From the NCBI GenBank assembly GCA_929200255.1, contig CAKMYZ010000007.1:1-64000 (forward strand): a stretch of DNA of 64,000 nucleotides, in the 5' to 3' direction. Position 1 is the stretch's first letter. Each line of letters begins with the position of its first letter. Positions 1 to 64,000 of the stretch are shown piece by piece. Made by a program: the position numbers and the translations under genes. Source of the DNA: an uncultured Alphaproteobacteria bacterium. GTDB lineage: Bacteria; Pseudomonadota; Alphaproteobacteria; Rhodobacterales; Rhodobacteraceae. The notes below the pieces were generated by a model. That model was not told the DNA's origin, did no database searches, and saw nothing but the letters and a program-made list of their open reading frames with translations.

Positions 1-49
1 TCTCTTAAGTTAAGCTGCCATTGGTTCCAAAAACCCTGACGACGGACAG
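1..49. repeat. IS3-family right-end repeat, copy 1
   Basis: The first 49 bases recur without mismatch at 358-406, where they follow the stop codon of an IS3-type transposase fragment. Read inward from its outer edge the repeat begins TGTCCGTC, as expected for a terminal inverted repeat of this family. Copy 1 therefore looks like the right end of a second IS copy lying mostly outside the window and butted into the transposase gene of the copy ending at 406. Confidence 0.75.
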
Positions 50-331
50 GCACCGTATCACCCGCAAACCCAAGGTAAGATAGAGCGGTGGCATCAGACT
101 TTGAAGAACCGCATCTTGCTGGAGAACTACTTCCTGCCGGGTGATCTCGAAGCCCAGATCGAAGCCTTCGTCGATCACTACAATCATCATCGGTATCATG
201 AGAGCATCAACAACGTCACGCCCGCCGACGTCTACTTCGGACGGGATAAAGCCATTCTACAACAAAGGGAAAGGATCAAACGAAAGACGCTCGAAACGCG
301 ACGCTTGCATCACAGACAACGCGCCGCATAA
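50..331 (+). pseudogene. 3' fragment of IS3-family transposase (OrfB, integrase core)
   Basis: The frame is open from the repeat edge and reads APYHPQTQGKIERWHQ, then a segment typical of IS3-family OrfB C-termini (ILLENYFLPGDLE, HYNHHRYHES, TPADVYFGR). The E of KIERW is the usual third acidic residue of the DDE catalytic triad. About 90 codons survive and the first two catalytic Asp residues are missing, so no active transposase can be made. A TTG at 101 has no claim to be a real start. The stop at 329-331 lies 26 bp before the right-end repeat, a normal distance for this family. Identification as IS3 OrfB is firm; the exact IS name is not known to me. Confidence 0.9.
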
Positions 332-357
332 TCAAACCAACCAGATGAGCCAAACTC

Positions 358-406
358 TCTCTTAAGTTAAGCTGCCATTGGTTCCAAAAACCCTGACGAC
401 GGACAG
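358..406. repeat. IS3-family right-end repeat, copy 2
   Basis: Exact second copy of the 49-base sequence at 1-49. It sits directly downstream of the transposase fragment and marks the right end of that IS. Unrelated coding sequence starts within three bases, so the IS is inserted in, or has deleted up to, the gene that now begins at 409. Confidence 0.8.
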
Positions 407-408
407 TT

Positions 409-741
409 GTGGGACAAAGAGATATTGCGGCATGCAGCGCCAGTTGTCTCTATCGCTTGGAAAGAGCGGCTGCGAAGAAAGATCTGAAAGATGCGATTCA
501 TGTTGCCCTTGAACTCTTATCAGGTGAGGTCAACGTCGGCCTGCGTCTCTTCTACCAAGGCCAAATCATATCCAATCTTAGTCCTTTCGAGGACATGATT
601 GACGATTTCTTAGGTGATCCGAGATTGGCTCACGCGCTCAAGGGGCGTGCGCCGGAGGACTTTACCAATCTGCCTTCTTTGGTTCGATCCAAGTTGGGGC
701 AACTTTTGGAATCGGCTTGCGAGAGGGGGAGAGATAAATGA
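409..741 (+). pseudogene. Unknown accessory protein, probably 5'-truncated by the IS
   Basis: I do not recognise this 110-residue product. The frame runs upstream into the IS end, and the only start (GTG, 409) lies three bases after it with no ribosome binding site, so the visible part is probably the C-terminal end of a longer protein disrupted by the IS. It is soluble, largely helical, with no membrane segment or cysteine motif. Its stop overlaps the start of the next gene (ATGA at 738-741), so the two were co-translated. This arrangement recalls the last genes of multi-recombinase elements (Tn554 type or recombinase trios), where a recombinase-like gene overlaps a small accessory gene. That assignment is inference. 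Confidence 0.5.
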
Positions 742-1223
742 ACGACGAAGTAGCAGCAACAAAACTAGCGCAATACCACCAAGAAAGGAGCAAAGAGGCA
801 CGCGAACGACTCTTAACTGTATTGCGCCAAATTGAGAAAGAACTTGTTCAACATGGATTTTATTGCAGTCCTGGTTCACCGGACCATCCCCGCCGGCTTT
901 CATTGGCAGAGGTCCAACGTCGTGCGGGGCTCGGCAGTTCATTTCTAAGAAACCCGCGCCACCATGACCTTCGTGAGATTGTACAGGACTGGCTATTGGT
1001 TCAACAACGTGATTTTTTGACTTCGAAGAAGCTCGGACAAGAAAAAAAACGTGATAAAATATCATTCTATGAGGACGCGCTAGCGAAGGCCTCTTCGGAA
1101 GCCCAAGCGTGGCTAATTGAAAAAAACCGATTGAAAAATGAGGTGGCCGAGCTCAAGAAGAGACTGGAAATTGCGAGCGGAAGAACCAACGTCGTAACCG
1201 GCAATTTTGACGTAAACAACTAG
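738..1223 (+). CDS. Small HTH/coiled-coil accessory protein of a mobile element
   Basis: 161 residues. Residues 1-40 are a basic helix. Residues 55-85 (RLSLAEVQRRAGLGSSFLRN) resemble a DNA-binding helix-turn-helix followed by an Arg/His-rich turn. Residues 115-150 form a heptad-patterned coiled coil rich in E, K and L (IEKNRLKNEVAELKKRLE). The order N-terminal helix, HTH, coiled coil matches small accessory proteins of Tn554-like and recombinase-trio elements (TnpC/DUF6262 or GmtX type). The resemblance is one of shape and I cannot claim homology. The start overlaps the preceding stop by 4 bp. Base composition is lighter than in the chromosomal genes. Likely role: DNA-binding helper of integration or excision. 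Confidence 0.6.
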   Translation: MNDEVAATKLAQYHQERSKEARERLLTVLRQIEKELVQHGFYCSPGSPDHPRRLSLAEVQRRAGLGSSFLRNPRHHDLREIVQDWLLVQQRDFLTSKKLGQEKKRDKISFYEDALAKASSEAQAWLIEKNRLKNEVAELKKRLEIASGRTNVVTGNFDVNN

Positions 1224-1242
1224 GGTTTAATAGGCCAAACTC

Positions 1243-2412
1243 ATGACACCGGCAGCACGAATTAACGCGGCGATTGACTTGATTGATCGGATACAATCAG
1301 GAGAACTGGCTGACCGTGCGATGGCAAGCTGGGGGCGCAGCAATCGTTATGCTGGCTCAAAAGATAGGGCATCGATTGCTGACATCGTCTACGAAGTCCT
1401 AAGGAAGAAGCAGAGCTTTGCAGTGTTGGGAGGAGGCCAAACTGGACGCGCGCTCCTACTGGGTTTTGTCCGTGCGTCAAAGCAAGACCCTGAGATGATC
1501 TTCGGAGTTGATCGCTATGCTCCGCCTAAGCTTCTTGCAGAAGAACGTATTGCAGAAGAATTGGGGGGATTTGTTGATGAAGAAGTTACGGACTTTCCTG
1601 ATTGGGCTTGGACAGAACTCGTCCGATCCCACGGTGACAATGCTGCGGGGATCGCCGAAGCGTTGAGAAACAGGGCACCAATCTACCTTCGCGTTAACCT
1701 TGCAAAATTGAGCCGTGACGACGCAATAAGTTCGCTCGGAAGCGAAGGAATAATTGGAAAAACTAGCCCTTTGTCACCTTCTGCTGTTGAGGTTTTGGAG
1801 GGTGCGCGGAAGATACGAAACTCATCACTTTTCAAGACTGGTGAGGTCGAGCTTCAGGATGCATCGTCCCAAGCGGTTGCCGACCTTGTTCCTCTTCAAA
1901 CAGGACAAAGACTGCTTGATTTTTGTGCTGGGGCAGGAGGCAAGGTATTGGCAGTAGCAGGGCGCGTCTTGGGAGATTTCTACGCTCATGATGTAGACGC
2001 GCGTAGAATGAAAGACTTGCAGCCAAGAGCTGCAAGAGCAGGTGCGTCCATCGACCAAGTTACGATTGAAGACCTAGCCCAAGGTTCGCAGTTCGACACC
2101 GTTCTAGTTGACGCGCCCTGTTCCGGAAGTGGGTCATGGCGCCGTGATCCACAAGAAAAATGGTTGTTGACTGAGGAAAAGCTTGCACACGTCATCCAGC
2201 TACAATGCGAGATCCTCGACCAAGTTTCCTCGATGGTTAAACCTAAAGGCCATCTAGTCTATGCGACATGTTCTTTGTTTAGCCGAGAGAATGAACTTCA
2301 AACAAAAAGGTTCCTGGATCGCGATGAGACATTCACATTTTCGTCCGAACATCACTTTACGCCCTTGGAGGGTGGTGACGGATTTTATTGCGCGGTTCTT
2401 CGTAAAAATTAG
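1243..2412 (+). CDS. RsmB/NOL1-family rRNA (cytosine-5) methyltransferase, complete, carried by the element
   Basis: 389 residues, normal length for the short alphaproteobacterial RsmB-like branch. The SAM-binding motif I is DFCAGAGGK (226-234). Motif IV is VDAPCSGSGSWRRDP with Cys293, and motif VI is YATCS with the nucleophile Cys343; both cysteines used by RNA m5C methyltransferases are present. The N-terminal 150 residues correspond to the RNA-binding NusB-like and RRM-like part. The gene should methylate C5 of a cytosine in rRNA (16S by analogy with RsmB). Its base composition is clearly lower in GC than that of the resident homologue fragment that follows at 2598, and it lies on the mobile-element side. 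It therefore appears to be a foreign replacement copy. Confidence 0.9.
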   Translation: MTPAARINAAIDLIDRIQSGELADRAMASWGRSNRYAGSKDRASIADIVYEVLRKKQSFAVLGGGQTGRALLLGFVRASKQDPEMIFGVDRYAPPKLLAEERIAEELGGFVDEEVTDFPDWAWTELVRSHGDNAAGIAEALRNRAPIYLRVNLAKLSRDDAISSLGSEGIIGKTSPLSPSAVEVLEGARKIRNSSLFKTGEVELQDASSQAVADLVPLQTGQRLLDFCAGAGGKVLAVAGRVLGDFYAHDVDARRMKDLQPRAARAGASIDQVTIEDLAQGSQFDTVLVDAPCSGSGSWRRDPQEKWLLTEEKLAHVIQLQCEILDQVSSMVKPKGHLVYATCSLFSRENELQTKRFLDRDETFTFSSEHHFTPLEGGDGFYCAVLRKN

Positions 2413-2515
2413 CAAATACAAGTAAGTCTCTCGTGGATGGAGCGGTCGGTAAATTTTGCGACGGGTAGCTTCGTTCAAGGTGCTTGATTTGCGTCTTGGG
2501 ACGGATCAACGAGGT

Positions 2516-2549
2516 CGCTATGAAGCGCAACTTTTTGCGATTCATAGCG
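2516..2549. terminator. Strong hairpin at element end (terminator or recombination site)
   Basis: Arms CGCTATGAAGCGCAA (2516-2530) and TTGCGATTCATAGCG (2535-2549) pair at 14 of 15 positions around a 4-base loop and are followed by TTT. The hairpin lies about 100 bp after the carried methyltransferase gene and about 50 bp before the resident remnant. It could terminate the former's transcript or be part of the element's right attachment end. Confidence 0.5.
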
Positions 2550-2570
2550 TTTCGCCCTTAAAATCAAACT

Positions 2571-3074
2571 ATGCAACGCATTGTGACCCCATGTATCGCC
2601 GGTGGTGGCGGCAAGGCTCTCGCGTTCGCTGATCTGACCGACGCACAGATTTTCGCCCATGATGTTGCCCCCCAGCGGATGGTGGATTTGCCAGTGCGGG
2701 CAGGGGTATCGATCACGCAGGTTCAAACAGCGCAACTCGTTGATCATGCGCCCTTTGACGTTGTTTTCTGCGATGCCCCATGCGGCGGCAGCGGCACTTG
2801 GCGGCGCACACCGGATGCAAAATGGCGGCTGACCGACGCCCGCCTGAACGCGCTTCAACAGATGCAACTTGCTGTTCTGCAGGAGGCCGCACCCTTGGTG
2901 CGTGCTGCGGGTAGGTTGGTTTATGCAACCTGTTCGGTTCTCAACTGCGAGAATGATGATGCGGTCGCGACATTTCTGGCAGCCAATCCTGACTGGGTTC
3001 GCGAAAGCCGTATGCAGCTATTGCCGGACCGCGCCGGCGATGGCTTTTACATGGCAATACTATCGCGCCGGTAA
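2571..3074 (+). pseudogene. Decapitated resident RsmB-like methyltransferase
   Basis: Similarity to RsmB-family enzymes starts abruptly inside SAM motif I (AGGGGKALA, from about 2598) and runs to a normal C-terminus. Motif IV (CDAPCGGSGTWRR) and motif VI (YATCS) are intact, but the whole N-terminal half is missing. Compared with the intact copy at 1243 it also lacks about three residues near the RAG segment, a sign of drift. The ATG at 2571 is fortuitous: the seven or so codons before the motif match nothing. Base use is GC-rich like the neighbours. This is the original chromosomal gene, cut by insertion of the element to its left; the missing 5' half should lie at the element's other end. 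Confidence 0.85.
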
Positions 3075-3114
3075 AACAACCTATAATTGTTTGTAAGGTG
3101 ATGCTACACCGTCC

Positions 3115-3129
3115 TTAACAATTGCTTAA
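3115..3129. promoter_or_regulatory. CtrA-type box upstream of cckA
   Basis: TTAACAATTGCTTAA fits the alphaproteobacterial CtrA site TTAA-N7-TTAA exactly. It ends about 70 bp before the preferred cckA start, a position suited to control of its promoter. A functional site is inference from the match. Confidence 0.5.
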
Positions 3130-3199
3130 GACCTCGCCCACTAGGGTGCGGCGGGGTGTAGTAAAAGGTGCAGCCTTGCCTTCTGATCAAACGTCGACG

Positions 3200-5512
3200 A
3201 TGGATAAACGATCATTCCCAATTGGGTTCCCGCCCGTTCTGCAGATTCTGAGCGCGGGGCTGGTTTGCATCGCATTCTCTGCCATCGCGGAACTGCGTCC
3301 ACTACAACTGGGGCTTGCGGTCTTTGGTGGGACTTTATGCTCTGTTTCCGTCTGGATCGGGATTGCCGCATTGTGGCGCAGGATGATTGGGCGGTGGCAG
3401 CGAGCCAATGCACGACGCATGATTGCCCATGATCTTGGGGCTGGTTTTGTTACCAGTGGTGCCTGCTATGTCGACTATGCCAATGCAGCGGCAAAGGATC
3501 ATTTTGAAACTGCCGAAGGCGTTTGTCTTCCCGATGTGTTTCGACACATGTGGGCGAAACCGCACGGGCTCTTGGATCAACTTGTCCGGAAAGCGGCGAA
3601 GTCGGGCGTGAGTGCCGAAGATATCGTGACCCGCGCGGGCCACTTCCGCCTCCGGGTTTTGTGGGTGGGGCCAGCATGTCAGGTCTGGTGGCTTGATGAT
3701 CTGACCGAAGGCATTCAATCCGCCGCAAGGGGGGCGGATGCGGTACCATTGCCGATGTTGTCGGTTGATGTCGATGGCGCCATCCTGCACGTCAACAAAG
3801 GCGCCCGCGGTTTGCTGGGCGATGGGTGCCAGCAGATCGCTGATGTTTTTGTTGATCTGCCCATCAGATCGGGTCAAAGCAATACGCTGCATGGGGCGTA
3901 CGGGCCACTTTGCCGGTTTGTAGTCGAAGCGCCGGGCCGGGACGACACAACGGATATCTATCTTTTGCCAGAGGCGAAGACACCCAAAGCCCCACCGCAG
4001 CTTGAAGGTGGATGGGATGCGGTCGATGATTTGCCGGTGCCCCTGTTGAAAGTCGCCAATGACGGTCAATTGCTGGCCGCCAATAGTGAAGCACGTGCCT
4101 TGTTGCACATTCCAACCGCGGAAGGGCGCAAATTGTCCGATGTGCTGGATGGACCGGGCCGTCTGATCACCGATTGGCTGGGCGAAGCCCTGGACGGGCG
4201 TAGCGCTAATGTGTCGCAGTTTTTGCGGGTCCGCGGTGCGAGTGAAGATACCTTCATTCAGGTGACGCTTTCTATCGCAGGTGCGCGCAATGATCCCCAT
4301 CTGATTGCGGTCCTCAACGATGTGACCGAGCTCAAAACCCTGGAGTCGCAGTTTGTCCAAAGCCAGAAGATGCAGGCCATTGGCCAGCTTGCCGGTGGTG
4401 TGGCGCATGATTTCAACAATCTGCTGACGGCCATATCTGGACATTGTGATCTGTTGCTGTTGCGCCATGACGAAGGCGACCAGAACTATGGTGATTTGAT
4501 CCAGATTCACCAGAACGCCAATCGCGCAGCCAGCCTGGTGGGCCAGCTTCTCGCTTTTTCGCGTAAGCAGAACCTCTTGCCCGAAGAAATTGACCTGCGT
4601 GATACGATGTCTGACCTGACCCATTTGCTGAATCGACTTGTGGGCGAAAAAGTTACTCTGACACTTGAGCACGACAGTGATCTGCTGCGCATCAAGGCTG
4701 ACAAACGTCAACTTGAACAGGTGATGATGAACCTCGTGGTCAATGCACGTGACGCGATGTCAGGCACGGGCGAGATCAAGATCGTGACCAAGAATTTGTC
4801 TTTGTCATCCGAGATGTCCCGTGATCGGGCTACAGTGCCCAAAGGCAGTTATGTCATGGTGAAGGTTAAGGATAATGGTCACGGTATCCCCCCAGAGACC
4901 TTGGACAAGATATTTGAGCCGTTCTGGACCACCAAACGTCAGGGCGAAGGCACCGGCCTGGGCCTGTCCACGGCTTACGGTATCGTCAAACAGACCGGCG
5001 GTTACATTTTCGTCGAAAGCGAGAAGGGGCGCGGGACGACCTTTACGCTACTCTTCCCGAGTTTGCGGGCCAGCGCTGCGACCCCGATGAAACTTGCCAG
5101 CCCGGAACCTGCGCCAGTGGCGGGCCGCGCCGAGGGTGTTGTTTTGCTGGTCGAGGACGAAGCGCCGGTGCGGGCGTTTGCGTCCCGCGCGCTGCGTTTG
5201 CGTGGATATACTGTGCTTGAGGCTGACTGTGCTGAAGCAGCTCTTGATTTGCTAAGTGATCCTGATCTTGTGGTTGATATCTTTGTGACAGACGTGATCA
5301 TGCCCGGTATGGATGGCCCGACCTGGGTGCGCAAGGCACGCGAGGATCGTCCTACCACGAAGGTTGTCTTTGTTTCCGGCTATCCTGAGGATGCCTTTGA
5401 CGATGGTGAGCCGATGATCGAGAACACGGTTTTCTTGCCCAAGCCGTTCTCTTTGACCGCATTGACGCAGACAGTACAGGGGCAGTTGGCTAAAGAACCT
5501 GAACCAGCCTAA
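3200..5512 (+). CDS. cckA: Hybrid sensor histidine kinase CckA
   Basis: 770 residues from ATG 3200. An in-frame TTG at 3122 is less likely because it overlaps the CtrA-type box. Two membrane segments lie near the N-terminus (about residues 10-60), followed by PAS-like regions. Next come a HisKA domain with the phospho-acceptor in GGVAHDFNN (His near 403), an ATPase domain with [17 protein letters not shown] and GEGTGLGLS, and a C-terminal receiver with the phospho-Asp in [11 protein letters not shown] (near 697). This order, with HDFNN, is the CckA signature. CckA phosphorylates ChpT, which passes phosphate to CtrA; in roseobacters the pathway governs motility, gene transfer agents and cell-cycle functions. 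The gene ends 10 bp from the convergent glk. Confidence 0.93.
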
Positions 5513-5522
5513 GTGCTGTCCT

Positions 5523-6500
5523 CTAATTGTTTCGTTCCAGCGCCACCAGATAGGTCGCACAGCCGGTTAGGGCGGCATAGTCATCCTCGATCACATGCAC
5601 CGCAAAATTGCTCATGAAACCTGCAAAGCGGCCTTTATCGCAGAAGGCTTCGCCAAAGCCAAACCGGGTCAGATGTGGTGCAAAGGCGCGCGAGACGCCG
5701 CCAACAAGGTAGACCCCGCCAAAGGGCAGTTGGATCAATGACAGGTTGCCGCAAACCGTGCCCAGAATGCGGGTAAAGAGCGTGGCCGCTTCTTCGGCGC
5801 GCGGGTCGCTGCCATCATCACAGGCTGCCATGATGTCTTTGGCCGCACATTCGCACGGGTCTTCTGCGTCTTGCCCCAGAAACGCATAAACCCGCTCCAG
5901 CCCGCGGCCGGACAGGACGTCCTCAACCGCTGGAAACCCATGCGCGGTTGACACGAATTGGCACAACCGCAGCTCAATTTCGTTGCGGATCGGCAGATTG
6001 GCATGCCCGCTTTCAGACGGGGTGACGATCCGGCCCGGATCAAGCTCAAAGACAGGCGCTGCATTAAAGCCGGTGCCGACACCAACCACGAGCTTCGCGG
6101 CATTGCCAGTGTCTTCTGGCCCCGGCAGGATCGTGCGGATATTGGCCGGATCAAGCTGGCCAAGCGCATGGCCCTGCGCTTGCAGATCGTTAAGGATTGC
6201 CACCGTATCGGCCTTGATGGCGCGGGCCAGCGTATCCGTGTCGATGGTCCAGTCAAGGTTGGTCATGGCGGCGCGCCCATCACGCACGGGCCCCGCAACC
6301 GCAACGCAGGCGGCGATCGGATCGACGCCGTTTTCTTCTTCGATGTAGCGGTGCAGCACTGCTTCTAGCCCCGAAAAATCGGCGTTGCGATAGCGGCGGA
6401 TAGTTCCACCAACAATTTTGCGCCCATCAGCCAAGGCGACGCGGGTGTTGGTGCCACCGATATCGGCGACCAAGGAATAGGTGTTTTCGGGGTGTCCCAT
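5523..6500 (-). CDS. glk: Glucokinase
   Basis: 325 residues, typical of bacterial glucokinase of the Glk (non-ROK) family. The N-terminal phosphate-binding motif is DIGGTNTR, followed by the sugar-binding segment LNDLQAQGHALG and the ATP-site motif VGVGTGF. It phosphorylates glucose with ATP to give glucose-6-phosphate in the cytosol. The gene begins 10 bp after the stop of a decayed beta-glucosidase pseudogene on the same strand. It was thus the last gene of a glucoside-use operon whose upstream part has eroded. It appears intact itself, but how it is now transcribed is not obvious. Confidence 0.93.
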   Translation of the reverse strand: MGHPENTYSLVADIGGTNTRVALADGRKIVGGTIRRYRNADFSGLEAVLHRYIEEENGVDPIAACVAVAGPVRDGRAAMTNLDWTIDTDTLARAIKADTVAILNDLQAQGHALGQLDPANIRTILPGPEDTGNAAKLVVGVGTGFNAAPVFELDPGRIVTPSESGHANLPIRNEIELRLCQFVSTAHGFPAVEDVLSGRGLERVYAFLGQDAEDPCECAAKDIMAACDDGSDPRAEEAATLFTRILGTVCGNLSLIQLPFGGVYLVGGVSRAFAPHLTRFGFGEAFCDKGRFAGFMSNFAVHVIEDDYAALTGCATYLVALERNN

Positions 6501-6510
6501 TGGTCTTGTC

Positions 6511-7010
6511 CTAACGCGCGATGGCCGCTTTGAGCGCGTGATAAGACGCTTTCGGCGTTCGCTTCAAGGTCTCAAAACCCACATGGATATTGCCAAGCTG
6601 TTTTTCATGACCGAAAGCCCATTCGCAATTATCAAGCAGGGACCAGAAAAAGAAGCCTTTCCAATTGGCCCGGTCAGCAATGGCGCGCTTGGTGGCCTGC
6701 ATGTGCTTTGATCCGAATTTCATCTGCACCGGATCATAGACGGTGTCATCCCAGGCCATACCGTTCTTGGTGGTGGCGGTCGGCAGATAACCGACTTCGT
6801 CACGGGCAAGTCGCGTAAGGAACCCGTGGAGCTCATCAGGATAAATTCCCCGGTCTTTCCTGGTTTACCATCTGCCCATCCGGCACCACCCGCGCCCATG
6901 ACGTCAAGAACCGATGGGCATCCATGCCCGCATCTTTGCACAGATCAAGATCTTCACCACCGCAGCGATGCTGATCGCAGGCGACGCGCCCGTCGTCTGC
7001 GCCCGCCTGA
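6511..7010 (-). pseudogene. Decayed GH1 beta-glucosidase
   Basis: Two pieces of a glycoside hydrolase family 1 enzyme remain. The N-terminal piece (about 7010 down to 6860) reads RVACDQHRCGGEDLDLCKDAG and then FLTSWARVVPDGQ, the start of the GH1 barrel, and runs into a stop. The C-terminal piece (about 6845 down to 6511) reads FLTRLARDEVGYLP and then FFFWSLLDNCEWAFGHEK, the conserved GH1 end; the catalytic-nucleophile motif that should read TENG is TKNG, so the nucleophile Glu is Lys. The middle of the barrel with the acid/base NEP motif is deleted and the pieces are in different frames. The gene is dead. It once hydrolysed a beta-glucoside to glucose for the adjacent glk. Confidence 0.85.
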
Positions 7011-7059
7011 CGATTGTCTGGCTTAGTCCGACATTCTGAAGGAGTTGTTTAAGTTTCAT
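7000..7059 (-). pseudogene. LacI-family regulator, N-terminal HTH remnant
   Basis: From ATG at 7059 (minus) the frame reads MKLKQLLQNVGLSQTIVRRA. This matches the start of LacI-type sugar regulators of the AglR kind (LKQLA..LGLSQTTVSRAL), after which similarity stops and GH1 sequence begins. More than 90 percent of the regulator is gone, so a deletion joined its first 20 or so codons to the beta-glucosidase gene. Confidence 0.65.
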
Positions 7060-7324
7060 GACCCGAAAACTGTATCCAAAGCGTTGTTAGCTGCCGCAGA
7101 GCGAGGTCATCATTTTCCATCATTCCTGAGACCGTAATCGTTTACGTATCACGAATATAAGAGAATCCAAGTGGTTTCTCACCCAAGGAACGGCCAATGA
7201 TAGTGACGTCAGTTTGCTTGTGGGGCGTTCAGGCTGAAAGCGGCCTCTTCAGATAATGCGCAAGCATTCCTGAACGGGCGGTCGTCCTATACCTATCGTG
7301 GGGTCCGACGGGCATACCCAGAAA
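7060..7324. other. Intergenic stretch without genes
   Basis: Apart from a LacI-type operator at 7134-7145 I see no coding potential. The stretch is the former control region of the lost lacI/glucoside locus and the 3' flank of the one-carbon operon that ends at 7373. Confidence 0.6.
7134..7145. promoter_or_regulatory. LacI-family operator-like palindrome
   Basis: GTAATCGTTTAC is a near-perfect dyad with a central CG, the hallmark of LacI-family operators. It lies about 75 bp upstream of the truncated lacI start. With the regulator gone it is probably a relic unless another LacI protein reads it. Confidence 0.5.
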
Positions 7325-7354
7325 ACAGCGCCGATGAGCGATCATCGGCGCTGT
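7325..7354 (-). terminator. Rho-independent terminator of the one-carbon operon
   Basis: A perfect 13-bp stem, ACAGCGCCGATGA pairing with TCATCGGCGCTGT around loop GCGA. On the minus strand it is followed by TTTTC. It stands 18 bp past the stop of the gene ending at 7373. Confidence 0.85.
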
Positions 7355-7372
7355 TCGTTGCAAACAAGTGGT

Positions 7373-8440
7373 TCAACCGCGCCGGCGGCGCCCGGTGCGC
7401 GCACGCCCTTCGCCTGCTTTGGCAGGCACGCGGTTGAACTTGATCCATTCGTTGCCCGACGCATCATTGCCGGTCAGGAAGTTTGCGGCGCGGATCGCTT
7501 CCATTTCCTTGCCTGCGCGTGGCTTGGTTGAGCCCATCCCGAACATCTGAACGAATGCCTCGTCATCCATACCTTCGGGCAAGATGATACCGGACGCTTC
7601 GACCTCAGCCTTCTTTTCGGCAATCTTCTTGGGGCCGACGGGCAGGGCAACAGGATTCATGATGGCAGAGGTCATACCAGCGGTCATGGCCATGGGCAGG
7701 AAGGCGTTGTTGATGCCGTGCCGGTTGGGCAGGCCAAAGCTGATGTTGGAGGCGCCGCAGGTGGTGTTCACGCCTAGTTCTTCGCGCAGGCGGCGCACCA
7801 AGGTGAACACCTGCAAACCGGCTGTCCCCATGGCGCCAATTGGCATGACCAGCGGGTCAACAACGATGTCATGGGCGGGAATGCCGAAATCGGCGGCGCG
7901 CTCAACGATCTTTTTGGCAACGGCAAAGCGCACGTCAGGGTCTTCGGAGATACCTGTGTCGTCGTTCGAGATGGCTACGACCGGCACATTGTATTTCTTC
8001 ACCAAGGGCAGAACAAGTTCGAGACGCTCTTCCTCGCCGGTGACAGAGTTCAGCAGCGGCCGACCTTCTGCTGCCGCCAGGCCGTTTTCCAACGCGCCGG
8101 GCACAGAGCTGTCGATGCATAGTGGAACATCGGTGATTGCCTGTACGCGCTCTACCATTTCCCTCATCAGGGGCGGCTCAACAAAGTTGTTGTCGGCGTA
8201 ACGTGGATCTTCGGCCATTTTATTCGAGAAGACAGCGCCAGAGTTGATATCAAGGATATTCGCGCCGGCGGCGACCTGTGCCAGTGCGTCAGCCTCGACG
8301 CGGCTGAAATCACCGCGCTCCAGCTCTTCGGCAAGGATCTTGCGGCCTGTTGGGTTGATCCGCTCACCAATCACGCAGAAGGGTTGATCGAACCCGATGA
8401 TGGCAGTCTTGGTTTTCGATTCGACAATCGTGCGTGTCAT
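7373..8440 (-). CDS. Methyltetrahydrofolate:corrinoid methyltransferase (split MetH pterin module)
   Basis: 355 residues with a pterin-binding TIM barrel: VIGERINPTGRK near the N-terminus, DINSG, LCIDSS, NSVTGEE, and GASNISFGLPNRHG. It moves the methyl group of 5-methyl-THF to the cobalt of a corrinoid protein. Full-length MetH carries this domain between its homocysteine and B12 domains; here it stands alone. A free-standing corrinoid protein (39509-40216) and homocysteine methyltransferase (41478-42494) lie in the same window. A three-protein methionine synthase of this kind is known from the roseobacter Phaeobacter. The C-terminus is extended by a basic tail. It follows the MetF-like gene by 10 bp and ends before a strong terminator. 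Confidence 0.85.
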   Translation of the reverse strand: MTRTIVESKTKTAIIGFDQPFCVIGERINPTGRKILAEELERGDFSRVEADALAQVAAGANILDINSGAVFSNKMAEDPRYADNNFVEPPLMREMVERVQAITDVPLCIDSSVPGALENGLAAAEGRPLLNSVTGEEERLELVLPLVKKYNVPVVAISNDDTGISEDPDVRFAVAKKIVERAADFGIPAHDIVVDPLVMPIGAMGTAGLQVFTLVRRLREELGVNTTCGASNISFGLPNRHGINNAFLPMAMTAGMTSAIMNPVALPVGPKKIAEKKAEVEASGIILPEGMDDEAFVQMFGMGSTKPRAGKEMEAIRAANFLTGNDASGNEWIKFNRVPAKAGEGRARTGRRRRG

Positions 8441-8450
8441 AAAGTGGTCC

Positions 8451-9380
8451 TTAGGATTGAGAAGCAGGCACGGCGGAGGACCCGCCGTTAGCGATGGCCC
8501 AGTTGGCGTTGGTCTTTATACCACCAAGTGGGAAGAAATGGACATGCGTGATGTTGAAATCGGGGTTTTCAGCCTTGTGAGCGGCAAGTTCGGTCAACAC
8601 TTCCGTCGGCTCATAGGGCAGCAGCAGTTTGGTGACGTCCATCGCGCGCTTTTGCAGCACCTTCAGGGACGGGCCAACGCCGCAGGCAATGGCGAATTTG
8701 ATCAGCGTTTGCAGTTTGGCCGGACCCGCGATGCCGATGTGAACGGGAATTGTAATCCCGGCGTCTTTCAGCGCGTCCGCCCATGTGATGATTGGACCGG
8801 CTTCAAAGGCGAATTGTGTGGCTAGCGCTATTTCTGCGTCGGATGTTTCGCTGAATTTTTGTTTCCAGCGCAATGCGTCCATGACGTTGGTATCGCTGCC
8901 ATCCTTGTCGATATCCCGGTTGCCTTCGGGATGCCCTGCGACATGCAGGCGTTTGAACCCGGCTTTGCCGAACAGGTCACTTTCCAAAAGCTGCATCGAC
9001 GAATGGTAATCGCCATGCGGTTCTGCGACGCCGCCCGCCAGCAAGAGCGCCTGATCCACGCCAGCCTCGCCCTGATAGCGCGCAATCCAGTCAGCCAGGG
9101 TCGCCTGATCCTTGATGATGCGGGCGGGGAAATGCGGCATGACTTTGTAGCCATCACCAGCAAGGCGTTTGGCAGTGGCAACCATGTCTTCAATCGGGGT
9201 GCCCTCGATATGGGCGATATAGACGCGGGTGCCAGTGGGCAGCAGCGCGGTGAAGTCTTCGACCTTCTCAGCGGTGCGCGGCATCACCTCGATTGAGTAA
9301 TCCTTGAGGAATGCCTCCATCTGCGGATTGATGGTCGTCTCTTCGAGTTCTTTGTTTTTGCGGAAAGACAGCAGGGACAT
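8451..9380 (-). CDS. Methylenetetrahydrofolate reductase-like protein (MetF family)
   Basis: 309 residues from ATG 9380, chosen because GGAGG stands 5 bp upstream; a start at 9425 lacks such a site. The barrel fits the MTHFR family: PRTAEKVEDF near the start, YIAHIEGTPIEDMV, LLLAGGVAEPHGDYHSS in the folate/flavin region, QFAFEAGPIITW and IPVHIGIAGPA. The family reduces methylene-THF to 5-methyl-THF with FAD and NAD(P)H. The sequence is divergent from enterobacterial MetF, as in other roseobacters. Immediately downstream is the methyltransferase that uses 5-methyl-THF, so the two form a consecutive pathway pair. Confidence 0.8.
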   Translation of the reverse strand: MSLLSFRKNKELEETTINPQMEAFLKDYSIEVMPRTAEKVEDFTALLPTGTRVYIAHIEGTPIEDMVATAKRLAGDGYKVMPHFPARIIKDQATLADWIARYQGEAGVDQALLLAGGVAEPHGDYHSSMQLLESDLFGKAGFKRLHVAGHPEGNRDIDKDGSDTNVMDALRWKQKFSETSDAEIALATQFAFEAGPIITWADALKDAGITIPVHIGIAGPAKLQTLIKFAIACGVGPSLKVLQKRAMDVTKLLLPYEPTEVLTELAAHKAENPDFNITHVHFFPLGGIKTNANWAIANGGSSAVPASQS

Positions 9381-9421
9381 GAAAGCCTCCGTTAGGCGCG
9401 TGGTGAAAGGGGGCAGGGGGG

Positions 9422-9718
9422 TCAAGCCCAGCCATCATTGGCGATAAGGGTCTTGATCCGTTCAAGGTCATATTCGGCATCGATGCGGGCAACAGTGGCC
9501 TCGGCGGCCTCTTGATCTGTGCCATCAACCGGGATGGGATCAGCTTTGCGGAAGCCAGACATATAGTCATCGGATTCAGCCGCGCCTGATTTCATTGCGG
9601 CGCGATCGATCGCCTGCTCAAACCGCTCTGGCAAAGGCAATTTCGTGCCACGACGCCCACGGCCCACAATGACCTGTGCGGGCATATCGCGCCAATAGAC
9701 AACAGTCACGTCAGCCAT
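9422..9718 (-). CDS. Small protein of the 'virulence factor' family (PF13769-like)
   Basis: 98 residues, beginning MADVTVVYWRDMPAQVIVG, with GRRGTKLPLPERFEQAIDRAA and a C-terminal helical part. This pattern belongs to a small conserved family labelled virulence factor in databases, without a demonstrated role in virulence. It is the first gene of the operon with the MetF-like reductase and the methyl-THF methyltransferase, so a helper role in one-carbon or corrinoid chemistry is more plausible. No membrane segment, signal peptide or metal motif is seen. Confidence 0.65.
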   Translation of the reverse strand: MADVTVVYWRDMPAQVIVGRGRRGTKLPLPERFEQAIDRAAMKSGAAESDDYMSGFRKADPIPVDGTDQEAAEATVARIDAEYDLERIKTLIANDGWA

Positions 9719-9958
9719 TTGATTCTCCCTTACCTCTCTTGCCTTCGTTCTATCATCGACGAGGGTCGCTCAATGTCGGTTTTCGACATGACGGAGGCGC
9801 ACAGCGACCGCAGTAGCCCTATCGCACCGGCCGTATGGCGGGCCAGCCCTACTGATCCTCATTCCTTTCAACTTGGTCTTGTGTTTCGTTCACAAGGCTT
9901 GTGCAAAAGGCAATCAGGACATAGCTTGGAGGTAACTTGAAAATGGAAGGCGTGAGTT

Positions 9959-11071
9959 ATGGCGCCCAAGCGTCCCAAAGGTGCGGGCGCGTTCCCCAAA
10001 GCGGTTGTAACCCCCGCGCCAACCCCGTCTGATCCGGCGCAGCTATATGCAGCGTTGGATTTGGGCACAAACAGCTGTCGGATGTTGATTGCCCAGCCCA
10101 AGGGCAGTCAGTTCCACGTCGTTGATAGCTTCTCGAAATCTGTTCAACTGGGTCAAGGCCTAGAAGGTACCGGTCGGCTGTCGCGCGCATCAATGAACCG
10201 CACGATTTCGGCCATGCGGATCTGCCGTGACAAGCTCAAACGCCATGGCGTGGAACATATGCGGTTGGTCGCCACCGAGGCCTGCCGCCGGGCGTTGAAT
10301 GGTGACCACTTCATCAGTCAGGTCAAGCGCGAAACGGGCCTGAACCTTGAGATTATCAAACCAGAGGAAGAAGCGCGGCTTGCCGTGATCTCCTGCGCCC
10401 CTTTGGTCAGCGTCAACACCGAACAATTGCTGGTTGTCGACATCGGGGGTGGATCAACTGAACTGGTCTGGATTGATTTGACCAATGTGCCCAAACGTGA
10501 GCGCCCGCGCGCCATCATGCGTCTGCATGCGGGGTTCAAGTCTGATCCGGGCCCCTTTGCCGCGGCCAAGGTGGTCGACTGGATTTCTGTCCCGCTAGGG
10601 GTGGCCACGCTACGCGATCAATTCTCGGATGTTGAGGACGATTCTGCCCGCTTTGCCTTGATGTCGTGGTTTTTTGAAGAAAACCTTGAGGAGTTTTCGC
10701 CCTATGCGGCCGCCCAGGCCCGCGAAGGGTTTCAGATCATCGGCACAAGTGGCACTGTGACGACTGTCGCGGCCAGTCATCTGGGCCTGAAACGCTATGA
10801 TCGGACCAAGGTGGACGGGCTGCGCATGACCTCGGATCAGATTGATACGGTGATCCGGGGCTACTTATCACTGGGCCCCGCGGGGCGTCGGTCTGATCCG
10901 CGTATTGGCAAGGACCGGCAGGCGTTGATCATGTCAGGGTCCGCCATCTTGCAGGCGCTGATGCGGCTTTGGCCAACCGACCGTCTGTCGGTGGCCGACC
11001 GTGGCCTGCGCGAGGGTCTGCTTTATGCGCAGATGTCGGCGCATGGGGTCTTGGAAGACCGGCCGTTTTAG
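9959..11071 (+). CDS. ppx: Ppx/GppA family phosphatase (exopolyphosphatase)
   Basis: 370 residues. After a Pro/Ala-rich start come the ASKHA phosphate motif ALDLGTNSCRMLIA, VATEACRRA, PEEEARLA, the second phosphate motif VVDIGGGSTELVW, and IIGTSGTVTTVAA. These are the motifs of the exopolyphosphatase/guanosine pentaphosphate phosphatase family. The protein lacks the C-terminal HD domain of long E. coli Ppx, as is usual in roseobacters. Substrate (polyphosphate or pppGpp) cannot be told from sequence. rlmE follows 15 bp downstream, an arrangement common in Rhodobacterales. Confidence 0.88.
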   Translation: MAPKRPKGAGAFPKAVVTPAPTPSDPAQLYAALDLGTNSCRMLIAQPKGSQFHVVDSFSKSVQLGQGLEGTGRLSRASMNRTISAMRICRDKLKRHGVEHMRLVATEACRRALNGDHFISQVKRETGLNLEIIKPEEEARLAVISCAPLVSVNTEQLLVVDIGGGSTELVWIDLTNVPKRERPRAIMRLHAGFKSDPGPFAAAKVVDWISVPLGVATLRDQFSDVEDDSARFALMSWFFEENLEEFSPYAAAQAREGFQIIGTSGTVTTVAASHLGLKRYDRTKVDGLRMTSDQIDTVIRGYLSLGPAGRRSDPRIGKDRQALIMSGSAILQALMRLWPTDRLSVADRGLREGLLYAQMSAHGVLEDRPF

Positions 11072-11086
11072 GGGATAGGCTGCGGC

Positions 11087-11806
11087 ATGGCTAAAAAACC
11101 AACAAAGAACGCCTCGGGACGTGGGTATCGTGACCTGACGGTGAAGGTGAAAACCGCCAAAGGGCGCAAGATCAGTTCGACCAACTGGTTGCAGCGTCAG
11201 TTGAATGATCCCTATGTGAAGCGCGCCCAAACCGATGGGTATCGGGGCAGGGCGGCTTACAAGATATTAGAATTGGACGATAGGTTCCGGTTTTTGGTGC
11301 CGGGCGCGCGCATCGTTGATCTGGGCTGCGCCCCTGGGGGTTGGCTGCAAGTCGCCGTCAAACGGGCCAACACGCTGGGTGAGCGCAAAAGCAAGGCGCA
11401 GGGTTATATTCTGGGCATTGACCTGCAGGAGGTCGAGCCTGTGGCGGGTGCCGAAATCCACCAGTTGGATTTCATGGAAGATGATGCGGACCTTCAGGTG
11501 CGCGAATGGCTGGGCGGCAAGGCCGATGTGGTGATGTCGGATATGGCGGCCTCGGCCTCGGGACACAAGCAGACCGATCACTTGCGGATCATCGCACTGT
11601 GCGAGGCTGCGGCTTACTTTGCTTTTGATGTGTTGGAAGAGGGCGGCACCTTTGTGGCGAAGGTTCTGGCAGGCGGGGCAGAGGGTGATTTGCAAAAACT
11701 GCTGAAGATGCGGTTCAAGAAAGTGGCCAATGTGAAGCCGCCAGCGTCGCGGTCGGATAGTTCAGAAAAATTTGTGGTTGCGACGGGGTTTAAGGGGACG
11801 GCGTGA
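11087..11806 (+). CDS. rlmE: 23S rRNA (uridine-2'-O)-methyltransferase RlmE (FtsJ/RrmJ)
   Basis: 239 residues. [12 protein letters not shown] carries the first catalytic Lys, [14 protein letters not shown] is the SAM-binding motif, MSDMAA holds the Asp, and [12 protein letters not shown] holds the second Lys of the K-D-K-E tetrad. The basic N-terminal 45 residues are the usual RNA-contact extension. RlmE methylates U2552 in the A-loop of 23S rRNA within the 50S subunit. It is probably co-transcribed with ppx and ends at an inverted repeat shared with convergent glpR. Confidence 0.93.
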
Positions 11807-11820
11807 TACTGGCCGCAGCG

Positions 11821-11873
11821 TATGGTGGGTGAAACCCACGCGCGTTGGCCATGAGTGGGTTTCACCCACCATA
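11821..11873. repeat. 18-bp perfect inverted repeat between rlmE and glpR (bidirectional terminator)
   Basis: TATGGTGGGTGAAACCCA (11821-11838) is repeated in reverse complement at 11856-11873 around a 17-base loop. Each arm also contains a small internal dyad (GGGT-GAA-ACCC). The right arm encodes the last residues and stop of glpR. The repeat separates two convergent genes and can serve as terminator for both. Confidence 0.8.
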
Positions 11874-12629
11874 CACCCACGTCAATTGTGTTCCCCAATC
11901 GCGGCACCGATTGATCAACGCCTCGGACGGCACCCGGTCCGTCACGAAATGATCCACCTGCGCCAGTGACGCGATCTTGACCGGCGCTTTGCGTGTGAAC
12001 TTGGTGCTGTCGGCGACCAGCACTGTCGCCCGTGCCGCTTTGATCACCTGTTGGCTGACCCGCACTTCTTGGGGGTCGAAGTCGAGCAGGTCGCCGCTGA
12101 GATCAATCGCGGAAGCGCCGATCACGGCAAAATCCACTTTGAAGCGGTCGATGGCCAGCGCCGCCAGATCGCCCACCAATCCGCCATCTGACCGCCGAAG
12201 GCTGCCGCCGGCCACCACCACATCACAGCTAGGGTTGCTGGCAAGGATATTGGCTACGTTCAGGTTATTCGTCACCACCATCAGATTGCGGTGGGCGTGC
12301 AGGGCGTGGGCCACCGCCTCTGTCGTGGTGCCGATATTGAGAAAGAGGGAAGCACTATCGGGGATCAATGCCGCCGCACGCCGCGCGATCCTGATCTTGA
12401 TATCGCGGTTCAGCGCGCGCCTGTCGCCATAGCCGATATTGCTGACGCCAGAGGGTAGGACGGCACCGCCGTGGATGCGGTCCAATAATCCCGCAGCGCA
12501 AAGCTGGCGCAGGTCGCGGCGGATCGTCTGTACGGCGACGCCAAGGTCAGCGGCGAGGTCTGTCGCCACGACCTTACCCTGTGCTTGGGCGCGCGTGCGG
12601 ATGTGGGTAAGGCGGGTGTTGGTGTCCAT
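11862..12629 (-). CDS. glpR: DeoR-family repressor, GlpR type
   Basis: 255 residues from ATG 12629; the longer frame to 12734 adds 35 residues unlike the family. The N-terminal DeoR HTH includes VVATDLAADLGVAVQTIRRDLRQL. The effector domain has FLNIGTTTEAVAHAL, VVTNNLNVA and the C-terminal VADSTKF motif. The protein should bind glycerol-3-phosphate and repress glycerol catabolism. It is divergent from glpD-glpK, and an operator-like dyad lies directly before its start. Its 3' end falls inside the inverted repeat at 11856. Confidence 0.88.
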   Translation of the reverse strand: MDTNTRLTHIRTRAQAQGKVVATDLAADLGVAVQTIRRDLRQLCAAGLLDRIHGGAVLPSGVSNIGYGDRRALNRDIKIRIARRAAALIPDSASLFLNIGTTTEAVAHALHAHRNLMVVTNNLNVANILASNPSCDVVVAGGSLRRSDGGLVGDLAALAIDRFKVDFAVIGASAIDLSGDLLDFDPQEVRVSQQVIKAARATVLVADSTKFTRKAPVKIASLAQVDHFVTDRVPSEALINRCRDWGTQLTWVYGG

Positions 12630-12632
12630 ATA

Positions 12633-12654
12633 TTCGTTTATGAATTTAAGCGAA
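12633..12654. promoter_or_regulatory. Putative GlpR operator
   Basis: TTCGTTTA and TAAGCGAA form an imperfect dyad (7 of 8) around six bases, of the TTCG...CGAA form used by GlpR proteins. It lies 4 bp from the glpR start. A weaker similar arrangement (TTTTCG...CGCGAA, 12707-12728) lies nearer glpD. Autorepression plus control of glpD is the likely outcome. Confidence 0.5.
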
Positions 12655-12798
12655 CATGGTGCAACAAGAATATTATGAAAATATGGTGTTATGGGGTTTC
12701 GGGTTGTTTTCGTATAACCTCGCGCGAACTTCACGGCTGTTGCGGCTTGCGCCGGCGTGCCTCAGCTTTAAACCACTCTCAAAGACATGAGGCAAAAG

Positions 12799-14340
12799 AT
12801 GAAACCGGATTTTGACGTCTTTGTCATTGGTGGTGGGATCAACGGCTGTGGCATCGCACGGGATGCGGCGGGCCGGGGGCTCAAGGTGGCATTGGCCGAG
12901 ATGAACGATCTGGGGTCGGCCACGTCCTCGGCCTCGACCAAACTGTTCCACGGCGGGCTGCGCTATCTGGAGTTTTTCGAATTCGGACTGGTCCGCAAGG
13001 CGCTGGTGGAGCGCGAGGTTCTGCTGCGGAATATGCCGCATATCTCTTGGCCAATGCGCTTTGTGTTGCCCTATCACAAGGATATGCGGTTCGAGAATGA
13101 CACGCCGACGTCCAAACTGCTGTCTGCCGTAATGCCATGGATGAAGGGCAGGCGGCCTGCGTGGCTGATCCGGTTGGGGTTGTTTATGTACGACAATCTG
13201 GGTGGGCGGAAAATCTTGCCGGGAACAGGTGTTGTTGATCTTAAGACACAACCAACCGGCGCGCCGCTGAAGGACAAATTCAAGACCGCCTATGAATATT
13301 CCGACTGCTGGGTTGATGATGCACGGTTGGTTGTACTGAATGCCCGGGATGCCGAAGAACGCGGTGCAGCAATCATGGTGCAAACCAAAGTGAACAGCGC
13401 GGATCGTGTGGACAATCACTGGCAGATTGTGACGGAACAGGCGGGCGTGCGGCAAACGCATACCGCCCGCGCATTGGTGAATGCCGGAGGCCCCTGGGTG
13501 GAAGACATTGTGCGCGGCGTGGCGCGGTTGAACACATCCGAGGGGGTGCGCCTGGTGCGCGGCAGCCATATCGTGACAAAGAAGCTGTTTGATCATGACA
13601 AGGCATATTTCTTTCAAGGCGAAGACGGGCGGATCATTTTCGCCATTCCCTACGAGACGGATTTCACCCTGATCGGCACAACAGATGCAGAACACACGGA
13701 CCTGTCAGAGAAACCTTATGCAACAGATGCGGAACAGGATTACCTTTGCGCCTTTGCCACACAGTATTTCGAAAAACCGGTAACGCGGGATGATATCGTC
13801 TGGACCTATTCCGGGGTGCGTCCGCTTTACGATGATGGGGCGAAATCAGCGACGGCTGCGACACGTGATTATGTGCTGTCGCTGGATGAAAACGGCGCGC
13901 CCCTGCTGAGTATCTTTGGCGGTAAGATCACCACCTATCGCAAGCTGGCCGAAAACGCCCTGCAAAAGCTGACCCCGCTCTTGGGTGGCACACACCCGTG
14001 GACCGAAAATGCAGCCCTGCCGGGGGGCGATTTCAATGTGCAGGACCGTGATCAACTGGTCGCAAACCTTCTTGCGGACTACCCGTTTTTGGGTGACCGC
14101 TGGGCGCTGCGTATGATCAAAGGCTACGGGACTGAGGCGCGTGAAATTTTGCGCGATGCCAAGACGGCGCATGATCTGGGCCGTGATTTTGGGGCAACCC
14201 TGACCGAGGCCGAAGTGAAATGGCTGATGTCGCGCGAATACGCGCGCTGTGCCGAAGATATCATCTGGCGTCGTTCAAAACTTGGTCTGCGTCTGAGCAA
14301 GGAACAGATCGCCGCCCTTGACGCCTTTGTGGCGGCTTGA
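12799..14340 (+). CDS. glpD: Aerobic glycerol-3-phosphate dehydrogenase (FAD)
   Basis: 513 residues from ATG 12799, chosen because GAGG lies 7 bp upstream; ATG 12787 has no such site. The N-terminus is the dinucleotide-binding fold DVFVIGGGINGCGIARDAAGRG, then SSASTKLFHGGLRYLE typical of GlpD. Later segments include NAGGPWV, the substrate region around PYETDFTLIGTTD, and SIFGGKITTYRKLAE. It oxidises sn-glycerol-3-phosphate to dihydroxyacetone phosphate at the inner membrane, passing electrons to ubiquinone. It forms an operon with glpK, under the divergent glpR. Confidence 0.95.
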   Translation: MKPDFDVFVIGGGINGCGIARDAAGRGLKVALAEMNDLGSATSSASTKLFHGGLRYLEFFEFGLVRKALVEREVLLRNMPHISWPMRFVLPYHKDMRFENDTPTSKLLSAVMPWMKGRRPAWLIRLGLFMYDNLGGRKILPGTGVVDLKTQPTGAPLKDKFKTAYEYSDCWVDDARLVVLNARDAEERGAAIMVQTKVNSADRVDNHWQIVTEQAGVRQTHTARALVNAGGPWVEDIVRGVARLNTSEGVRLVRGSHIVTKKLFDHDKAYFFQGEDGRIIFAIPYETDFTLIGTTDAEHTDLSEKPYATDAEQDYLCAFATQYFEKPVTRDDIVWTYSGVRPLYDDGAKSATAATRDYVLSLDENGAPLLSIFGGKITTYRKLAENALQKLTPLLGGTHPWTENAALPGGDFNVQDRDQLVANLLADYPFLGDRWALRMIKGYGTEAREILRDAKTAHDLGRDFGATLTEAEVKWLMSREYARCAEDIIWRRSKLGLRLSKEQIAALDAFVAA

Positions 14341-14367
14341 AACAAAAAGACAAAACCGGGGGGCACC

Positions 14368-15858
14368 ATGACCTATATTCTGGCCATCGACCAAGGCACG
14401 ACATCCAGCCGCGCCATTCTCTTTGATGCCGATATGCGCGTAAAAGCGACCGCACAGGAGGAATTCACCCAGCATTTCCCGCAGTCCGGCTGGGTTGAAC
14501 ATGATCCGTCCGATATTTGGTCCTCTGTTGCCTCGACCTGTCGTGGTGTCATCGAAAAGGCTGGCGTCACAGCGGGCGATGTGGTTGCGGTTGGCATTAC
14601 CAATCAGCGCGAAACCACGCTGATCTGGGACAGGGTGACGGGTGAGCCGATCCACAACGCCATTGTCTGGCAGGACCGGCGCACGGCGCCGTTTTGCGAA
14701 GAGCTGCGCCGCGAAGGGTTTGAGGCGACAATCACCCAGAAAACTGGCCTGCTGGCCGATCCCTATTTTTCTGGCACCAAAGTGCATCATATTCTGGACA
14801 AGGTTGACGGCGCGCGGGCGCGGGCCGCCGCCGGCGAGCTGCTGTTTGGGACTGTCGACTGTTACCTCATCTGGAAACTGACAGGCGGCAAGCGGCATGT
14901 GTCGGATGCCACCAACGCCGCCCGAACGATGCTCTATGATATCCGCAAGGGTGGGTGGAGCCGCACGATTTGCGACCGTTTTGGTATTCCGATGGCGATG
15001 CTGCCAGAGGTGCTTGATTGTGCGGCGGATTTCGGCGTGACCCGCGCCGACTTGTTTGGCAGGGAACTGCCCATTCTGGGCGTTGCCGGTGATCAGCAGG
15101 CGGCGACCATCGGGCAGGCGTGCTTTGCGCCGGGTATGCTAAAATCTACCTACGGGACTGGTTGTTTTGCGCTGCTCAACACCGGCGATACGCTGGTGGA
15201 AAGCAAGAAACGCCTGTTGGGGACCATCGCCTATCAATTTGATGGCCAGCCGACCTATGCGTTGGAAGGGTCGATCTTTATCGCAGGCGCGGTCGTGCAA
15301 TGGCTGCGCGATGGGTTGAAGATCATCCGCGAAGCGAAGGAGACACAGCCCTTGGCGGAAACGGCGGATGCGGGGCAAGAGCTTTACATGGTGCCCGCCT
15401 TTACCGGCCTAGGCGCGCCCTACTGGGAGGCCGATGCGCGGGGTGCGATCTATGGTCTGACCCGCAATTCCGGACCGGCAGAGTTTGCCAGGGCAGCGCT
15501 GGAAAGCGTCGGCTTCCAGACGCGTGATCTGTTGGAGGCAATGAAGAGTGATTGGCAAGCATCTGATACAGAGGGTGTTTTGCGGGTTGATGGGGGGATG
15601 AGCGCCTCTGATTGGTCGATGCAGTTCCTGTCCGACATCATCGGCGCACCGGTGGACCGACCGACCGTGCTGGAGACAACAGCGTTGGGTGTCGCATGGC
15701 TCGCGGGTATGCGCGCAGGTGTCTACCCGGATCAGGAAGGGTTCGCAGCGAATTGGGCGCTGGACCAGCGGTTTGAGCCGCAGATGGACGCGGCTACGCG
15801 GCAGCGACGGTATGCGGGGTGGCAGGATGCGGTGAAGAGGACTTTGACAACTGGGTAG
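14368..15858 (+). CDS. glpK: Glycerol kinase
   Basis: 496 residues, standard for GlpK. The start [20 protein letters not shown] carries the FGGY-family phosphate-binding motif, followed by [22 protein letters not shown], the substrate-binding [22 protein letters not shown] and the C-terminal [10 protein letters not shown]. It phosphorylates glycerol with ATP to give the substrate of glpD. A purine-rich GGGGGG precedes the start, which lies 27 bp after glpD. No glycerol transporter gene adjoins. Confidence 0.96.
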
Positions 15859-15990
15859 TCGCGGGATGCCTGCTTTGCGGGACGAAGCTGCCCTTTGGTT
15901 CAGTTGGACGAATGACCGCTTTCTCTGTGCTCCGTTTTGACCTAAAGGCTGTAGTTGTTTCAAGCTGCGAAGATTGGTGAGGGTCTCAAG

Positions 15991-17400
15991 GTGTTTCGGA
16001 AACTGTTTGGAAGCGGAAAAGCTAAATTGCCGGACATATCAAAGTGGAACGAGATCGGGCGCGACGTTGCAACAAATGACTGCGCCGAACTCGAAGCATT
16101 TCACGAAGGGAAATCCAAAGAACCGAAACTGTCCGAAGATACACGCGGACCTGAAATGGCAGAGGAAGTTCTACAAAAGGTTGTTGCGCTTAACCTGGAA
16201 GGGCGTGGACACGAAGCACGCAAAATATTTGACCCCGCGCACACGCCATTCATTACAGAGCTCGAGAAAGGTGGGCGAGGTTTGACTTGTTGCGCAATCT
16301 TGGGGTCGGAAGACTACCTTGTGCAGCAGGGAACAACCTATCAAGACAACACGACGTGGCGCGTAGAGGGAGATAGAGCATACGAAATCCCCAACATTTC
16401 TACATTTTCATGGTCTCGCAATCGGCAGTTCTTTGCTGTTGCACATCGTGACGGTAGTTTCGCCGTGGGCTCCCACTTTGGCGACCCAAAGGCGGAACAA
16501 ATACCGGCAATACCTGGATCGGCCTTTGTACCGAAAGATCTACCTGATGATTGTGTCGCGAAGTTTGCGGTTCCTGCAGATAACCATGCATATTCCCGAA
16601 TTTCCATTTCAGATGACGGGACAAAAGTACTTCTGTGTGATGAAGAACGAGGGGTGATGTTGCTCGTAAGAGTTAAGTCAGAATGGCAGTGTCGTCTTCT
16701 TTTCCCATCCGTTGAGCTTGGCGTTGAAGAACAAATGCGCGAATTCTGGGAAGATGATGATGAATTTACTCCATTTTTCGATATGATCCACGCTGCATTG
16801 TCGCCAGATGGCAGTTGCGTAGCACTAGGAACTCAAGGTGACGGACACCATCTACTCAGTTTGACCGAAGACGGCCAGTGTTCAGTTTTCGCACATTTAG
16901 GATATCTTAGCGAGTACCCGCACAATGCATGCTTTAGCAGCGACAGTAAATTTGTGGCGTTGAATTCTTGCCACTTCTACAATGGCGTCACCTTCTCTAG
17001 TGAATTGGAGGTGGCTAGGGGCCTGACGATCGAACCGTATGAACAGCATGCCGTACAGTGTATTTTGAACGACTACCTGCGTGTCTACGCATCTGGCTAT
17101 TTGCCGAGTAACATGGCTGGTCGAAGAGACGGTGCGTTTCTTTTGGCAGGTTCTGGTTTTGCGGCCTGTGTGTCGCCGGACGGTCAACTGCTTTGGGAAC
17201 TAGGTTTCGGTTCAAGTGCAGGGGCCGTTGATGTCTGCCCATCTACTGGTCGCGTATTAATCGCGAGCTATTCCGGTATGCTCCACGTTCTGGACCCGTC
17301 ACAAAAGCAATCACCGGCTATCTTTTCCGGATACAACGTCCCCAAGGAATTAGGTCGTTGGGTGTTTTGGGACAGGCTAGAGCGCCCGATTGCCTGGTGA
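15991..17400 (+). CDS. Unrecognised protein with beta-propeller-like repeats
   Basis: About 469 residues from GTG 15991; a TTG at 15955 would add 12. I prefer GTG because the resulting start (FRKLFGSGKAK) is a common style and GGTGAGGG lies upstream. Residues 1-90 are charged and helical. The remainder shows short repeats typical of WD40/PQQ-like blades: ISISDDGTKVLLCDEERG, ALSPDGSCVALGTQGDG, CFSSDSKFVALNS, CVSPDGQLLWELG, PSTGRVLIASYSGMLHVLD. There is no signal peptide or catalytic motif. GC content is lower than in glpK or recA, which suggests acquisition. It stands alone between glpK and a convergent sulfotransferase gene. Function unknown. Confidence 0.7.
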   Translation: MFRKLFGSGKAKLPDISKWNEIGRDVATNDCAELEAFHEGKSKEPKLSEDTRGPEMAEEVLQKVVALNLEGRGHEARKIFDPAHTPFITELEKGGRGLTCCAILGSEDYLVQQGTTYQDNTTWRVEGDRAYEIPNISTFSWSRNRQFFAVAHRDGSFAVGSHFGDPKAEQIPAIPGSAFVPKDLPDDCVAKFAVPADNHAYSRISISDDGTKVLLCDEERGVMLLVRVKSEWQCRLLFPSVELGVEEQMREFWEDDDEFTPFFDMIHAALSPDGSCVALGTQGDGHHLLSLTEDGQCSVFAHLGYLSEYPHNACFSSDSKFVALNSCHFYNGVTFSSELEVARGLTIEPYEQHAVQCILNDYLRVYASGYLPSNMAGRRDGAFLLAGSGFAACVSPDGQLLWELGFGSSAGAVDVCPSTGRVLIASYSGMLHVLDPSQKQSPAIFSGYNVPKELGRWVFWDRLERPIAW

Positions 17401-17493
17401 AAGGCGTGTCGCGCTGCCGAAGCGGGCATTTGTGCTGTTTGCAGCATCGGTAGGTCGGTCTGGGCTCAAAACAGCCATTGACGCTCTCTTGAA

Positions 17494-18090
17494 TTACCGC
17501 CGCCCCATCTCCCAAACCTCAAACTCTGCCGCGCGCTTGTCTCGCAGCTTCGCTTCGACCTCCGGGGACAATGACAATTCCATCTTGGGCGACACATTCT
17601 TTTGTTTCAGTGTGATCGTCATCTCTAGCCGCCCTTCCAGATACCCGATCATCTTGTCCCATTGTTCATATTGAAACAGATGCTGCGCGCCGATCTCGCC
17701 ATCGTTGATACGCAGGAATTTGTTTTGGGAGCCGACGTTGGCAAAGGGGGCAGGCTGCCCCTTGCAATACTCCATCACGAAGTCATCGAAACTGACCTCT
17801 GCTGTGCTGTTTTCATGTCCGATCAGGTCGGGCCGGGTCCGGTAGCGGTACCAGCTGCCCAACCAGTCGATAGGGTTGCGCACCACGGCCATCAGTTCGG
17901 GTTTCTGCCCACCGGCCTGGACAAAAAACGGCTTGAGGAATCGTTTGTAGCGATAGCATGGCGCATGTTTCAGGTGTGGTGGGTTGCGCAGAACCATGGA
18001 TGCGCGGGGGGCCAGTGCGCCCTCCAGCGCGGTTGACCCGGTTTTGGGAACCGCCAGAAGAACAAGGTTTTCTTTCCAGAAAACAAGCAT
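17494..18090 (-). CDS. Sulfotransferase-family protein
   Basis: 198 residues. The N-terminal VPKTGSTALEGAL fits the 5'-phosphosulfate-binding loop of PAPS-dependent sulfotransferases (PKTGSTS type). VVRNPIDWLGSWYRYR fits the 3'-phosphate-binding motif (RNP...S.Y). Such proteins transfer sulfate from PAPS to a sugar, lipid or small-molecule hydroxyl; the acceptor is unknown. It is short for the family and cytosolic, without a membrane segment. It is a single gene, divergent from recA, with no neighbour that hints at a substrate. Confidence 0.75.
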   Translation of the reverse strand: MLVFWKENLVLLAVPKTGSTALEGALAPRASMVLRNPPHLKHAPCYRYKRFLKPFFVQAGGQKPELMAVVRNPIDWLGSWYRYRTRPDLIGHENSTAEVSFDDFVMEYCKGQPAPFANVGSQNKFLRINDGEIGAQHLFQYEQWDKMIGYLEGRLEMTITLKQKNVSPKMELSLSPEVEAKLRDKRAAEFEVWEMGRR

Positions 18091-18219
18091 TTATGTGTCA
18101 TCTTTCGTGTCTGGTGCTGGCGATGTTAGGCCATAAACCATTCCTTAACCACCTTTCTCGCAGGATTAACCATGAAAATTTATGTTGCAATGTTCTGGTT
18201 TTGATCTCATTAAGAATGA

Positions 18220-18234
18220 GAACACAAAGAGAAC
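18220..18234. promoter_or_regulatory. LexA (SOS) box of recA
   Basis: GAACACAAAGAGAAC is the reverse complement of GTTC-N7-GTTC, the LexA site of alphaproteobacteria. It lies 50 bp before recA and matches the consensus at all eight fixed bases. Confidence 0.88.
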
Positions 18235-18284
18235 AAAAGCAGTGATTGCCGCCCCGCGAGGCGCGTGAAATAAGGACAGGATAC

Positions 18285-19367
18285 ATGGCAACGGCAGAAC
18301 TCCTCAAAATGACTGACAAGAAGACCGCGGATAAAGAAAAAGCGCTGGAAAGCGCGTTGGCGCAAATCGAACGGCAGTTCGGCAAGGGCTCTATCATGAA
18401 GCTCGGCGGCGAAAACAAGATGGCCGATATTGAGGCGACATCGACCGGGTCGTTGGGGCTGGATATCGCGCTTGGCATCGGTGGCCTGCCCAAGGGCCGT
18501 GTGATCGAGATTTACGGACCGGAATCGTCGGGTAAGACCACGCTGACCCTGCATGCGATTGCCGAAGAGCAGAAAAAGGGCGGCGTTTGCGCCTTTGTTG
18601 ATGCGGAACACGCGTTGGACCCGCAATATGCCAAGAAACTTGGCGTGAACCTGGACGAGCTGCTGATTTCGCAGCCCGACACGGGCGAGCAAGCGTTGGA
18701 GATTGTGGATACGTTGGTCCGGTCCGGCGCTGTGAACATGGTGATTGTGGATTCGGTGGCAGCCCTGACGCCCAAGTCAGAGCTTGAGGGCGACATGGGC
18801 GACAGTTCCGTGGGTGTGCATGCCCGTCTGATGTCTCAGGCGATGCGCAAGCTGACCGGGTCGATTAACCGGTCCGGTTGCATGGTGATTTTCATCAACC
18901 AAATTCGCATGAAGATTGGTGTGATGTTTGGATCGCCGGAGACGACAACCGGCGGTAACGCGCTGAAATTCTACGCCTCTGTTCGTCTGGATATCCGCCG
19001 GATTGGCGCGATCAAGGACCGGGACGAGGTGGTCGGCAATGCGACCCGCGTGAAAGTGGTCAAGAACAAGGTGGCACCGCCGTTCAAGCAGGTTGAATTT
19101 GACATCATGTATGGCGAAGGCATCTCGAAGATGGGTGAACTGCTTGATCTGGGTGTGAAGGCCGGCGTGGTTGAAAAGTCAGGCGCGTGGTTCTCTTACG
19201 GGGATGAGCGGATTGGTCAGGGGCGCGAGAACTCCAAGATTTTCCTCAAGGAGAACCCAAGCACTGCCTTGGAAATCGAGGATAAGATCCGTGCGGCACA
19301 TGGGCTGGATTTTGATCTGCCCGAAGGCAGTGCAGATGATGGTGATGACGACCTAGTCGAGGTCTGA
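18285..19367 (+). CDS. recA: RecA recombinase
   Basis: 360 residues from ATG 18285, preceded by AAGGACAGG; an upstream frame to 18246 has no ribosome site. Features are the Walker A loop [23 protein letters not shown], the L1/L2 region with [25 protein letters not shown], and an acidic C-terminus. RecA forms filaments on single-stranded DNA, drives strand exchange and activates LexA self-cleavage. The LexA box upstream makes it part of the SOS response. A hairpin terminator follows 60 bp after the stop. Confidence 0.98.
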
Positions 19368-19428
19368 ACCTGCAGACGGCGACGGTGCAAACACCGACAC
19401 CAAGAACCTGTGGTGAAATACTTTGAGA

Positions 19429-19458
19429 AAGGGTGCCGTAGACTGCGGCGCCCTTTTT
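19429..19458 (+). terminator. Terminator after recA
   Basis: AAGGGTGCCG pairs with CGGCGCCCTT (one G-T pair) around seven bases and is followed by TTT. Confidence 0.85.
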
Positions 19459-19600
19459 CGTTGCGCCGTGCTGTGTTGAAAGCTGCCTCCGGCGGAAGTT
19501 TGATTGGACATGGAAAGACGGGGGCTGTTTGCCTGTGGACAGTATGTAGGCGCAGGTCTATTTCTGCAGTCTAACGCAATTCACCTGCCGAAAGTCTGCC

Positions 19601-22258
19601 ATGACCAGCCTTGCTGACATCCGTTCAACCTTTCTGAACTACTTTGACAAACAAGGGCATGAGGTTGTGGCCTCAAGCCCGCTTGTCCCGCGCAATGACC
19701 CGACGCTGATGTTTGCCAACTCTGGCATGGTGCAGTTCAAGAACCTGTTCACCGGGGTTGAGACGCGTGACTACACCCGCGCGACCACCAGTCAGAAATG
19801 CGTGCGGGCAGGCGGCAAGCACAATGATCTGGACAACGTGGGTTACACCGCGCGGCATCACACATTCTTTGAAATGCTGGGCAACTTCAGTTTTGGCGAT
19901 TACTTCAAATCCGATGCGATCCCCTATGCATGGGAACTGCTGACCAAGGAATTCGGCATCAACAAAGACAAGCTTCTGGTCACGGTCTACCACACCGATG
20001 ATGAGGCGGCGAAGATTTGGAAGAAAGTTGCGGGCCTGTCGGATGACAAAATTATCCGCATTCCGACCGACGACAATTTCTGGCGCATGGGTCCAACTGG
20101 CCCTTGTGGGCCTTGCACCGAGATTTTTTATGATCACGGCGATCACATCTGGGGTGGCCCGCCGGGATCGGCCGAGGAAGACGGCGACCGCTTTATTGAG
20201 ATCTGGAACGTCGTTTTCATGCAGAACGAACAGTTCGAAGACGGCAGCATGAAGCCGCTTGAGATGCAATCAATTGACACCGGTATGGGGTTGGAACGGA
20301 TTGGCGCGCTGCTGCAAGGCAAGCACGACAACTATGACACCGATCTGATGCGCGCCCTGATCGAGGCATCAGCCGATGCGACCTCAAGCGATCCTGACGG
20401 CCCCGGCAACACCCATCACCGCGTGATTGCGGACCACCTGCGGTCGACGTCATTCCTGATTGCCGAAGGTGTTCTGCCGTCAAACGAGGGCCGCGGTTAT
20501 GTGCTGCGCCGGATCATGCGGCGGGCCATGCGCCATGCGCATCAATTGGGCGGCAAAGACCCTGTGATGCACAAGCTGGTGCCTGCATTGGTCCAACAGA
20601 TGGGTGCGGCATATCCTGAGTTGAGCCAAGGCCAGCAGCTGATCGAAGAAACACTGTTGAATGAAGAGCTGCGGTTCAAGCAAACCCTGGATCGTGGGCT
20701 AAAGCTGCTGGATGATGAATTGTCGGGGCTGGCAGAGGATGCTGCATTGCCGGGCGAGGCGGCGTTCAAGCTTTATGATACCTATGGGTTCCCGCTTGAC
20801 CTGACGCAGGATGCCCTGCGTGAAAAGGGCCACACGGTTGACACCGACGGTTTTGATGCGGCTATGGCGGCGCAGAAGGCCAAGGCGCGGGCGGCATGGT
20901 CTGGCACGGGCGAGGCTGCGGATCATGCCGTGTGGTTTGATATCGCGGACGACAGCGGCACGACCGATTTTCTGGGGTATGACACGCTGACCGCAGAAGG
21001 TCAGATTGCGGGTTTGGTTGTGGACGGGGCCGCGGTGCAAGACGCTGATGGGACGGTGCAAATCGTGCTGAACCAAACGCCATTCTATGCAGAATCCGGT
21101 GGTCAGGTTGGCGATGCAGGCACTTTGGTGACTGAGACAGGCAAGGCAGAAGTAACAGACACCAAAAAGGTGGCGGGCGTCTATGTGCATTTCGCCAAAG
21201 TGACCGAGGGGGCACTGTCCAAAGGGCAGGGTGCAGAGCTTGCCGTTGACCCAACCCGCCGCGCGCATATTCAAGCCAACCACTCTGCCACGCACCTGCT
21301 GAACGAGGCCCTGCGCGAGGTGCTGGGCGATCACATCGCGCAGCGCGGATCGCTGAACGCGCCAGACCGGTTGCGCTTTGACTTTAGCCACACCAAGGCG
21401 CTGACCGATGCAGAGCTGGCGCAGGTTGAACGTGACGTGAACGCGATCGTTCGCCAGAACGGCACGGTGGAGACGCGGATCATGACGCCCGACGACGCCC
21501 GCGCCATGGGTGCGCAGGCGCTCTTTGGCGAAAAATATGGTGATGAGGTCCGCGTGGTGTCCATGGGCCGCCAGGATGGCTCTGGCAAGGGCGCGTCCGG
21601 TGATACGTATTCGTTGGAATTGTGCGGTGGTACCCATGTACGGCAGCTGGGCGAGATCGGCGCCTTTGTGATGTTGGGTGATGCTGCCTCTAGTGCGGGG
21701 GTCCGCCGGATCGAGGCGTTGACCGGGCAGGTGGCGCTGGATTATTTGCGCGAACAGGATGGGCGCCTGACCCAGGCTGCGGCTGCGCTCAAGGCACCAA
21801 GCACGGAAGTGGCCGATCGGGTCAAGGCACTGCTGGATGAGCGCAAGGCGCTGTCCAATGAGGTGGCGCAGTTGCGCCGTGAGCTGGCCATGAGCGGTGG
21901 CGCAAAGGACGCATCCCCATCAGAGGTGATCAACGGCGTGGCGTTTCAGGCGCAGGTTTTGTCTGGTGTGACTGGTAAGGACTTGCCCGCACTGATTGAC
22001 GAGATGAAGTCGGCAATGGAAAGTGGCGCTGTATTGCTGATTGCCGATACGGGCGGCAAGGCTGCCGTGGCTGTTGGCGTGACCGACGATCTGGTGGGCC
22101 GTGTGTCTGCTGTGGATATTTTGCGGGCTGTGACGCCAGAGTTGGGCGGCAAGGGTGGCGGTGGCCGCCCGGATATGGCGCAGGGTGGTGGCACCTCGGC
22201 AGAGAATGCAGAGGCTGGGATCGCCGCGGCGAGGGCTGTTTTGGAGGGATTGAAATGA
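19601..22258 (+). CDS. alaS: Alanyl-tRNA synthetase
   Basis: 885 residues, the usual size. The catalytic domain begins at residue 1 with the class II motifs ([23 protein letters not shown], the [19 protein letters not shown] segment, and [13 protein letters not shown]). The editing domain has the zinc ligands HSATHLL and CGGTH. The C-Ala end has [14 protein letters not shown]. It charges tRNA-Ala and clears Ser/Gly mischarging. The stop overlaps the next start (ATGA at 22255), so two small genes are coupled to it. Confidence 0.98.
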
Positions 22259-22542
22259 GCGCATTGTGGATTGCCCATGTAAACGTCACGGACGAGGCCG
22301 CCTATGGCGAGTACGCCAAACGTGCGACGGGCGCGATTGCTGACCATGGCGGTGTGTTTCTGGCGCGCGGTGGCGCGTATGAGCAACTGGAAGGCCCTGA
22401 CAGGCCACGCAACGTGGTGGCCCGGTTCCCCAGCCTGCAAGCGGCGCATGATTGTTACTATTCGGACGCCTATCAAGAGGCGCTGGGGTTTGCCAAAGGC
22501 GCCAGCCAGCGCGAGTTGAGCATCGTCGAAGAGATTGCGTGA
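22255..22542 (+). CDS. DUF1330 family protein
   Basis: 95 residues forming a single dimeric alpha/beta-barrel domain: [56 protein letters not shown]. This is the DUF1330 pattern. The biochemical role of the family is not settled. It overlaps alaS by 4 bp and the following MOSC gene by 4 bp, so all three form a translationally coupled unit. Confidence 0.85.
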
Positions 22543-23009
22543 AGGGCCAACTTGGCGAGATGATGGCGCGTCATGCCAAGGCGGGGCGGCTTGATTGGAT
22601 CGGGCTGCGGGCCGAACGCTATGCCGAGATTGATGTCGTGGATCGGGCAGAGGTGATCGAGGCAGGCCTGATCGGGGATCATGGCCGCGCTGGCAAACGG
22701 GCCGTCACATTGATCCAAGCCGAACATTTGCCGGTGATTGCCGCACTGTCGGAGAACGCCGACGTCAGCCCGGGGATGTTGCGCCGTAACCTTGTGGTGT
22801 CTGGCCTAAATCTGCTGGCCCTGCGCAAGGGGCTTGTGCGGGTCGGTGATGTTGTTTTGGAAATTCACGGCCCATGCCCGCCATGTTCGCGCATGGAAAA
22901 GACGTTAGGGCCGGGCGGCTATAACGCGATGCGCGGGCATGGCGGCTGGTATGCCCGCGTTGCCATGCCCGGTGTGATCAGTGTTGGTGATGTGGTGGCC
23001 CCAGCCTAG
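22539..23009 (+). CDS. MOSC-domain protein
   Basis: 156 residues from GTG 22539, which overlaps the preceding stop; an ATG at 22560 is possible. The MOSC (molybdenum cofactor sulfurase C-terminal) fold shows GDHGRAGKRAVTLIQAEHL, MLRRNLVVSGLNL, and the conserved cysteine in HGPCPPCSRME. YiiM-like single-domain MOSC proteins reduce N-hydroxylated compounds through Mo cofactor; others have unknown substrates. It is short, and its Cys pair is intact. Confidence 0.85.
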   Translation: MKGQLGEMMARHAKAGRLDWIGLRAERYAEIDVVDRAEVIEAGLIGDHGRAGKRAVTLIQAEHLPVIAALSENADVSPGMLRRNLVVSGLNLLALRKGLVRVGDVVLEIHGPCPPCSRMEKTLGPGGYNAMRGHGGWYARVAMPGVISVGDVVAPA

Positions 23010-23018
23010 GGCCCGACC

Positions 23019-24836
23019 CTAGCTTGCGCGCGCTTGGCGTTTGCGTTCATGCGGGTCCAGATAGCGCTTGCGCAGCCGGATCGCGTTTGGCGTGACTTCG
23101 ACCAGTTCATCATCATCGATATAGGCGATCGCCTGTTCCAGCGACATGGTCACCGGTGTGGTCAAGCGGACCGCTTCGTCTGTGCCAGAGGCGCGGACGT
23201 TGGTCAGCTTCTTGCCTTTCAGCGGGTTCACTTCAAGATCGTTTTCACGGCTGTGTTCGCCAATGATCATGCCTTGATAGACGGATTCCTGTGCGCCAAT
23301 GAACATTTTTCCCCGATCTTCGAGGTTCCACAGCGCGAAGGCGACTGAGGTGCCGTTTTCCATGGAAATTAACACACCCTGACGGCGGCCTTCGATCTTG
23401 CCTTTGTAGGGTGTGGAGCCATGAAACAGCCGGTTCAACACGCCAGAGCCGCGCGTATCGGTCAGAAACTCACCGTGATAGCCAATCAGGCCGCGCGATG
23501 GCACGCGGGCGATGATGCGGGTTTTGCCAGCACCGGCGGGCTTCATCTCGGTCAACTCACCTTTGCGCGGGCCGGTCAGTTTCTCAACGACAGAACCGGT
23601 GTATTCATCATCCACGTCGATGGTGACTTCCTCGACGGGTTCATGGCGCACGCCATCAACCTCGGTGAAAATCACCTGTGGGCGTGAAATGGACAGTTCA
23701 AACCCTTCGCGGCGCATGTTTTCGATCAACACGCCCATTTGCAATTCGCCACGGCCTGACACCTCAAACGCATCGCCGCCGGGTGTGTCGGCGATCTTGA
23801 TTGCAACGTTCACCTCAGCCTCTTTCATCAGGCGGTCACGGATCACGCGCGATTGCACTTTCTTGCCATCCTTACCCGCCAGCGGGCTGTCATTGATGCC
23901 GAATGTGACCGTAATGGTTGGCGGATCGATGGGTTGTGCGGGGATCGCGTCATCGACGGACAGATCGCAGATGGTATCGGCAACCGTCGCCTTGGTCATG
24001 CCAGCAAGGGTGACGATATCGCCAGCTTCTGCCACATCAATGGCGGTCTGTGACAGGCCGCGGAAGGCCAGCACCTTGGAGACCCGGAACTGTTCGATCT
24101 TTTCGCCGTCACGTGACAATGCTTTGACGGTTTCGCCCGCCTTTAGCGTGCCAGATTCCACCCGACCCGTCAGGATGCGGCCAATGAATGGGTCCGCAGA
24201 CAGCGTGGTGGCCAGCATACGAAAGGGTTCGTCTTTATGCGCGATTTGCGCGGGGGCAGGGACGTGATCAACAATCAGATCAAAGAGCGCATCAAGGTTT
24301 TTGCGCGGCCCGTCCAATTCTGCGTCACACCAACCGGACCGGCCAGAGGCGAACATTGTTGGAAAGTCCAACTGATCGTCGTTTGCTTCCAGTGCCGCGA
24401 ACAGATCAAAACAATCATCAACAGCGCGGTCAGGTTCGCCGTCCGCTTTATCGACCTTATTGACCACAACGATAGGACGCAGACCAAGCGCCAGTGCTTT
24501 GGATGTGACGAATTTCGTTTGCGGCATCGGGCCTTCGGCGGCATCCACTAGCAACACAACGCCGTCGACCATGGAGAGGATCCGTTCAACCTCGCCACCG
24601 AAATCGGCGTGGCCGGGGGTGTCCACGATGTTGATGCGCGTGCCTTTCCATTCAACGGATGTACATTTCGCCAGAATGGTGATGCCACGTTCCCGCTCAA
24701 TGTCGTTGCTGTCCATGGCGCGTTCCTGGGTCGCCTCATTCTCGCGGTAGATACCGGATTGCTTGAGGAGTTCATCAACAAGTGTCGTCTTGCCGTGGTC
24801 AACGTGCGCGATGATCGCGATATTGCGGATATCCAT
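23019..24836 (-). CDS. typA: Ribosome-associated GTPase TypA/BipA
   Basis: 605 residues from ATG 24836; the frame extends to 24959 but the extra 41 residues are non-family. The G-domain has [11 protein letters not shown] (G1), RGITI (G2), [14 protein letters not shown] (G3) and NKVDK (G4). Domains II, III, V and the C-terminal domain follow, with [16 protein letters not shown] typical of BipA. It binds 70S ribosomes and assists 50S assembly and translation under stress. The gene ends 9 bp from the convergent MOSC gene. Confidence 0.96.
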
Positions 24837-24919
24837 AGGTCTGCCTTTGTCTGGAGTTGTCGCGCGGATAGCGTGCTGCGGCGCCAAAGGCCAGCCCTTT
24901 GTGACGCTTTCACGTAACG

Positions 24920-24946
24920 AAAACGGCGGCCCGCAGGGGGCCGCCG
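24920..24946 (-). terminator. Terminator after icd
   Basis: CGGCGGCCC pairs with GGGCCGCCG around five bases. On the minus strand it is followed by GTTTTC. It lies 25 bp past the icd stop. Confidence 0.85.
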
Positions 24947-24970
24947 GTTTGCATGGCATGATGCGTTGGC

Positions 24971-26179
24971 TTACATCGCGGCGTTCAGGTTTTCATCGAT
25001 TTTCTCAAGGAACCCTTCTGTCGTCAGCCATCCCTGATCGGGGCCGACCAGCAGGGCGAGGTCCTTGGTCATGAACCCGCTTTCAACCGTGTCCACGATG
25101 ACCTTTTCCAGGGTTTCGGCAAAGCCCATCAGTTGCGCATTGTCATCCAGCTTGGCACGATGCTTGAGCCCGCCGGTCCATGCAAAGATCGACGCGATGG
25201 AGTTGGTCGAGGTAGCTTGCCCTGCCTGATGCTGGCGGTAGTGGCGGGTGACGGTGCCGTGCGCTGCCTCTGATTCGACGATTTTGCCGTCGGGTGTCAT
25301 CAACTGGCTGGTCATCAGCCCGAGCGAACCAAAGCCCTGTGCGACCGTATCGGATTGTACGTCACCATCGTAGTTCTTGCAGGCCCAGACGAACTTGCCT
25401 GACCATTTCATTGCAGAGGCCACCATGTCGTCAATCAGCCGGTGCTGGTATTCGATCCCAGCCTCATCGAACTGCTCTTTGAACTCTGCATCGAAGACTT
25501 CCTGAAAGATATCCTTGAACCGCCCGTCATAGGCTTTGAGGATCGTGTTCTTGGTGGACAGATACACCGGCCAGCCAAGGTTTAGGCCATAGTTGAAAGA
25601 GGCACGCGCGAAATCATAGATGGAGGCATCAAGATTATACATGCCCATCGCCACACCGGCAGAGGGGCTGTCAAACACCTCCTTTTCGATCACTTCACCG
25701 TCTTCGCCGACGAATTTCATGGTCAGCTTGCCGGGACCGGGCATCAGGAAATCGGTGGCCTTGTATTGGTCGCCAAAGGCGTGGCGCCCAATCACAATCG
25801 GATCCGTCCAGCCGGGCACAAGGCGCGGCACGTTCTTGCAGATGATCGGCGCACGGAAGACGACGCCGCCAAGGATATTGCGGATCGTGCCGTTGGGGCT
25901 CCGCCACATCTTTTTCAGGCCAAATTCTTCAACGCGGCCTTCATCCGGTGTGATGGTCGCGCATTTCACGCCAACGCCGATTTCCTTTATTTTTTCGGCC
26001 GCATCAATCGTGATCTGGTCGTTGGTTTCATCGCGGACCTCCATGCCAAGATCATAGTAGAGCAGATCAATATCAAGATAGGGCAGGATCAGCTTTTTCT
26101 TGATGAAGTCCCAGATGATCCGGGTCATTTCATCACCATCAAGTTCGACGATGGGGTTCTCTACCTTGATTTTCGACAT
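24971..26179 (-). CDS. icd: NADP-dependent isocitrate dehydrogenase
   Basis: 402 residues, the eukaryote-like dimeric type II enzyme common in alphaproteobacteria. Motifs: [14 protein letters not shown] at the N-terminus, [14 protein letters not shown] (substrate loop), [20 protein letters not shown] with metal-binding Asp, and the nucleotide-binding segment [16 protein letters not shown]. It converts isocitrate to 2-oxoglutarate with NADPH production in the TCA cycle. Tandem TGTATACA palindromes lie about 65-80 bp upstream, where a repressor could act. Confidence 0.97.
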
Positions 26180-26242
26180 GGGTGCGCTCCGCAGCTATGA
26201 GGGTTGCCCTGCCATAGCGTACTTCTGCTGGAACGAAAAGAC

Positions 26243-26260
26243 TGTATACATTTGTATACA
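26243..26260. promoter_or_regulatory. Tandem TGTATACA palindromes upstream of icd
   Basis: Two copies of the palindrome TGTATACA stand 10 bp apart, one helical turn, upstream of icd. A third copy in a shared context (TTTGTATACA..GATGACT) lies at 26580-26597, upstream of the small gene at 26662. GntR-type regulators often use such sites; the regulator here is unknown. Confidence 0.4.
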
Positions 26261-26278
26261 TGGATGACTTCGGGGAAG

Positions 26279-26355
26279 TGGTAGGCCCGGCAGGACTTGA
26301 ACCCGCAACCAAAGCGTTATGAGCGCTCTGCTCTAACCAATTGAGCTACAGGCCC
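26279..26355 (-). tRNA. tRNA with CAU anticodon, probably tRNA-Ile2 (lysidine type)
   Basis: The minus strand folds into a full 77-base cloverleaf with encoded CCA. The acceptor stem GGGCCTG pairs with CGGGCCT, the D arm is AGCTC...GAGC, the anticodon loop is CTCATAA with anticodon CAT, and the T arm is GCGGG-TTCAAGT-CCTGC. The loop and the variable region resemble tRNA-Ile2, whose C34 is changed to lysidine to read AUA, rather than elongator or initiator Met. The amino acid is inference; the tRNA itself is certain. Confidence 0.93.
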
Positions 26356-26357
26356 CC

Positions 26358-26661
26358 TGAGCACCGAGTTACCAGATCATTGTGGGGCGTCAAGTTGCAG
26401 CAGATGATTTCCTGCGTTGACTGGGGCGGTGCGGGCATCTGGCGACGGCCTGTTCACCGCGTAGGGCGTTTACCTTTTTGATGGGCGTCGACGATTGCAT
26501 GGGCGACTTGGTTTCTGGGTCCCGCATCGGTTGTGTGGGTGTTGTGCTGATCTCCTAGGGCGTAGAAAACCGGTGATTTTTTGTATACACCGATGACTAA
26601 CCTCTTTGGAATTTGCTGATCGTCGTCTAGCGTGGGTCCACCAAATAAAGGGGAATGGACA
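26358..26661. other. Intergenic stretch between tRNA and small membrane gene
   Basis: About 300 bases without an open frame of coding character. The only structure seen is the third TGTATACA palindrome (26582-26589), about 80 bp before the next start. Confidence 0.5.
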
Positions 26662-26898
26662 ATGAAAACACTGGTTCTTGGAGGACTTATGGCGGTTGCG
26701 GCTGCGACTGCGGCTTTTGCGGGTGATGTCGTGGTCGAACCGGAGGCAAGTTCAAGCTCGGATGCGACTGGCGCACTTATGTTGCTTGCACTGACGGCTA
26801 TTGTCATTGCGTCCGGGGCTGGCGTGTTTGCGTCGCGTGGAAACACCAATGTATTGGATATCAAAGCCGATGAGGCGCAGGACGATCCAAACTTCTAG
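26662..26898 (+). CDS. Small exported membrane protein of unknown function
   Basis: 78 residues from ATG 26662, preceded by AAGGGGA. Residues 1-20 are a signal peptide ending AAFA-GD. A short acidic/Ser stretch (VVVEPEASSSSD) leads to one membrane segment (GALMLLALTAIVIASGAGVFA), then a polar, acidic tail. Small proteins of this shape are common in roseobacters and uncharacterised. Convergent with the desaturase-family gene. Confidence 0.7.
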   Translation: MKTLVLGGLMAVAAATAAFAGDVVVEPEASSSSDATGALMLLALTAIVIASGAGVFASRGNTNVLDIKADEAQDDPNF

Positions 26899-26914
26899 GG
26901 CTCTGACCTCAACG

Positions 26915-27826
26915 CTATCGCGCCGACCTGCCAAACAGCCGGCGCATAGGGTCCCATAAGACCGGGACAAGCCGATGCGTCATAAGTGGCGCTTCGGCTT
27001 TTTCATTCAAGCCAAGCGCTATGGTTTCGTTACTTGCCGCAACGTATAGTGTGCCAAATGCCCAGTCCCACACGGCAAGAGTATTCCCAAAGTTCTTGTT
27101 GTAATGTTTGGGGTCTGTGCTGTGGTGTACCTGGTGCTGCGCGGGTGAAATGAAAAACCGCTCAAAGACTGGTCCGAAGCTGATCCAGATATGGCTGTGA
27201 TGAAAGTTGGCGACAGTGGCGTTCGACAAGACGATGAACGCATTCACACCCGCGATTTCGGCATAGCTTGCTGTACTGTCGAGCGCGCCGACCAATACGC
27301 CCAAAATTGCGCCGATAACAACGGATTGGAATGCGGTATTGACCAAGATCGCAAGTGGGTGCTGTCGGTAGGTTGTCACCGGCGTGAGAACTGCCGCGCT
27401 GTGATGGACTGCGTGAAGCGGCCAGATAGTCTTGATCGCGTGATGCGCACGGTGCGCCCAGTAGTACGCAAATTCACTGCTGACCCAAAAGAGCAGTGCA
27501 AGAACAACGGGTGAGCGTGCCTCTGCACCGAATGCAGACTGCGGCATGATGCTGGCCACGTAGGTTGCAACAGCCGGCGTACCGCCAAACCGGGCGATAA
27601 TGCCGAAGATGCTCATCAACCGGCCTATGATAAAAAGCGCGAAGTCGATGCGCGTCGATCTATGAGTCCAAATATCTTTGGGTAGCAGCCATTTGAAGAA
27701 GCCACCTGTTTCGCGCCGGTACAGGTAGACAGCCCAGGCAAGCAGTACAAAAAAGATCAGGTATCCGGGGGCCAGCGTCAGATGCGGCCCCCAAAAGCCA
27801 TCGTAGAATGTTCTTATCCAGTCCAT
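26915..27826 (-). CDS. Sterol desaturase / fatty acid hydroxylase family membrane protein
   Basis: 303 residues with four to five membrane segments. The eight-histidine di-iron signature is present: HRAHH (HX3-4H type), HAVHHS and HQVHHS, plus FHHSH. The family uses O2 and a di-iron centre to hydroxylate or desaturate lipids at the membrane. Bacterial members include ornithine-lipid and carotenoid hydroxylases, so the substrate cannot be named. It is a single gene, divergent from purM. Confidence 0.85.
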   Translation of the reverse strand: MDWIRTFYDGFWGPHLTLAPGYLIFFVLLAWAVYLYRRETGGFFKWLLPKDIWTHRSTRIDFALFIIGRLMSIFGIIARFGGTPAVATYVASIMPQSAFGAEARSPVVLALLFWVSSEFAYYWAHRAHHAIKTIWPLHAVHHSAAVLTPVTTYRQHPLAILVNTAFQSVVIGAILGVLVGALDSTASYAEIAGVNAFIVLSNATVANFHHSHIWISFGPVFERFFISPAQHQVHHSTDPKHYNKNFGNTLAVWDWAFGTLYVAASNETIALGLNEKAEAPLMTHRLVPVLWDPMRRLFGRSAR

Positions 27827-27972
27827 ACCGGCCCTTACACTGTTCCCCGCAAGGTCATCATACCATGCAGGCGTGTCAAGTTCGCGGGTGGCAATTCAAG
27901 GCATCGCAAAGAACTCATACCGGACCCGTTGCTTCGAGTGGGCACATAAGTTATCGCCCATTTAATCAATGA

Positions 27973-29025
27973 ATGGACGACATGATGACAAAAAATGGCC
28001 TGACCTACGCGGATGCCGGGGTGGATATTGACGCCGGAAACACCTTGGTAGAGCGCATCAAACCGGCAGCCAAGCGCACGTCACGTCCGGGTGTCATGGC
28101 CGGGTTGGGTGGCTTTGGCGCGTTGTTTGATCTGAAAGCTGCAGGATACACCGATCCGGTTTTGGTTGCAGCGACCGATGGTGTCGGCACGAAGCTGCGG
28201 ATCGCGATTGATACTGGCAATGTGGATACCATCGGCGTTGATCTGGTCGCGATGTGCGTCAATGATCTGGTTTGCCAGGGGGCAGAGCCTCTGTTTTTCC
28301 TGGATTATTTTGCGACCGGTAAGCTCGAGCTGGATCAGGCCACCCGGATTATTGAAGGCATTGCCGCAGGTTGCGAGGCCTCTGGCTGTGCCCTGATTGG
28401 CGGCGAGACGGCAGAGATGCCGGGGATGTATGAACCCGGCGATTTCGATTTGGCTGGTTTCGCGGTGGGTGCGATGGAACGCGGGGCGGAGCTGCCCATG
28501 GGTGTGACCGAAGGGGATGTGCTGCTCGGGCTTGCCTCTGACGGGGTGCATTCTAACGGCTATTCGCTGGTGCGCCGCATTGTTGATATGTCGGGCCTTG
28601 CATGGGGCGACAAGGCCCCCTTTGTGGATGACACCTTGGGCCCGGCATTGCTGGCGCCAACCCGTCTTTATGTCAAACAGGCCCTGGCGGCCGTGCGGGC
28701 AGGGGGCGTTCATGCGCTTGCTCATATCACCGGCGGTGGTTTGACGGAAAACCTGCCGCGTGTTTTGCCTGAAGGGCTTGGCGCAGAGATTGACCTGGAT
28801 GCCTGGGATTTGCCGCCGGTCTTTCAGTGGCTGGCGCAGACGGGTGGCATGGCTGAAACCGAGCTGTTGAAGACCTTCAACGCAGGCATTGGCATGGTTT
28901 TGGCCGTTGATGCCGCGCGCGTGGATGCATTGACGGCCCTGCTGTCAGCGCAGGGCGAGGCGGTTCACAAACTGGGGCATGTCACTGCGGGCGAGGGCGT
29001 GCAATATTCAGGCGCGCTCTTGTGA
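27973..29025 (+). CDS. purM: Phosphoribosylformylglycinamidine cyclo-ligase (AIR synthetase)
   Basis: 350 residues. The start region has [15 protein letters not shown], followed by [12 protein letters not shown] (substrate and dimer-interface loop), [26 protein letters not shown] and [16 protein letters not shown]. It closes the imidazole ring, converting FGAM to AIR with ATP in purine synthesis. Several ATGs crowd the start (27973, 27982, 27985); the first is given. The stop overlaps the GTG start of purN (GTGA), so the two are coupled. Confidence 0.96.
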
Positions 29026-29618
29026 CCAAGCGCGTTGCGATCCTGATCTCGGGTGGCGGGTCCAACATGGTGGCACTGGTGGAGTCGATGCGCGGTGATC
29101 ATCCGGCAAGGCCTGTTCTGGTGCTGTCCAATGACCCGGGCGCGGGTGGGCTGGCCAAGGCGCGCAAACTGAACATTCCCACGCTTGCGATCGATCACCG
29201 GCCCTTTGGCAAGGACAGGGCCGGATTCGAAGCTGCCTTACAAACCGCACTGGAGACGGCGAAGCCTGATATCATCTGTCTTGCGGGTTTTATGCGCATC
29301 CTGACGGCTGATTTCGCTGGGAAATGGGCGGGCAAGATGCTGAACATTCATCCCTCTTTGCTGCCTAAATACAAAGGGTTGCACACGCACGCACGCGCAT
29401 TGGAGGCGGGAGACACCGAGCATGGCTGCTCTGTGCATGAAGTCACAGCCGCGCTTGATGATGGGCCGGTTCTGGGGCAGGCGCGCATTGCGGTCCAGCC
29501 TGACGACACGGCAGAAACCCTGGCCGCCCGGCTTTTGCCGCTTGAACATCAGCTTTATCCGGCGGTTTTGCGCCGTATCGCGCAAGGCGACACTCGCCCG
29601 GTCAATTTGCAAGCCTGA
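29022..29618 (+). CDS. purN: Phosphoribosylglycinamide formyltransferase (GAR transformylase)
   Basis: 198 residues from a GTG overlapping the purM stop. Motifs: [13 protein letters not shown], the folate site LAGFMRIL, and the catalytic segment [12 protein letters not shown]...[16 protein letters not shown], which includes the His and Asp used in formyl transfer from 10-formyl-THF to GAR. It carries out the third step of purine synthesis. Confidence 0.95.
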
Positions 29619-29683
29619 CGGGCGCTTTTCATCACGCTGTCAATCGCCTATCGTCGCCGCAATCAGAGGCAAACGGACCAAAA

Positions 29684-30841
29684 ATGAAAACAATTACGAC
29701 GACCGATGCGCTGGCGGCGTTCTGTGCTGAGGCCGCCAAACGGCCCTATGTCACAGTCGATACAGAGTTTCTGCGCGAGCGGACATATTATTCCAAGCTG
29801 TGCCTTGTGCAGTTGGCCTATCAGGATGAAGATGGCGATGCTGCCGTATTGGTTGACCCGCTGGCCGATGGTCTGTCGCTTGAGCCGCTTTATGCGCTGT
29901 TCAAAGACCACGGTTGTGTGAAGGTATTTCACGCCGCCCGGCAGGATCTTGAGATTTTCTATGTTGATGCGGGCGTGATCCCAGAGCCGCTGTTTGACAC
30001 CCAGGTGGCCGCGATGGTCTGTGGTTTTGGTGAACAGGTCGGCTATGAAACCCTTGTGCGCAAGATCGCCAAAGCGGAGCTGGATAAATCGTCGCGCTTC
30101 ACAGATTGGTCACGCCGCCCTTTGACCGATGCTCAGGCAACATATGCTTTGGCTGATGTCACGCATTTGCGCGACATTTACGAGTGCCTCTCCACCCGTC
30201 TGGCGCAGTCCGGGCGCGGCAAATGGGTCGCCGAAGAAATGGCTGTTTTGGAAGACCCTGCCACATATCAAGCCGATCCCGATGATGCCTGGAAGCGGGT
30301 GAAGACGCGCACGCAATCGGGCAAGTTTCTGGCCATCGTCCGCGAGTTGGCCCGGTTCCGCGAGGCCTATGCACAAGAACGCAACGTGCCCCGCAACCGG
30401 GTGTTCAAGGATGACGCGCTGGTAGAGCTGGCATCGACCAAACCACAATCCGAAAAGGACCTGGGGCGGTCGCGCCTTTTGTTGCGTGAAGCCCGAAAAG
30501 GCGACATCGCAGCAGGTATTATCGCCAGCGTCAAAGTTGGACTGGCGGTGAAACCCGAAGACATGCCCAAAGCCGACAACAGCCGCGCCAAGTTGCAGGT
30601 AAACCCTGCACTGGCTGACATGCTGCGTGTACTGTTGAAAGCCAAGACCGACGATGCCGAGGTCGCACCCAAGTTGATCGCAACCTCTGCCGACCTTGAC
30701 ACTTTGGCAGCCGGGCGACGCGATGTTGCCGCACTCAAAGGCTGGCGGCGCGATGTGTTTGGGAATGATGCGTTGCAGCTATGTGAAGGGCAGGTGGGGT
30801 TGGCTGTGAAGGGCCAAAAGGTGGTTACGGTCAGCCTTTGA
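29684..30841 (+). CDS. rnd: Ribonuclease D
   Basis: 385 residues. The DEDDy exonuclease motifs are VDTEFLRE (Asp, Glu), FHAARQDLEIFY (Asp), and TYALADVTHLRDIY (Tyr, Asp). An HRDC domain follows (residues 210-290, with ARFREAYAQERNVPRNRVFKDD). RNase D trims 3' ends of tRNA precursors and other structured RNAs. It is probably transcribed with or after purMN, with a 65-bp gap. Confidence 0.93.
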   Translation: MKTITTTDALAAFCAEAAKRPYVTVDTEFLRERTYYSKLCLVQLAYQDEDGDAAVLVDPLADGLSLEPLYALFKDHGCVKVFHAARQDLEIFYVDAGVIPEPLFDTQVAAMVCGFGEQVGYETLVRKIAKAELDKSSRFTDWSRRPLTDAQATYALADVTHLRDIYECLSTRLAQSGRGKWVAEEMAVLEDPATYQADPDDAWKRVKTRTQSGKFLAIVRELARFREAYAQERNVPRNRVFKDDALVELASTKPQSEKDLGRSRLLLREARKGDIAAGIIASVKVGLAVKPEDMPKADNSRAKLQVNPALADMLRVLLKAKTDDAEVAPKLIATSADLDTLAAGRRDVAALKGWRRDVFGNDALQLCEGQVGLAVKGQKVVTVSL

Positions 30842-30901
30842 TCTGGACGTCGCAGAGCCGCACACCTACATCAACGCAAGATCCAGCAGCAAGAGTATCC
30901 C

Positions 30902-31312
30902 ATGGCCAACCCTGATTTCGAAGATTTGGTGGAAACCTTTGAATTCCTTGACGATTGGGAAGATCGCTATCGCCACGTGATCGACATGGGCAAGGCGATG
31001 GACCCGCTGGAAGACGCCCTGCGGGTGCCTGCCACCAAGGTTGAGGGCTGCGCCAGTCAGGTCTGGCTGGTGCCCACGATCAACGATGGTATTTTCACCT
31101 TCCGCGGTGAAAGCGACGCCATGATCGTGCGCGGTCTGATTGCCGTGCTTTTGGCGCTATATGATGGGCAACCAGTTGAGGAGGTCGCCAAGATTGATGC
31201 GACGGCTGAAATGGGGCGCCTGGGATTGAACGATCACCTCTCCGCGCAACGGTCCAACGGGCTGCGTGCCATGGTCGAGCGCATCCAGCAAACTGCGGCA
31301 GCCGCAGCTTAG
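30902..31312 (+). CDS. sufE: Cysteine desulfuration protein SufE
   Basis: 136 residues. FEFLDDWEDRYRHVIDMG opens the SufE fold and VEGCASQVWLVP holds the persulfide-accepting Cys. SufE takes sulfur from the desulfurase SufS and passes it to the SufBCD scaffold for Fe-S assembly. No suf genes adjoin, which is usual for this copy in roseobacters. Confidence 0.92.
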   Translation: MANPDFEDLVETFEFLDDWEDRYRHVIDMGKAMDPLEDALRVPATKVEGCASQVWLVPTINDGIFTFRGESDAMIVRGLIAVLLALYDGQPVEEVAKIDATAEMGRLGLNDHLSAQRSNGLRAMVERIQQTAAAAA

Positions 31313-31445
31313 CGCTCAACATTTCGTCGGCCCTAGTTTTGTACCGGAGAATGGTTTGGGTCTGAGAAACGGACCTGCCGTATTGTGGGGCGAACGTCTT
31401 CAAAGAGCCGTTCGTGTACGATGCTGCAGAGTGCACGAATGGCAG

Positions 31446-32219
31446 CTAAGCAGAGAGCAACTGAGTATGGGAGAGGGTCGAATAGTGCTCTGCATTCTCA
31501 ATTTCATGAAGCGTGCAAGTATCACCTAGGCGGGCTTTCAATGCGACGGACATTTCTATCGGCGACCATGTGTCCGCAGTTCCATGCCAAAGATCGACCG
31601 GGCACCGCACTTTTTCCAACGCACTGCTCCAGTCCGCAACATAGTCTTTTACATAGGCAAGATAGGTTTGGCGGTGTTTGGTGAAACTCCAATGAAACGC
31701 ATCATTGATCGCATGGCGAAATGACAGATCGTTTAGAAGCGCACGCTCAGACGGTCCGCACGCGCCAAACAGAACGCGCGTCATGAGAGGGGGAGACAGC
31801 TTGGCGACCTGCCCCTGGATTCGCGTCACAAGGTCAAGTAGCCCTGGGTGCTTCATGGCCAGTTGAAAAATGGGCTTACCCGCCATGTTTGGTAGAAACG
31901 CCCCCAACTGCAAGGGCGCTGCAGGCGATATCAACGTTATCTTTGAGACCTGTTCGGGACGGGATGCAGCGATCTTGATGGCGGCCATCGCACCGATGGA
32001 AAAGCCAACGAGGTGGACGCTTTCTGGTTTTGCGGTCGCACCCTCGACGCTCCGCGCGTCGCTTAACGCCTGAACAATGTCTTTTGGCTGAAATTTTAAC
32101 AGCTCGAGTGCGATGATGTTTACTGTTGGGTTGGCCGTAGCGAGCAGACGTGCATCTGCCGCACTTCCCGGCAAGCCGTGGCAAAAGAAGACTGTTTCCA
32201 AATGATACCTGCCCATCAC
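31446..32219 (-). CDS. Alpha/beta hydrolase
   Basis: 257 residues. FFCHGLPGSAADA supplies the oxyanion-hole HG, HLVGFSIGAMAAI is the nucleophile elbow with Ser, LWHGTADTWSP gives the acid Asp, and NAEHYSTL gives the His. A complete catalytic triad is therefore present. The cap region between the elbow and the Asp is helical. Substrate unknown; esterase, lipase-like or C-C hydrolase activity are all possible. It stands alone, convergent with sufE and divergent from the catabolic operon at 32462. Confidence 0.8.
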   Translation of the reverse strand: MMGRYHLETVFFCHGLPGSAADARLLATANPTVNIIALELLKFQPKDIVQALSDARSVEGATAKPESVHLVGFSIGAMAAIKIAASRPEQVSKITLISPAAPLQLGAFLPNMAGKPIFQLAMKHPGLLDLVTRIQGQVAKLSPPLMTRVLFGACGPSERALLNDLSFRHAINDAFHWSFTKHRQTYLAYVKDYVADWSSALEKVRCPVDLWHGTADTWSPIEMSVALKARLGDTCTLHEIENAEHYSTLSHTQLLSA

Positions 32220-32461
32220 ACGCAGTGTTGCGCTACGGGGGTGACAGATACATCACCTCGGATGCGCCGCCACCATGAAATCAGACATTAGCGCAATTTC
32301 AACGAATGACGGTTTTGTCCGCATAACCGGCCTTATGTATCAAAAGCACCAAACGGGGCGTGAGGGATGATTAGGCGGGCGGGGCAAGTCAACCCATTAG
32401 GCGGGCTTTCCTTTGTGCGCACACTGTGGGACGGTTTTGCTCAAGCGACGGGGAGCGAGAC

Positions 32462-33703
32462 ATGAAGGTGATTGTTGTCGGCGCGGGCATTGTTGGGGTG
32501 TCTTGTGCGATTTGGCTGCAGCGGGACGGGCACGATGTGACGATTGTCGATCGTGCGGGGCCTGCGTCGGGGACAAGCCACGGCAATGCAGGTGTTTTGG
32601 CAGCTGGTGCGATTGTCCCTGTCACTGTGCCGGGGCTTTTGCGACGTGCGCCATCGATGCTTTTTAATCGTGATGTGCCGCTGTTTCTGAAGTGGTCCTA
32701 CTTGCCCAAACTTTTGCCGTTCCTTACCAAATATTTGCGCTACGCAACTGACGCCCATGTTGATGTTTACGGCACCGCAATGAGCGCGCTTATGCATGAT
32801 ACGTTGGACCAACACCGCCAATTGGCAGCGGGAACGCGCGCCGCGCGCTACATTCACGATGACGATTATTGCTTCGGCTACGCGACCCAAGCGGAGTTTG
32901 AGGCGGATGCCTATGGCTGGGAAAAACGCCGCGCAGCGGGATATGATTTTGAGGTGATGAGCGGTGCAAACTATGCATCGCGTGATCCGGTCTATGGCCC
33001 TGCGTTCCACACGGTTGTTGCCTGCAAGAACCATGGCCGCATTTCTGATCCGGGGTTGTATGTGAAGGCGTTGACGGACCATTTCGTTGATCTGGGCGGG
33101 GCTTTAAAGATTGCACAGGTCGATGACGTTGATCTGGAGGCGGGCATTGTCACGGGCCTTCAGACCAGTGCGGGCCCGATGCGAGCGGATCATATCGTTT
33201 TTGCCATGGGCCCGTGGTCCAAGGAGATCGCGCATAAACTAGGTGTCAAAGTCCCGTTTGAAAGTGAGCGGGGCTACCACCTCGAATTTATCAAGCCGAG
33301 TGTCATGCCATCGGCCCCAATGATGGTCGCAAGCGGTAAATTTGTGCTGACCCCGATGGAAGGGCGGTTGCGCGCTGCGGGGGTGATTGAATTTGGCGGT
33401 CTGGACAACGGGCCAAGTCGCGCGCCGTTTGAATTGCTTCACCGTCAGGTCGCCGCGCTTCTGCCCGATATGACCTGTGACAGCGTCGTGGAATGGATGG
33501 GGCACCGCCCCGCACCTGCTGATAGTTTGCCGTTGATCGGCGCAAACGACGGCAAAGGAAAAAGCTATAGCGCCTTCGGACATCAGCACGTTGGCTTGAC
33601 AGGTGGGCCCAAAACGGGTCGGATCATCGCGGATCTGATTGGCGGGAAGAAACCGAACTTAGACTTGCGGGCCTTTGATCCGATGAAACATGCCGCGCGT
33701 TAG
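32462..33703 (+). CDS. FAD-dependent D-amino acid dehydrogenase-like oxidoreductase (DadA family)
   Basis: 413 residues from ATG 32462, preceded by GGGGAGCGAG. The N-terminal VIVVGAGIVGVSCAIWLQRDGHDVTIVDR is the FAD-binding fold. GTSHGNAGVL is typical of DadA-like dehydrogenases, and the C-terminal GHQHVGLTGGPKTGRIIADLIGG closes the FAD site. The family oxidises D-amino acids, glycine derivatives or cyclic imino acids at the membrane, releasing a keto acid and ammonia. It is the first gene of an operon with a TRAP transporter, a racemase-family protein and an oxygenase, so its substrate is likely the imported compound. Confidence 0.85.
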   Translation: MKVIVVGAGIVGVSCAIWLQRDGHDVTIVDRAGPASGTSHGNAGVLAAGAIVPVTVPGLLRRAPSMLFNRDVPLFLKWSYLPKLLPFLTKYLRYATDAHVDVYGTAMSALMHDTLDQHRQLAAGTRAARYIHDDDYCFGYATQAEFEADAYGWEKRRAAGYDFEVMSGANYASRDPVYGPAFHTVVACKNHGRISDPGLYVKALTDHFVDLGGALKIAQVDDVDLEAGIVTGLQTSAGPMRADHIVFAMGPWSKEIAHKLGVKVPFESERGYHLEFIKPSVMPSAPMMVASGKFVLTPMEGRLRAAGVIEFGGLDNGPSRAPFELLHRQVAALLPDMTCDSVVEWMGHRPAPADSLPLIGANDGKGKSYSAFGHQHVGLTGGPKTGRIIADLIGGKKPNLDLRAFDPMKHAAR

Positions 33704-33727
33704 GGCGTGGCGTCTGGGAGGACACCA

Positions 33728-34711
33728 ATGACTTTTGTTAAAACAGTAACGGCAACTGCGTTCGGCGCATTGATGGCAACCTCTGCAATCGCAGACGGCC
33801 ACGCCCAATCTTGGGACATGCCGATGGCCTACGCGGCCACGAACTTTCACTCCGAGCATGGCGTGATCTTCGCGGACCTCGTGCGTGAATATACAGGTGG
33901 CGCGATCGACATCACCGTCCACCCCGGTGGCTCGCTGTTCGGTGGCGGTGACATCAAACGCGCCATCCAGACGGGTCAGGTGCCAATTGGTGAGCGCTTC
34001 ATGTCTGCCCACGCAAACGAAGCCCCGCTTTTAGGCTGGGATAACTTGCCATTCATCGCGACAAGCTATGAGGACAACGCACGTCTTTGGGAGGCTGCGC
34101 GCGAAACTGTGAATGCACAACTGGCCGATCTGAATTTGGTCGCGTTGTACACATGCCCGTGGCCCGGTCAGGGGTTCTACTTTAATCAAGAAGTGAACTC
34201 CTCTGCCGACACGCAGGGCATTAAGTTCCGGTCCTACAATTCGGCGACTGCGACCTTTGCCGAAGAACTTGGTATGATCCCTGTTCAGATCGAAGCCGCG
34301 GAATTGAGCCAAGCGCTTGCGACGGGTGTGGCCTCTGCGTTCATTTCGTCCGGCTCTACCGGGTATGACCGTCAGGTTTGGGAACATCTGTCCCACTACT
34401 ACAAGGTCAACGCATGGCTGCCGCGCAACTACGTGATGGTGAACACGCAAGTGTGGGATGGTTTGGATGCCGGGGTTCAGGCGGGCATCCAGCAAGCGGC
34501 AGACGAAACATCTGCATCCTGTGCGGCGAAATCTGAAGAGCTCGCAGATTTCTACTTCCAGGAACTTGAAGGCAACGGCATGACCGTTCAGGACGCTGGC
34601 CCAGAGTTCCTTGCAGAGCTCGAAGCGATCGGGGCGCAGATGACTGCTGATTGGTTGGAAACGGCTGGTGCGGACGGTCAGGCGATCCTGGACGCCTACA
34701 ACGCCAATTAA
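33728..34711 (+). CDS. dctP: TRAP transporter substrate-binding protein (DctP family)
   Basis: 327 residues from ATG 33728, with GGGAGGA upstream. A signal peptide covers residues 1-22 (ending ATSAIADGH). The mature protein shows the DctP fold: PGGSLFGGGDIKRAIQTGQV, GIKFRSYN with the Arg that usually clamps the substrate carboxylate, IPVQIEAAELSQALATGVASAF, and WLPRNYVMVN. It binds an organic acid in the periplasm and delivers it to the DctQM pair downstream. The ligand cannot be named; the neighbouring enzymes suggest an amino-acid-like acid. Confidence 0.88.
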   Translation: MTFVKTVTATAFGALMATSAIADGHAQSWDMPMAYAATNFHSEHGVIFADLVREYTGGAIDITVHPGGSLFGGGDIKRAIQTGQVPIGERFMSAHANEAPLLGWDNLPFIATSYEDNARLWEAARETVNAQLADLNLVALYTCPWPGQGFYFNQEVNSSADTQGIKFRSYNSATATFAEELGMIPVQIEAAELSQALATGVASAFISSGSTGYDRQVWEHLSHYYKVNAWLPRNYVMVNTQVWDGLDAGVQAGIQQAADETSASCAAKSEELADFYFQELEGNGMTVQDAGPEFLAELEAIGAQMTADWLETAGADGQAILDAYNAN

Positions 34712-34779
34712 ACTATTCTGGGTCAGCCTGCGCATGCGTCGGCTGACCCCAATTCCCCAAGATAGATCGAGAATACCCC

Positions 34780-35472
34780 ATGCGTGACTGGTCGCCCGTC
34801 ATGGGCCTGCCCCTTTGGGCATGGCTCTTTGTATTGCCCAGCTTGATCGGCATTTTGTGCCTGATCACAGGGCCCCGGATTGAGCGGCGGTTGCGTCCGT
34901 TGTGGCGGTTTCTGGATGGCGTCTACTTCGCCAGCGGAGCTGTTGCAGGCTTTTTCATGGTGACGATCCTTTTATTGATCGTGGTCGGGATGGTCGCGCG
35001 ATGGACAAGCGTCGCCGTTCCCGGAGTAACAGAATTTGCAGGCTACGCGATGGCTGCCACGTCGTTTTTTGCGCTATGTCACGCGCTGACCCGTGGCGCA
35101 CATATTCGCGTGTCGATCATCCTAAACGCCAACAATACCCTGAAGCGTTGGCTTGATCCGTTGGCTGTCTTTGGCGCGGCGATCATCGCCACCTATTTCG
35201 CGCGCTACGCTGTGAAAGCGAACTTCTTTTCTGAAATGCTGAATGATCGTACCCAAGGTCAAGATCAAGTCCCAGAATGGCTGGTGTCTTTGTTTCGTCT
35301 GGACTTTGCAGGTGCCGCCGAGGGCAGCACAACATTGGTCTATACCCCTGTCTGGATCCCGCAGTTGGCCATGTCGATTGGTACGATCCTTCTCGCGATT
35401 GCTTTGTGGGATACGTTTTATCGGATGCTCGTTACAGGTGTGAACCCGATTGTGTCGGAGGCCGTAGAATGA
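34780..35472 (+). CDS. dctQ: TRAP transporter small permease (DctQ)
   Basis: 230 residues with four membrane helices (about 10-30, 45-75, 85-115, 190-215). The segment EFAGYAMAATSFFALCHALTRGAHIRV is the DctQ signature. It pairs with DctM to form the Na+-driven membrane unit. The stop overlaps the dctM start (ATGA). Confidence 0.88.
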   Translation: MRDWSPVMGLPLWAWLFVLPSLIGILCLITGPRIERRLRPLWRFLDGVYFASGAVAGFFMVTILLLIVVGMVARWTSVAVPGVTEFAGYAMAATSFFALCHALTRGAHIRVSIILNANNTLKRWLDPLAVFGAAIIATYFARYAVKANFFSEMLNDRTQGQDQVPEWLVSLFRLDFAGAAEGSTTLVYTPVWIPQLAMSIGTILLAIALWDTFYRMLVTGVNPIVSEAVE

Positions 35473-36776
35473 CGGAAGCTTATGCAACAATCGTTTTTCT
35501 GTTGGTCCTGTTCACCCTCTTGGGGTCATCCATCTGGATCGGCCTTGCCCTGATGGGCGTCGCCTTTGTGGGGATGGAATTGTTCACCACTCGCCCCGCA
35601 GGCGATGCGATGATCACCACGATCTGGACCAGTTCATCATCATGGACGCTGACTGCCCTACCTCTGTTTATCTGGATGGGCGAAATCCTCTATCGAACGC
35701 GATTATCCCAAGACATGTTTCGCGGGTTGGCGCCGTGGATGCGTTGGTTGCCTGGTGGATTGCTGCATACCAATATCGCAGGCTGCACGATCTTTGCCGC
35801 CGTGTCGGGCTCCTCCGCGGCGACCCTGACCACGGTGGGAAAAATGTCGATCCCGGAGCTGCGCAAGCGTGGGTATCCAGAATACATGATCGTCGGTACG
35901 CTCGCAGGGGCGGCAACGCTTGGCCTGATGATCCCGCCCTCACTGACCCTGATTGTGTATGGTGTGTCGATCAACGAAAGCATCATCAAGCTGTTCATGG
36001 CGGGCATCATTCCGGGCCTCGTGCTGGCCGCACTTTTCATGTCCTACATCGTGGCTTGGCATTTCTTTGCACCCAGCCAGCGACCCACGCCCGAACCGCG
36101 CATTTCCTTTGGTGAAATGCTGTCCGAAAGCCGTTTTCTGATCCCAGTCCTATGCTTGGTCTTCGCCGTCATCGGATCAATGTATTTTGGCTGGGCCACC
36201 GCGACCGAGGCTGCCGCAGTGGGGGTTCTTGGGGCGCTGACACTGGCGATGTTCCAGCGCTCTCTGTCGTTTGGGACGTTTTTCGAAAGCCTGATGGGGG
36301 CCACGCGCACGTCGGCAATGATCGCACTTATCCTGATGGGGGCCGCATTCTTGTCTCTGTCGATGGGCTTCACCGGGCTGCCCCGCGCCTTGGCAGCCTA
36401 CATTGATGGGCTGCAATTATCTCCCATTACGCTGATCGCTGCGCTGACGGTGTTCTACATCATTCTCGGCATGTTCCTCGACGGGATTTCGTCTGTTGTC
36501 CTCACGATGGCCATCGTCGAACCGATGATCCGCCAAGCGGGGATCGACCCGATCTGGTTCGGCATCTTCATCGTTGTTGTCGTCGAAATGGCGCAGGTCA
36601 CGCCGCCCATTGGGTTCAACCTTTTCGTCCTCCAAGGCATGACCCGCCATGAGATCGGCTATATCTCAAAGGTCGCATTGCCAATGGTCGGGCTGATGCT
36701 ATTGATGATCGTGCTGTTGGTCGCATTTCCCGAACTAGCGACATGGCTGCCAGACAACATACGCCAAACACGATGA
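35469..36776 (+). CDS. dctM: TRAP transporter large permease (DctM)
   Basis: 435 residues with about twelve hydrophobic segments. Signatures include LPLFIWMGEILYRT, SGSSAATLTTVGKMSIPELRKRGYP, GLMIPPSLTLIVYGV and MAQVTPPIGFNLFVLQG, all typical of DctM transport cores. Start at 35469 follows from the 4-bp overlap with dctQ. The stop in turn overlaps the racemase start at 36773, so expression is tightly linked. Confidence 0.92.
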   Translation: MTEAYATIVFLLVLFTLLGSSIWIGLALMGVAFVGMELFTTRPAGDAMITTIWTSSSSWTLTALPLFIWMGEILYRTRLSQDMFRGLAPWMRWLPGGLLHTNIAGCTIFAAVSGSSAATLTTVGKMSIPELRKRGYPEYMIVGTLAGAATLGLMIPPSLTLIVYGVSINESIIKLFMAGIIPGLVLAALFMSYIVAWHFFAPSQRPTPEPRISFGEMLSESRFLIPVLCLVFAVIGSMYFGWATATEAAAVGVLGALTLAMFQRSLSFGTFFESLMGATRTSAMIALILMGAAFLSLSMGFTGLPRALAAYIDGLQLSPITLIAALTVFYIILGMFLDGISSVVLTMAIVEPMIRQAGIDPIWFGIFIVVVVEMAQVTPPIGFNLFVLQGMTRHEIGYISKVALPMVGLMLLMIVLLVAFPELATWLPDNIRQTR

Positions 36777-37438
36777 CGCCGGCGGTCACTGTTCTGCAGC
36801 TGGACACGGATTTTCCGCGCATTGCGGGGGACGTGGGCTGCCCAGACACCTACTGTGGCGACATCGAAATCCTGCGTATTTCGGGGGCAAGCGTCGGCCA
36901 GATCGTGAATGCTGATCCTGCCGCAATCGACATTGCACCGTTTGAAGACACATTGGCACAGGCGGGCGGTGATGTGATTGTGACGTCTTGCGGGTTCCTG
37001 TCATACTGGCAGACGCATCTCGCACAGCGCACAGACAAGCCGTTCATCAGCTCTGTCCTGACGGCATTGCCGGACCTGTGTACACGGTATGCGCCACAAG
37101 ACATTCTCACCGTCACCTTTGACGCCGAAAGCCTTAACACCGCCCATTTTGGCACCCATCAAACCGACGTCATCGGATTGCCAAGCGATCTGCATTTGCG
37201 GTCGGTGATCGCCGAAAACCTGACCGTGTTGGATGCCAAACGCGCGGGCCGTGAAATCGTTGATCTTGTCGCGACTTACTGCAAAATCCACCACAAACAT
37301 ATCCTGTTGGAATGCACCAATTTACCTCCCTACAAATTTGCGCTCGCCGCTCAAACAGGCCTTCCCATTACCGATATCCTCACGTTGATTGAGGACGTCC
37401 GCCCGCACACCATCCACCCAGAATACCTGATTCCATAA
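36773..37438 (+). CDS. Asp/Glu racemase superfamily protein
   Basis: 221 residues from ATG 36773, overlapping the dctM stop by 4 bp. The two catalytic-type cysteines of the superfamily are present, in VTSCGFLSYW and LLECTNLPPYK. The fold fits amino-acid or hydantoin racemases or arylmalonate decarboxylase-like enzymes. In this operon it would interconvert enantiomers of the TRAP-imported substrate so that the DadA-like enzyme can act on one form. That role is inference from position. Confidence 0.75.
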   Translation: MTPAVTVLQLDTDFPRIAGDVGCPDTYCGDIEILRISGASVGQIVNADPAAIDIAPFEDTLAQAGGDVIVTSCGFLSYWQTHLAQRTDKPFISSVLTALPDLCTRYAPQDILTVTFDAESLNTAHFGTHQTDVIGLPSDLHLRSVIAENLTVLDAKRAGREIVDLVATYCKIHHKHILLECTNLPPYKFALAAQTGLPITDILTLIEDVRPHTIHPEYLIP

Positions 37439-37449
37439 CGGAGACCGCC

Positions 37450-38430
37450 ATGCCGACAGATTTTGCAAACGCCGAATCAACCGACGTCAATGCGATCCCC
37501 ATGATCGACATATCAGGCGCAATGTCCGGTGATGATATCAACGGCGTCGCAGATGCGATTTATGCGGCAGCGCTTGATCACGGTTTCTTTTACATCTCAA
37601 ACCATGGGATCGATCCGGCTTTGATGGAACAAGCGTTTGCAGTCTCCAAAGCGTTCTTCGATCTGCCCGAAGAGGTCAAACAAACCGTCGCCGTGGACAA
37701 AAATCAACGGGGGTGGTTGGCGCAAGGGATGTCGCGACTGCAAGGATCCAAGACACATGACCTGAAAGAGGTTTTCTTTTGGGGCACCCACACCGAAGCC
37801 GATGACCCGGATCTGCTTGCGGGGAAACCGTTGTGCGCCATGAACAAGTGGCCAAGCGACTTCCCCCGTCTTCAAGAGGATCTCATTCCCTATTACGACG
37901 CAGTGTGCCATGTGGCCCGCCGTGTCATGGCGGCGGTCGCAGTCAGTCTTGATCAGCCAGCAGATTTCTTTGACCCGGCCTATGCCAAACCCCTCGCACG
38001 GGGTCAGATGGTATATTATCCCGCATCGACGGTGCAGGACGAAGCAGAGGCACGTTTTGGCGTCGCCCCGCACACGGATTTCGGCGTCCTAACCGTCTTG
38101 ATGCAAGACAGCAGTGGCGGGCTGCAAGTGCAGGCGAAATCGGGTGACTGGATCGAAGCGCCACCGATCCCCGGCACATTGGTCTGCAACATCGGTGATC
38201 TGTTGGCACGGTGGAGCAACAACCGATTTGCCTCAACCGTACACCGCGTCATCAACCGTACGAGCAATGCGCGCTACTCAATTCCTGTGTTTTTTGACCC
38301 ACATACAGATACCCTCATTGATCCAACAGGTCTTGGCATATCTGCAAACCAAAGCGCATACGAACCCGTTCGCGCCGGCGAACATATCATGGGACGCAAC
38401 GCAAAAAGCTTTGCCCAGTATAAGACTTAG
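37450..38430 (+). CDS. Isopenicillin N synthase-like 2-oxoglutarate/Fe(II) oxygenase
   Basis: 326 residues. The N-terminal DIOX_N domain includes MIDISGA, HGFFYISNHGI and FFDLPEEVKQ. The double-stranded beta-helix core has the iron ligands in APHTDFGVLTVLMQD (His, Asp) and STVHRVIN (His), and the Arg of RYSIPVFFDP for 2-oxoglutarate. These soluble enzymes hydroxylate or desaturate small molecules. It is the last gene of the operon and is followed by a hairpin terminator. A role in oxidising the imported compound is likely. Confidence 0.85.
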   Translation: MPTDFANAESTDVNAIPMIDISGAMSGDDINGVADAIYAAALDHGFFYISNHGIDPALMEQAFAVSKAFFDLPEEVKQTVAVDKNQRGWLAQGMSRLQGSKTHDLKEVFFWGTHTEADDPDLLAGKPLCAMNKWPSDFPRLQEDLIPYYDAVCHVARRVMAAVAVSLDQPADFFDPAYAKPLARGQMVYYPASTVQDEAEARFGVAPHTDFGVLTVLMQDSSGGLQVQAKSGDWIEAPPIPGTLVCNIGDLLARWSNNRFASTVHRVINRTSNARYSIPVFFDPHTDTLIDPTGLGISANQSAYEPVRAGEHIMGRNAKSFAQYKT

Positions 38431-38543
38431 GGATGCCGAAATGACCAACTCATGTTCGGTTCGAACGAGTTAACGATCGTCATCCTCCCTCGCTTGCATC
38501 ACATCACCGCGTAATCAGTGCGCGGATGGCATCAGGTGTCATC

Positions 38544-38571
38544 AAACACCAAGATATTCATCTTGGTGTTT
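38544..38571 (+). terminator. Terminator after the TRAP/oxygenase operon
   Basis: AAACACCAAGAT and ATCTTGGTGTTT form a perfect 12-bp stem with loop ATTC. It sits between the convergent oxygenase and DUF1638 genes and may serve both. Confidence 0.75.
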
Positions 38572-38624
38572 CTTCAGATTTGGTGTTTGGACCCGGATTT
38601 GAACGTCTGCTGTCGGGACTGCAT

Positions 38625-39251
38625 TTAAGACAGGTCGACTAAAGCGGTCGTCAGGTCACCGTAGCCAGTAAAGCGTCGCTCAAACACAAGCCCCAGCCTG
38701 TCAGCACAGGCTTGCGCCTTTTGGGTCAGAACTGGGTCGTCTGTCTGGGCCTGATAGACCAGTTTTTCATAGTTGCCAAAGTACATATCGCGTAGTTCGG
38801 GGTGACGTCCCAATCCCAAGGGGTCCCATACAAAGGCATCAAACTGACGGACAAGGAAATCGGTCAGGTAGAAGGCCGTCATTTCATCCTGTGCCGCAAA
38901 GGCCTCATTGCCTTCAAAGAAGGAATAGCAGTGGGGCCCGGCAACCATTTCAACACCCATTTCGGCGCAGGCCGTTTGCAACTGGCCCCCGGTGCCACAG
39001 TCGGCATAAACGACAAAGATCGTCTGATAGGCATCGCGATGCTTTGCCACGGCCTCTCGCACGGCAGGCACAATGCGGTCGGGGTGATTGTGCAGGATTG
39101 CTGGCAGGCATTGCAGGTCAAGATGGCGCAACCCCAGTCCTTGCTTGATCGCCAATATCTCGCGGGCCAGTGCGCCGCAGGCAATCAGCAGGACACGACC
39201 TGTCCCTTCAGGGGGCAGGCCATCAGTTGTTAGGATCGCGTCTGTGGTCAC
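38625..39251 (-). CDS. DUF1638 domain protein
   Basis: 208 residues. Conserved segments include VLLIACGALAREILAI, LDLQCLPAILHNHPDRI, VVYADCGTGGQL and MVAGPHCYSFF, with several Cys and His that could bind a metal. DUF1638 proteins are found beside corrinoid proteins and methyltransferases in methanogens and roseobacters, and here too the corrinoid protein gene lies just upstream on the same strand. Its function is not known to me; a part in corrinoid loading, repair or methyl transfer is an inference from linkage. Confidence 0.8.
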   Translation of the reverse strand: MTTDAILTTDGLPPEGTGRVLLIACGALAREILAIKQGLGLRHLDLQCLPAILHNHPDRIVPAVREAVAKHRDAYQTIFVVYADCGTGGQLQTACAEMGVEMVAGPHCYSFFEGNEAFAAQDEMTAFYLTDFLVRQFDAFVWDPLGLGRHPELRDMYFGNYEKLVYQAQTDDPVLTQKAQACADRLGLVFERRFTGYGDLTTALVDLS

Positions 39252-39260
39252 GTGCCTGTC

Positions 39261-39458
39261 CTAGCTTTCTGTTTTGCTTGACGGTCCCTTTCGGCGGCGC
39301 ACCGCAAGTGATGCGCAAAGGGCGCACACGCTAAGTGCGGCGATCCCCAGCAATGGCGGCAATTGCAACGCCCTGGCAAACGAAACCGCGACAACCACCG
39401 TGCCAGCAGCAGCAGCGATTACAAAGGTAAGCAGAATGATAAGACGGTCAAAAGGCAT
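39261..39458 (-). CDS. Small two-helix membrane protein
   Basis: 65 residues. Two hydrophobic segments (LIILLTFVIAAAAGTVVVAV and LLGIAALSVCALCASLAV) are followed by a basic tail (RRRKG). It lies between the DUF1638 gene and the corrinoid gene on the same strand and ends 9 bp before the DUF1638 start. I do not recognise a family. Confidence 0.6.
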   Translation of the reverse strand: MPFDRLIILLTFVIAAAAGTVVVAVSFARALQLPPLLGIAALSVCALCASLAVRRRKGPSSKTES

Positions 39459-39508
39459 GTCGTCCTCCTCTGGTTTGCAGATAAGGACGACATGGCCAAT
39501 TTGTAAGA

Positions 39509-40216
39509 TCAGACTGCCGCGGCACCCTGATTGTGCCTGCGCGCCATGAAGGTTTTGGCCGTTTCCACCGCAACAGCGGCGTCGCGGCAGTAGGCATCGG
39601 CACCAATGGCTTTGCCGAACTCCTCGTTAAGAGGTGCGCCGCCAACCAGCACGACATAATCTTCGCGCAGGCCTTTTTCGACCATCGTGTCGATGACAAC
39701 CTTCATGTAGGGCATCGTCGTGGTCAGCAGGGCGGACATGCCAAGGATGTCAGGCTGTTCGGTTTCAAGCGCCTCAAGATAAGCCTCCACCGCGTTGTTG
39801 ATCCCCAGATCAACCACTTCAAAGCCCGCACCTTCCATCATCATCGATACTAGATTCTTGCCAATGTCATGGATGTCGCCCTTCACCGTGCCAATCACCA
39901 TCTTGCCCACGCGAGGTGCGCCGGTTTCGGCCAGCAACGGCTTGAGGATGGACATGCCACCCTTCATTGCATTGGCTGCCAACAGAACCTCTGGCACAAA
40001 CAGGATGCCGTCACGGAAGTCGTGGCCAACGATGGTCATGCCGCCGACAAGTGCTTCTGTCAGGATGCGATAAGGCGGCCAATCGCGGCTGAGAAGGATG
40101 TTCACCCCTTCTTCGATTTCTTCCTTCATGCCGTCATAAAGGTCGTCGAACATCTGCGCGACAAGGTCTTCGTCGTTCAGTTCGGACAGGATGATGTCAT
40201 CTTCTTCGTCGGACAT
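39509..40216 (-). CDS. Corrinoid (B12-binding) protein, split MetH module
   Basis: 235 residues from ATG 40216 (AAAGGG upstream); the frame to 40270 adds 18 unlike residues. The N-terminal helical cap domain (IEEGVNILLSRDWPPYRILTEALVGGM) is followed by the Rossmann B12 domain with VKGDIHDIGKNLV, whose His is the lower cobalt ligand, then GMSALLTTTM and VLVGGAPLN. It shuttles a methyl group from methyl-THF to an acceptor. With the homocysteine methyltransferase 1.3 kb away and the methyl-THF methyltransferase at 7373, it completes a three-part methionine synthase. The reactivase that such systems need is not in the window. Confidence 0.88.
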   Translation of the reverse strand: MSDEEDDIILSELNDEDLVAQMFDDLYDGMKEEIEEGVNILLSRDWPPYRILTEALVGGMTIVGHDFRDGILFVPEVLLAANAMKGGMSILKPLLAETGAPRVGKMVIGTVKGDIHDIGKNLVSMMMEGAGFEVVDLGINNAVEAYLEALETEQPDILGMSALLTTTMPYMKVVIDTMVEKGLREDYVVLVGGAPLNEEFGKAIGADAYCRDAAVAVETAKTFMARRHNQGAAAV

Positions 40217-40314
40217 GGGCCAACCCTTTGCAAAATCGTCTGAAAACAGTAGTGCGCCTGTTTGCTTCAATCTACCTGCTGAAATCCGACATGTCCAAGA
40301 ACATGACCGACGTG

Positions 40315-40346
40315 TGCTTGAGTGTGTTCCTGATATGTTCTAATAT
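40315..40346 (+). promoter_or_regulatory. Promoter with LexA (SOS) box in its spacer
   Basis: TTGAGT (-35-like) and TAATAT (-10-like, 40341-40346) are separated by 17 bp. The spacer contains GTTCCTGATATGTTC (40326-40340), an exact GTTC-N7-GTTC LexA site. LexA bound here would block RNA polymerase directly. The predicted transcript start falls at or next to the ATG at 40352, so the message would be leaderless. Confidence 0.75.
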
Positions 40347-40351
40347 TCATT

Positions 40352-41434
40352 ATGAGCGATCTTCCATTTCAGAAATCTCACCGAACGCCGGGGCGCGGGG
40401 CCGCGTCGAATCCTGATAACAGGTTTGACCGCTTCCACGCAGAGGCGGTGGATGATGGCTGGGAAAGGGATGAAGATCTGCCGGTGCTCCGCACCGAAGT
40501 GCGCAACGAGATGGTGCGTAAGGTGATCAGCCGCAATACCTCGCCTGATTTGTCATTTGACCAGTCGATGAACCCTTATCGCGGTTGCGAACATGGCTGC
40601 ATTTATTGCTTTGCCCGGCCAAGCCATGCGTTTCTGGGGTTGTCGCCCGGTCTGGATTTCGAGACCAAGCTGATTGCACGGCCAAATGCGGCTGCGCAAC
40701 TGCGCAAAGAGCTTAGTAATCCACGCTACGTCCCAAAGACCCTGGCCATCGGTACCAATACAGATCCGTATCAACCGATTGAAAAGTCGCGAAAGATCAT
40801 GCGTGATGTCTTGCAGGTGCTGAGCGATTTCAACCATCCCGTGGGGATTGTGACCAAAGGCACCTTAATCGAACGCGATATTGATATTCTGGCACCCATG
40901 GCTGCCAAAGGGTTGCTGCGCGTTGGCATGTCTGTCACCACACTTGATCCCGCAACCGCCCGCGCGATGGAGCCGCGTGTCCCAGCGCCCGCCGCGCGGT
41001 TGCGCAGCATAAGGCGCCTGACGGATGCGGGGATTCCTGTGCGCGTGATGGTGTCGCCGGTGGTGCCTGCGCTGACCGATCACGAGCTTGAAGCGATCCT
41101 GCAAGCCGCCCAGAAGGCCGGGGCGGTTGCGGCCTCTTCCATTGTGCTGCGGTTGCCACGCGAGGTGGCAGGCCTGTTTCAGGACTGGATAGAAGAAACC
41201 TATCCGGATCGTGCGGCACGGATCATGGGACGCGTGCGCGAACTGCATGGCGGCAAGACCTATGATCCGGCCTTTGGCAGGCGGATGACCGGGCAGGGCG
41301 AGTGGGCCGCGGTCATGCGCCAGCGGTTCAAGCTCGCCGCACGTAAGCTCGGACTTGACCGGAGCCTGCCCCCCTTGCGGACCGACCTTTTCGCGCGGCC
41401 ACCGCGCGTGGGGGATCAGCTTTCATTCCTGTGA
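40352..41434 (+). CDS. PA0069/SplB-like radical SAM protein, predicted SOS-regulated
   Basis: 360 residues. The N-terminal RGAASNPDNRFDRFH is characteristic of the PA0069 family. The radical SAM cluster motif CEHGCIYC lies in NPYRGCEHGCIYCFARPSH, followed by LAIGTNTDPYQPIE and VGIVTKGTLIERD. These proteins resemble spore photoproduct lyase in fold but their substrate is unknown. A LexA box sits in the promoter 11 bp before the start, and no ribosome site is present. The SOS link points towards DNA or nucleotide repair; this is inference. Confidence 0.88.
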   Translation: MSDLPFQKSHRTPGRGAASNPDNRFDRFHAEAVDDGWERDEDLPVLRTEVRNEMVRKVISRNTSPDLSFDQSMNPYRGCEHGCIYCFARPSHAFLGLSPGLDFETKLIARPNAAAQLRKELSNPRYVPKTLAIGTNTDPYQPIEKSRKIMRDVLQVLSDFNHPVGIVTKGTLIERDIDILAPMAAKGLLRVGMSVTTLDPATARAMEPRVPAPAARLRSIRRLTDAGIPVRVMVSPVVPALTDHELEAILQAAQKAGAVAASSIVLRLPREVAGLFQDWIEETYPDRAARIMGRVRELHGGKTYDPAFGRRMTGQGEWAAVMRQRFKLAARKLGLDRSLPPLRTDLFARPPRVGDQLSFL

Positions 41435-41477
41435 TGCCGGGCATGCGGCGCGGGCAGCGCCCCCTCGGAGCCTGCCG

Positions 41478-42494
41478 TTATGTCCGGCGTCGTCGTCCGC
41501 GCCGCGGTGCCGCTGTTGGGCCCGCGTCGTCGGTTCCGTCAGAGGCGGATGAGAACGCACCCAATGCATTCGTGATTGCGTCCAGCGTGGGTGTCGCACC
41601 TTTTGGGCGGGTCTCAAGCGCCTCGCGCATGGCGCGCAAATGGTCCGGTGTTGTGCCGCAGCAACCCCCGATGATCGTGGCCCCACAATCGCGCGCCAGC
41701 GCAGCGTAATCGGCCATCAGTGCAGGCGTGCCGTCATAGTGGATATGGCCATCGTGGTATTTTGGAATGCCGGCGTTACCCTTGGCAATAATCGGAAGGT
41801 CGCTGCCCGCAGCAGAAAACCCCAGAACTGTACGGAGCAAGTCCGATGCGCCAGTCCCACAATTGGCCCCAAAAGCAAGGGGTTGGTGGGTGATTTTGTC
41901 CACTTTCTTGGCCAGAGCGGTTGAGGTAACCCCCATCATCGTACGCCCAGCAGTGTCAAAGCTCATCGTGCCGCACCAGGGCATATCTGCCAGCGCAAAG
42001 GCCTCGGCCGCGGCGACGTATTCCTCGGCCGCGCTGATTGTTTCGACCCAAAGCACATCCGCGCCGCCTGCTTTTAATCCCTCGGCCTGTTCGTGGAACA
42101 TCTCAACCGCGATCTCATGCGTCAGGCTGCCCATAGGGGCCATAATCTCGCCCGTTGGGCCAACCGACCCCGCAACAACAATTGTCCGCCCTGACGCGTC
42201 GGCAACGTCCCGTCCCAGGTTTGCTGCCGCTTCGTTCAGCTCCTTCACTCGTCCTTCGGCACCATGTAGTTTAAGGCGCGATGCATTTGCGCCAAAGCTA
42301 TTTGTCAGAAAAATATCGCTGCCAGCGTCTGCCGCCCCTTTGTAGAGCGCTTTGATTTTTGCGGTTTCATCGATGTTCCACATCTCGGGCGCGTCACCGG
42401 ACATCAGCCCCATGTTGAAAAGGTTCGTACCCGTGGCACCGTCGGCCATGAGCCAATCGCGTGTTTCAAGCAGTGTGGAAAGGGCGTTTGTCAT
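41478..42494 (-). CDS. bmt: Betaine/homocysteine S-methyltransferase-like (split MetH homocysteine module)
   Basis: 338 residues. ADGATGTNLFNMG opens the homocysteine-binding barrel. The three zinc cysteines are in GANCGTG and GGCCGTTPDH. NSFGANASRL and VAGSVGPTGE are typical. The family transfers methyl groups from betaine, S-methylmethionine or a methyl-corrinoid to homocysteine. In this genome the companion corrinoid and pterin proteins stand alone, so it probably takes its methyl group from the corrinoid protein to make methionine. A betaine role cannot be excluded. The C-terminus ends in a basic RRGRRRR tail. Confidence 0.85.
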   Translation of the reverse strand: MTNALSTLLETRDWLMADGATGTNLFNMGLMSGDAPEMWNIDETAKIKALYKGAADAGSDIFLTNSFGANASRLKLHGAEGRVKELNEAAANLGRDVADASGRTIVVAGSVGPTGEIMAPMGSLTHEIAVEMFHEQAEGLKAGGADVLWVETISAAEEYVAAAEAFALADMPWCGTMSFDTAGRTMMGVTSTALAKKVDKITHQPLAFGANCGTGASDLLRTVLGFSAAGSDLPIIAKGNAGIPKYHDGHIHYDGTPALMADYAALARDCGATIIGGCCGTTPDHLRAMREALETRPKGATPTLDAITNALGAFSSASDGTDDAGPTAAPRRGRRRRT

Positions 42495-42636
42495 AGGTCA
42501 TAGGCTCCGCTGTCGTTGATAGTGCGGTGTCACGTCCCGCGATCCGATGCAAATGCAAACCATGCATGTTCTTTATGCGCAAATTCACCAAACCGCGCCG
42601 ACCCCGACGCGGCTCCGAGATGTCGTGGCGCGGGGT

Positions 42637-42951
42637 TTAGACTTCGTTGAGCAGCTGTGCCTTGGCCTCACTCATGCATTCGGCCATTTTCGCACGGATC
42701 GTAGCCTCGTCCGCCTTGTCGCCAAGGTCGCCTGCAAGCTTGCGATAGACATCTTCGTCACCTGCTTCTTCGAAATCGGCCTTGATGACTTCCTTGGCGT
42801 AGGCGTCGGCATCATCCCCGGTTTTTCCCAACAAATCCGCAGCCCAAAGGCCGACCAGTTTGTTGCGGCGCGCCTCGGCCTTGAATTGCATCTGCGCGTC
42901 ATGGGCGAATTTGTTTTCAAATGCATTTTCGCGGTCGTCAAAGCTGCTCAT
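42637..42951 (-). CDS. ATPase inhibitor subunit zeta (DUF1476)
   Basis: 104 residues, mostly helical. The start SSFDDRENAFENKFAHDAQMQFKAEARRNKLVGLWAA is the hallmark of the alphaproteobacterial zeta subunit, whose N-terminal segment inserts into the F1 head and blocks ATP hydrolysis. The rest is a four-helix bundle. It is a single gene, divergent from purC. Confidence 0.93.
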   Translation of the reverse strand: MSSFDDRENAFENKFAHDAQMQFKAEARRNKLVGLWAADLLGKTGDDADAYAKEVIKADFEEAGDEDVYRKLAGDLGDKADEATIRAKMAECMSEAKAQLLNEV

Positions 42952-43084
42952 GGCTGGGCCTCATGGTTTGGATCACTGTTGGTATTGATATGCCCCCTAG
43001 GGTGCTTGCCCGCAAGGGGGGCTTGCACTATGACGCGCACATGACATGGCCCGACGGGGGCACATGCAGGGGCAAGGGGTGAAT

Positions 43085-43849
43085 ATGGCACGCCGCAAGA
43101 AGATTTACGAAGGCAAGGCAAAGATCTTGTATGAAGGCCCAGAACCGGGCACGCTGGTCCAGTACTTCAAGGACGATGCGACCGCCTTCAACGCCGAAAA
43201 GAAAGACGTGATCGAAGGCAAGGGCGTGCTCAACAACCGCCTGTCCGAGTTTTTTATGACAGGGTTGAGCCAAATTGGCATTCCGACCCACTTCATCAAA
43301 CGGCTGAACATGCGCGAGCAGTTGATCCGCCAGGTCGAGATTATTCCGCTTGAGGTGATCGTGCGCAACTTTGCCGCCGGGTCCATGGCCAAGCGTCTGG
43401 GCATGGAAGAGGGCACAGCCCTGCCGCGCCCGATTGTCGAGTTCTCTTACAAGGACGATAGTCTAGGCGATCCGCTCGTGCCCGAGGAGTATATCATCGC
43501 ATTCGGCTGGGCGACCCAGCAGGATATGGATGATATCGTCAGCCTTGCCCTGCGCGTGAACGACTGGATGTCCGGTGTGATGTATGGTGTCGGGATCAAG
43601 CTGGTTGATTTCAAAATCGAGATTGGTCGGGTTTGGGACAATGAATTCATGCGCTTGATGCTTGCCGATGAGATCAGCCCTGACAGCTGCCGTTTGTGGG
43701 ACATTGAGACAGGTCAAAAACTGGACAAGGATGTCTTTCGCCGTGATCTGGGTAACCTGACCGACGCCTACACAGAGGTGGCCCGCCGTTTGGGCGTGAT
43801 GCCATCAAATGTGACCCATGCCCCCAGCAAACCTACCTTGATCAACTAA
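43085..43849 (+). CDS. purC: SAICAR synthetase
   Basis: 254 residues from ATG 43085, with AAGGGG upstream. Motifs are [50 protein letters not shown] and [10 protein letters not shown]. It condenses CAIR with aspartate using ATP. It starts an operon with purS and purQ. Confidence 0.97.
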
Positions 43850-43860
43850 AGGACGACCCA

Positions 43861-44091
43861 ATGAAAGCCCGCGTATATGTCATGTTGAAAAATGGCGTTC
43901 TTGATCCGCAAGGCGAGGCCGTGCGCCATGCGCTTGGCACATTGGGTTTTGATGGCGTTGAAGGTGTGCGCCAAGGCAAGGTGATCGAGCTTGACCTGGC
44001 CGCTGGCACCTCCGAGGCCACGATCGAGCAGATGTGTGAAAAATTGCTCGCCAATACGGTCATCGAAAGTTACCGGATCGAGGTGCTGTGA
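43861..44091 (+). CDS. purS: Phosphoribosylformylglycinamidine synthase subunit PurS
   Basis: 76 residues. [20 protein letters not shown] and [12 protein letters not shown] are standard. PurS bridges PurL and PurQ in the three-part FGAM synthetase. It starts 11 bp after purC. Confidence 0.96.
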
Positions 44092-44759
44092 TGCGCGCCG
44101 CTGTCATCGTTTTCCCCGGCTCGAACTGCGATCGCGATATGGCTGTCGCTTTGCGTGCGGCTGGTGCGGATGTGCAGATGGTCTGGCACAAGGATGCCAG
44201 CCTGCCTGAAGGTATTGATCTTGTGGCCGTACCTGGTGGGTTCTCGTTTGGTGATTACCTGCGCTGTGGTGCGATTGCGGCGCAATCCCCGATTTGTCAG
44301 GCGGTTGTCGGTCACGCTGCGCGCGGTGGTTATGTTCTGGGTGTCTGCAACGGCTTTCAGGTTTTGACGGAAACAGGGTTGTTGCCCGGTGCGCTGATGC
44401 GCAATGCGAACTTGAAGTTCGTCTGTAAAACTACTGACCTTAAAGTGGAAACATCTGCCAGCGCCTTTACCGAAGGGTACAACGCGGGTGATACGGTTGG
44501 CTTCCCCGTGGCGCATCATGACGGAAACTACACCGTTGATGACGCCACGCTGACGGCATTGCGCGGCGAAGATCGTATTGCATTCACATATGGCGACAAT
44601 CCCAACGGATCGATTGCCGGTATCGCGGGCGTTCTGTCGGAAAACCGTCGCGTGCTTGGCATGATGCCGCACCCTGAACGCGCCGTCGACGAAGGTCATG
44701 GCGGGACGGATGGGCAGGCACTTTTTCGCGGGCTGATCGGGCAATTGGCCACAGCGTAA
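44091..44759 (+). CDS. purQ: Phosphoribosylformylglycinamidine synthase subunit PurQ (glutaminase)
   Basis: 222 residues from ATG 44091, which shares a base with the purS stop (TGATG); GTG 44088 is an alternative. [13 protein letters not shown] begins the class I glutaminase, the nucleophile Cys is in GVCNGFQVL, and MMPHPERAV carries the catalytic His. It feeds ammonia to PurL, whose gene is not in the window. Confidence 0.96.
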
Positions 44760-44802
44760 GCTGACGCTTGCTGGATTGCTGTGGGGCGCATAGACTCGCC
44801 CA

Positions 44803-46560
44803 ATGTTGGGCCGATTGAATACGATGACGCGGGGGCGTGGCCGCGGGCGCTGGTATCTGCGTTTGACGGTGCTGGTGATTTGCCTGTTTGCGGTCATCGT
44901 CATCTATGTCTCAAACCAGGTGCTGACCAAGCGGTTTACAGAGACGATCAGCGACCGATCTGAGGTCCGGCTGGCGCTTTATGTCACCAATCTGATGAAC
45001 GAATTGCAGCGCAACTCGGTCGTGCCACAGCTGTTGTCGCGGGATCCGGAGCTGATTTTGGCGCTGGAGGGGCAGGATTACTCGCGCTCGACCGCGCGGC
45101 TTTTGTCCTTTGTGGACGAAATCGGAGCTGCATCGCTGACATTGCTGGACCGCGATGGGCGCACTGTCGCGGCCACTGATCGCAATGAGATCGGCCAGAT
45201 GCATCGCAATCAAGCCTATTTCGTGGATGCAGTGCGGACCAATCAGACGATTTATACCACCTTTGAGACCGAGGAAGGCGGCTATTCATTCATCTACTCA
45301 CGCCGGATTGAAAGCAGCCTTGGTTTCCTGGGTGTCTTGATGGTTGAGGTGGACACCGCCCGCCTTGAACGTGGCTGGGTCGGTGTTGCTGATGCGGTGC
45401 TGGTCACCGACGGCGATGGGACGATCATCATGGCGACAGAGCCGCGCTGGCGTGGTCTGATGGAAGAAGAGGCGTTGGCGCGCCGATCTGCGCCATCCGC
45501 GATTGAGCGGGCCATTCGCGTGACCCAAGGTTGGGCTGCATTGCCGGCGGACGCATATCTTGCGGGCGAGGCCGTGTTGCGCCGCGAAACGCGCGTGCCT
45601 CATCAGGGCTGGACGCTGGTCAGTTTCACGACCTATGCATCTGTCCGGGAGCGGGTGAATGGCATTCTGGCGCTTGAGGTGATGGGATTCGCGATCCTGT
45701 TGGCGCTGGTGTTCTGGACGACCTCGCGCAAGACTGCGTCGCGCCTGCTTTTCTTCCAACGCGAGTCAGCAGAGCTTCGCGCACTGAACCGACGCCTACA
45801 GCGGGAAATCGCCGAACGCGAGAAGGTTGAAAAGACCCTTCAGGTGGCCGAACAGACGATTGCGCAATCCTCAAAGCTTGCGGCCTTGGGTGAGATGTCA
45901 GCGGCGGTGAGCCACGAGTTGAACCAACCGCTTGCTGCGATGAAGACCTATCTGGCCGGTGCCCGCCTGCTGCTACAACGTGAACGCCCGGATGAGGCGT
46001 TATCGTCGTTCCAGCGCATTGATGATCTGCTGGGGCGGATGGGGGCGATCACCCGGCAACTCAAATCCTACGCGCGTAAAGGTGGAGAGGCCTTTGAGCC
46101 AGTAGATACAAGGGCTGCGGTGTCGACAGCCCTGGCCTTGATGGAACCGCAGTTGAAAACCCGGGCTGTCAATATTATCCGGACATTGCCGAATGAGCCG
46201 GTGATGATCCTTGGCGACCGGCTGCGTCTGGAACAGGTGATTATCAACCTTTTGCGCAATGCTCTGGACGCGACCAAGTCGGCAGCAAACCCCACGGTAG
46301 AGATCCTGTTGGCAGCCGGTGATACGGTCAGCATCCAGATTCGTGACAATGGCGAGGGCATCGAAAACCTCGACGAACTGTTTGAGCCATTTTACACGAC
46401 CAAACAACCTGGAGATGGGGTCGGTCTGGGGCTTGCTATCTCCTCTGGCATCGTGAACGATTTGGGGGGACGCCTGACTGCACGCAATGCGGTTGATGGC
46501 GGGGCTATATTCGAGGTGCAACTGCCGATTATGCGGCAGGACGTTGCCGCGGCAGAGTAA
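44803..46560 (+). CDS. dctB: C4-dicarboxylate sensor histidine kinase DctB
   Basis: 585 residues. Two membrane helices (about 22-40 and 285-305) flank a periplasmic double-PDC sensor (residues 45-280). A coiled coil (RALNRRLQREIAEREKVEKTL) leads to HisKA with AAVSHELNQPLAAMKTYL, then the ATPase domain with NLLRNALDA, DNGEGI and GDGVGLGLAIS. It senses C4-dicarboxylates and phosphorylates DctD, encoded 11 bp downstream. A GTG/ATG-rich start leaves the first ten residues uncertain (ATG 44803 or 44821). Confidence 0.92.
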   Translation: MLGRLNTMTRGRGRGRWYLRLTVLVICLFAVIVIYVSNQVLTKRFTETISDRSEVRLALYVTNLMNELQRNSVVPQLLSRDPELILALEGQDYSRSTARLLSFVDEIGAASLTLLDRDGRTVAATDRNEIGQMHRNQAYFVDAVRTNQTIYTTFETEEGGYSFIYSRRIESSLGFLGVLMVEVDTARLERGWVGVADAVLVTDGDGTIIMATEPRWRGLMEEEALARRSAPSAIERAIRVTQGWAALPADAYLAGEAVLRRETRVPHQGWTLVSFTTYASVRERVNGILALEVMGFAILLALVFWTTSRKTASRLLFFQRESAELRALNRRLQREIAEREKVEKTLQVAEQTIAQSSKLAALGEMSAAVSHELNQPLAAMKTYLAGARLLLQRERPDEALSSFQRIDDLLGRMGAITRQLKSYARKGGEAFEPVDTRAAVSTALALMEPQLKTRAVNIIRTLPNEPVMILGDRLRLEQVIINLLRNALDATKSAANPTVEILLAAGDTVSIQIRDNGEGIENLDELFEPFYTTKQPGDGVGLGLAISSGIVNDLGGRLTARNAVDGGAIFEVQLPIMRQDVAAAE

Positions 46561-46571
46561 GGAAGAAGATC

Positions 46572-47903
46572 ATGAACAAGGTCATGAAAATCGCGATTGT
46601 CGATGACGAAAAAGATATGCGTCAGTCGATTTCACAGTGGCTGGCCCTGTCGGGTTTTGACACTGAAACTTTTGCTTCGGCTGAGGATGCACTGAAGGGG
46701 CTGGGAAATGACTACCCCGGTATCGTGGTCAGCGACATCAAGATGCCCGGTATGGATGGTATGCAGTTTCTTAAGAAGCTTAAGGGCCTTGATAGCAGCC
46801 TGCCTGTGATCATGATCACAGGCCACGGCGATGTGCCGATGGCGGTTGAGGCGATGCGCGTTGGCGCATTCGATTTTCTGGAGAAACCATTCAACCCTGA
46901 TCGTATGACCGAATTGGCCAAAAAGGCCACGCAAGCCCGCCGCCTGACCCTGGACAACCGTGTGCTGCGGCGGGAACTGTCGGACGGTTCCGCCATTATC
47001 AAGAAACTCATCGGGCAGTCGCAGCCGATGGAGCGCCTCAAGGAAGATATTCTTGATTTGGGGCAGGCTGACGGCCACGTGCTTGTTGAAGGTGAAACCG
47101 GGACCGGCAAGACGCTTGTTGCACATGCCCTGCATGCAGTGGGTGCGCGCGCGAACAAGAAATTCGTCCTGCTCAGCTGTTCGGCCTATGATGAGGAAAC
47201 ATTGGGCCGCATCATCTTTGGCCCGGCCCGGGACGACGAGCCGATCCCGGCAATTGAAGAGGCCCGCGGTGGCACGCTGGTGCTGGAAGATATCGAAGCG
47301 CTCAGCCACGCATTGCAGGCGCGTTTGCTGACCGCGATCAATGAACAGGGCACACCTGCCGAAACGCGGATTGTGGCGATCTGCAACCTGCAAGAGCAGG
47401 ACAAGACCTGCGAAAGTGTCTTGCGTCCCGATTTGTTTTACCGTCTGGCTGCTTTGCGCATCACGGTGCCGCCATTGCGCCAGCGCGGCGAGGATATTCT
47501 GTCGCTCTTTACCCGTCTGGGCGAACAGTTCGCTGAAGAGTACGGTTGCGAGGCCCCCGAGGTGAATGCGCAGGAAGCTGCACAATTGTTGCAAGCCCCA
47601 TGGCCGGGCAACGTGCGTCAGTTGATCAACGTGGCAGAGCGTGCGGTGCTGCAGAACCGCCGGGGCACAGGCTCCATCGCATCACTGCTGATGGCTGATA
47701 CCGAAGAAACCAAGCCCGCGATGACAACCGAAGGCAAGCCGTTGAAAGAGTTCGTCGAGGCCTTTGAGCGGATGTTGATTGATAACACGATGCGCCGCCA
47801 CAAGGGATCAATCGTTTCCGTGATGGAAGAACTATGCCTGCCGCGCCGGACCCTGAACGAGAAGATGGCGAAATATGGATTGCAGCGCTCTGACTACCTT
47901 TAG
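46572..47903 (+). CDS. dctD: DctD-type response regulator lacking the sigma-54 GAFTGA motif
   Basis: 443 residues. The receiver has VSDIKMPGMDG with the phospho-Asp. The AAA+ domain has Walker A GETGTGKT, a Walker B-like GGTLVLEDIE, and RPDLFYRLAALRITVPPLRQR. The C-terminal Fis-type HTH is GSIVSVMEELCLPRRTLNEKMAKYGL. Between Walker A and B, where NtrC-family activators have ESELFG...GAFTGA, this protein reads YDEETLGRIIFGPARDDE, so the loop that grips sigma-54 is missing. It may act with sigma-70, like Rhodobacter NtrC. Paired with dctB. The 3' end overlaps the convergent dioxygenase gene by 4 bp. Confidence 0.9.
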   Translation: MNKVMKIAIVDDEKDMRQSISQWLALSGFDTETFASAEDALKGLGNDYPGIVVSDIKMPGMDGMQFLKKLKGLDSSLPVIMITGHGDVPMAVEAMRVGAFDFLEKPFNPDRMTELAKKATQARRLTLDNRVLRRELSDGSAIIKKLIGQSQPMERLKEDILDLGQADGHVLVEGETGTGKTLVAHALHAVGARANKKFVLLSCSAYDEETLGRIIFGPARDDEPIPAIEEARGGTLVLEDIEALSHALQARLLTAINEQGTPAETRIVAICNLQEQDKTCESVLRPDLFYRLAALRITVPPLRQRGEDILSLFTRLGEQFAEEYGCEAPEVNAQEAAQLLQAPWPGNVRQLINVAERAVLQNRRGTGSIASLLMADTEETKPAMTTEGKPLKEFVEAFERMLIDNTMRRHKGSIVSVMEELCLPRRTLNEKMAKYGLQRSDYL

Positions 47904-48727
47904 GGGGCGTTTAATCGGCATCCTTCCACGGTGACCCGGTGCATATAACGCCGGTGCCCCTGGTAGTCGTTGATGGCCTTGTGCCATGTTGCGCGGTTGT
48001 CCCACATCGTGACGTCACCGGGTTGCCATCTGACCCGGCATTGGAACTCTGGCTTTTGGCAATGGGTGTAAAGCATCTGGAGCAGGGCATCAGATTCGGC
48101 ATTGGCCAAGCCATCAATGTGGGTCGTGAACTGCGGATTGACATAGAGACCAAGGCGTCCTGACAAGGGATGTTTGATCACGACAGGATGCAGCGCGTCT
48201 TGGGTTGCAAGCTCGGCATTGCCGACACGGCCCGACGTGACACTTTCCGCATCGGCCTGGCTTGGCCCAAAAACATGGCGCGATGAATGCCAGGCAGAAA
48301 GGCCCTCAAGCATGGATTTGAAACGGTCGCTTAGGGCGTCATAGGCCGCACCCATGGAACAAAAGACCGTATCGCCACCCGCGGGCGGGGTTTCAATCGC
48401 ATGCAGGATCGATCCCATGGCAGGGATCTGATCGTAGGCATGATCAGTGTGCCAGTCTTCGCCGATGGCCCCTTGCTGATTAGGTTCCTTGAGAACGATA
48501 GCGATCTCCGGATGGTTGGTGAGAGGGGTGAAGAAACGATTGACGTTGACGGAGCCAAAGCGCCGCGCAAAGCTGAGCAGGTCATCCGGGGTCAGGTCTT
48601 GCGCCCGCAATATGATGACCGAGAACCGCGTGAAAGCTGTTTCGATCTCAGCGAATTGCGCAGGATCCTTGAGGTTCGCATCAAATATCTCGGCGCCTAG
48701 CCTGCCGGTGAGGGGTGCAATCTTCAC
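47900..48727 (-). CDS. TauD/TfdA-family 2-oxoglutarate dioxygenase
   Basis: 275 residues. WHTDHAYD supplies the iron ligands His and Asp, the distal His is in RYMHRVTVEG, and the 2-oxoglutarate Arg lies in the same strand. The N-terminal RLGAEIFDANLKDP fits TauD (GAEI.G.DL). Members hydroxylate taurine, sulfonates, 2,4-D or other acids. With no sulfonate transport genes nearby, the substrate is open. Upstream is a TTGA-N6-TCAA box. AGGAGA precedes the start. Confidence 0.85.
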   Translation of the reverse strand: MKIAPLTGRLGAEIFDANLKDPAQFAEIETAFTRFSVIILRAQDLTPDDLLSFARRFGSVNVNRFFTPLTNHPEIAIVLKEPNQQGAIGEDWHTDHAYDQIPAMGSILHAIETPPAGGDTVFCSMGAAYDALSDRFKSMLEGLSAWHSSRHVFGPSQADAESVTSGRVGNAELATQDALHPVVIKHPLSGRLGLYVNPQFTTHIDGLANAESDALLQMLYTHCQKPEFQCRVRWQPGDVTMWDNRATWHKAINDYQGHRRYMHRVTVEGCRLNAP

Positions 48728-49227
48728 GGACTTCTCCTGTAAAATACCCCGTCCTTAGGAGGCGAAAGGGCTTTCCCTTTTGTTGGCATGTGCTTGATCG
48801 GCGTCAAGTCCTCATCCCGGCAGCAGCCCATCATCAGCCATCACATCAAATTGGCATTGTAATGGAGTACCAACCTCCCTTATGTAGGTCGTACGGATGC
48901 TCGCGCGACAGTTGCGCGGTGACATTCGATAGAAATTCTCTGTTGCGTGACTGGCCATAATCCAGAACCCAACAGCTGATTTGATCCTTTGGGATCAGGA
49001 GAAAGCCCTGCGTCGCGCATTCAACGCCGACCGGGCCATGAACGGGCCCCTGGACAGTCGGGGTCGGAGCAGAAACGCGATGCAACGCGCGCTAAACATG
49101 AGGCAAGATGCAGCCGCCCCAAGGGGCGCTGGCACTGTCCGCGTGCAGCAGATCGCCTTAATTAGACATATAACACGGACAACAGCACCCCCAGGGGCGC
49201 CGCCGCGGTTATATGCGAACGGACAAT
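48728..49227. other. 500-bp control region between dioxygenase gene and rne
   Basis: No convincing gene. It holds the FNR-type box (48794-48807), a dyad TGATCC-TTTG-GGATCA (48982-48997), and a GC-rich hairpin around CGCCCC-AA-GGGGCG (about 49111-49124). The last two lie on the rne side and suggest a long structured leader, as expected for an rne message that controls its own decay. Confidence 0.5.
48794..48807. promoter_or_regulatory. FNR/CRP-type box upstream of the TauD-like gene
   Basis: TTGATCGGCGTCAA fits TTGA-N6-TCAA exactly, and its complement TTGACGCCGATCAA fits the FnrL style. It lies about 67 bp before the dioxygenase start. Oxygen-dependent control is inferred. Confidence 0.45.
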
Positions 49228-51852
49228 ATGCCAAAGAAAATGCTAATCGATGCCACACACGCGGAAGAAACCCGCGTTGTTGTGGTCGACGGGAACAAAG
49301 TCGAAGAATTTGATTTTGAAAGCCAGTTCAAGCGCCAGCTTGCAGGCAATATCTACCTTGCAAAGGTAACACGGGTCGAACCGTCGCTGCAGGCGGCTTT
49401 TGTCGACTATGGCGGCAATCGCCATGGTTTCCTTGCTTTCTCGGAAATTCACCCGGACTACTACCAGATCCCTGTCGCCGACCGCGAAGCGCTGATCGCC
49501 GAAGAAAAAGCCTATGCCGAAAGTCTGAAGGCCGAAGCCGACGCTGAAGAAGAGAAACCCAAACCCAAGCGCCGCCGCCGCAGTAAGGCGAAGGCGGCCG
49601 ATGTCGCGACCGATGATGCGGTCGTCACGGAAGAGGTGGAAACGCCAGAGGATGAAACCTCGGGCGATATCGCTGGTATGGAAACCATCGATGTGGACGA
49701 CGGTGAAGAGGGCAGCTCGCCCATGGAGCTGGTCGCCGAAACCCCGGTGGAAACCCCTGCGGCCGGCGAGGAAGACGGCGGCGAGGATGACGATGATCAC
49801 CCGCAGTCTGACCCAAAAAGCAAAGATGACAGCATCGAAAGTGTCGCCGAAGAAGACGACACCGATGAGGTCCGGCCAGTGCGCAAACCGCGCCCCAAGC
49901 GATATAAGATTCAGGAAGTCATCAAGGTTCGCCAGATCCTGCTTATCCAGGTTGTGAAAGAAGAACGCGGCAACAAGGGTGCAGCCCTGACCACATATCT
50001 TTCGCTGGCAGGTCGTTACTGCGTTCTGATGCCAAACACGGCGCGTGGCGGCGGCATCAGCCGCAAGATCACCAATGCCGCCGACCGCAAGAAGCTCAAG
50101 GAAATTGCAGGATCAATGACCGTGCCGGATGGTGCAGGTCTGATCATCCGCACCGCCGGATCGCAACGTACCAAGGCCGAGATCAAGCGCGATTATGAAT
50201 ACCTGCAACGCATGTGGGAACAAATTCGCGAGTTGACGTTGAAATCAACGGCGCCGGCCAAAATCTATGAAGAAGGTGACCTGATCAAACGTTCGATCCG
50301 TGATCTTTACTCCAAAGAGATCGACGAGGTGATCGTCGCAGGTGAGGCGGGCTATCGGACCGCTAAGGACTTCATGAAAATGATCATGCCGTCCCACGCC
50401 AAGAACGTAAAATACTACAGCGAGCAGCTGCCGCTTTATGCGCGCTATCAGGTCGAAGGCTACCTGAACGGTATGTTTAACCCGACGGTCCAACTGCCAT
50501 CCGGCGGTTACATCGTGATCGGGATCACTGAGGCGCTTGTGGCCATCGATGTGAACTCAGGTCGTGCCACCAAGGAAGGCTCGATCGAGCAGACCGCAAC
50601 CAAGACCAATCTTGAAGCCGCCGATGAAGTTGCACGTCAATTGCGCCTGCGTGACCTTGCGGGCCTGATCGTCATCGACTTTATCGATATGGACGAGCGC
50701 CGGAACAACATCGCTGTTGAAAAACGCTTCAAGGACAAGTTGAAGACCGACCGCGCCCGCATTCAGGTGGGACGTATTTCCGGCTTTGGCCTGATGGAAA
50801 TGTCACGCCAGCGCCTGCGCCCGGGGATGCTGGAAGCCACGACACAAATGTGCCCGCATTGTCACGGAACGGGCCTGCTGCGCTCTGACGACAACGTGTC
50901 CCTGTCGATTCTGCGCTCCTTGGAAGAAGAAGGTGTGCGTGGCCGCTCAAAGGAAGTGCTGGTCAAGGCGCCGATCTCTATCGCCAACTTCCTGATGAAC
51001 GGCAAGCGCGAACATATTGCCGATATCGAGGCGCGTTATGGCATGTCCGTGCGGATCGAATGTGATCCGACACTGGTGTCACCAGACTATGCGATCGAAA
51101 AATTTAAAACAGCAACGCGCTCTGTGCCTGAAGTTGCGGCAATTGATAGCACATCGGTGATCATGGATGATGTTGACGCGGGCGTGATCATTGATCCGAT
51201 TGAGGATGAGGCTGAATCTCAAAACGCCGACGGCAATGACGGTGAAGAGCGGCCCAAGCGCAAGCGTCGGCGTCGCCGCCGCCGCCGGGGTGGCGGTGGC
51301 AATGGTGAAAACCAGCAGCAGACCGAGGGCGGTGACGCACAATCCGGCGAAGCTGCGCAAGAGGTGCAGCCGACAGAGGCAAAAGTGGATGACGCCGCGG
51401 AGGTCAAATCTGACGCCGATGCAGCACCTAAGGCCGAAGAGAAGCCCAAGCGCACAAGGGCGCGCCGCAAGAAGGCGGATGATGCGGAAGCCGTGGATGA
51501 GGCGCATGCCGTAGAGGAAACACCTGCTCCAAAGAAGCGGACCCGTAGCCGTAAAAAGCCAGTTGCCGCTGATCCGGCAGGTGATGAGGCCCCCGCGGCA
51601 GAGCCCGCTCCTCAGGCCGAAGCCCCGGCTGTCGAGGAGAAGCCAAAGCCCAAACGTCGCAGCCGCGCCAAGCCAAAGGTTGAGGATGTCATGGCTGCTG
51701 TTTCAGCCCCAGCGGTCGAAGCTGCCAAGGCAGAACCTGCCGCTGAAGCGGCGCCAGTGCCCGCAGCACCACAGGATTCGGGAGCACCAGCGGAAAAACC
51801 AGCCTCGGACGATAAGCCCAAGCGCAAGGGTTGGTGGTCGCTGGGCCGCTAG
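49228..51852 (+). CDS. rne: Ribonuclease E
   Basis: 874 residues from ATG 49228 (MPKKMLIDATHAEETRV); ATG 49213 is possible. The S1 domain is interrupted by an acidic/basic insertion (about residues 95-220), normal for alphaproteobacterial RNase E. The catalytic DNase I-like site has VAIDVNSGR and IDFIDMDERR (the two metal-binding Asp). CPHCHGTG is the zinc link that joins dimers. The C-terminal 270 residues are disordered and hold Arg-rich runs (RRRRRRRRGGGG type) and Ala/Pro/Lys repeats, the RNA- and partner-binding scaffold of the degradosome. It initiates mRNA decay and processes rRNA and tRNA. Confidence 0.96.
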   Translation: MPKKMLIDATHAEETRVVVVDGNKVEEFDFESQFKRQLAGNIYLAKVTRVEPSLQAAFVDYGGNRHGFLAFSEIHPDYYQIPVADREALIAEEKAYAESLKAEADAEEEKPKPKRRRRSKAKAADVATDDAVVTEEVETPEDETSGDIAGMETIDVDDGEEGSSPMELVAETPVETPAAGEEDGGEDDDDHPQSDPKSKDDSIESVAEEDDTDEVRPVRKPRPKRYKIQEVIKVRQILLIQVVKEERGNKGAALTTYLSLAGRYCVLMPNTARGGGISRKITNAADRKKLKEIAGSMTVPDGAGLIIRTAGSQRTKAEIKRDYEYLQRMWEQIRELTLKSTAPAKIYEEGDLIKRSIRDLYSKEIDEVIVAGEAGYRTAKDFMKMIMPSHAKNVKYYSEQLPLYARYQVEGYLNGMFNPTVQLPSGGYIVIGITEALVAIDVNSGRATKEGSIEQTATKTNLEAADEVARQLRLRDLAGLIVIDFIDMDERRNNIAVEKRFKDKLKTDRARIQVGRISGFGLMEMSRQRLRPGMLEATTQMCPHCHGTGLLRSDDNVSLSILRSLEEEGVRGRSKEVLVKAPISIANFLMNGKREHIADIEARYGMSVRIECDPTLVSPDYAIEKFKTATRSVPEVAAIDSTSVIMDDVDAGVIIDPIEDEAESQNADGNDGEERPKRKRRRRRRRRGGGGNGENQQQTEGGDAQSGEAAQEVQPTEAKVDDAAEVKSDADAAPKAEEKPKRTRARRKKADDAEAVDEAHAVEETPAPKKRTRSRKKPVAADPAGDEAPAAEPAPQAEAPAVEEKPKPKRRSRAKPKVEDVMAAVSAPAVEAAKAEPAAEAAPVPAAPQDSGAPAEKPASDDKPKRKGWWSLGR

Positions 51853-51875
51853 ACCCGGGCCACAGGCCCAAAATC

Positions 51876-51908
51876 AAAGGCGCCGCCCCATTGGTAGGCG
51901 GCGCCTTT
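51876..51908. terminator. Bidirectional terminator between rne and tusA-like gene
   Basis: AAAGGCGCCGCC pairs perfectly with GGCGGCGCCTTT around nine bases, with A and T tracts on both sides, suitable for both convergent genes. Confidence 0.9.
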
Positions 51909-51923
51909 CGTTGAGGTTCAGCC

Positions 51924-52151
51924 TCAGCCCCTCTGGATAAAATAGTACCGACCGCCCGGGCCGTCTTCGCTGGCTAGCAGGGCATGCCCTGCCTCGGCAC
52001 AGAAATGCGGCACGTCGATCACGGCTGCCGGGTCATCCGCCAGCATCCGCAGCACTTGTCCAGACTGAAGGGCCTGCAAGCGCTTACGGGCTTTGAGCAC
52101 AGGCAGGGGGCACAACAACCCCATCGCATCTAGATCAGCGTCAAATGTCAT
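51924..52151 (-). CDS. TusA-family sulfurtransferase
   Basis: 75 residues from ATG 52151; the frame to 52232 adds 27 unlike residues. GLLCPLPVLKARKRL is the TusA motif with the sulfur-carrying Cys, and DDPAAVIDVPHFCAEAGH is the second conserved part. Such proteins relay persulfide sulfur for tRNA thiolation or other uses. It is a single gene facing rne. Confidence 0.88.
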   Translation of the reverse strand: MTFDADLDAMGLLCPLPVLKARKRLQALQSGQVLRMLADDPAAVIDVPHFCAEAGHALLASEDGPGGRYYFIQRG

Positions 52152-52498
52152 ATCCGGCGAGGTAAAGCATTTTGCGTGGCAAGTGAAACCCAATTCGCGA
52201 CCTTTTTTCGGCCATTGAACAGGGGCCATCACGAGCTTGGGGGCCGTTGATCAGGGCGTTGACAGCGATCAAAGGAGAGCTTTGCGAGATAGCACAGGGG
52301 TAGGGATGTCCGGCTTGTGGAGTTTTTACGGTTCCCAAGTATCACGCGATTGGCCTTAAAGGGTGATTGTGCGCTGAGCGCTGCCAAACTGCGCGCATTT
52401 CTAGGTGCCACCAGGTTGCCGCGATCCGTTAAATGCAAAACCTCAGATTTGATCTGAGCATACGTCAGTCCCACAATTGTCTGGCGCCGCTGTTCGGA
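52152..52498. other. Intergenic stretch
   Basis: No gene-like frame is seen in about 350 bases. The only structure is the terminator at 52442-52458 for the gene at 52499. Confidence 0.5.
52442..52458 (-). terminator. Terminator of the small gene at 52499
   Basis: CTCAGAT-TTG-ATCTGAG is a perfect 7-bp stem. On the minus strand it is followed by GTTTTGC. Confidence 0.65.
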
Positions 52499-52771
52499 TC
52501 AATTCTTGAGATTAAAGATCTGCTGCCCGTCTTCGGTACGTTGTGTCACGACAATGTCGCCGCCGTCATCGATGATCTGTCGGATCATACCGCGTGCCTG
52601 CGCTGCGGTACATTTTGTTATCGCCATCAGTTCATTGATGGACGCCCCTTGAGGTTGTCGCAATAGAATAGCAGTCCGTTCCTTCTGTTGCGCGGTACTG
52701 AGGTTTTTGCAGGGCTGATTGGTTGTTTCTGGCGTTCCTGTGGGCCAGCCATAGAGTTCGCAGTTGGACAT
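52499..52771 (-). CDS. Small winged-helix-like protein (DUF3489-like)
   Basis: 90 residues from ATG 52771; longer readings to 52906 look non-coding. Residues 30-90 form a winged-helix pattern: QKERTAILLRQPQGASINELMAITKC, then AARGMIRQ-type recognition helix and a strand pair ending QQIFNLKN. This resembles DUF3489 proteins, short putative DNA-binding proteins. It has its own terminator and lies in a patch of eroded DNA. Function unknown. Confidence 0.55.
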   Translation of the reverse strand: MSNCELYGWPTGTPETTNQPCKNLSTAQQKERTAILLRQPQGASINELMAITKCTAAQARGMIRQIIDDGGDIVVTQRTEDGQQIFNLKN

Positions 52772-53148
52772 TTTGAGTTTACCTTGCCGTCTTGTGCGGT
52801 CGTCTATGTGTCTACGAACCAAGTTCCGAAGCGGCCTACAGCGCCCAGAAACCTGGACGCGGATATGACCCTTCACAATTGAACGCTTTGAGATAGCCGG
52901 CGGCATTGATCATCGGATCAATACCCGTCTGGTCAGCGTCGAATTGTACATGGTTCAGCGCGGGAAACAGGAGGCAGGGTGCGCCATACTCGTTAAACGT
53001 GTATTCCTTAGACCACCCAAAGGTGTTTCAAATTCTTCACAATTGAGTCTTTGTCTGGGCCATATGGTGCGCGATGCGATCGCTATCGCCACTTTTTCAT
53101 GAACAAAGCCGCGTTGCGGCAGGTTCCCTGCGACAACGCGGCGCCTGT
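52772..53148. other. Eroded stretch with a 12-bp direct repeat
   Basis: CTTCACAATTGA occurs at 52871-52882 and again at 53035-53046, 164 bp apart. Apart from the minus-strand remnant at 52836-53025 I see no gene. Confidence 0.4.
52836..53025 (-). pseudogene. Startless open frame, possible gene remnant
   Basis: The minus strand is open for about 60 codons, reading FGWSKEYTFNEYGAPCLLFP and then ALNHVQFDADQTGIDPMINA before GYLKAF...GSYPRPGFWAL and a stop. Composition looks protein-like, but there is no start codon or ribosome site and I recognise no family. It may be the end of a lost gene or chance. Confidence 0.25.
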
Positions 53149-54066
53149 CTAAAGGCCAAGCAACTTTAGCCTTGTATTTTGCCTGATCGCTATCGCATCA
53201 ACTTCCGATTTGGTTGCCTTGCTTAAATTGCCGCCCGGTTTGCGCAAGGTGTCATGAGCAATCACACCGCGCTGCGCCAGCGTATATTTGCGGATTGCCA
53301 GCCCCAGACCTGGCTGCGCCTCATAGCGCACCATTGGCATATAGGCGTCAAAAATATCGCGGGCATGTGTCAGATCGCCGCTTTGATAGGTGCTGACCAC
53401 TTGGGCCATCATTTCAGGGTAGGCAAAACCAGTCATCGCCCCATCCGCTCCGCGCAGCATCTCTTCCAGCAGGAACAGTCCACCGTTGCCGCAGAGGATC
53501 GAAATCCGCCTGCCGCCCGCGTCAGACGCCGCGCGCAACGCGCTGATCTTGTCGAGGCCCGGCCAGTCTTCGTGCTTCAGCATGACGCAGGTGGGGCAGT
53601 CAGCGACGACCTGCAGGATGACTGAGGTCGGGATGACAACATTTGTCACCAGCGGAAAGTCCTGCAACACAAACGGCGCATCCCCCAGAACTTCGGCGGT
53701 GTTGTGGTAGTAGTTCAGAACTTGGCCATCGGTCTTGAGGTTGCCGGGTGGGGCCACCATGACCCCCGCGGCACCAATATCCATCGCCGCATCACCGAGC
53801 GTTTTCATCGCGGCAAACCCCGGTGCTGACACGCCAACAACAATGGGCACGGAACTGCGTGCGACCACGCGCTTAACAACCTCTACAGATTCCTCTGCTG
53901 TCAGTTTTCCTGCTTCCCCCATCATCCCCAGAATGGTCAGCCCGGTCGCGCCTTTCTCGATATAGAAATCGACCATCCGGTCGATGCTGTCCCAATCAAC
54001 CGCACCATCGGGCAGAAAGGGGGTCACAGCGATGGTAAAGACACCGGCGGCGGTTTCATTGAGCAT
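53149..54066 (-). CDS. DapA-family lyase (dihydrodipicolinate synthase-like)
   Basis: 305 residues from ATG 54066. The TIM barrel has GVFTIAVTPFLPDGAVDW, GLTILGMMGEAGKLT (the GXXGE pattern), and the Schiff-base Lys in CVMLKHEDWPG. IRKYTLAQRGVI fits the C-terminal helix pair. The family includes aldolases and dehydratases for keto acids as well as DapA itself. Its place in an operon with a hydantoinase and racemase argues for a catabolic aldolase/lyase, not lysine synthesis. Its start lies 11 bp inside the preceding racemase gene. Confidence 0.8.
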   Translation of the reverse strand: MLNETAAGVFTIAVTPFLPDGAVDWDSIDRMVDFYIEKGATGLTILGMMGEAGKLTAEESVEVVKRVVARSSVPIVVGVSAPGFAAMKTLGDAAMDIGAAGVMVAPPGNLKTDGQVLNYYHNTAEVLGDAPFVLQDFPLVTNVVIPTSVILQVVADCPTCVMLKHEDWPGLDKISALRAASDAGGRRISILCGNGGLFLLEEMLRGADGAMTGFAYPEMMAQVVSTYQSGDLTHARDIFDAYMPMVRYEAQPGLGLAIRKYTLAQRGVIAHDTLRKPGGNLSKATKSEVDAIAIRQNTRLKLLGL

Positions 54067-54739
54067 GGGTATTTCCTTTATGAGAGAGATGAAGGGAGAT
54101 TTGGCCAAGGGCCATGGCGGCAGCGGCCTGACAAGGTTCAACAATGGGCAGGCCGATTTCAACCTCCAGGGTCTTTCGGTAGTGGGCCATACCCGCGCAT
54201 CCCATGATCAGAACATGTGCCCCGTCATCGTCGCGCAGGCGTTTGCCGGTGGCAATCATCGCAGCGAGGCTTTTCTCGGGATCAGAGAGGTCGGCGACCG
54301 TCAAACCCAGTGCCCGATCCCCGGCAAGCCGATCAAGCACGCCCATGGCACCAAAACTGCGCAGGTGGCGCGGGATCGAACCCGGCAGAATGGCGATCAC
54401 ACCAAAGCGCTGGCCAAGGGTGAGGGCCGTCATCACGGCGGCTTCCTGAATGCCTAGGACGGGTAGGGGTGTTTGATCGCGGAGCGCATGCAGGCCCGGA
54501 TCGCCAAAACAGGCAATCACAAATCCGGCGGCATCCTTTTGTGCTGCGGCCAGCCGCAGCATCGGCGCGATTGTCAGATCAGCCTGTTGTTGGCTTTCGA
54601 TGCCGGGAGGGCCGTCGGCAAGTGTCAGACAACGGATGGGCCGGCCCATTTCCCGCAAGGGGGCGATGGCGGCATCAATCCCGTCCGTCACCCGATGTGA
54701 TGAATTGGGGTTGATCACAATCAGGGGGTCACTGCTCAT
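54056..54739 (-). CDS. Asp/Glu/hydantoin racemase family protein
   Basis: 227 residues. IVINPNSSHRVTDGID is the family start (NPNSS as in hydantoin racemases). The two catalytic Cys are in VIACFGDPG and LIMGCAGMAHY. It should racemise a hydantoin or amino acid so that one enantiomer can be hydrolysed. It overlaps the VOC gene upstream by 4 bp and the DapA-like gene downstream by 11 bp. Confidence 0.85.
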   Translation of the reverse strand: MSSDPLIVINPNSSHRVTDGIDAAIAPLREMGRPIRCLTLADGPPGIESQQQADLTIAPMLRLAAAQKDAAGFVIACFGDPGLHALRDQTPLPVLGIQEAAVMTALTLGQRFGVIAILPGSIPRHLRSFGAMGVLDRLAGDRALGLTVADLSDPEKSLAAMIATGKRLRDDDGAHVLIMGCAGMAHYRKTLEVEIGLPIVEPCQAAAAMALGQISLHLSHKGNTHAQ

Positions 54740-55125
54740 GCGCCGTCTCGCGTCGCTGTCTGGATTTCGATCTGATAGCCTTCGGGATCGTTGAAGACAA
54801 AGGCGCGGATGCCAATCTGATCATTGATGAAAAGCTCTGACAGCCCATCAAGGCCCTGTTCCTGCGCGTATCCGTACCATGCGTCAACATCGGGCACGCG
54901 GATGCACAGCTGCACGGGTTTCCTGGCCTGCCATTTGTTCATGCCCTTGGCCTCGTCCACCAGACCGACATGCGCGCCGGGGCAGATGCGATAGATTTTG
55001 CACCAACCCTGATCAATGGCGAGCGGAAAGCCCAAGACGTCTTCATAAAACCGCATCGCGGCAGGCAAGTCACGATAGTAGAAAAACGTGATGGCCAGCG
55101 TGTTCGGGGCATCGGGGCGGAGCAT
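54736..55125 (-). CDS. VOC-superfamily protein (glyoxalase-like)
   Basis: 129 residues with paired beta-alpha-beta units: ITFFYYRDLPAAMRFYEDVLGFPL and VQLCIRVPDVDAWYGYAQEQG, ending FVFNDPEGYQIEIQ. The terminal Glu of the second unit is in the usual metal-ligand position. Members are isomerases, dioxygenases or binding proteins; the reaction is unknown. It lies between the hydantoinase and racemase genes and overlaps the latter. Confidence 0.8.
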   Translation of the reverse strand: MLRPDAPNTLAITFFYYRDLPAAMRFYEDVLGFPLAIDQGWCKIYRICPGAHVGLVDEAKGMNKWQARKPVQLCIRVPDVDAWYGYAQEQGLDGLSELFINDQIGIRAFVFNDPEGYQIEIQTATRDGA

Positions 55126-55134
55126 AACGATCCT

Positions 55135-56550
55135 TCAGCTTTTCGGGGCGGTTGTGTCTACGGCGAGGGCAGGGCGGTCGATCCACTGGCCACTGCCCGG
55201 CGTCGCCTGAAGTTCGCCGTCCTGTACGATCTGCGCGCCGCGTAGCCAGACATCGGTCGGCCAGCCGGTGACCTTGTGCCCGACCCAAGGGTTGTAGCCT
55301 ACATTGTCGTGCAGGTCGTTTGCCCCGTAAGTCACTGTTTTTTGCGGATTCCAAAGGGTGACGTCGGCGTGCATACCGGGGGCAAGCGCGCCTTTCTTGG
55401 GCAGGCCGTAAACCTCTGCCGGGGCCGTCGCTGTCAGCCGCGCAAAGGCTTCTGGCCCACCTTTTCCTTGGCTGACCATCGCGTCAAACATCAGCGGCAA
55501 TCTGGTTTCCAAACCCGGCATCCCATTGGCGATTTCGTGGAACCCTGCATCCGCCCCGGCAGAGAGTTTACCGGTTTCATCAAACTTGTAAGGCGCATGA
55601 TCCGAGGACACCATTTGCAGATCACCGGCATCCAATGCCGCCCAAAGGGCCGCTTGATCTGCCTCTTGCCGTTGCGGGGGGGAACACATCCATTTGCCGC
55701 CCTCCAATCCGGGTTGGCGCAAGATGTCTTCGGTCATCAGCAGGTAGTGCGGGCATGTTTCAGCCCAGATCGGCGCACCGCGGGCGCGCGCGGCTTTGAC
55801 GGCGGCGGCCCCTTGCGTGGTGGACACATGGAAAATCATCACCGGCTGGCCGGTGTATTCAGCAAAGCGGCACATGCGTTCAATGGCTTCAATCTCGGCC
55901 ATGCGGGGATGAGAGGCTGCGTGGTCATGCGGGGCTGTCTTGCCTGCGGCGATCAGGGCCGCCTTGGCGCGGGCCAGAATAGCATCGGTTTCGGCATGCA
56001 CACAGACCAGCGCGCCATTATCGCGAGCTATTCCCATGACCGACAGGATTTGCGTATCATCAAGTTTGATGTTGTAGGTCGTGAACACCTTGATTGACCG
56101 ATGGCCCGCCTTGATCAACGTGCCAAGATCGGTCGCAAACGCGGGCACATCAGTATCGCGTACGATCATATGGAAGGCATGGTCAATCATCGCACCACGC
56201 GCCGCACGGGCGCTGTAATCGGTGACAGCATCGGCCAGACGCTGGCCCTCCTCTTGTGCGGCAAATGAAATCACGGACGTTGTGCCACCCAAAGCGGCAG
56301 AGCGCGTGGCGCTCTCGAAGGTGTCAGCGTTCATCACGCCCATGCCGGACATCTGCTCAATATGCGCATGGGGATCGATGCCGCCGGGCATGACCCATCT
56401 ATCGGTTGCGTCAACCTCGACCTTGGCGCGCCCAAGGTCATGACCAATCGCAGCAATCTCTGCGCCGCGCATGGCAAGGTCGCCCGTGATGACACCGTCA
56501 GGGGTCACGATCTGGCCACCACGGATGATGGTATCATAGAGGTTGGACAT
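55135..56550 (-). CDS. Dihydropyrimidinase/D-hydantoinase-like amidohydrolase
   Basis: 471 residues from ATG 56550; ATG 56556 adds two. The cyclic amidohydrolase site is complete: DPHAHIEQM (HxH), IKVFTTYN with the Lys that is carboxylated, VHAETD, FHVSTTQG and SSDHAPY. The family opens cyclic imides such as dihydropyrimidines, hydantoins and allantoin. It is the first gene of the operon, with a VOC protein, a racemase and a DapA-like lyase. No carbamoylase gene follows, so the fate of the product is unusual. A LysR-type gene is divergent at 56832. Confidence 0.87.
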   Translation of the reverse strand: MSNLYDTIIRGGQIVTPDGVITGDLAMRGAEIAAIGHDLGRAKVEVDATDRWVMPGGIDPHAHIEQMSGMGVMNADTFESATRSAALGGTTSVISFAAQEEGQRLADAVTDYSARAARGAMIDHAFHMIVRDTDVPAFATDLGTLIKAGHRSIKVFTTYNIKLDDTQILSVMGIARDNGALVCVHAETDAILARAKAALIAAGKTAPHDHAASHPRMAEIEAIERMCRFAEYTGQPVMIFHVSTTQGAAAVKAARARGAPIWAETCPHYLLMTEDILRQPGLEGGKWMCSPPQRQEADQAALWAALDAGDLQMVSSDHAPYKFDETGKLSAGADAGFHEIANGMPGLETRLPLMFDAMVSQGKGGPEAFARLTATAPAEVYGLPKKGALAPGMHADVTLWNPQKTVTYGANDLHDNVGYNPWVGHKVTGWPTDVWLRGAQIVQDGELQATPGSGQWIDRPALAVDTTAPKS

Positions 56551-56831
56551 GCGCACACCAGGTTGGGATCATTGCGGTCATGTTGCCCGCAACGATGCGC
56601 CTTAGACAAGAGCCAACGGCCAGTTTTTACCCTTGCACTTGTTGTCGGTGGCGCGACGAATCGGTGGGCTAGGAGCGACGCGGCAACAGCGCGGGCGGTG
56701 CGTCTGCGCCTTGCAGAGAGATTGCCGCACAGATGATGATGAGGCTGCTGGTCAGCACACCCGGCATTGCTTTAGGCACATCCAATGACTTAGAGGTATT
56801 TGATAGGATGTTCCTATGAAAGGGTGATCTT

Positions 56832-57773
56832 ATGGCCGACCTGCCCACCATTCGACAATTGCGCTACCTCGTTGCCTTGTCGGAGGTTCGCCACTTTCGC
56901 AAGGCGGCAGAGACGATGCAAATCTCACAGCCGTCCTTATCGTTGCAAATCAGTAGCCTTGAGGATTTGCCGGGTGTGCGTTTGGTTGAACGGGGGCGGG
57001 GGGCCGTGACGTTGACACCTGAAGGGCGCGAGGTTCTGACACGTGCGCGGCGGGCTGTTGACGAAGTATGCGGGATTGTTGATCTGACAACCGCGTTGAA
57101 GACGGGGCTGAATGGCACGATCCGCCTTGGCACAACCCCGACAATTGGCCCCTATTTGATGCCATTTGTCGTCGAACGCCTTCATGCGCGATATCCCGAC
57201 CTGCGGCTTTATATACGCGAGGTCGCCCCGCGTGATTTGCGCGGAGAGCTTTTGGCAGGTGGGCTGGATGTGATTCTGACGCAATTGCCCGAAGGTGGGG
57301 CCGATCTAATAACCCGGCGACTGTTTCGCGAGCCGTTGATGCTGGCGATGCCAGGTGATCATGATCTGGTGGATAAGACTGAGATGACGCAGGCTGACCT
57401 TATGGGCCAGAACGTCCTGACCCTTGGTCCGGACTATGCGCTGCATGATCAGATTGCGGCGATCTGCCATCAATCCGGTGCGATGCTGGCGCGCGACTAT
57501 GAGGGGACCAGTCTGGATGCAATTCGGCAGATGGTGGGTATGGGAATGGGGGTGGCATTGTTGCCACGTCTTTATGCCCGTTCAGAGATTGATGGCCGAT
57601 CAAGCAACGTTGTTGTGCGGCCGTTTCGGCGCAATGCCATTGTCCGCTCGATCGGGTTGGTTTGGCGCAGGGCAGGGAATGCCGCGACCTATGACCGGTT
57701 ATCAAGTGTGATCAAGGAAGCCACGCGTGTTGACCTGCAATCTGGCACGTCGCCCGTCATGGTTTATGATTGA
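56832..57773 (+). CDS. LysR-type regulator of the OxyR-like clade, without the peroxidatic Cys
   Basis: 313 residues. The N-terminal LysR HTH (RQLRYLVALSEVRHFRKAAE, ISQPSLSLQISSLE) is followed by an effector domain like OxyR (TTPTIGPYLMPFVVERLHARYP). OxyR has two redox cysteines in the stretch C-LRDQ-C. Here the corresponding residues are Ala203 and Cys212 (YALHDQIAAIC), so the reactive Cys is missing and a peroxide switch is unlikely. It is divergent from the hydantoinase operon, with 281 bp between, and probably controls it in response to a pathway compound. Confidence 0.85.
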   Translation: MADLPTIRQLRYLVALSEVRHFRKAAETMQISQPSLSLQISSLEDLPGVRLVERGRGAVTLTPEGREVLTRARRAVDEVCGIVDLTTALKTGLNGTIRLGTTPTIGPYLMPFVVERLHARYPDLRLYIREVAPRDLRGELLAGGLDVILTQLPEGGADLITRRLFREPLMLAMPGDHDLVDKTEMTQADLMGQNVLTLGPDYALHDQIAAICHQSGAMLARDYEGTSLDAIRQMVGMGMGVALLPRLYARSEIDGRSSNVVVRPFRRNAIVRSIGLVWRRAGNAATYDRLSSVIKEATRVDLQSGTSPVMVYD

Positions 57774-57784
57774 TGGAGCGGCCA

Positions 57785-57808
57785 CAAAAAAGGCGCCCGC
57801 AGGCGCCT
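57785..57808 (-). terminator. Terminator of the DUF882 gene
   Basis: AGGCGCC-CGCA-GGCGCCT forms a perfect 7-bp stem. On the minus strand a run of six T follows. It also separates the convergent LysR-type gene. Confidence 0.88.
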
Positions 57809-57831
57809 GAATGTTCGTCGTGGTGATCTGA

Positions 57832-58401
57832 TCAGCGCCGCCAGCTACGGATGGCACCACAATCCATATGTACGAAGTTAGAGCTCGCGTAGCGGCCAAC
57901 GCCACCCGCACGGCAGGCCAATGCCGCATTTGCCATCTGCGTGGTGGAACGGCTGGTCAGGCGCAGGTCAGCGGCCTGACCACGCATGTGCAGTGAATTG
58001 CGGGCAACGCCGCGGTTACTGCTGCGCAACATGTTGTTGGTCTGGGGGGAACGATAGCCGGACAATAGCAGGTAGGGTTCATCCGTCTCCATCAGGTTCA
58101 GTGCAGCCGACATGATGTCGATCGTGCGCAGGTCCATCTGGACCGCTTCGCCGGTGCGCCAGTCGCGCATGTGCATGTTAATTTCGCGCACGGCTTCGGC
58201 GATATATTCGCCTTCAATCCAGTAAATTGTCTGAAGACGTTCACCTGTCCGGCCCGAATGCATACCAATGCGGCGGATGTCGCCTGCGCCACGCAAGAAA
58301 CCTGCGGCATTGGAATACGTCGGGGCTGCTGTGACTGCGGTTGCGGCAAATGCCCCAAGTAAACCGCGCCGGGTGATCCCAGTGGATGTCTTTTGTGTCA
58401 T
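57832..58401 (-). CDS. DUF882 (YcbK/MepK-like) murein peptidase, Tat-exported
   Basis: 189 residues from ATG 58401. The start TGITRRGLLGAFAATAVTAAP is a twin-arginine signal. The M15-like zinc site has LSGYRSPQTN, SLHMRGQAADLRL (HxxGxAxD) and FVHMDCG. E. coli MepK of this family cleaves 3,3-cross-links in peptidoglycan. The divergent neighbour is an L,D-transpeptidase, the enzyme that makes such links, which supports the assignment. Confidence 0.85.
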   Translation of the reverse strand: MTQKTSTGITRRGLLGAFAATAVTAAPTYSNAAGFLRGAGDIRRIGMHSGRTGERLQTIYWIEGEYIAEAVREINMHMRDWRTGEAVQMDLRTIDIMSAALNLMETDEPYLLLSGYRSPQTNNMLRSSNRGVARNSLHMRGQAADLRLTSRSTTQMANAALACRAGGVGRYASSNFVHMDCGAIRSWRR

Positions 58402-58746
58402 ACGTTTGCGCCTGTCCCGTCGCTCGACTCTTCGCTTTACAGCGAATTGGTGTCCCTCATCTCCCCAGATGCATTTGAAGCTATGCCACATTTCGAATCG
58501 AGGACCAAGACCCATATAGGTAATTTTACCTAACAAGAGGGAAATCGGCGATATTTTGCGCAGATGTGGCCGTGAAGACTCAGTGTTACAGCGTCTGTGG
58601 CGGCAGGCATGCAACACTTGCAAAATCCTCTGCTATCTCGCGCTTTTGTCAATAGACACCCATTGTGGGGGTAACGATAACCTTACTCGCGAGCTGGTAA
58701 TAACTGCCATATTCTGTGCGGGCTTGCCTGAAGGGGACCAAAGATA

Positions 58747-60348
58747 ATGTTGAACCATATCGCGCGCTTGCGCGCTGTTGTTAAGTTTTTTGCGACTGCA
58801 ATCCTGATCGTCTGCTTTGCGCCGGCAGCGCATGCTCAAAGCATGGAATTTCGTCAAGCTGTTGCAGAGGCCGCGGCTGATGATGCTGATCTTGTGGCGT
58901 TTTATCGCGAACGCAACTTTGCCGGTATCTGGGCGACACGCGGTGATCGGAACCGTCGTAACGCGCTTCTCAGTGCCTTTAACTCTGCGGCTGACCACGG
59001 GCTGCCAGCCAATCAATATGACGCTGAAACACTGATTGATCGCTTACAAGCGGCAAGCACCCCGCAGGAACAGGGGCGGCTTGAGGTCGCGTTGACCCGC
59101 CAGTTCCTTGACTACGCTCGTGATGTGCAGACCGGTGTTCTGGTCCCATCGCGGATCGATTCAGCCATTCATCGGCAGGTTCCCCTGCGATCTCGTGTTG
59201 GGACGTTGCGCGCCTTTGTCGAATCGAACCCTGCCGGGTTCATCCGGTCGCTTCCGCCGCAATCCCCCGAATACACCCGCCTGATGCGCGAAAAGATCGC
59301 GATGGAGCGTTTGCTCGCCGATGGCGGCTGGGGTCCAACTGTGCCCGGTGGTAAGCTTGAGCGCGGTGCCAGTGGTCAGCGCGTCGTGGCTTTACGCAAT
59401 CGGCTGATCGCTATGGGCTTTTTGGGTCGTACGACGACCCAAACCTACGATGATGCTATTTTTTCGGCTGTTCAGCAGTTTCAATTGGCGCATGGTTTGG
59501 CAACAGATGGTACAGCCGGCCCCGGCACGTTGGAGCAGATCAACATCTCTCCCGAGCGTCGCTTGCAGTCCATCATTGTTGCGATGGAACGCGAGCGCTG
59601 GATCAACCGTCCACGCGGCGAGCGCCACATCTGGGTGAATATTACCGATTTCACTGCCAAAATCATCGACAATGGGGTCGAAACATTCTCTACCCGGTCT
59701 GTTGTGGGTGCCCGCGCCCACGACCGGGTGACGCCAGAGTTCTCTGACGTGATGGAATTCATGGTCATTAACCCAAGCTGGTATGTCCCACGTTCGATCA
59801 TCACCAAGGAATATCTGCCGCAGCTGCAAGCCAACCCCAACGCCGCGCGCAATCTGTTGATTACGGACAGCCGGGGCAGGGTTGTTGACCGCAGCACGGC
59901 TGATTTTAGTGGCTACACGGCGAATAACTTTCCCTATTCGATGCGTGAACCCCCAAGTCAGGGCAACGCCCTTGGCCTGGTGAAATTTATGTTTCCTAAT
60001 CGGCACAACATCTACTTGCATGACACCCCATCCAAGAGCCTCTTTGGTCGTGAGGTGCGCGCTTATAGCCATGGCTGTGTCCGTCTGGCGGATCCGTTCG
60101 ATTTTGCCTATGCGCTACTGGCGCGACAAACATCGGACCCGCAGGGGTTCTTCCAAAGCCAGCTGCGTACGGGGCGCGAGCGGCGGGTTGATCTGGCTGA
60201 TCCGGTGCCGGTCCACCTGATCTATCGCTCGGCCTACACGCAGGCCGAGGGCCGCACGCAGTATCGCCGCGACATTTATGGCCGTGACGGACGGATCTGG
60301 AATGCGCTGGCCCGCGAAGGGGTAGCTCTTCGCGCCATTCGCGGCTAA
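58747..60348 (+). CDS. L,D-transpeptidase (YcbB/LdtD-like)
   Basis: 533 residues with a signal peptide (residues 1-30, ending APAAHAQS). A scaffold domain precedes a peptidoglycan-binding domain (residues 200-270, GASGQRVVALRNRLIAMGFL...DGTAGPGTLEQIN). The YkuD catalytic domain ends in HDTPSKSLFGREVRAYSHGCVRL, which holds the nucleophile Cys and His. It forms 3-3 cross-links in the periplasm. Divergent from the DUF882 peptidase, and 30 bp upstream of the lpxD-like gene. Confidence 0.92.
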   Translation: MLNHIARLRAVVKFFATAILIVCFAPAAHAQSMEFRQAVAEAAADDADLVAFYRERNFAGIWATRGDRNRRNALLSAFNSAADHGLPANQYDAETLIDRLQAASTPQEQGRLEVALTRQFLDYARDVQTGVLVPSRIDSAIHRQVPLRSRVGTLRAFVESNPAGFIRSLPPQSPEYTRLMREKIAMERLLADGGWGPTVPGGKLERGASGQRVVALRNRLIAMGFLGRTTTQTYDDAIFSAVQQFQLAHGLATDGTAGPGTLEQINISPERRLQSIIVAMERERWINRPRGERHIWVNITDFTAKIIDNGVETFSTRSVVGARAHDRVTPEFSDVMEFMVINPSWYVPRSIITKEYLPQLQANPNAARNLLITDSRGRVVDRSTADFSGYTANNFPYSMREPPSQGNALGLVKFMFPNRHNIYLHDTPSKSLFGREVRAYSHGCVRLADPFDFAYALLARQTSDPQGFFQSQLRTGRERRVDLADPVPVHLIYRSAYTQAEGRTQYRRDIYGRDGRIWNALAREGVALRAIRG

Positions 60349-60378
60349 ATCTGATCCCGGAATAAGTCCGGGGGCACG

Positions 60379-61440
60379 ATGGCACAGAGTGTGAAAGATA
60401 TCGCAGCGGCGCTGGGGGCAGAGGCCTTTGGCGCCGTTGATCTTTTGGTGGATGGCGCATCCGAGCCTGCCGCAGCGGGGCCCGGTCATTTGGCGCTGGC
60501 GATGACCCCGACCTATGGCGATGCATTGGCCCAGGGGCGTGCACGCGCTGCTGTGGTCTGGCCCGGCGCCGATTGGCAGGCGCTGGGGTTGGAGGCTGCG
60601 ATCATCGCGCCCCGTGCGCGGCTGGCGATGGCGGGGTTGACGCAGATGCTCGACCATCCGCTGCCCGGCGAAGGGATCAGCCCGCATGCAGCGATCGATC
60701 CGACCGCACAGATTGGCAAGAATGTCACCATCGGGGCATTTACTGTCGTTGGCCCCGATGCCGAAGTTGGTGACAATACGTGGATCGCCGATCAGGTAAG
60801 CATCGCAGCGGGGGTTCAGCTTGGCGCGGGGTGTCAGATTCATGCGGGTGTGCGGCTACGTCGTGGCACCCGCCTTGGCAGGCGCGTGATCTTGCAACCG
60901 AATGCTGCGATTGGCGGCGACGGGTTTTCCTTTGTGACGGCAGAACCGTCCAACGTCGAACTGGCCCGCGAAACGCTGGGCGAAGGCGAAACCACGATAC
61001 CGGATGATCCGACATGGCACCGCATCCATTCCCTTGGCGGGGTAGAGATTGGCGATGATGTTGAGGTTGGGGCGAACTCTTGCGTGGACGCCGGCACCAT
61101 TCGGGCGACGTGCATTGGTCCCGGCACCAAGATCGATAGCCTTGTACAGGTGGGCCACAATGTGATTGTTGGCGAACATTGCTTGCTCTGCGCCCAAGCG
61201 GGCGTTGCGGGCTCCACCGTGATTGGCGACCGCGTTGTCGTCGGGGGCAAGGCTGGCGTGGCCGATAATCTGATCGTCGGTGATGATGTTGTGCTGGGGG
61301 GCGGCAGCATAGTGCTGTCTAACGTGCCCAAGGGCCGTGTGATGATGGGCTATCCGGCCACTAAGATGCAGACCCATATCGAGGGCTACAAGGCGCTGCG
61401 CCGCTTGCCCCGGATCTTGCGCGGCTTGGCAAAGCGTTAA
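60379..61440 (+). CDS. lpxD: LpxD-like UDP-3-O-acylglucosamine N-acyltransferase
   Basis: 353 residues. The N-terminal uridine-binding domain ends near residue 100. A left-handed beta helix of hexapeptide repeats follows (IDPTAQIGKNVTIGAFTVVG and on to VVVGGKAGVADNLIVGDDVV). VQVGHNVIVGEHCLLCAQAG contains the catalytic His. LpxD adds the amide-linked hydroxy-acyl chain to lipid A precursor. Most relatives encode lpxD beside bamA, fabZ and lpxA. Here it sits with a private ACP and ketosynthase, so it may be the only LpxD or a paralog for special acyl chains. Confidence 0.88.
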   Translation: MAQSVKDIAAALGAEAFGAVDLLVDGASEPAAAGPGHLALAMTPTYGDALAQGRARAAVVWPGADWQALGLEAAIIAPRARLAMAGLTQMLDHPLPGEGISPHAAIDPTAQIGKNVTIGAFTVVGPDAEVGDNTWIADQVSIAAGVQLGAGCQIHAGVRLRRGTRLGRRVILQPNAAIGGDGFSFVTAEPSNVELARETLGEGETTIPDDPTWHRIHSLGGVEIGDDVEVGANSCVDAGTIRATCIGPGTKIDSLVQVGHNVIVGEHCLLCAQAGVAGSTVIGDRVVVGGKAGVADNLIVGDDVVLGGGSIVLSNVPKGRVMMGYPATKMQTHIEGYKALRRLPRILRGLAKR

Positions 61441-61505
61441 ACGTCTGTTTCAAATCGCCTATAGAACCACTACATGATCCGCAGCAACAACAGTGACAAA
61501 AACAG

Positions 61506-61766
61506 ATGAGCATCAAAGATCAGGTCATCGCCATTATCGCCGAGCAAGCCATGCTGGGGACATCGGATATCAAGATGGATCACACGCTGGAGGATGTGGG
61601 TATCGACAGCCTTGGGCTGGTTGAAAGCATCTTTGCGATAGAAGAAACCTTTGACATCACAGTTCCCTTCAATGCCAACGACCCGCAGGCGGGTGGTTTC
61701 GATATCTCTTCGGTTGCTGCAATTATCAAGGCGGTCGAGCACCTGAAAGCAGAGCAGGCGGGTTAG
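61506..61766 (+). CDS. Acyl carrier protein
   Basis: 86 residues, acidic and helical. The phosphopantetheine Ser is in EDVGIDSLGLVESIFAIEE. The sequence diverges from housekeeping AcpP (which has DSLDTVE) and is closer in style to specialised ACPs for lipid A, such as AcpXL. It ends directly at the ketosynthase start (TAG then ATG), so the two are coupled. Confidence 0.88.
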   Translation: MSIKDQVIAIIAEQAMLGTSDIKMDHTLEDVGIDSLGLVESIFAIEETFDITVPFNANDPQAGGFDISSVAAIIKAVEHLKAEQAG

Positions 61767-62975
61767 ATGAACCGCGTTGTCATCACTGGGGCAGGGACGA
61801 TCAATTCACTTGGCGCGGATGTGCCCGCCACCTATGAAGCGATGCGCGAAGGACGCTGTGGGATTGGCCCGCTAGAGATCGCGGATGTGGAGCGTCTGTC
61901 AATCCAGATTGGTGGCCAGATCAAGGGTTATGATGAGGCTGCCCATTTCAATCGGCAGCAAATATCGCTTTATGACCGCTTCACGCAATTTACCCTGCTG
62001 GCCGCGCGGCAGGCGATCGGACAATCCGGGCTGACATTCTCGGGCGCATTGGCGGATCAGTCCGGTGTCGTTCTGGGCACTTCGGGTGGCGGGTTGAATA
62101 CACAGGATGAGAATTACCGGGCCGTCTATGAGGCGGGCAAGAACAGGGTGCATCCGTTTATCGTACCAAAGCTGATGAACAACGCCGCCGCCAGTCATGT
62201 GTCGATGGAATGGAACCTGCGCGGCCCGTCCTTTACTGTGGCAACTGCCTGCGCGTCCTCCAACCACGCCATGGGGCAAGCCTTTAATATGGTCCGTTGT
62301 GGCATGGCCAAGGTGATGGTCACCGGCGGATCAGAGGCGATGCTGTGCTTTGGCGGTATCAAGGCCTGGGAAGGGCTGCGCGTGATGTCCAAGGACGCCT
62401 GCCGCCCGTTTTCGGCCACGCGCAACGGGATGGTGCAGGGCGAAGGCGCGGGCGTTTTTGTGTTCGAAGACTACGCACATGCCAAGGCGCGCGGCGCGGA
62501 TATCCTGTGCGAAGTGATCGGCTTTGCGATGTCTTCGGATGCGTCTGACATCGTTACGCCCTCCAAACAGGGGGCTGCGCGGGCGATTGCTGGGGCGATG
62601 AAAGATGCCCGCCTCGACAAGGCTAAGGTCGGCTATATCAATGCGCATGGCACCGGCACAGCGGCCAACGATAAGACCGAATGCGCGGCGGTGGCCGATG
62701 TTTTTGGCGCACATGCGGATAAGTTGATGATGTCATCGACAAAGTCGATGCATGGGCATTTGATCGGGGGCACGGGTGCGGTGGAACTGCTGGCCTGTAT
62801 CATGGCGTTGCGTGACGGGGTTGTGGCACCCACGATTGGCTATGAAGAACCCGACCCTGAATGCGCATTGGACGTGGTGCCAAACGTGGCGCGGGATGCA
62901 AAGGTTGATGTCGCCCTGTCAAACGCCTTTGCCTTTGGCGGTCTGAACGCCGTTATTGCACTGCGGAAGCATTAG
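61767..62975 (+). CDS. Beta-ketoacyl-ACP synthase (KAS II type)
   Basis: 402 residues. The thiolase-fold active site is complete: nucleophile Cys in VATACASSNHAMG, His in NAHGTGTAANDKTE, His in KSMHGHLIGGTGAVE. It elongates acyl chains on ACP by condensing with malonyl-ACP. With the adjacent ACP and LpxD-like gene it could supply long or modified acyl chains for lipid A. Its stop codon falls on the first bases of the inverted-repeat element. Confidence 0.9.
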   Translation: MNRVVITGAGTINSLGADVPATYEAMREGRCGIGPLEIADVERLSIQIGGQIKGYDEAAHFNRQQISLYDRFTQFTLLAARQAIGQSGLTFSGALADQSGVVLGTSGGGLNTQDENYRAVYEAGKNRVHPFIVPKLMNNAAASHVSMEWNLRGPSFTVATACASSNHAMGQAFNMVRCGMAKVMVTGGSEAMLCFGGIKAWEGLRVMSKDACRPFSATRNGMVQGEGAGVFVFEDYAHAKARGADILCEVIGFAMSSDASDIVTPSKQGAARAIAGAMKDARLDKAKVGYINAHGTGTAANDKTECAAVADVFGAHADKLMMSSTKSMHGHLIGGTGAVELLACIMALRDGVVAPTIGYEEPDPECALDVVPNVARDAKVDVALSNAFAFGGLNAVIALRKH

Positions 62976-63240
62976 GGTCAGACCCCATTAATCCACGCCG
63001 TCAGGTTGGCAGGTTTGCCCTGTGACAAGGCGCCGTGCCGCAGCAATAGCCGTTGCTATTTCAAGGCATTGCGACGACGCTCACAGGGCTAATCCGCCAA
63101 ACCCTCCGGGCGCCGCTTTCACGTTATCTCAGCGGTGTGGATCGCTTGCCCGTAGAGCAACTATGGCCGGCGCGCTCCAAACCGCTGATATTTTGTGAAA
63201 GTGGCGCTGACGCCGTGGATTTAATGGGGCCTGACCCTAG
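62973..63240. repeat. 268-bp element with nested inverted repeats (MITE/REP-like)
   Basis: Outer arms of about 32 bp (62973-63003 and 63206-63240, sharing TAGGGTCA, CCCCATTAA, TCCACG and GTCAG in inverse order) enclose two inner dyads. Inner stem B is GCCCTGTGA (63017-63025) with TCACAGGGC (63081-63089). Inner stem C spans 63116-63136 and 63181-63201 with two perfect 7-bp blocks (CTTTCAC, CAGCGGT). A small hairpin AATAGC-CGTT-GCTATT lies inside B. The arms overlap the stop codons of both convergent genes. It may be a non-autonomous mobile element, a structured RNA or a double terminator. Confidence 0.65.
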
Positions 63241-64000
63241 GTCGGAACCGACGCAAGGCGGTGCGCAAGCGCTTGAGGTTGCGTTCAAAGACTGCGGCAA
63301 AGAGCAATCCCACAACGAATGGCACCGTGATCAGGATCACGTAGCGGCCTGTCATTGGTTCTGGCAGTATGGCGTCCATCAGATGCAACGTCGGGTAATG
63401 CGTCACATACACCGAAAAGCTGGCACCGGCAGCCCATCTGATCCATGCGATATCGGTTGTGCGCGATCGCCAGAGGCGGGCCATGCCAAAGAGGTGCATT
63501 GTGGTCAGCGCGCCAATGATGGCGTTCCAGATCAGTTCATCCGAGAAGCCAATCACGCTGCGGGCGTCTTCGACACCCAAGGCGGTAGCGGTTATGTCAC
63601 GCAATGCTGCGGGCAGGCCGACCCAGATCCCCGCAGCATAAAGGAGCGGAGCGCCCAGAGCGAGGATCAAAGCAATGAGAGTGGAGTGCGGTACAAAACG
63701 CCCCTTCCGGACGGCACCCCAAACAAAGACACCCATCAACCATGCGGGCATCAGCAGCAGGATAGGCACGCCAACAAGGGCCACGATGGCAGCTAGCACG
63801 ACATAGCGTTTCATCCCCGAAAGAAACATCGCTGCGGCGAAAAGACCATAATACGCTGCCTCATAACTTAGCGACCAGAGCGGGCCATTGGTGCCAATAC
63901 GCACCCGGTCAAAGAGGCGGAACTCATTGCTGAAACTGGCCCCGCGCAGGATGAATTCACCAAACCCGTGGATGTGATAGAACTGTGCGGGATAGGCTTC
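63221..64000 (-). CDS. Acyltransferase-3 family membrane protein, partial
   Basis: The frame is open to the window edge, so the N-terminal part is missing; 259 residues are visible. GASFSNEFRLFDRVRIGTNGPLWSLSYEAAYYGLFAA is the signature of acyltransferase-3 (OafA/NodX-type) proteins, with WSLSYE at the usual place. Seven or so membrane helices follow, with SFSVYVTHYPTLHLMD near the end. These enzymes O-acylate cell-surface sugars. The last residues (PRVRPH) and the stop are encoded by the inverted-repeat element, so the natural end may have been altered by its insertion. Confidence 0.87.
   Translation of the reverse strand, partial: EAYPAQFYHIHGFGEFILRGASFSNEFRLFDRVRIGTNGPLWSLSYEAAYYGLFAAAMFLSGMKRYVVLAAIVALVGVPILLLMPAWLMGVFVWGAVRKGRFVPHSTLIALILALGAPLLYAAGIWVGLPAALRDITATALGVEDARSVIGFSDELIWNAIIGALTTMHLFGMARLWRSRTTDIAWIRWAAGASFSVYVTHYPTLHLMDAILPEPMTGRYVILITVPFVVGLLFAAVFERNLKRLRTALRRFRPRVRPH

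Follow-up and report, generated by a model that had tools for sequence, protein, structure and literature searches.

An insertion bearing mobile-element genes has split a resident RsmB/NOP-family methyltransferase gene within motif I in the Rhodobacteraceae genome studied here (3.6 Mb, 92 contigs), and it carries a full second copy of that gene, as the original prediction had it. The insertion is real and well bounded, and its cargo is an orthologue of its own target. The window, meaning the whole analysed stretch of 64,000 nucleotides, corresponds to positions 1 to 64,000 of contig C7; its left end holds the right-hand part of the insert and the 3' remnant of the resident gene (Table 1). The predicted full 389-residue gene of lighter base composition is an intact open reading frame with a GC content of 0.504 (GC3 0.446), against 0.596 (0.600) for the remnant and 0.634 for the resident 5' half. 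The expected insertion-sequence (IS) and mobile genes on its left side were also present, as IS3-family sequence at about 1–408 and a recombinase-operon tail at 409–1223. The gap before the remnant, given as 180 bp, does exist at a length of 185 bp, and the remnant does keep the C-terminal half only.

Table 1. Features at the left end of the window.
Feature	Coordinates	Strand	Remark
IS3-family insertion-sequence fragments	1..408	+	directly against the truncated recombinase gene
C-terminal tail of gene 3, the third (large) tyrosine-recombinase-like gene	409..741	+	cut at the IS
Fourth operon gene, helper protein, 161 aa	738..1223	+	start overlaps the stop of the 409–741 frame
Carried intact RsmB/NOP-family RNA methyltransferase-like gene, 389 aa	1243..2412	+	
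Right end of the element, non-coding, 185 bp	2413..2597		no DNA match to the G028 locus before 2597
Hairpin within the right end of the element	2516..2549		
Right junction hexamer GCCGGT	2598..2603	+	left-junction counterpart on contig C6 is GCAGGT
3' remnant of the resident gene, motif I Ala-Gly codons to stop	2598..3074	+	81% amino-acid identity to G028
cckA-like hybrid histidine kinase, native right neighbour outside the element	3209..5512	+	start codon approximate

The missing 5' half, which was expected to the left of the insert, was found adjoining guaB at the end of contig C6 by searching the source genome with the intact protein of the congener G028 (residues 1–29 and 99–230 matched). 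G028 also provides the related strain with an uninterrupted gene: guaB, a 3-bp gap, an intact 386-aa gene and cckA follow one another, the shared truncated remnant is absent, and guaB and cckA are 99% and 92% identical to those of the source genome. Specifically, the resident 5' half stops at ...GACTATTGTGCAGGT, and C6 reads ...CTTGACTATTGTGCAGGT followed by 676 bases of unrelated DNA up to the contig end. On the window side, the unrelated DNA stops and ...GCC GGT GGT GGC GGC AAG starts, adjoining cckA; this remnant covers only positions 16–164 of PF01189. The DNA alignment to G028 comprises C6 up to the cut point and the window from 2597 onward. Because both cut points are the same motif I Ala-Gly codons, guaB with the 5' half and the 3' half with cckA flank one insertion, and the match is more than chance since the complementary half on C6 ends at the very same two codons. 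The visible parts of the insert are 676 bp on the left side (C6) and 2.6 kb on the right side (window), with no assembly through the insert. As the cut points match, we infer that the two parts belong to one element.

The junction hexamers differ at one base (GCAGGT on the left, GCCGGT on the right). In SEs and Tn554 relatives, the target hexamer is kept on the left and a donor hexamer is brought in on the right, according to the available part of PMC10214605. GCCGGT was found in 16 of 94 motif I contexts of the fetched loci, some of which overlap, and GCCGGG and GCGGGC in 16 each, so that the three Ala-Gly hexamers are equally common at motif I. The presence of GCCGGT at the right junction fits an earlier stay in another such gene; a 3-bp GGT duplication or one point mutation fits too. 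A terminal inverted repeat (TACTTGGG/TACATGGG) was discarded as evidence, its best match of 7/8 bp being equalled by 2143 of 5000 shuffles, which is chance level. The hairpin in the right end lies about 48 bp from that end and has an outer stem of 9 bp and an inner stem of 5 bp; the whole 188-nt right-end stretch containing it gave a folding z of −2.20. Plasmid searches with the left-end DNA returned only short, scattered Rhodobacteraceae matches. Within the left end, a 223-bp piece (L064 317–539) recurs at 97% identity on contig C36 (L105 553–775); it contains the inverted repeat GCCGAGGCGGGAA and is perhaps a small mobile repeat.

Both halves of the resident gene show limited damage. From the 5' half, 73 codons are lost in frame, possibly since before the insertion, and the 3' half has lost three residues and reads PCGGSG where G028 reads PCSGSG. 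Outside the deletions, dN/dS against G028 was 0.14 for the 5' half and 0.18 for the 3' half, compared with 0.12 for the intact pair G028–G036 (L006). Given these values, decay looks recent relative to the split from G028. Farther right in the window, an 82-aa open reading frame (6511–6759, minus strand) resembles the C-terminal end of a family 1 glycosidase and is perhaps another gene remnant; an apparent full family 1 glycosidase gene was seen near cckA in the congener G050 (L235 4329–5690).

The carried protein matched PF01189 (E 2.3e-31, 109.4 bits against a gathering score of 27) and also PF22458, the former placing it within the RsmB/NOP methyltransferase superfamily. The name RsmB itself is doubtful: the N-terminal part of the profile is absent and the NCBIfam RsmB cut-off was missed (198.5 bits versus 375, positions 146–433 of 434). 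The C3 gene of the same genome also scored below this cut-off (245.8 bits, positions 11–432). Its protein, with the higher score, covers nearly the full RsmB profile, so that RsmB/NOP-family paralogue is a better name for the split gene, and by these profile scores the C3 gene appears to be the better candidate for RsmB, the 16S m5C967 methyltransferase. A PF01189 search of the source genome returned three places, namely the carried copy, the remnant and the C3 gene.

The nearest relatives found of the carried protein are 74–75% identical to it. In a quick tree of 51 rows (11 of 62 candidates were removed by the filter), the carried gene grouped with loci L034, from Pseudorhodobacter aquimaris, and L035 with an SH-aLRT support of 99, and 26 resident-type congeners stood apart (100). 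Moreover, the GC content of the carried gene resembles that of L035 (0.512). Against L034, dN was 0.165 with dS saturated, indicating that the carried gene has been under constraint. At the level of sequence, these comparisons establish the carried gene as an orthologue of the split gene from another Rhodobacteraceae lineage. Its own motif I reads TGTGCTGGGGCAGGAGGC and differs from the target at several bases; as a speculation, this might shield it against self-insertion.

In a tblastn search of all plasmids, the best matches of the 409–741 and 738–1223 frames were adjacent on plasmid pMVF16-3 of Microvirga sp. VF16 (E 4e-4 and 5e-3, with the next best at E 2 and 3); at E 0.001, the helper gene found nothing among the plasmids. 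The Microvirga operon encodes, in order, proteins of 429, 558, 699 (gene 3) and 180 (gene 4) amino acids, of which the first two are above the Pfam cut-off for Phage_integrase and gene 3 is below it (E 8e-4). The product of 409–741 was 30% identical over 92 aa to residues 600–691 of the 699-aa protein, and the helper was 29% identical over 131 aa to gene 4. Additionally, the order of the gene 3 tail and the helper gene, and the overlap between the stop of one and the start of the other, are as in Microvirga. Single-sequence hhalign against Microvirga gave 94.8% for 409–741 and 96.3% for the helper, and five shuffles of the helper gave at most 0.2%. On these similarities, we assign window 409–1223 to the tail of a three-recombinase-plus-helper operon of Microvirga type (unnamed), with a helper protein that we read as a probable helix-turn-helix plus coiled coil. 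Recombinase-operon genes are thus represented on the insert by the gene 3 tail and the helper gene, and the complete RsmB/NOP-type gene begins 19 bp past the latter.

Operon genes 1 and 2 are missing from the window, where the operon is cut at the IS and the contig end. An IS end of about 50 bp is present twice (1–59 and ~353–408), so that one IS3-type copy probably lies within another at 1–408. With an IS3-type element directly against a truncated recombinase gene, the element looks stranded, and it is probably immobile because no further part of gene 3 was found in the source genome with the gene 3 protein as query.

The three-recombinase-plus-helper operon of Microvirga type is rare. Among 394 family genomes, the source genome alone was matched by the helper gene (E 0.001) and by gene 3 (E 0.0001). 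Among 56 genomes of the genus, including the source genome itself, the only other helper match was a weak one in G014 (E 0.0029, 22% identity), inside a 568-aa frame. No helper relatives were found in phages (E 1) or viral contigs, and neither PHROGs nor NCBIfam gave a useful match for 409–741 or 738–1223. Among plasmids, Microvirga genes 2 and 4 matched Microvirga itself only, and gene 3 gave, beyond itself, only matches of at most 39% coverage. Membership of the helper in DUF6262 was rejected, with a Pfam E of 0.37 and DUF6262-type operons in G085 and G804 that are unlike the window genes. The Microvirga operon adjoins a Kiwa KwaB-like gene (L132 8086–9557), and a DNA methyltransferase gene lies further off, which is possible defence cargo.

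The idea of a rescue gene has a published precedent, contrary to the original statement that none was known. Tn552-II, a Tn554-related element, carries tnpABC, a target-gene-like gene (tgl) and bla genes, and its authors suggest that tgl rescues the disrupted gene and refer to similar published data for Tn553 (PMC12486829). As in the window, a recombinase operon ending in a small gene is followed by a homologue of the interrupted gene, and the short att sequence that Tn552-II brings in at its right end may be comparable to the right junction hexamer of the window. Tn552-II differs in belonging to Staphylococcus, with tnpABC, a 7-bp att and a yolD-like target, whereas the window has a truncated operon of the three-recombinases-plus-helper type and an RNA methyltransferase-like target in Alphaproteobacteria.

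GInts (ginABCD islands) encode three tyrosine-recombinase-type proteins and a small TnpC-like protein; like the window element, they have cargo beginning at the end of the fourth gene and occupy sites within conserved genes or at their ends, but the available part of PMC5385486 mentions no rescue gene. In a comparison with the two GInt-like operons of G085 and G804, the window and Microvirga genes had no detectable similarity to them, apart from a weak one between two first genes. These operons (L130 9346–14628 in G085, L131 8698–14981 in G804), found by way of DUF6262, are alphaproteobacterial three-recombinase plus DUF6262-type operons of GInt-like layout. The G085 operon adjoins a ribonucleotide reductase gene and the G804 operon lies at the 3' end of a gene that we take to be ssb, both being target types named for GInts. 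Both occur in Alphaproteobacteria, although PMC10214605, in its available part, reports no ginC-ginD blocks in that class.

According to the same part of PMC10214605, the core genes of SEs are found in Gammaproteobacteria and are absent from other taxa. SEs are like the window element in having an operon of recombinase-fold genes plus a helper, and their 6-bp target copy at one end and 6-bp donor fingerprint at the other may correspond to its two junction hexamers; unlike it, they have no rescue gene in that text. Tn1806-like ICEs split methyltransferase genes, and the available part of PMC12942858 mentions possible compensation by ICE genes. These ICEs are streptococcal, however, and use the DNA methyltransferase or snf2 genes of other ICEs as insertion sites, with no target orthologue described in that text. 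Islands in tRNA genes restore the gene they split by means of a completing fragment (Islander; available part of PMC4383910); the window element instead brings a complete, divergent orthologue and leaves the resident gene in two parts. The organisation of the window element is also that of GInts, SEs and Tn554, and by analogy it may work like them. No RsmB-targeting element was among the papers listed by searches of an open-access library.

The split gene is of a type widespread in the family: among the matches listed, the carried protein was matched in 389 of 394 family genomes, the source genome included (1e-8), and 17 of the 389 best E-values were weaker than 1e-30 and may represent the C3 type only. 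Three matches were present in 15 of the 394 genomes, none with a boundary at motif I; what these genomes have is another full-length copy, additional short fragments, or breaks at other places. Among the genomes and loci checked, these 15 included, no further gene was split at motif I. The proposal that the element targets the motif I codons holds as to the place of insertion, and recognition of those codons does not follow from one split gene. Several candidates were set aside: G011 and G017, apparent truncations just after motif I, each have one gene that is frameshifted; G021, whose two copies lie in two different guaB-cckA settings among the matches listed, is probably a mixed assembly; and G055 is fragmented.

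Among 47 same-genus loci that were typed (46 genomes), seven have a carried-like allele, and in three of these it lies apart from guaB and cckA. In the stretches of these seven congeners, neither the operon proteins of the window and of Microvirga nor two other recombinases had a match (E 0.001). Carried-like alleles with no trace of the operon indicate that the gene can be exchanged or relocated by other means too; the case that an element is needed to bring in a foreign copy is weaker for it. The alleles at L231 9382–10551, L232 9152–10321 and L234 8884–10053 (G015, G051 and G027) lie in one shared neighbourhood away from guaB and cckA, and in G022 (L236) haem ABC transporter-like genes stand beside the carried-like allele, where guaB is expected.

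A trace of the same gene pairing was found in a second genus. In Pseudorhodobacter aquimaris (L034), a helper remnant lies, in the same frame and direction, directly upstream of the methyltransferase gene that adjoins cckA and to which the carried gene is most closely related. It corresponds to the last 54 residues of the helper (39% identity over 46 aa), and its stop is aligned with that of the window helper and lies 18 bp before the gene, compared with 19 bp in the window. The link between the helper gene and the target orthologue is thus present in more than one lineage, collinear within 1 bp. Window 1063–2400 aligned to L034 without a break at 70% DNA identity, from the helper tail through the gene. 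The upstream part alone gave a DNA score of 35, which was reached by 0 of 1000 shuffles; in the same comparison across 27 loci the next best score was 15, and the 26 other loci had no comparable upstream match to the window. The presence of this remnant indicates that the pairing is old and shared and no one-off event. 

The P. aquimaris gene is followed at 200 bp by cckA, and a LysR-type gene, not guaB, lies on its other side. In L035, the gene lies between guaB (345-bp gap) and cckA. A fainter trace stands before the gene there: the last 80 bp before the gene in L035 match L034 (1 of 1000 shuffles), and the L035 upstream region had no significant match to the window (220 of 1000 shuffles). 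The right end of the window had no match downstream of the gene in L034 (908 of 1000 shuffles) or L035 (482 of 1000). The helper and methyltransferase genes have travelled or stayed together in two genera, with the same chromosomal neighbour. The P. aquimaris locus may be a decayed insertion or the source of the element's gene.

The latter possibility belongs to an account that we regard as unlikely, though it deserves the most weight among the alternatives: the element would have picked up the gene as cargo from a Pseudorhodobacter-like chromosome by inserting just upstream of it, and its landing in a homologue would be due to chance or guided by homology, not an evolved rescue. In both P. 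aquimaris and L035, the gene sits at its usual place beside cckA with no recognised resident remnant, which looks like a source. Only one split gene is known, and no methyltransferase is annotated beside the helper gene of the Microvirga relative. Against captured cargo, the cargo is the orthologue of the very gene that was split, it stands directly after the helper as in tnpABC-tgl of Tn552-II, and no other intact copy was found in the genome.

It is far less probable that the foreign copy came by recombination or an IS-mediated rearrangement and that the mobile genes arrived separately. The nested IS3 copies at the contig end would suit such a history, as would the carried-like alleles of the genus, which imply exchange with no visible element. 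However, no IS end is present at either junction, the source genome holds no other match for the first 137 bp of the left end (E 0.001), the cut points on C6 and C7 coincide, and the helper tail and the gene are collinear in two genera. An assembly artefact, in which the resident gene is really intact and C6 and C7 merely end at repeats, is the least credible reading: both contigs do end in sequence repeated within the genome, but only two complementary resident-type halves were found, each beside its native neighbour, and the left junction leads into non-repeated insert sequence.

We consider it probable that an element with a three-recombinases-plus-helper operon split the resident gene and brought the complete orthologue with it. 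Both junctions, the uninterrupted relative and the operon tail show that an integrative element entered the resident gene, whose neighbours are guaB and cckA, at the Ala-Gly codons of motif I, and it carries a full orthologue of the split gene directly after its helper gene. The recombinases would choose this methyltransferase gene as their target and the carried copy would rescue the host, both of which appear likely. Breakage of the operon by the IS and decay of the old gene would then make the swap permanent, and P. aquimaris and L035 may represent later stages, in which the carried gene and a scrap of the helper gene remain. More tentatively, and at slightly worse than even odds in our judgement, a whole three-recombinase element family might use motif I of the RsmB/NOP-type gene as its attachment site and bring, as rescue, a differently coded orthologue that lacks the target sequence; after decay, the carried gene and the helper scrap would stay at guaB-cckA, driving replacement of a conserved gene across genera.

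With the two halves of the broken gene and an uninterrupted relative both available, the locus shows how a conserved gene can be invaded by a mobile element that is nevertheless tolerated. It extends the idea of a rescue gene from a staphylococcal Tn554 relative to Alphaproteobacteria and to a gene of RNA-modification type, and the helper remnant in a second genus provides a marker for finding more such replacements. The element may leave a foreign orthologue as the only copy of its host, and the pairing traced in a second genus suggests that conserved genes can be swapped in this manner.
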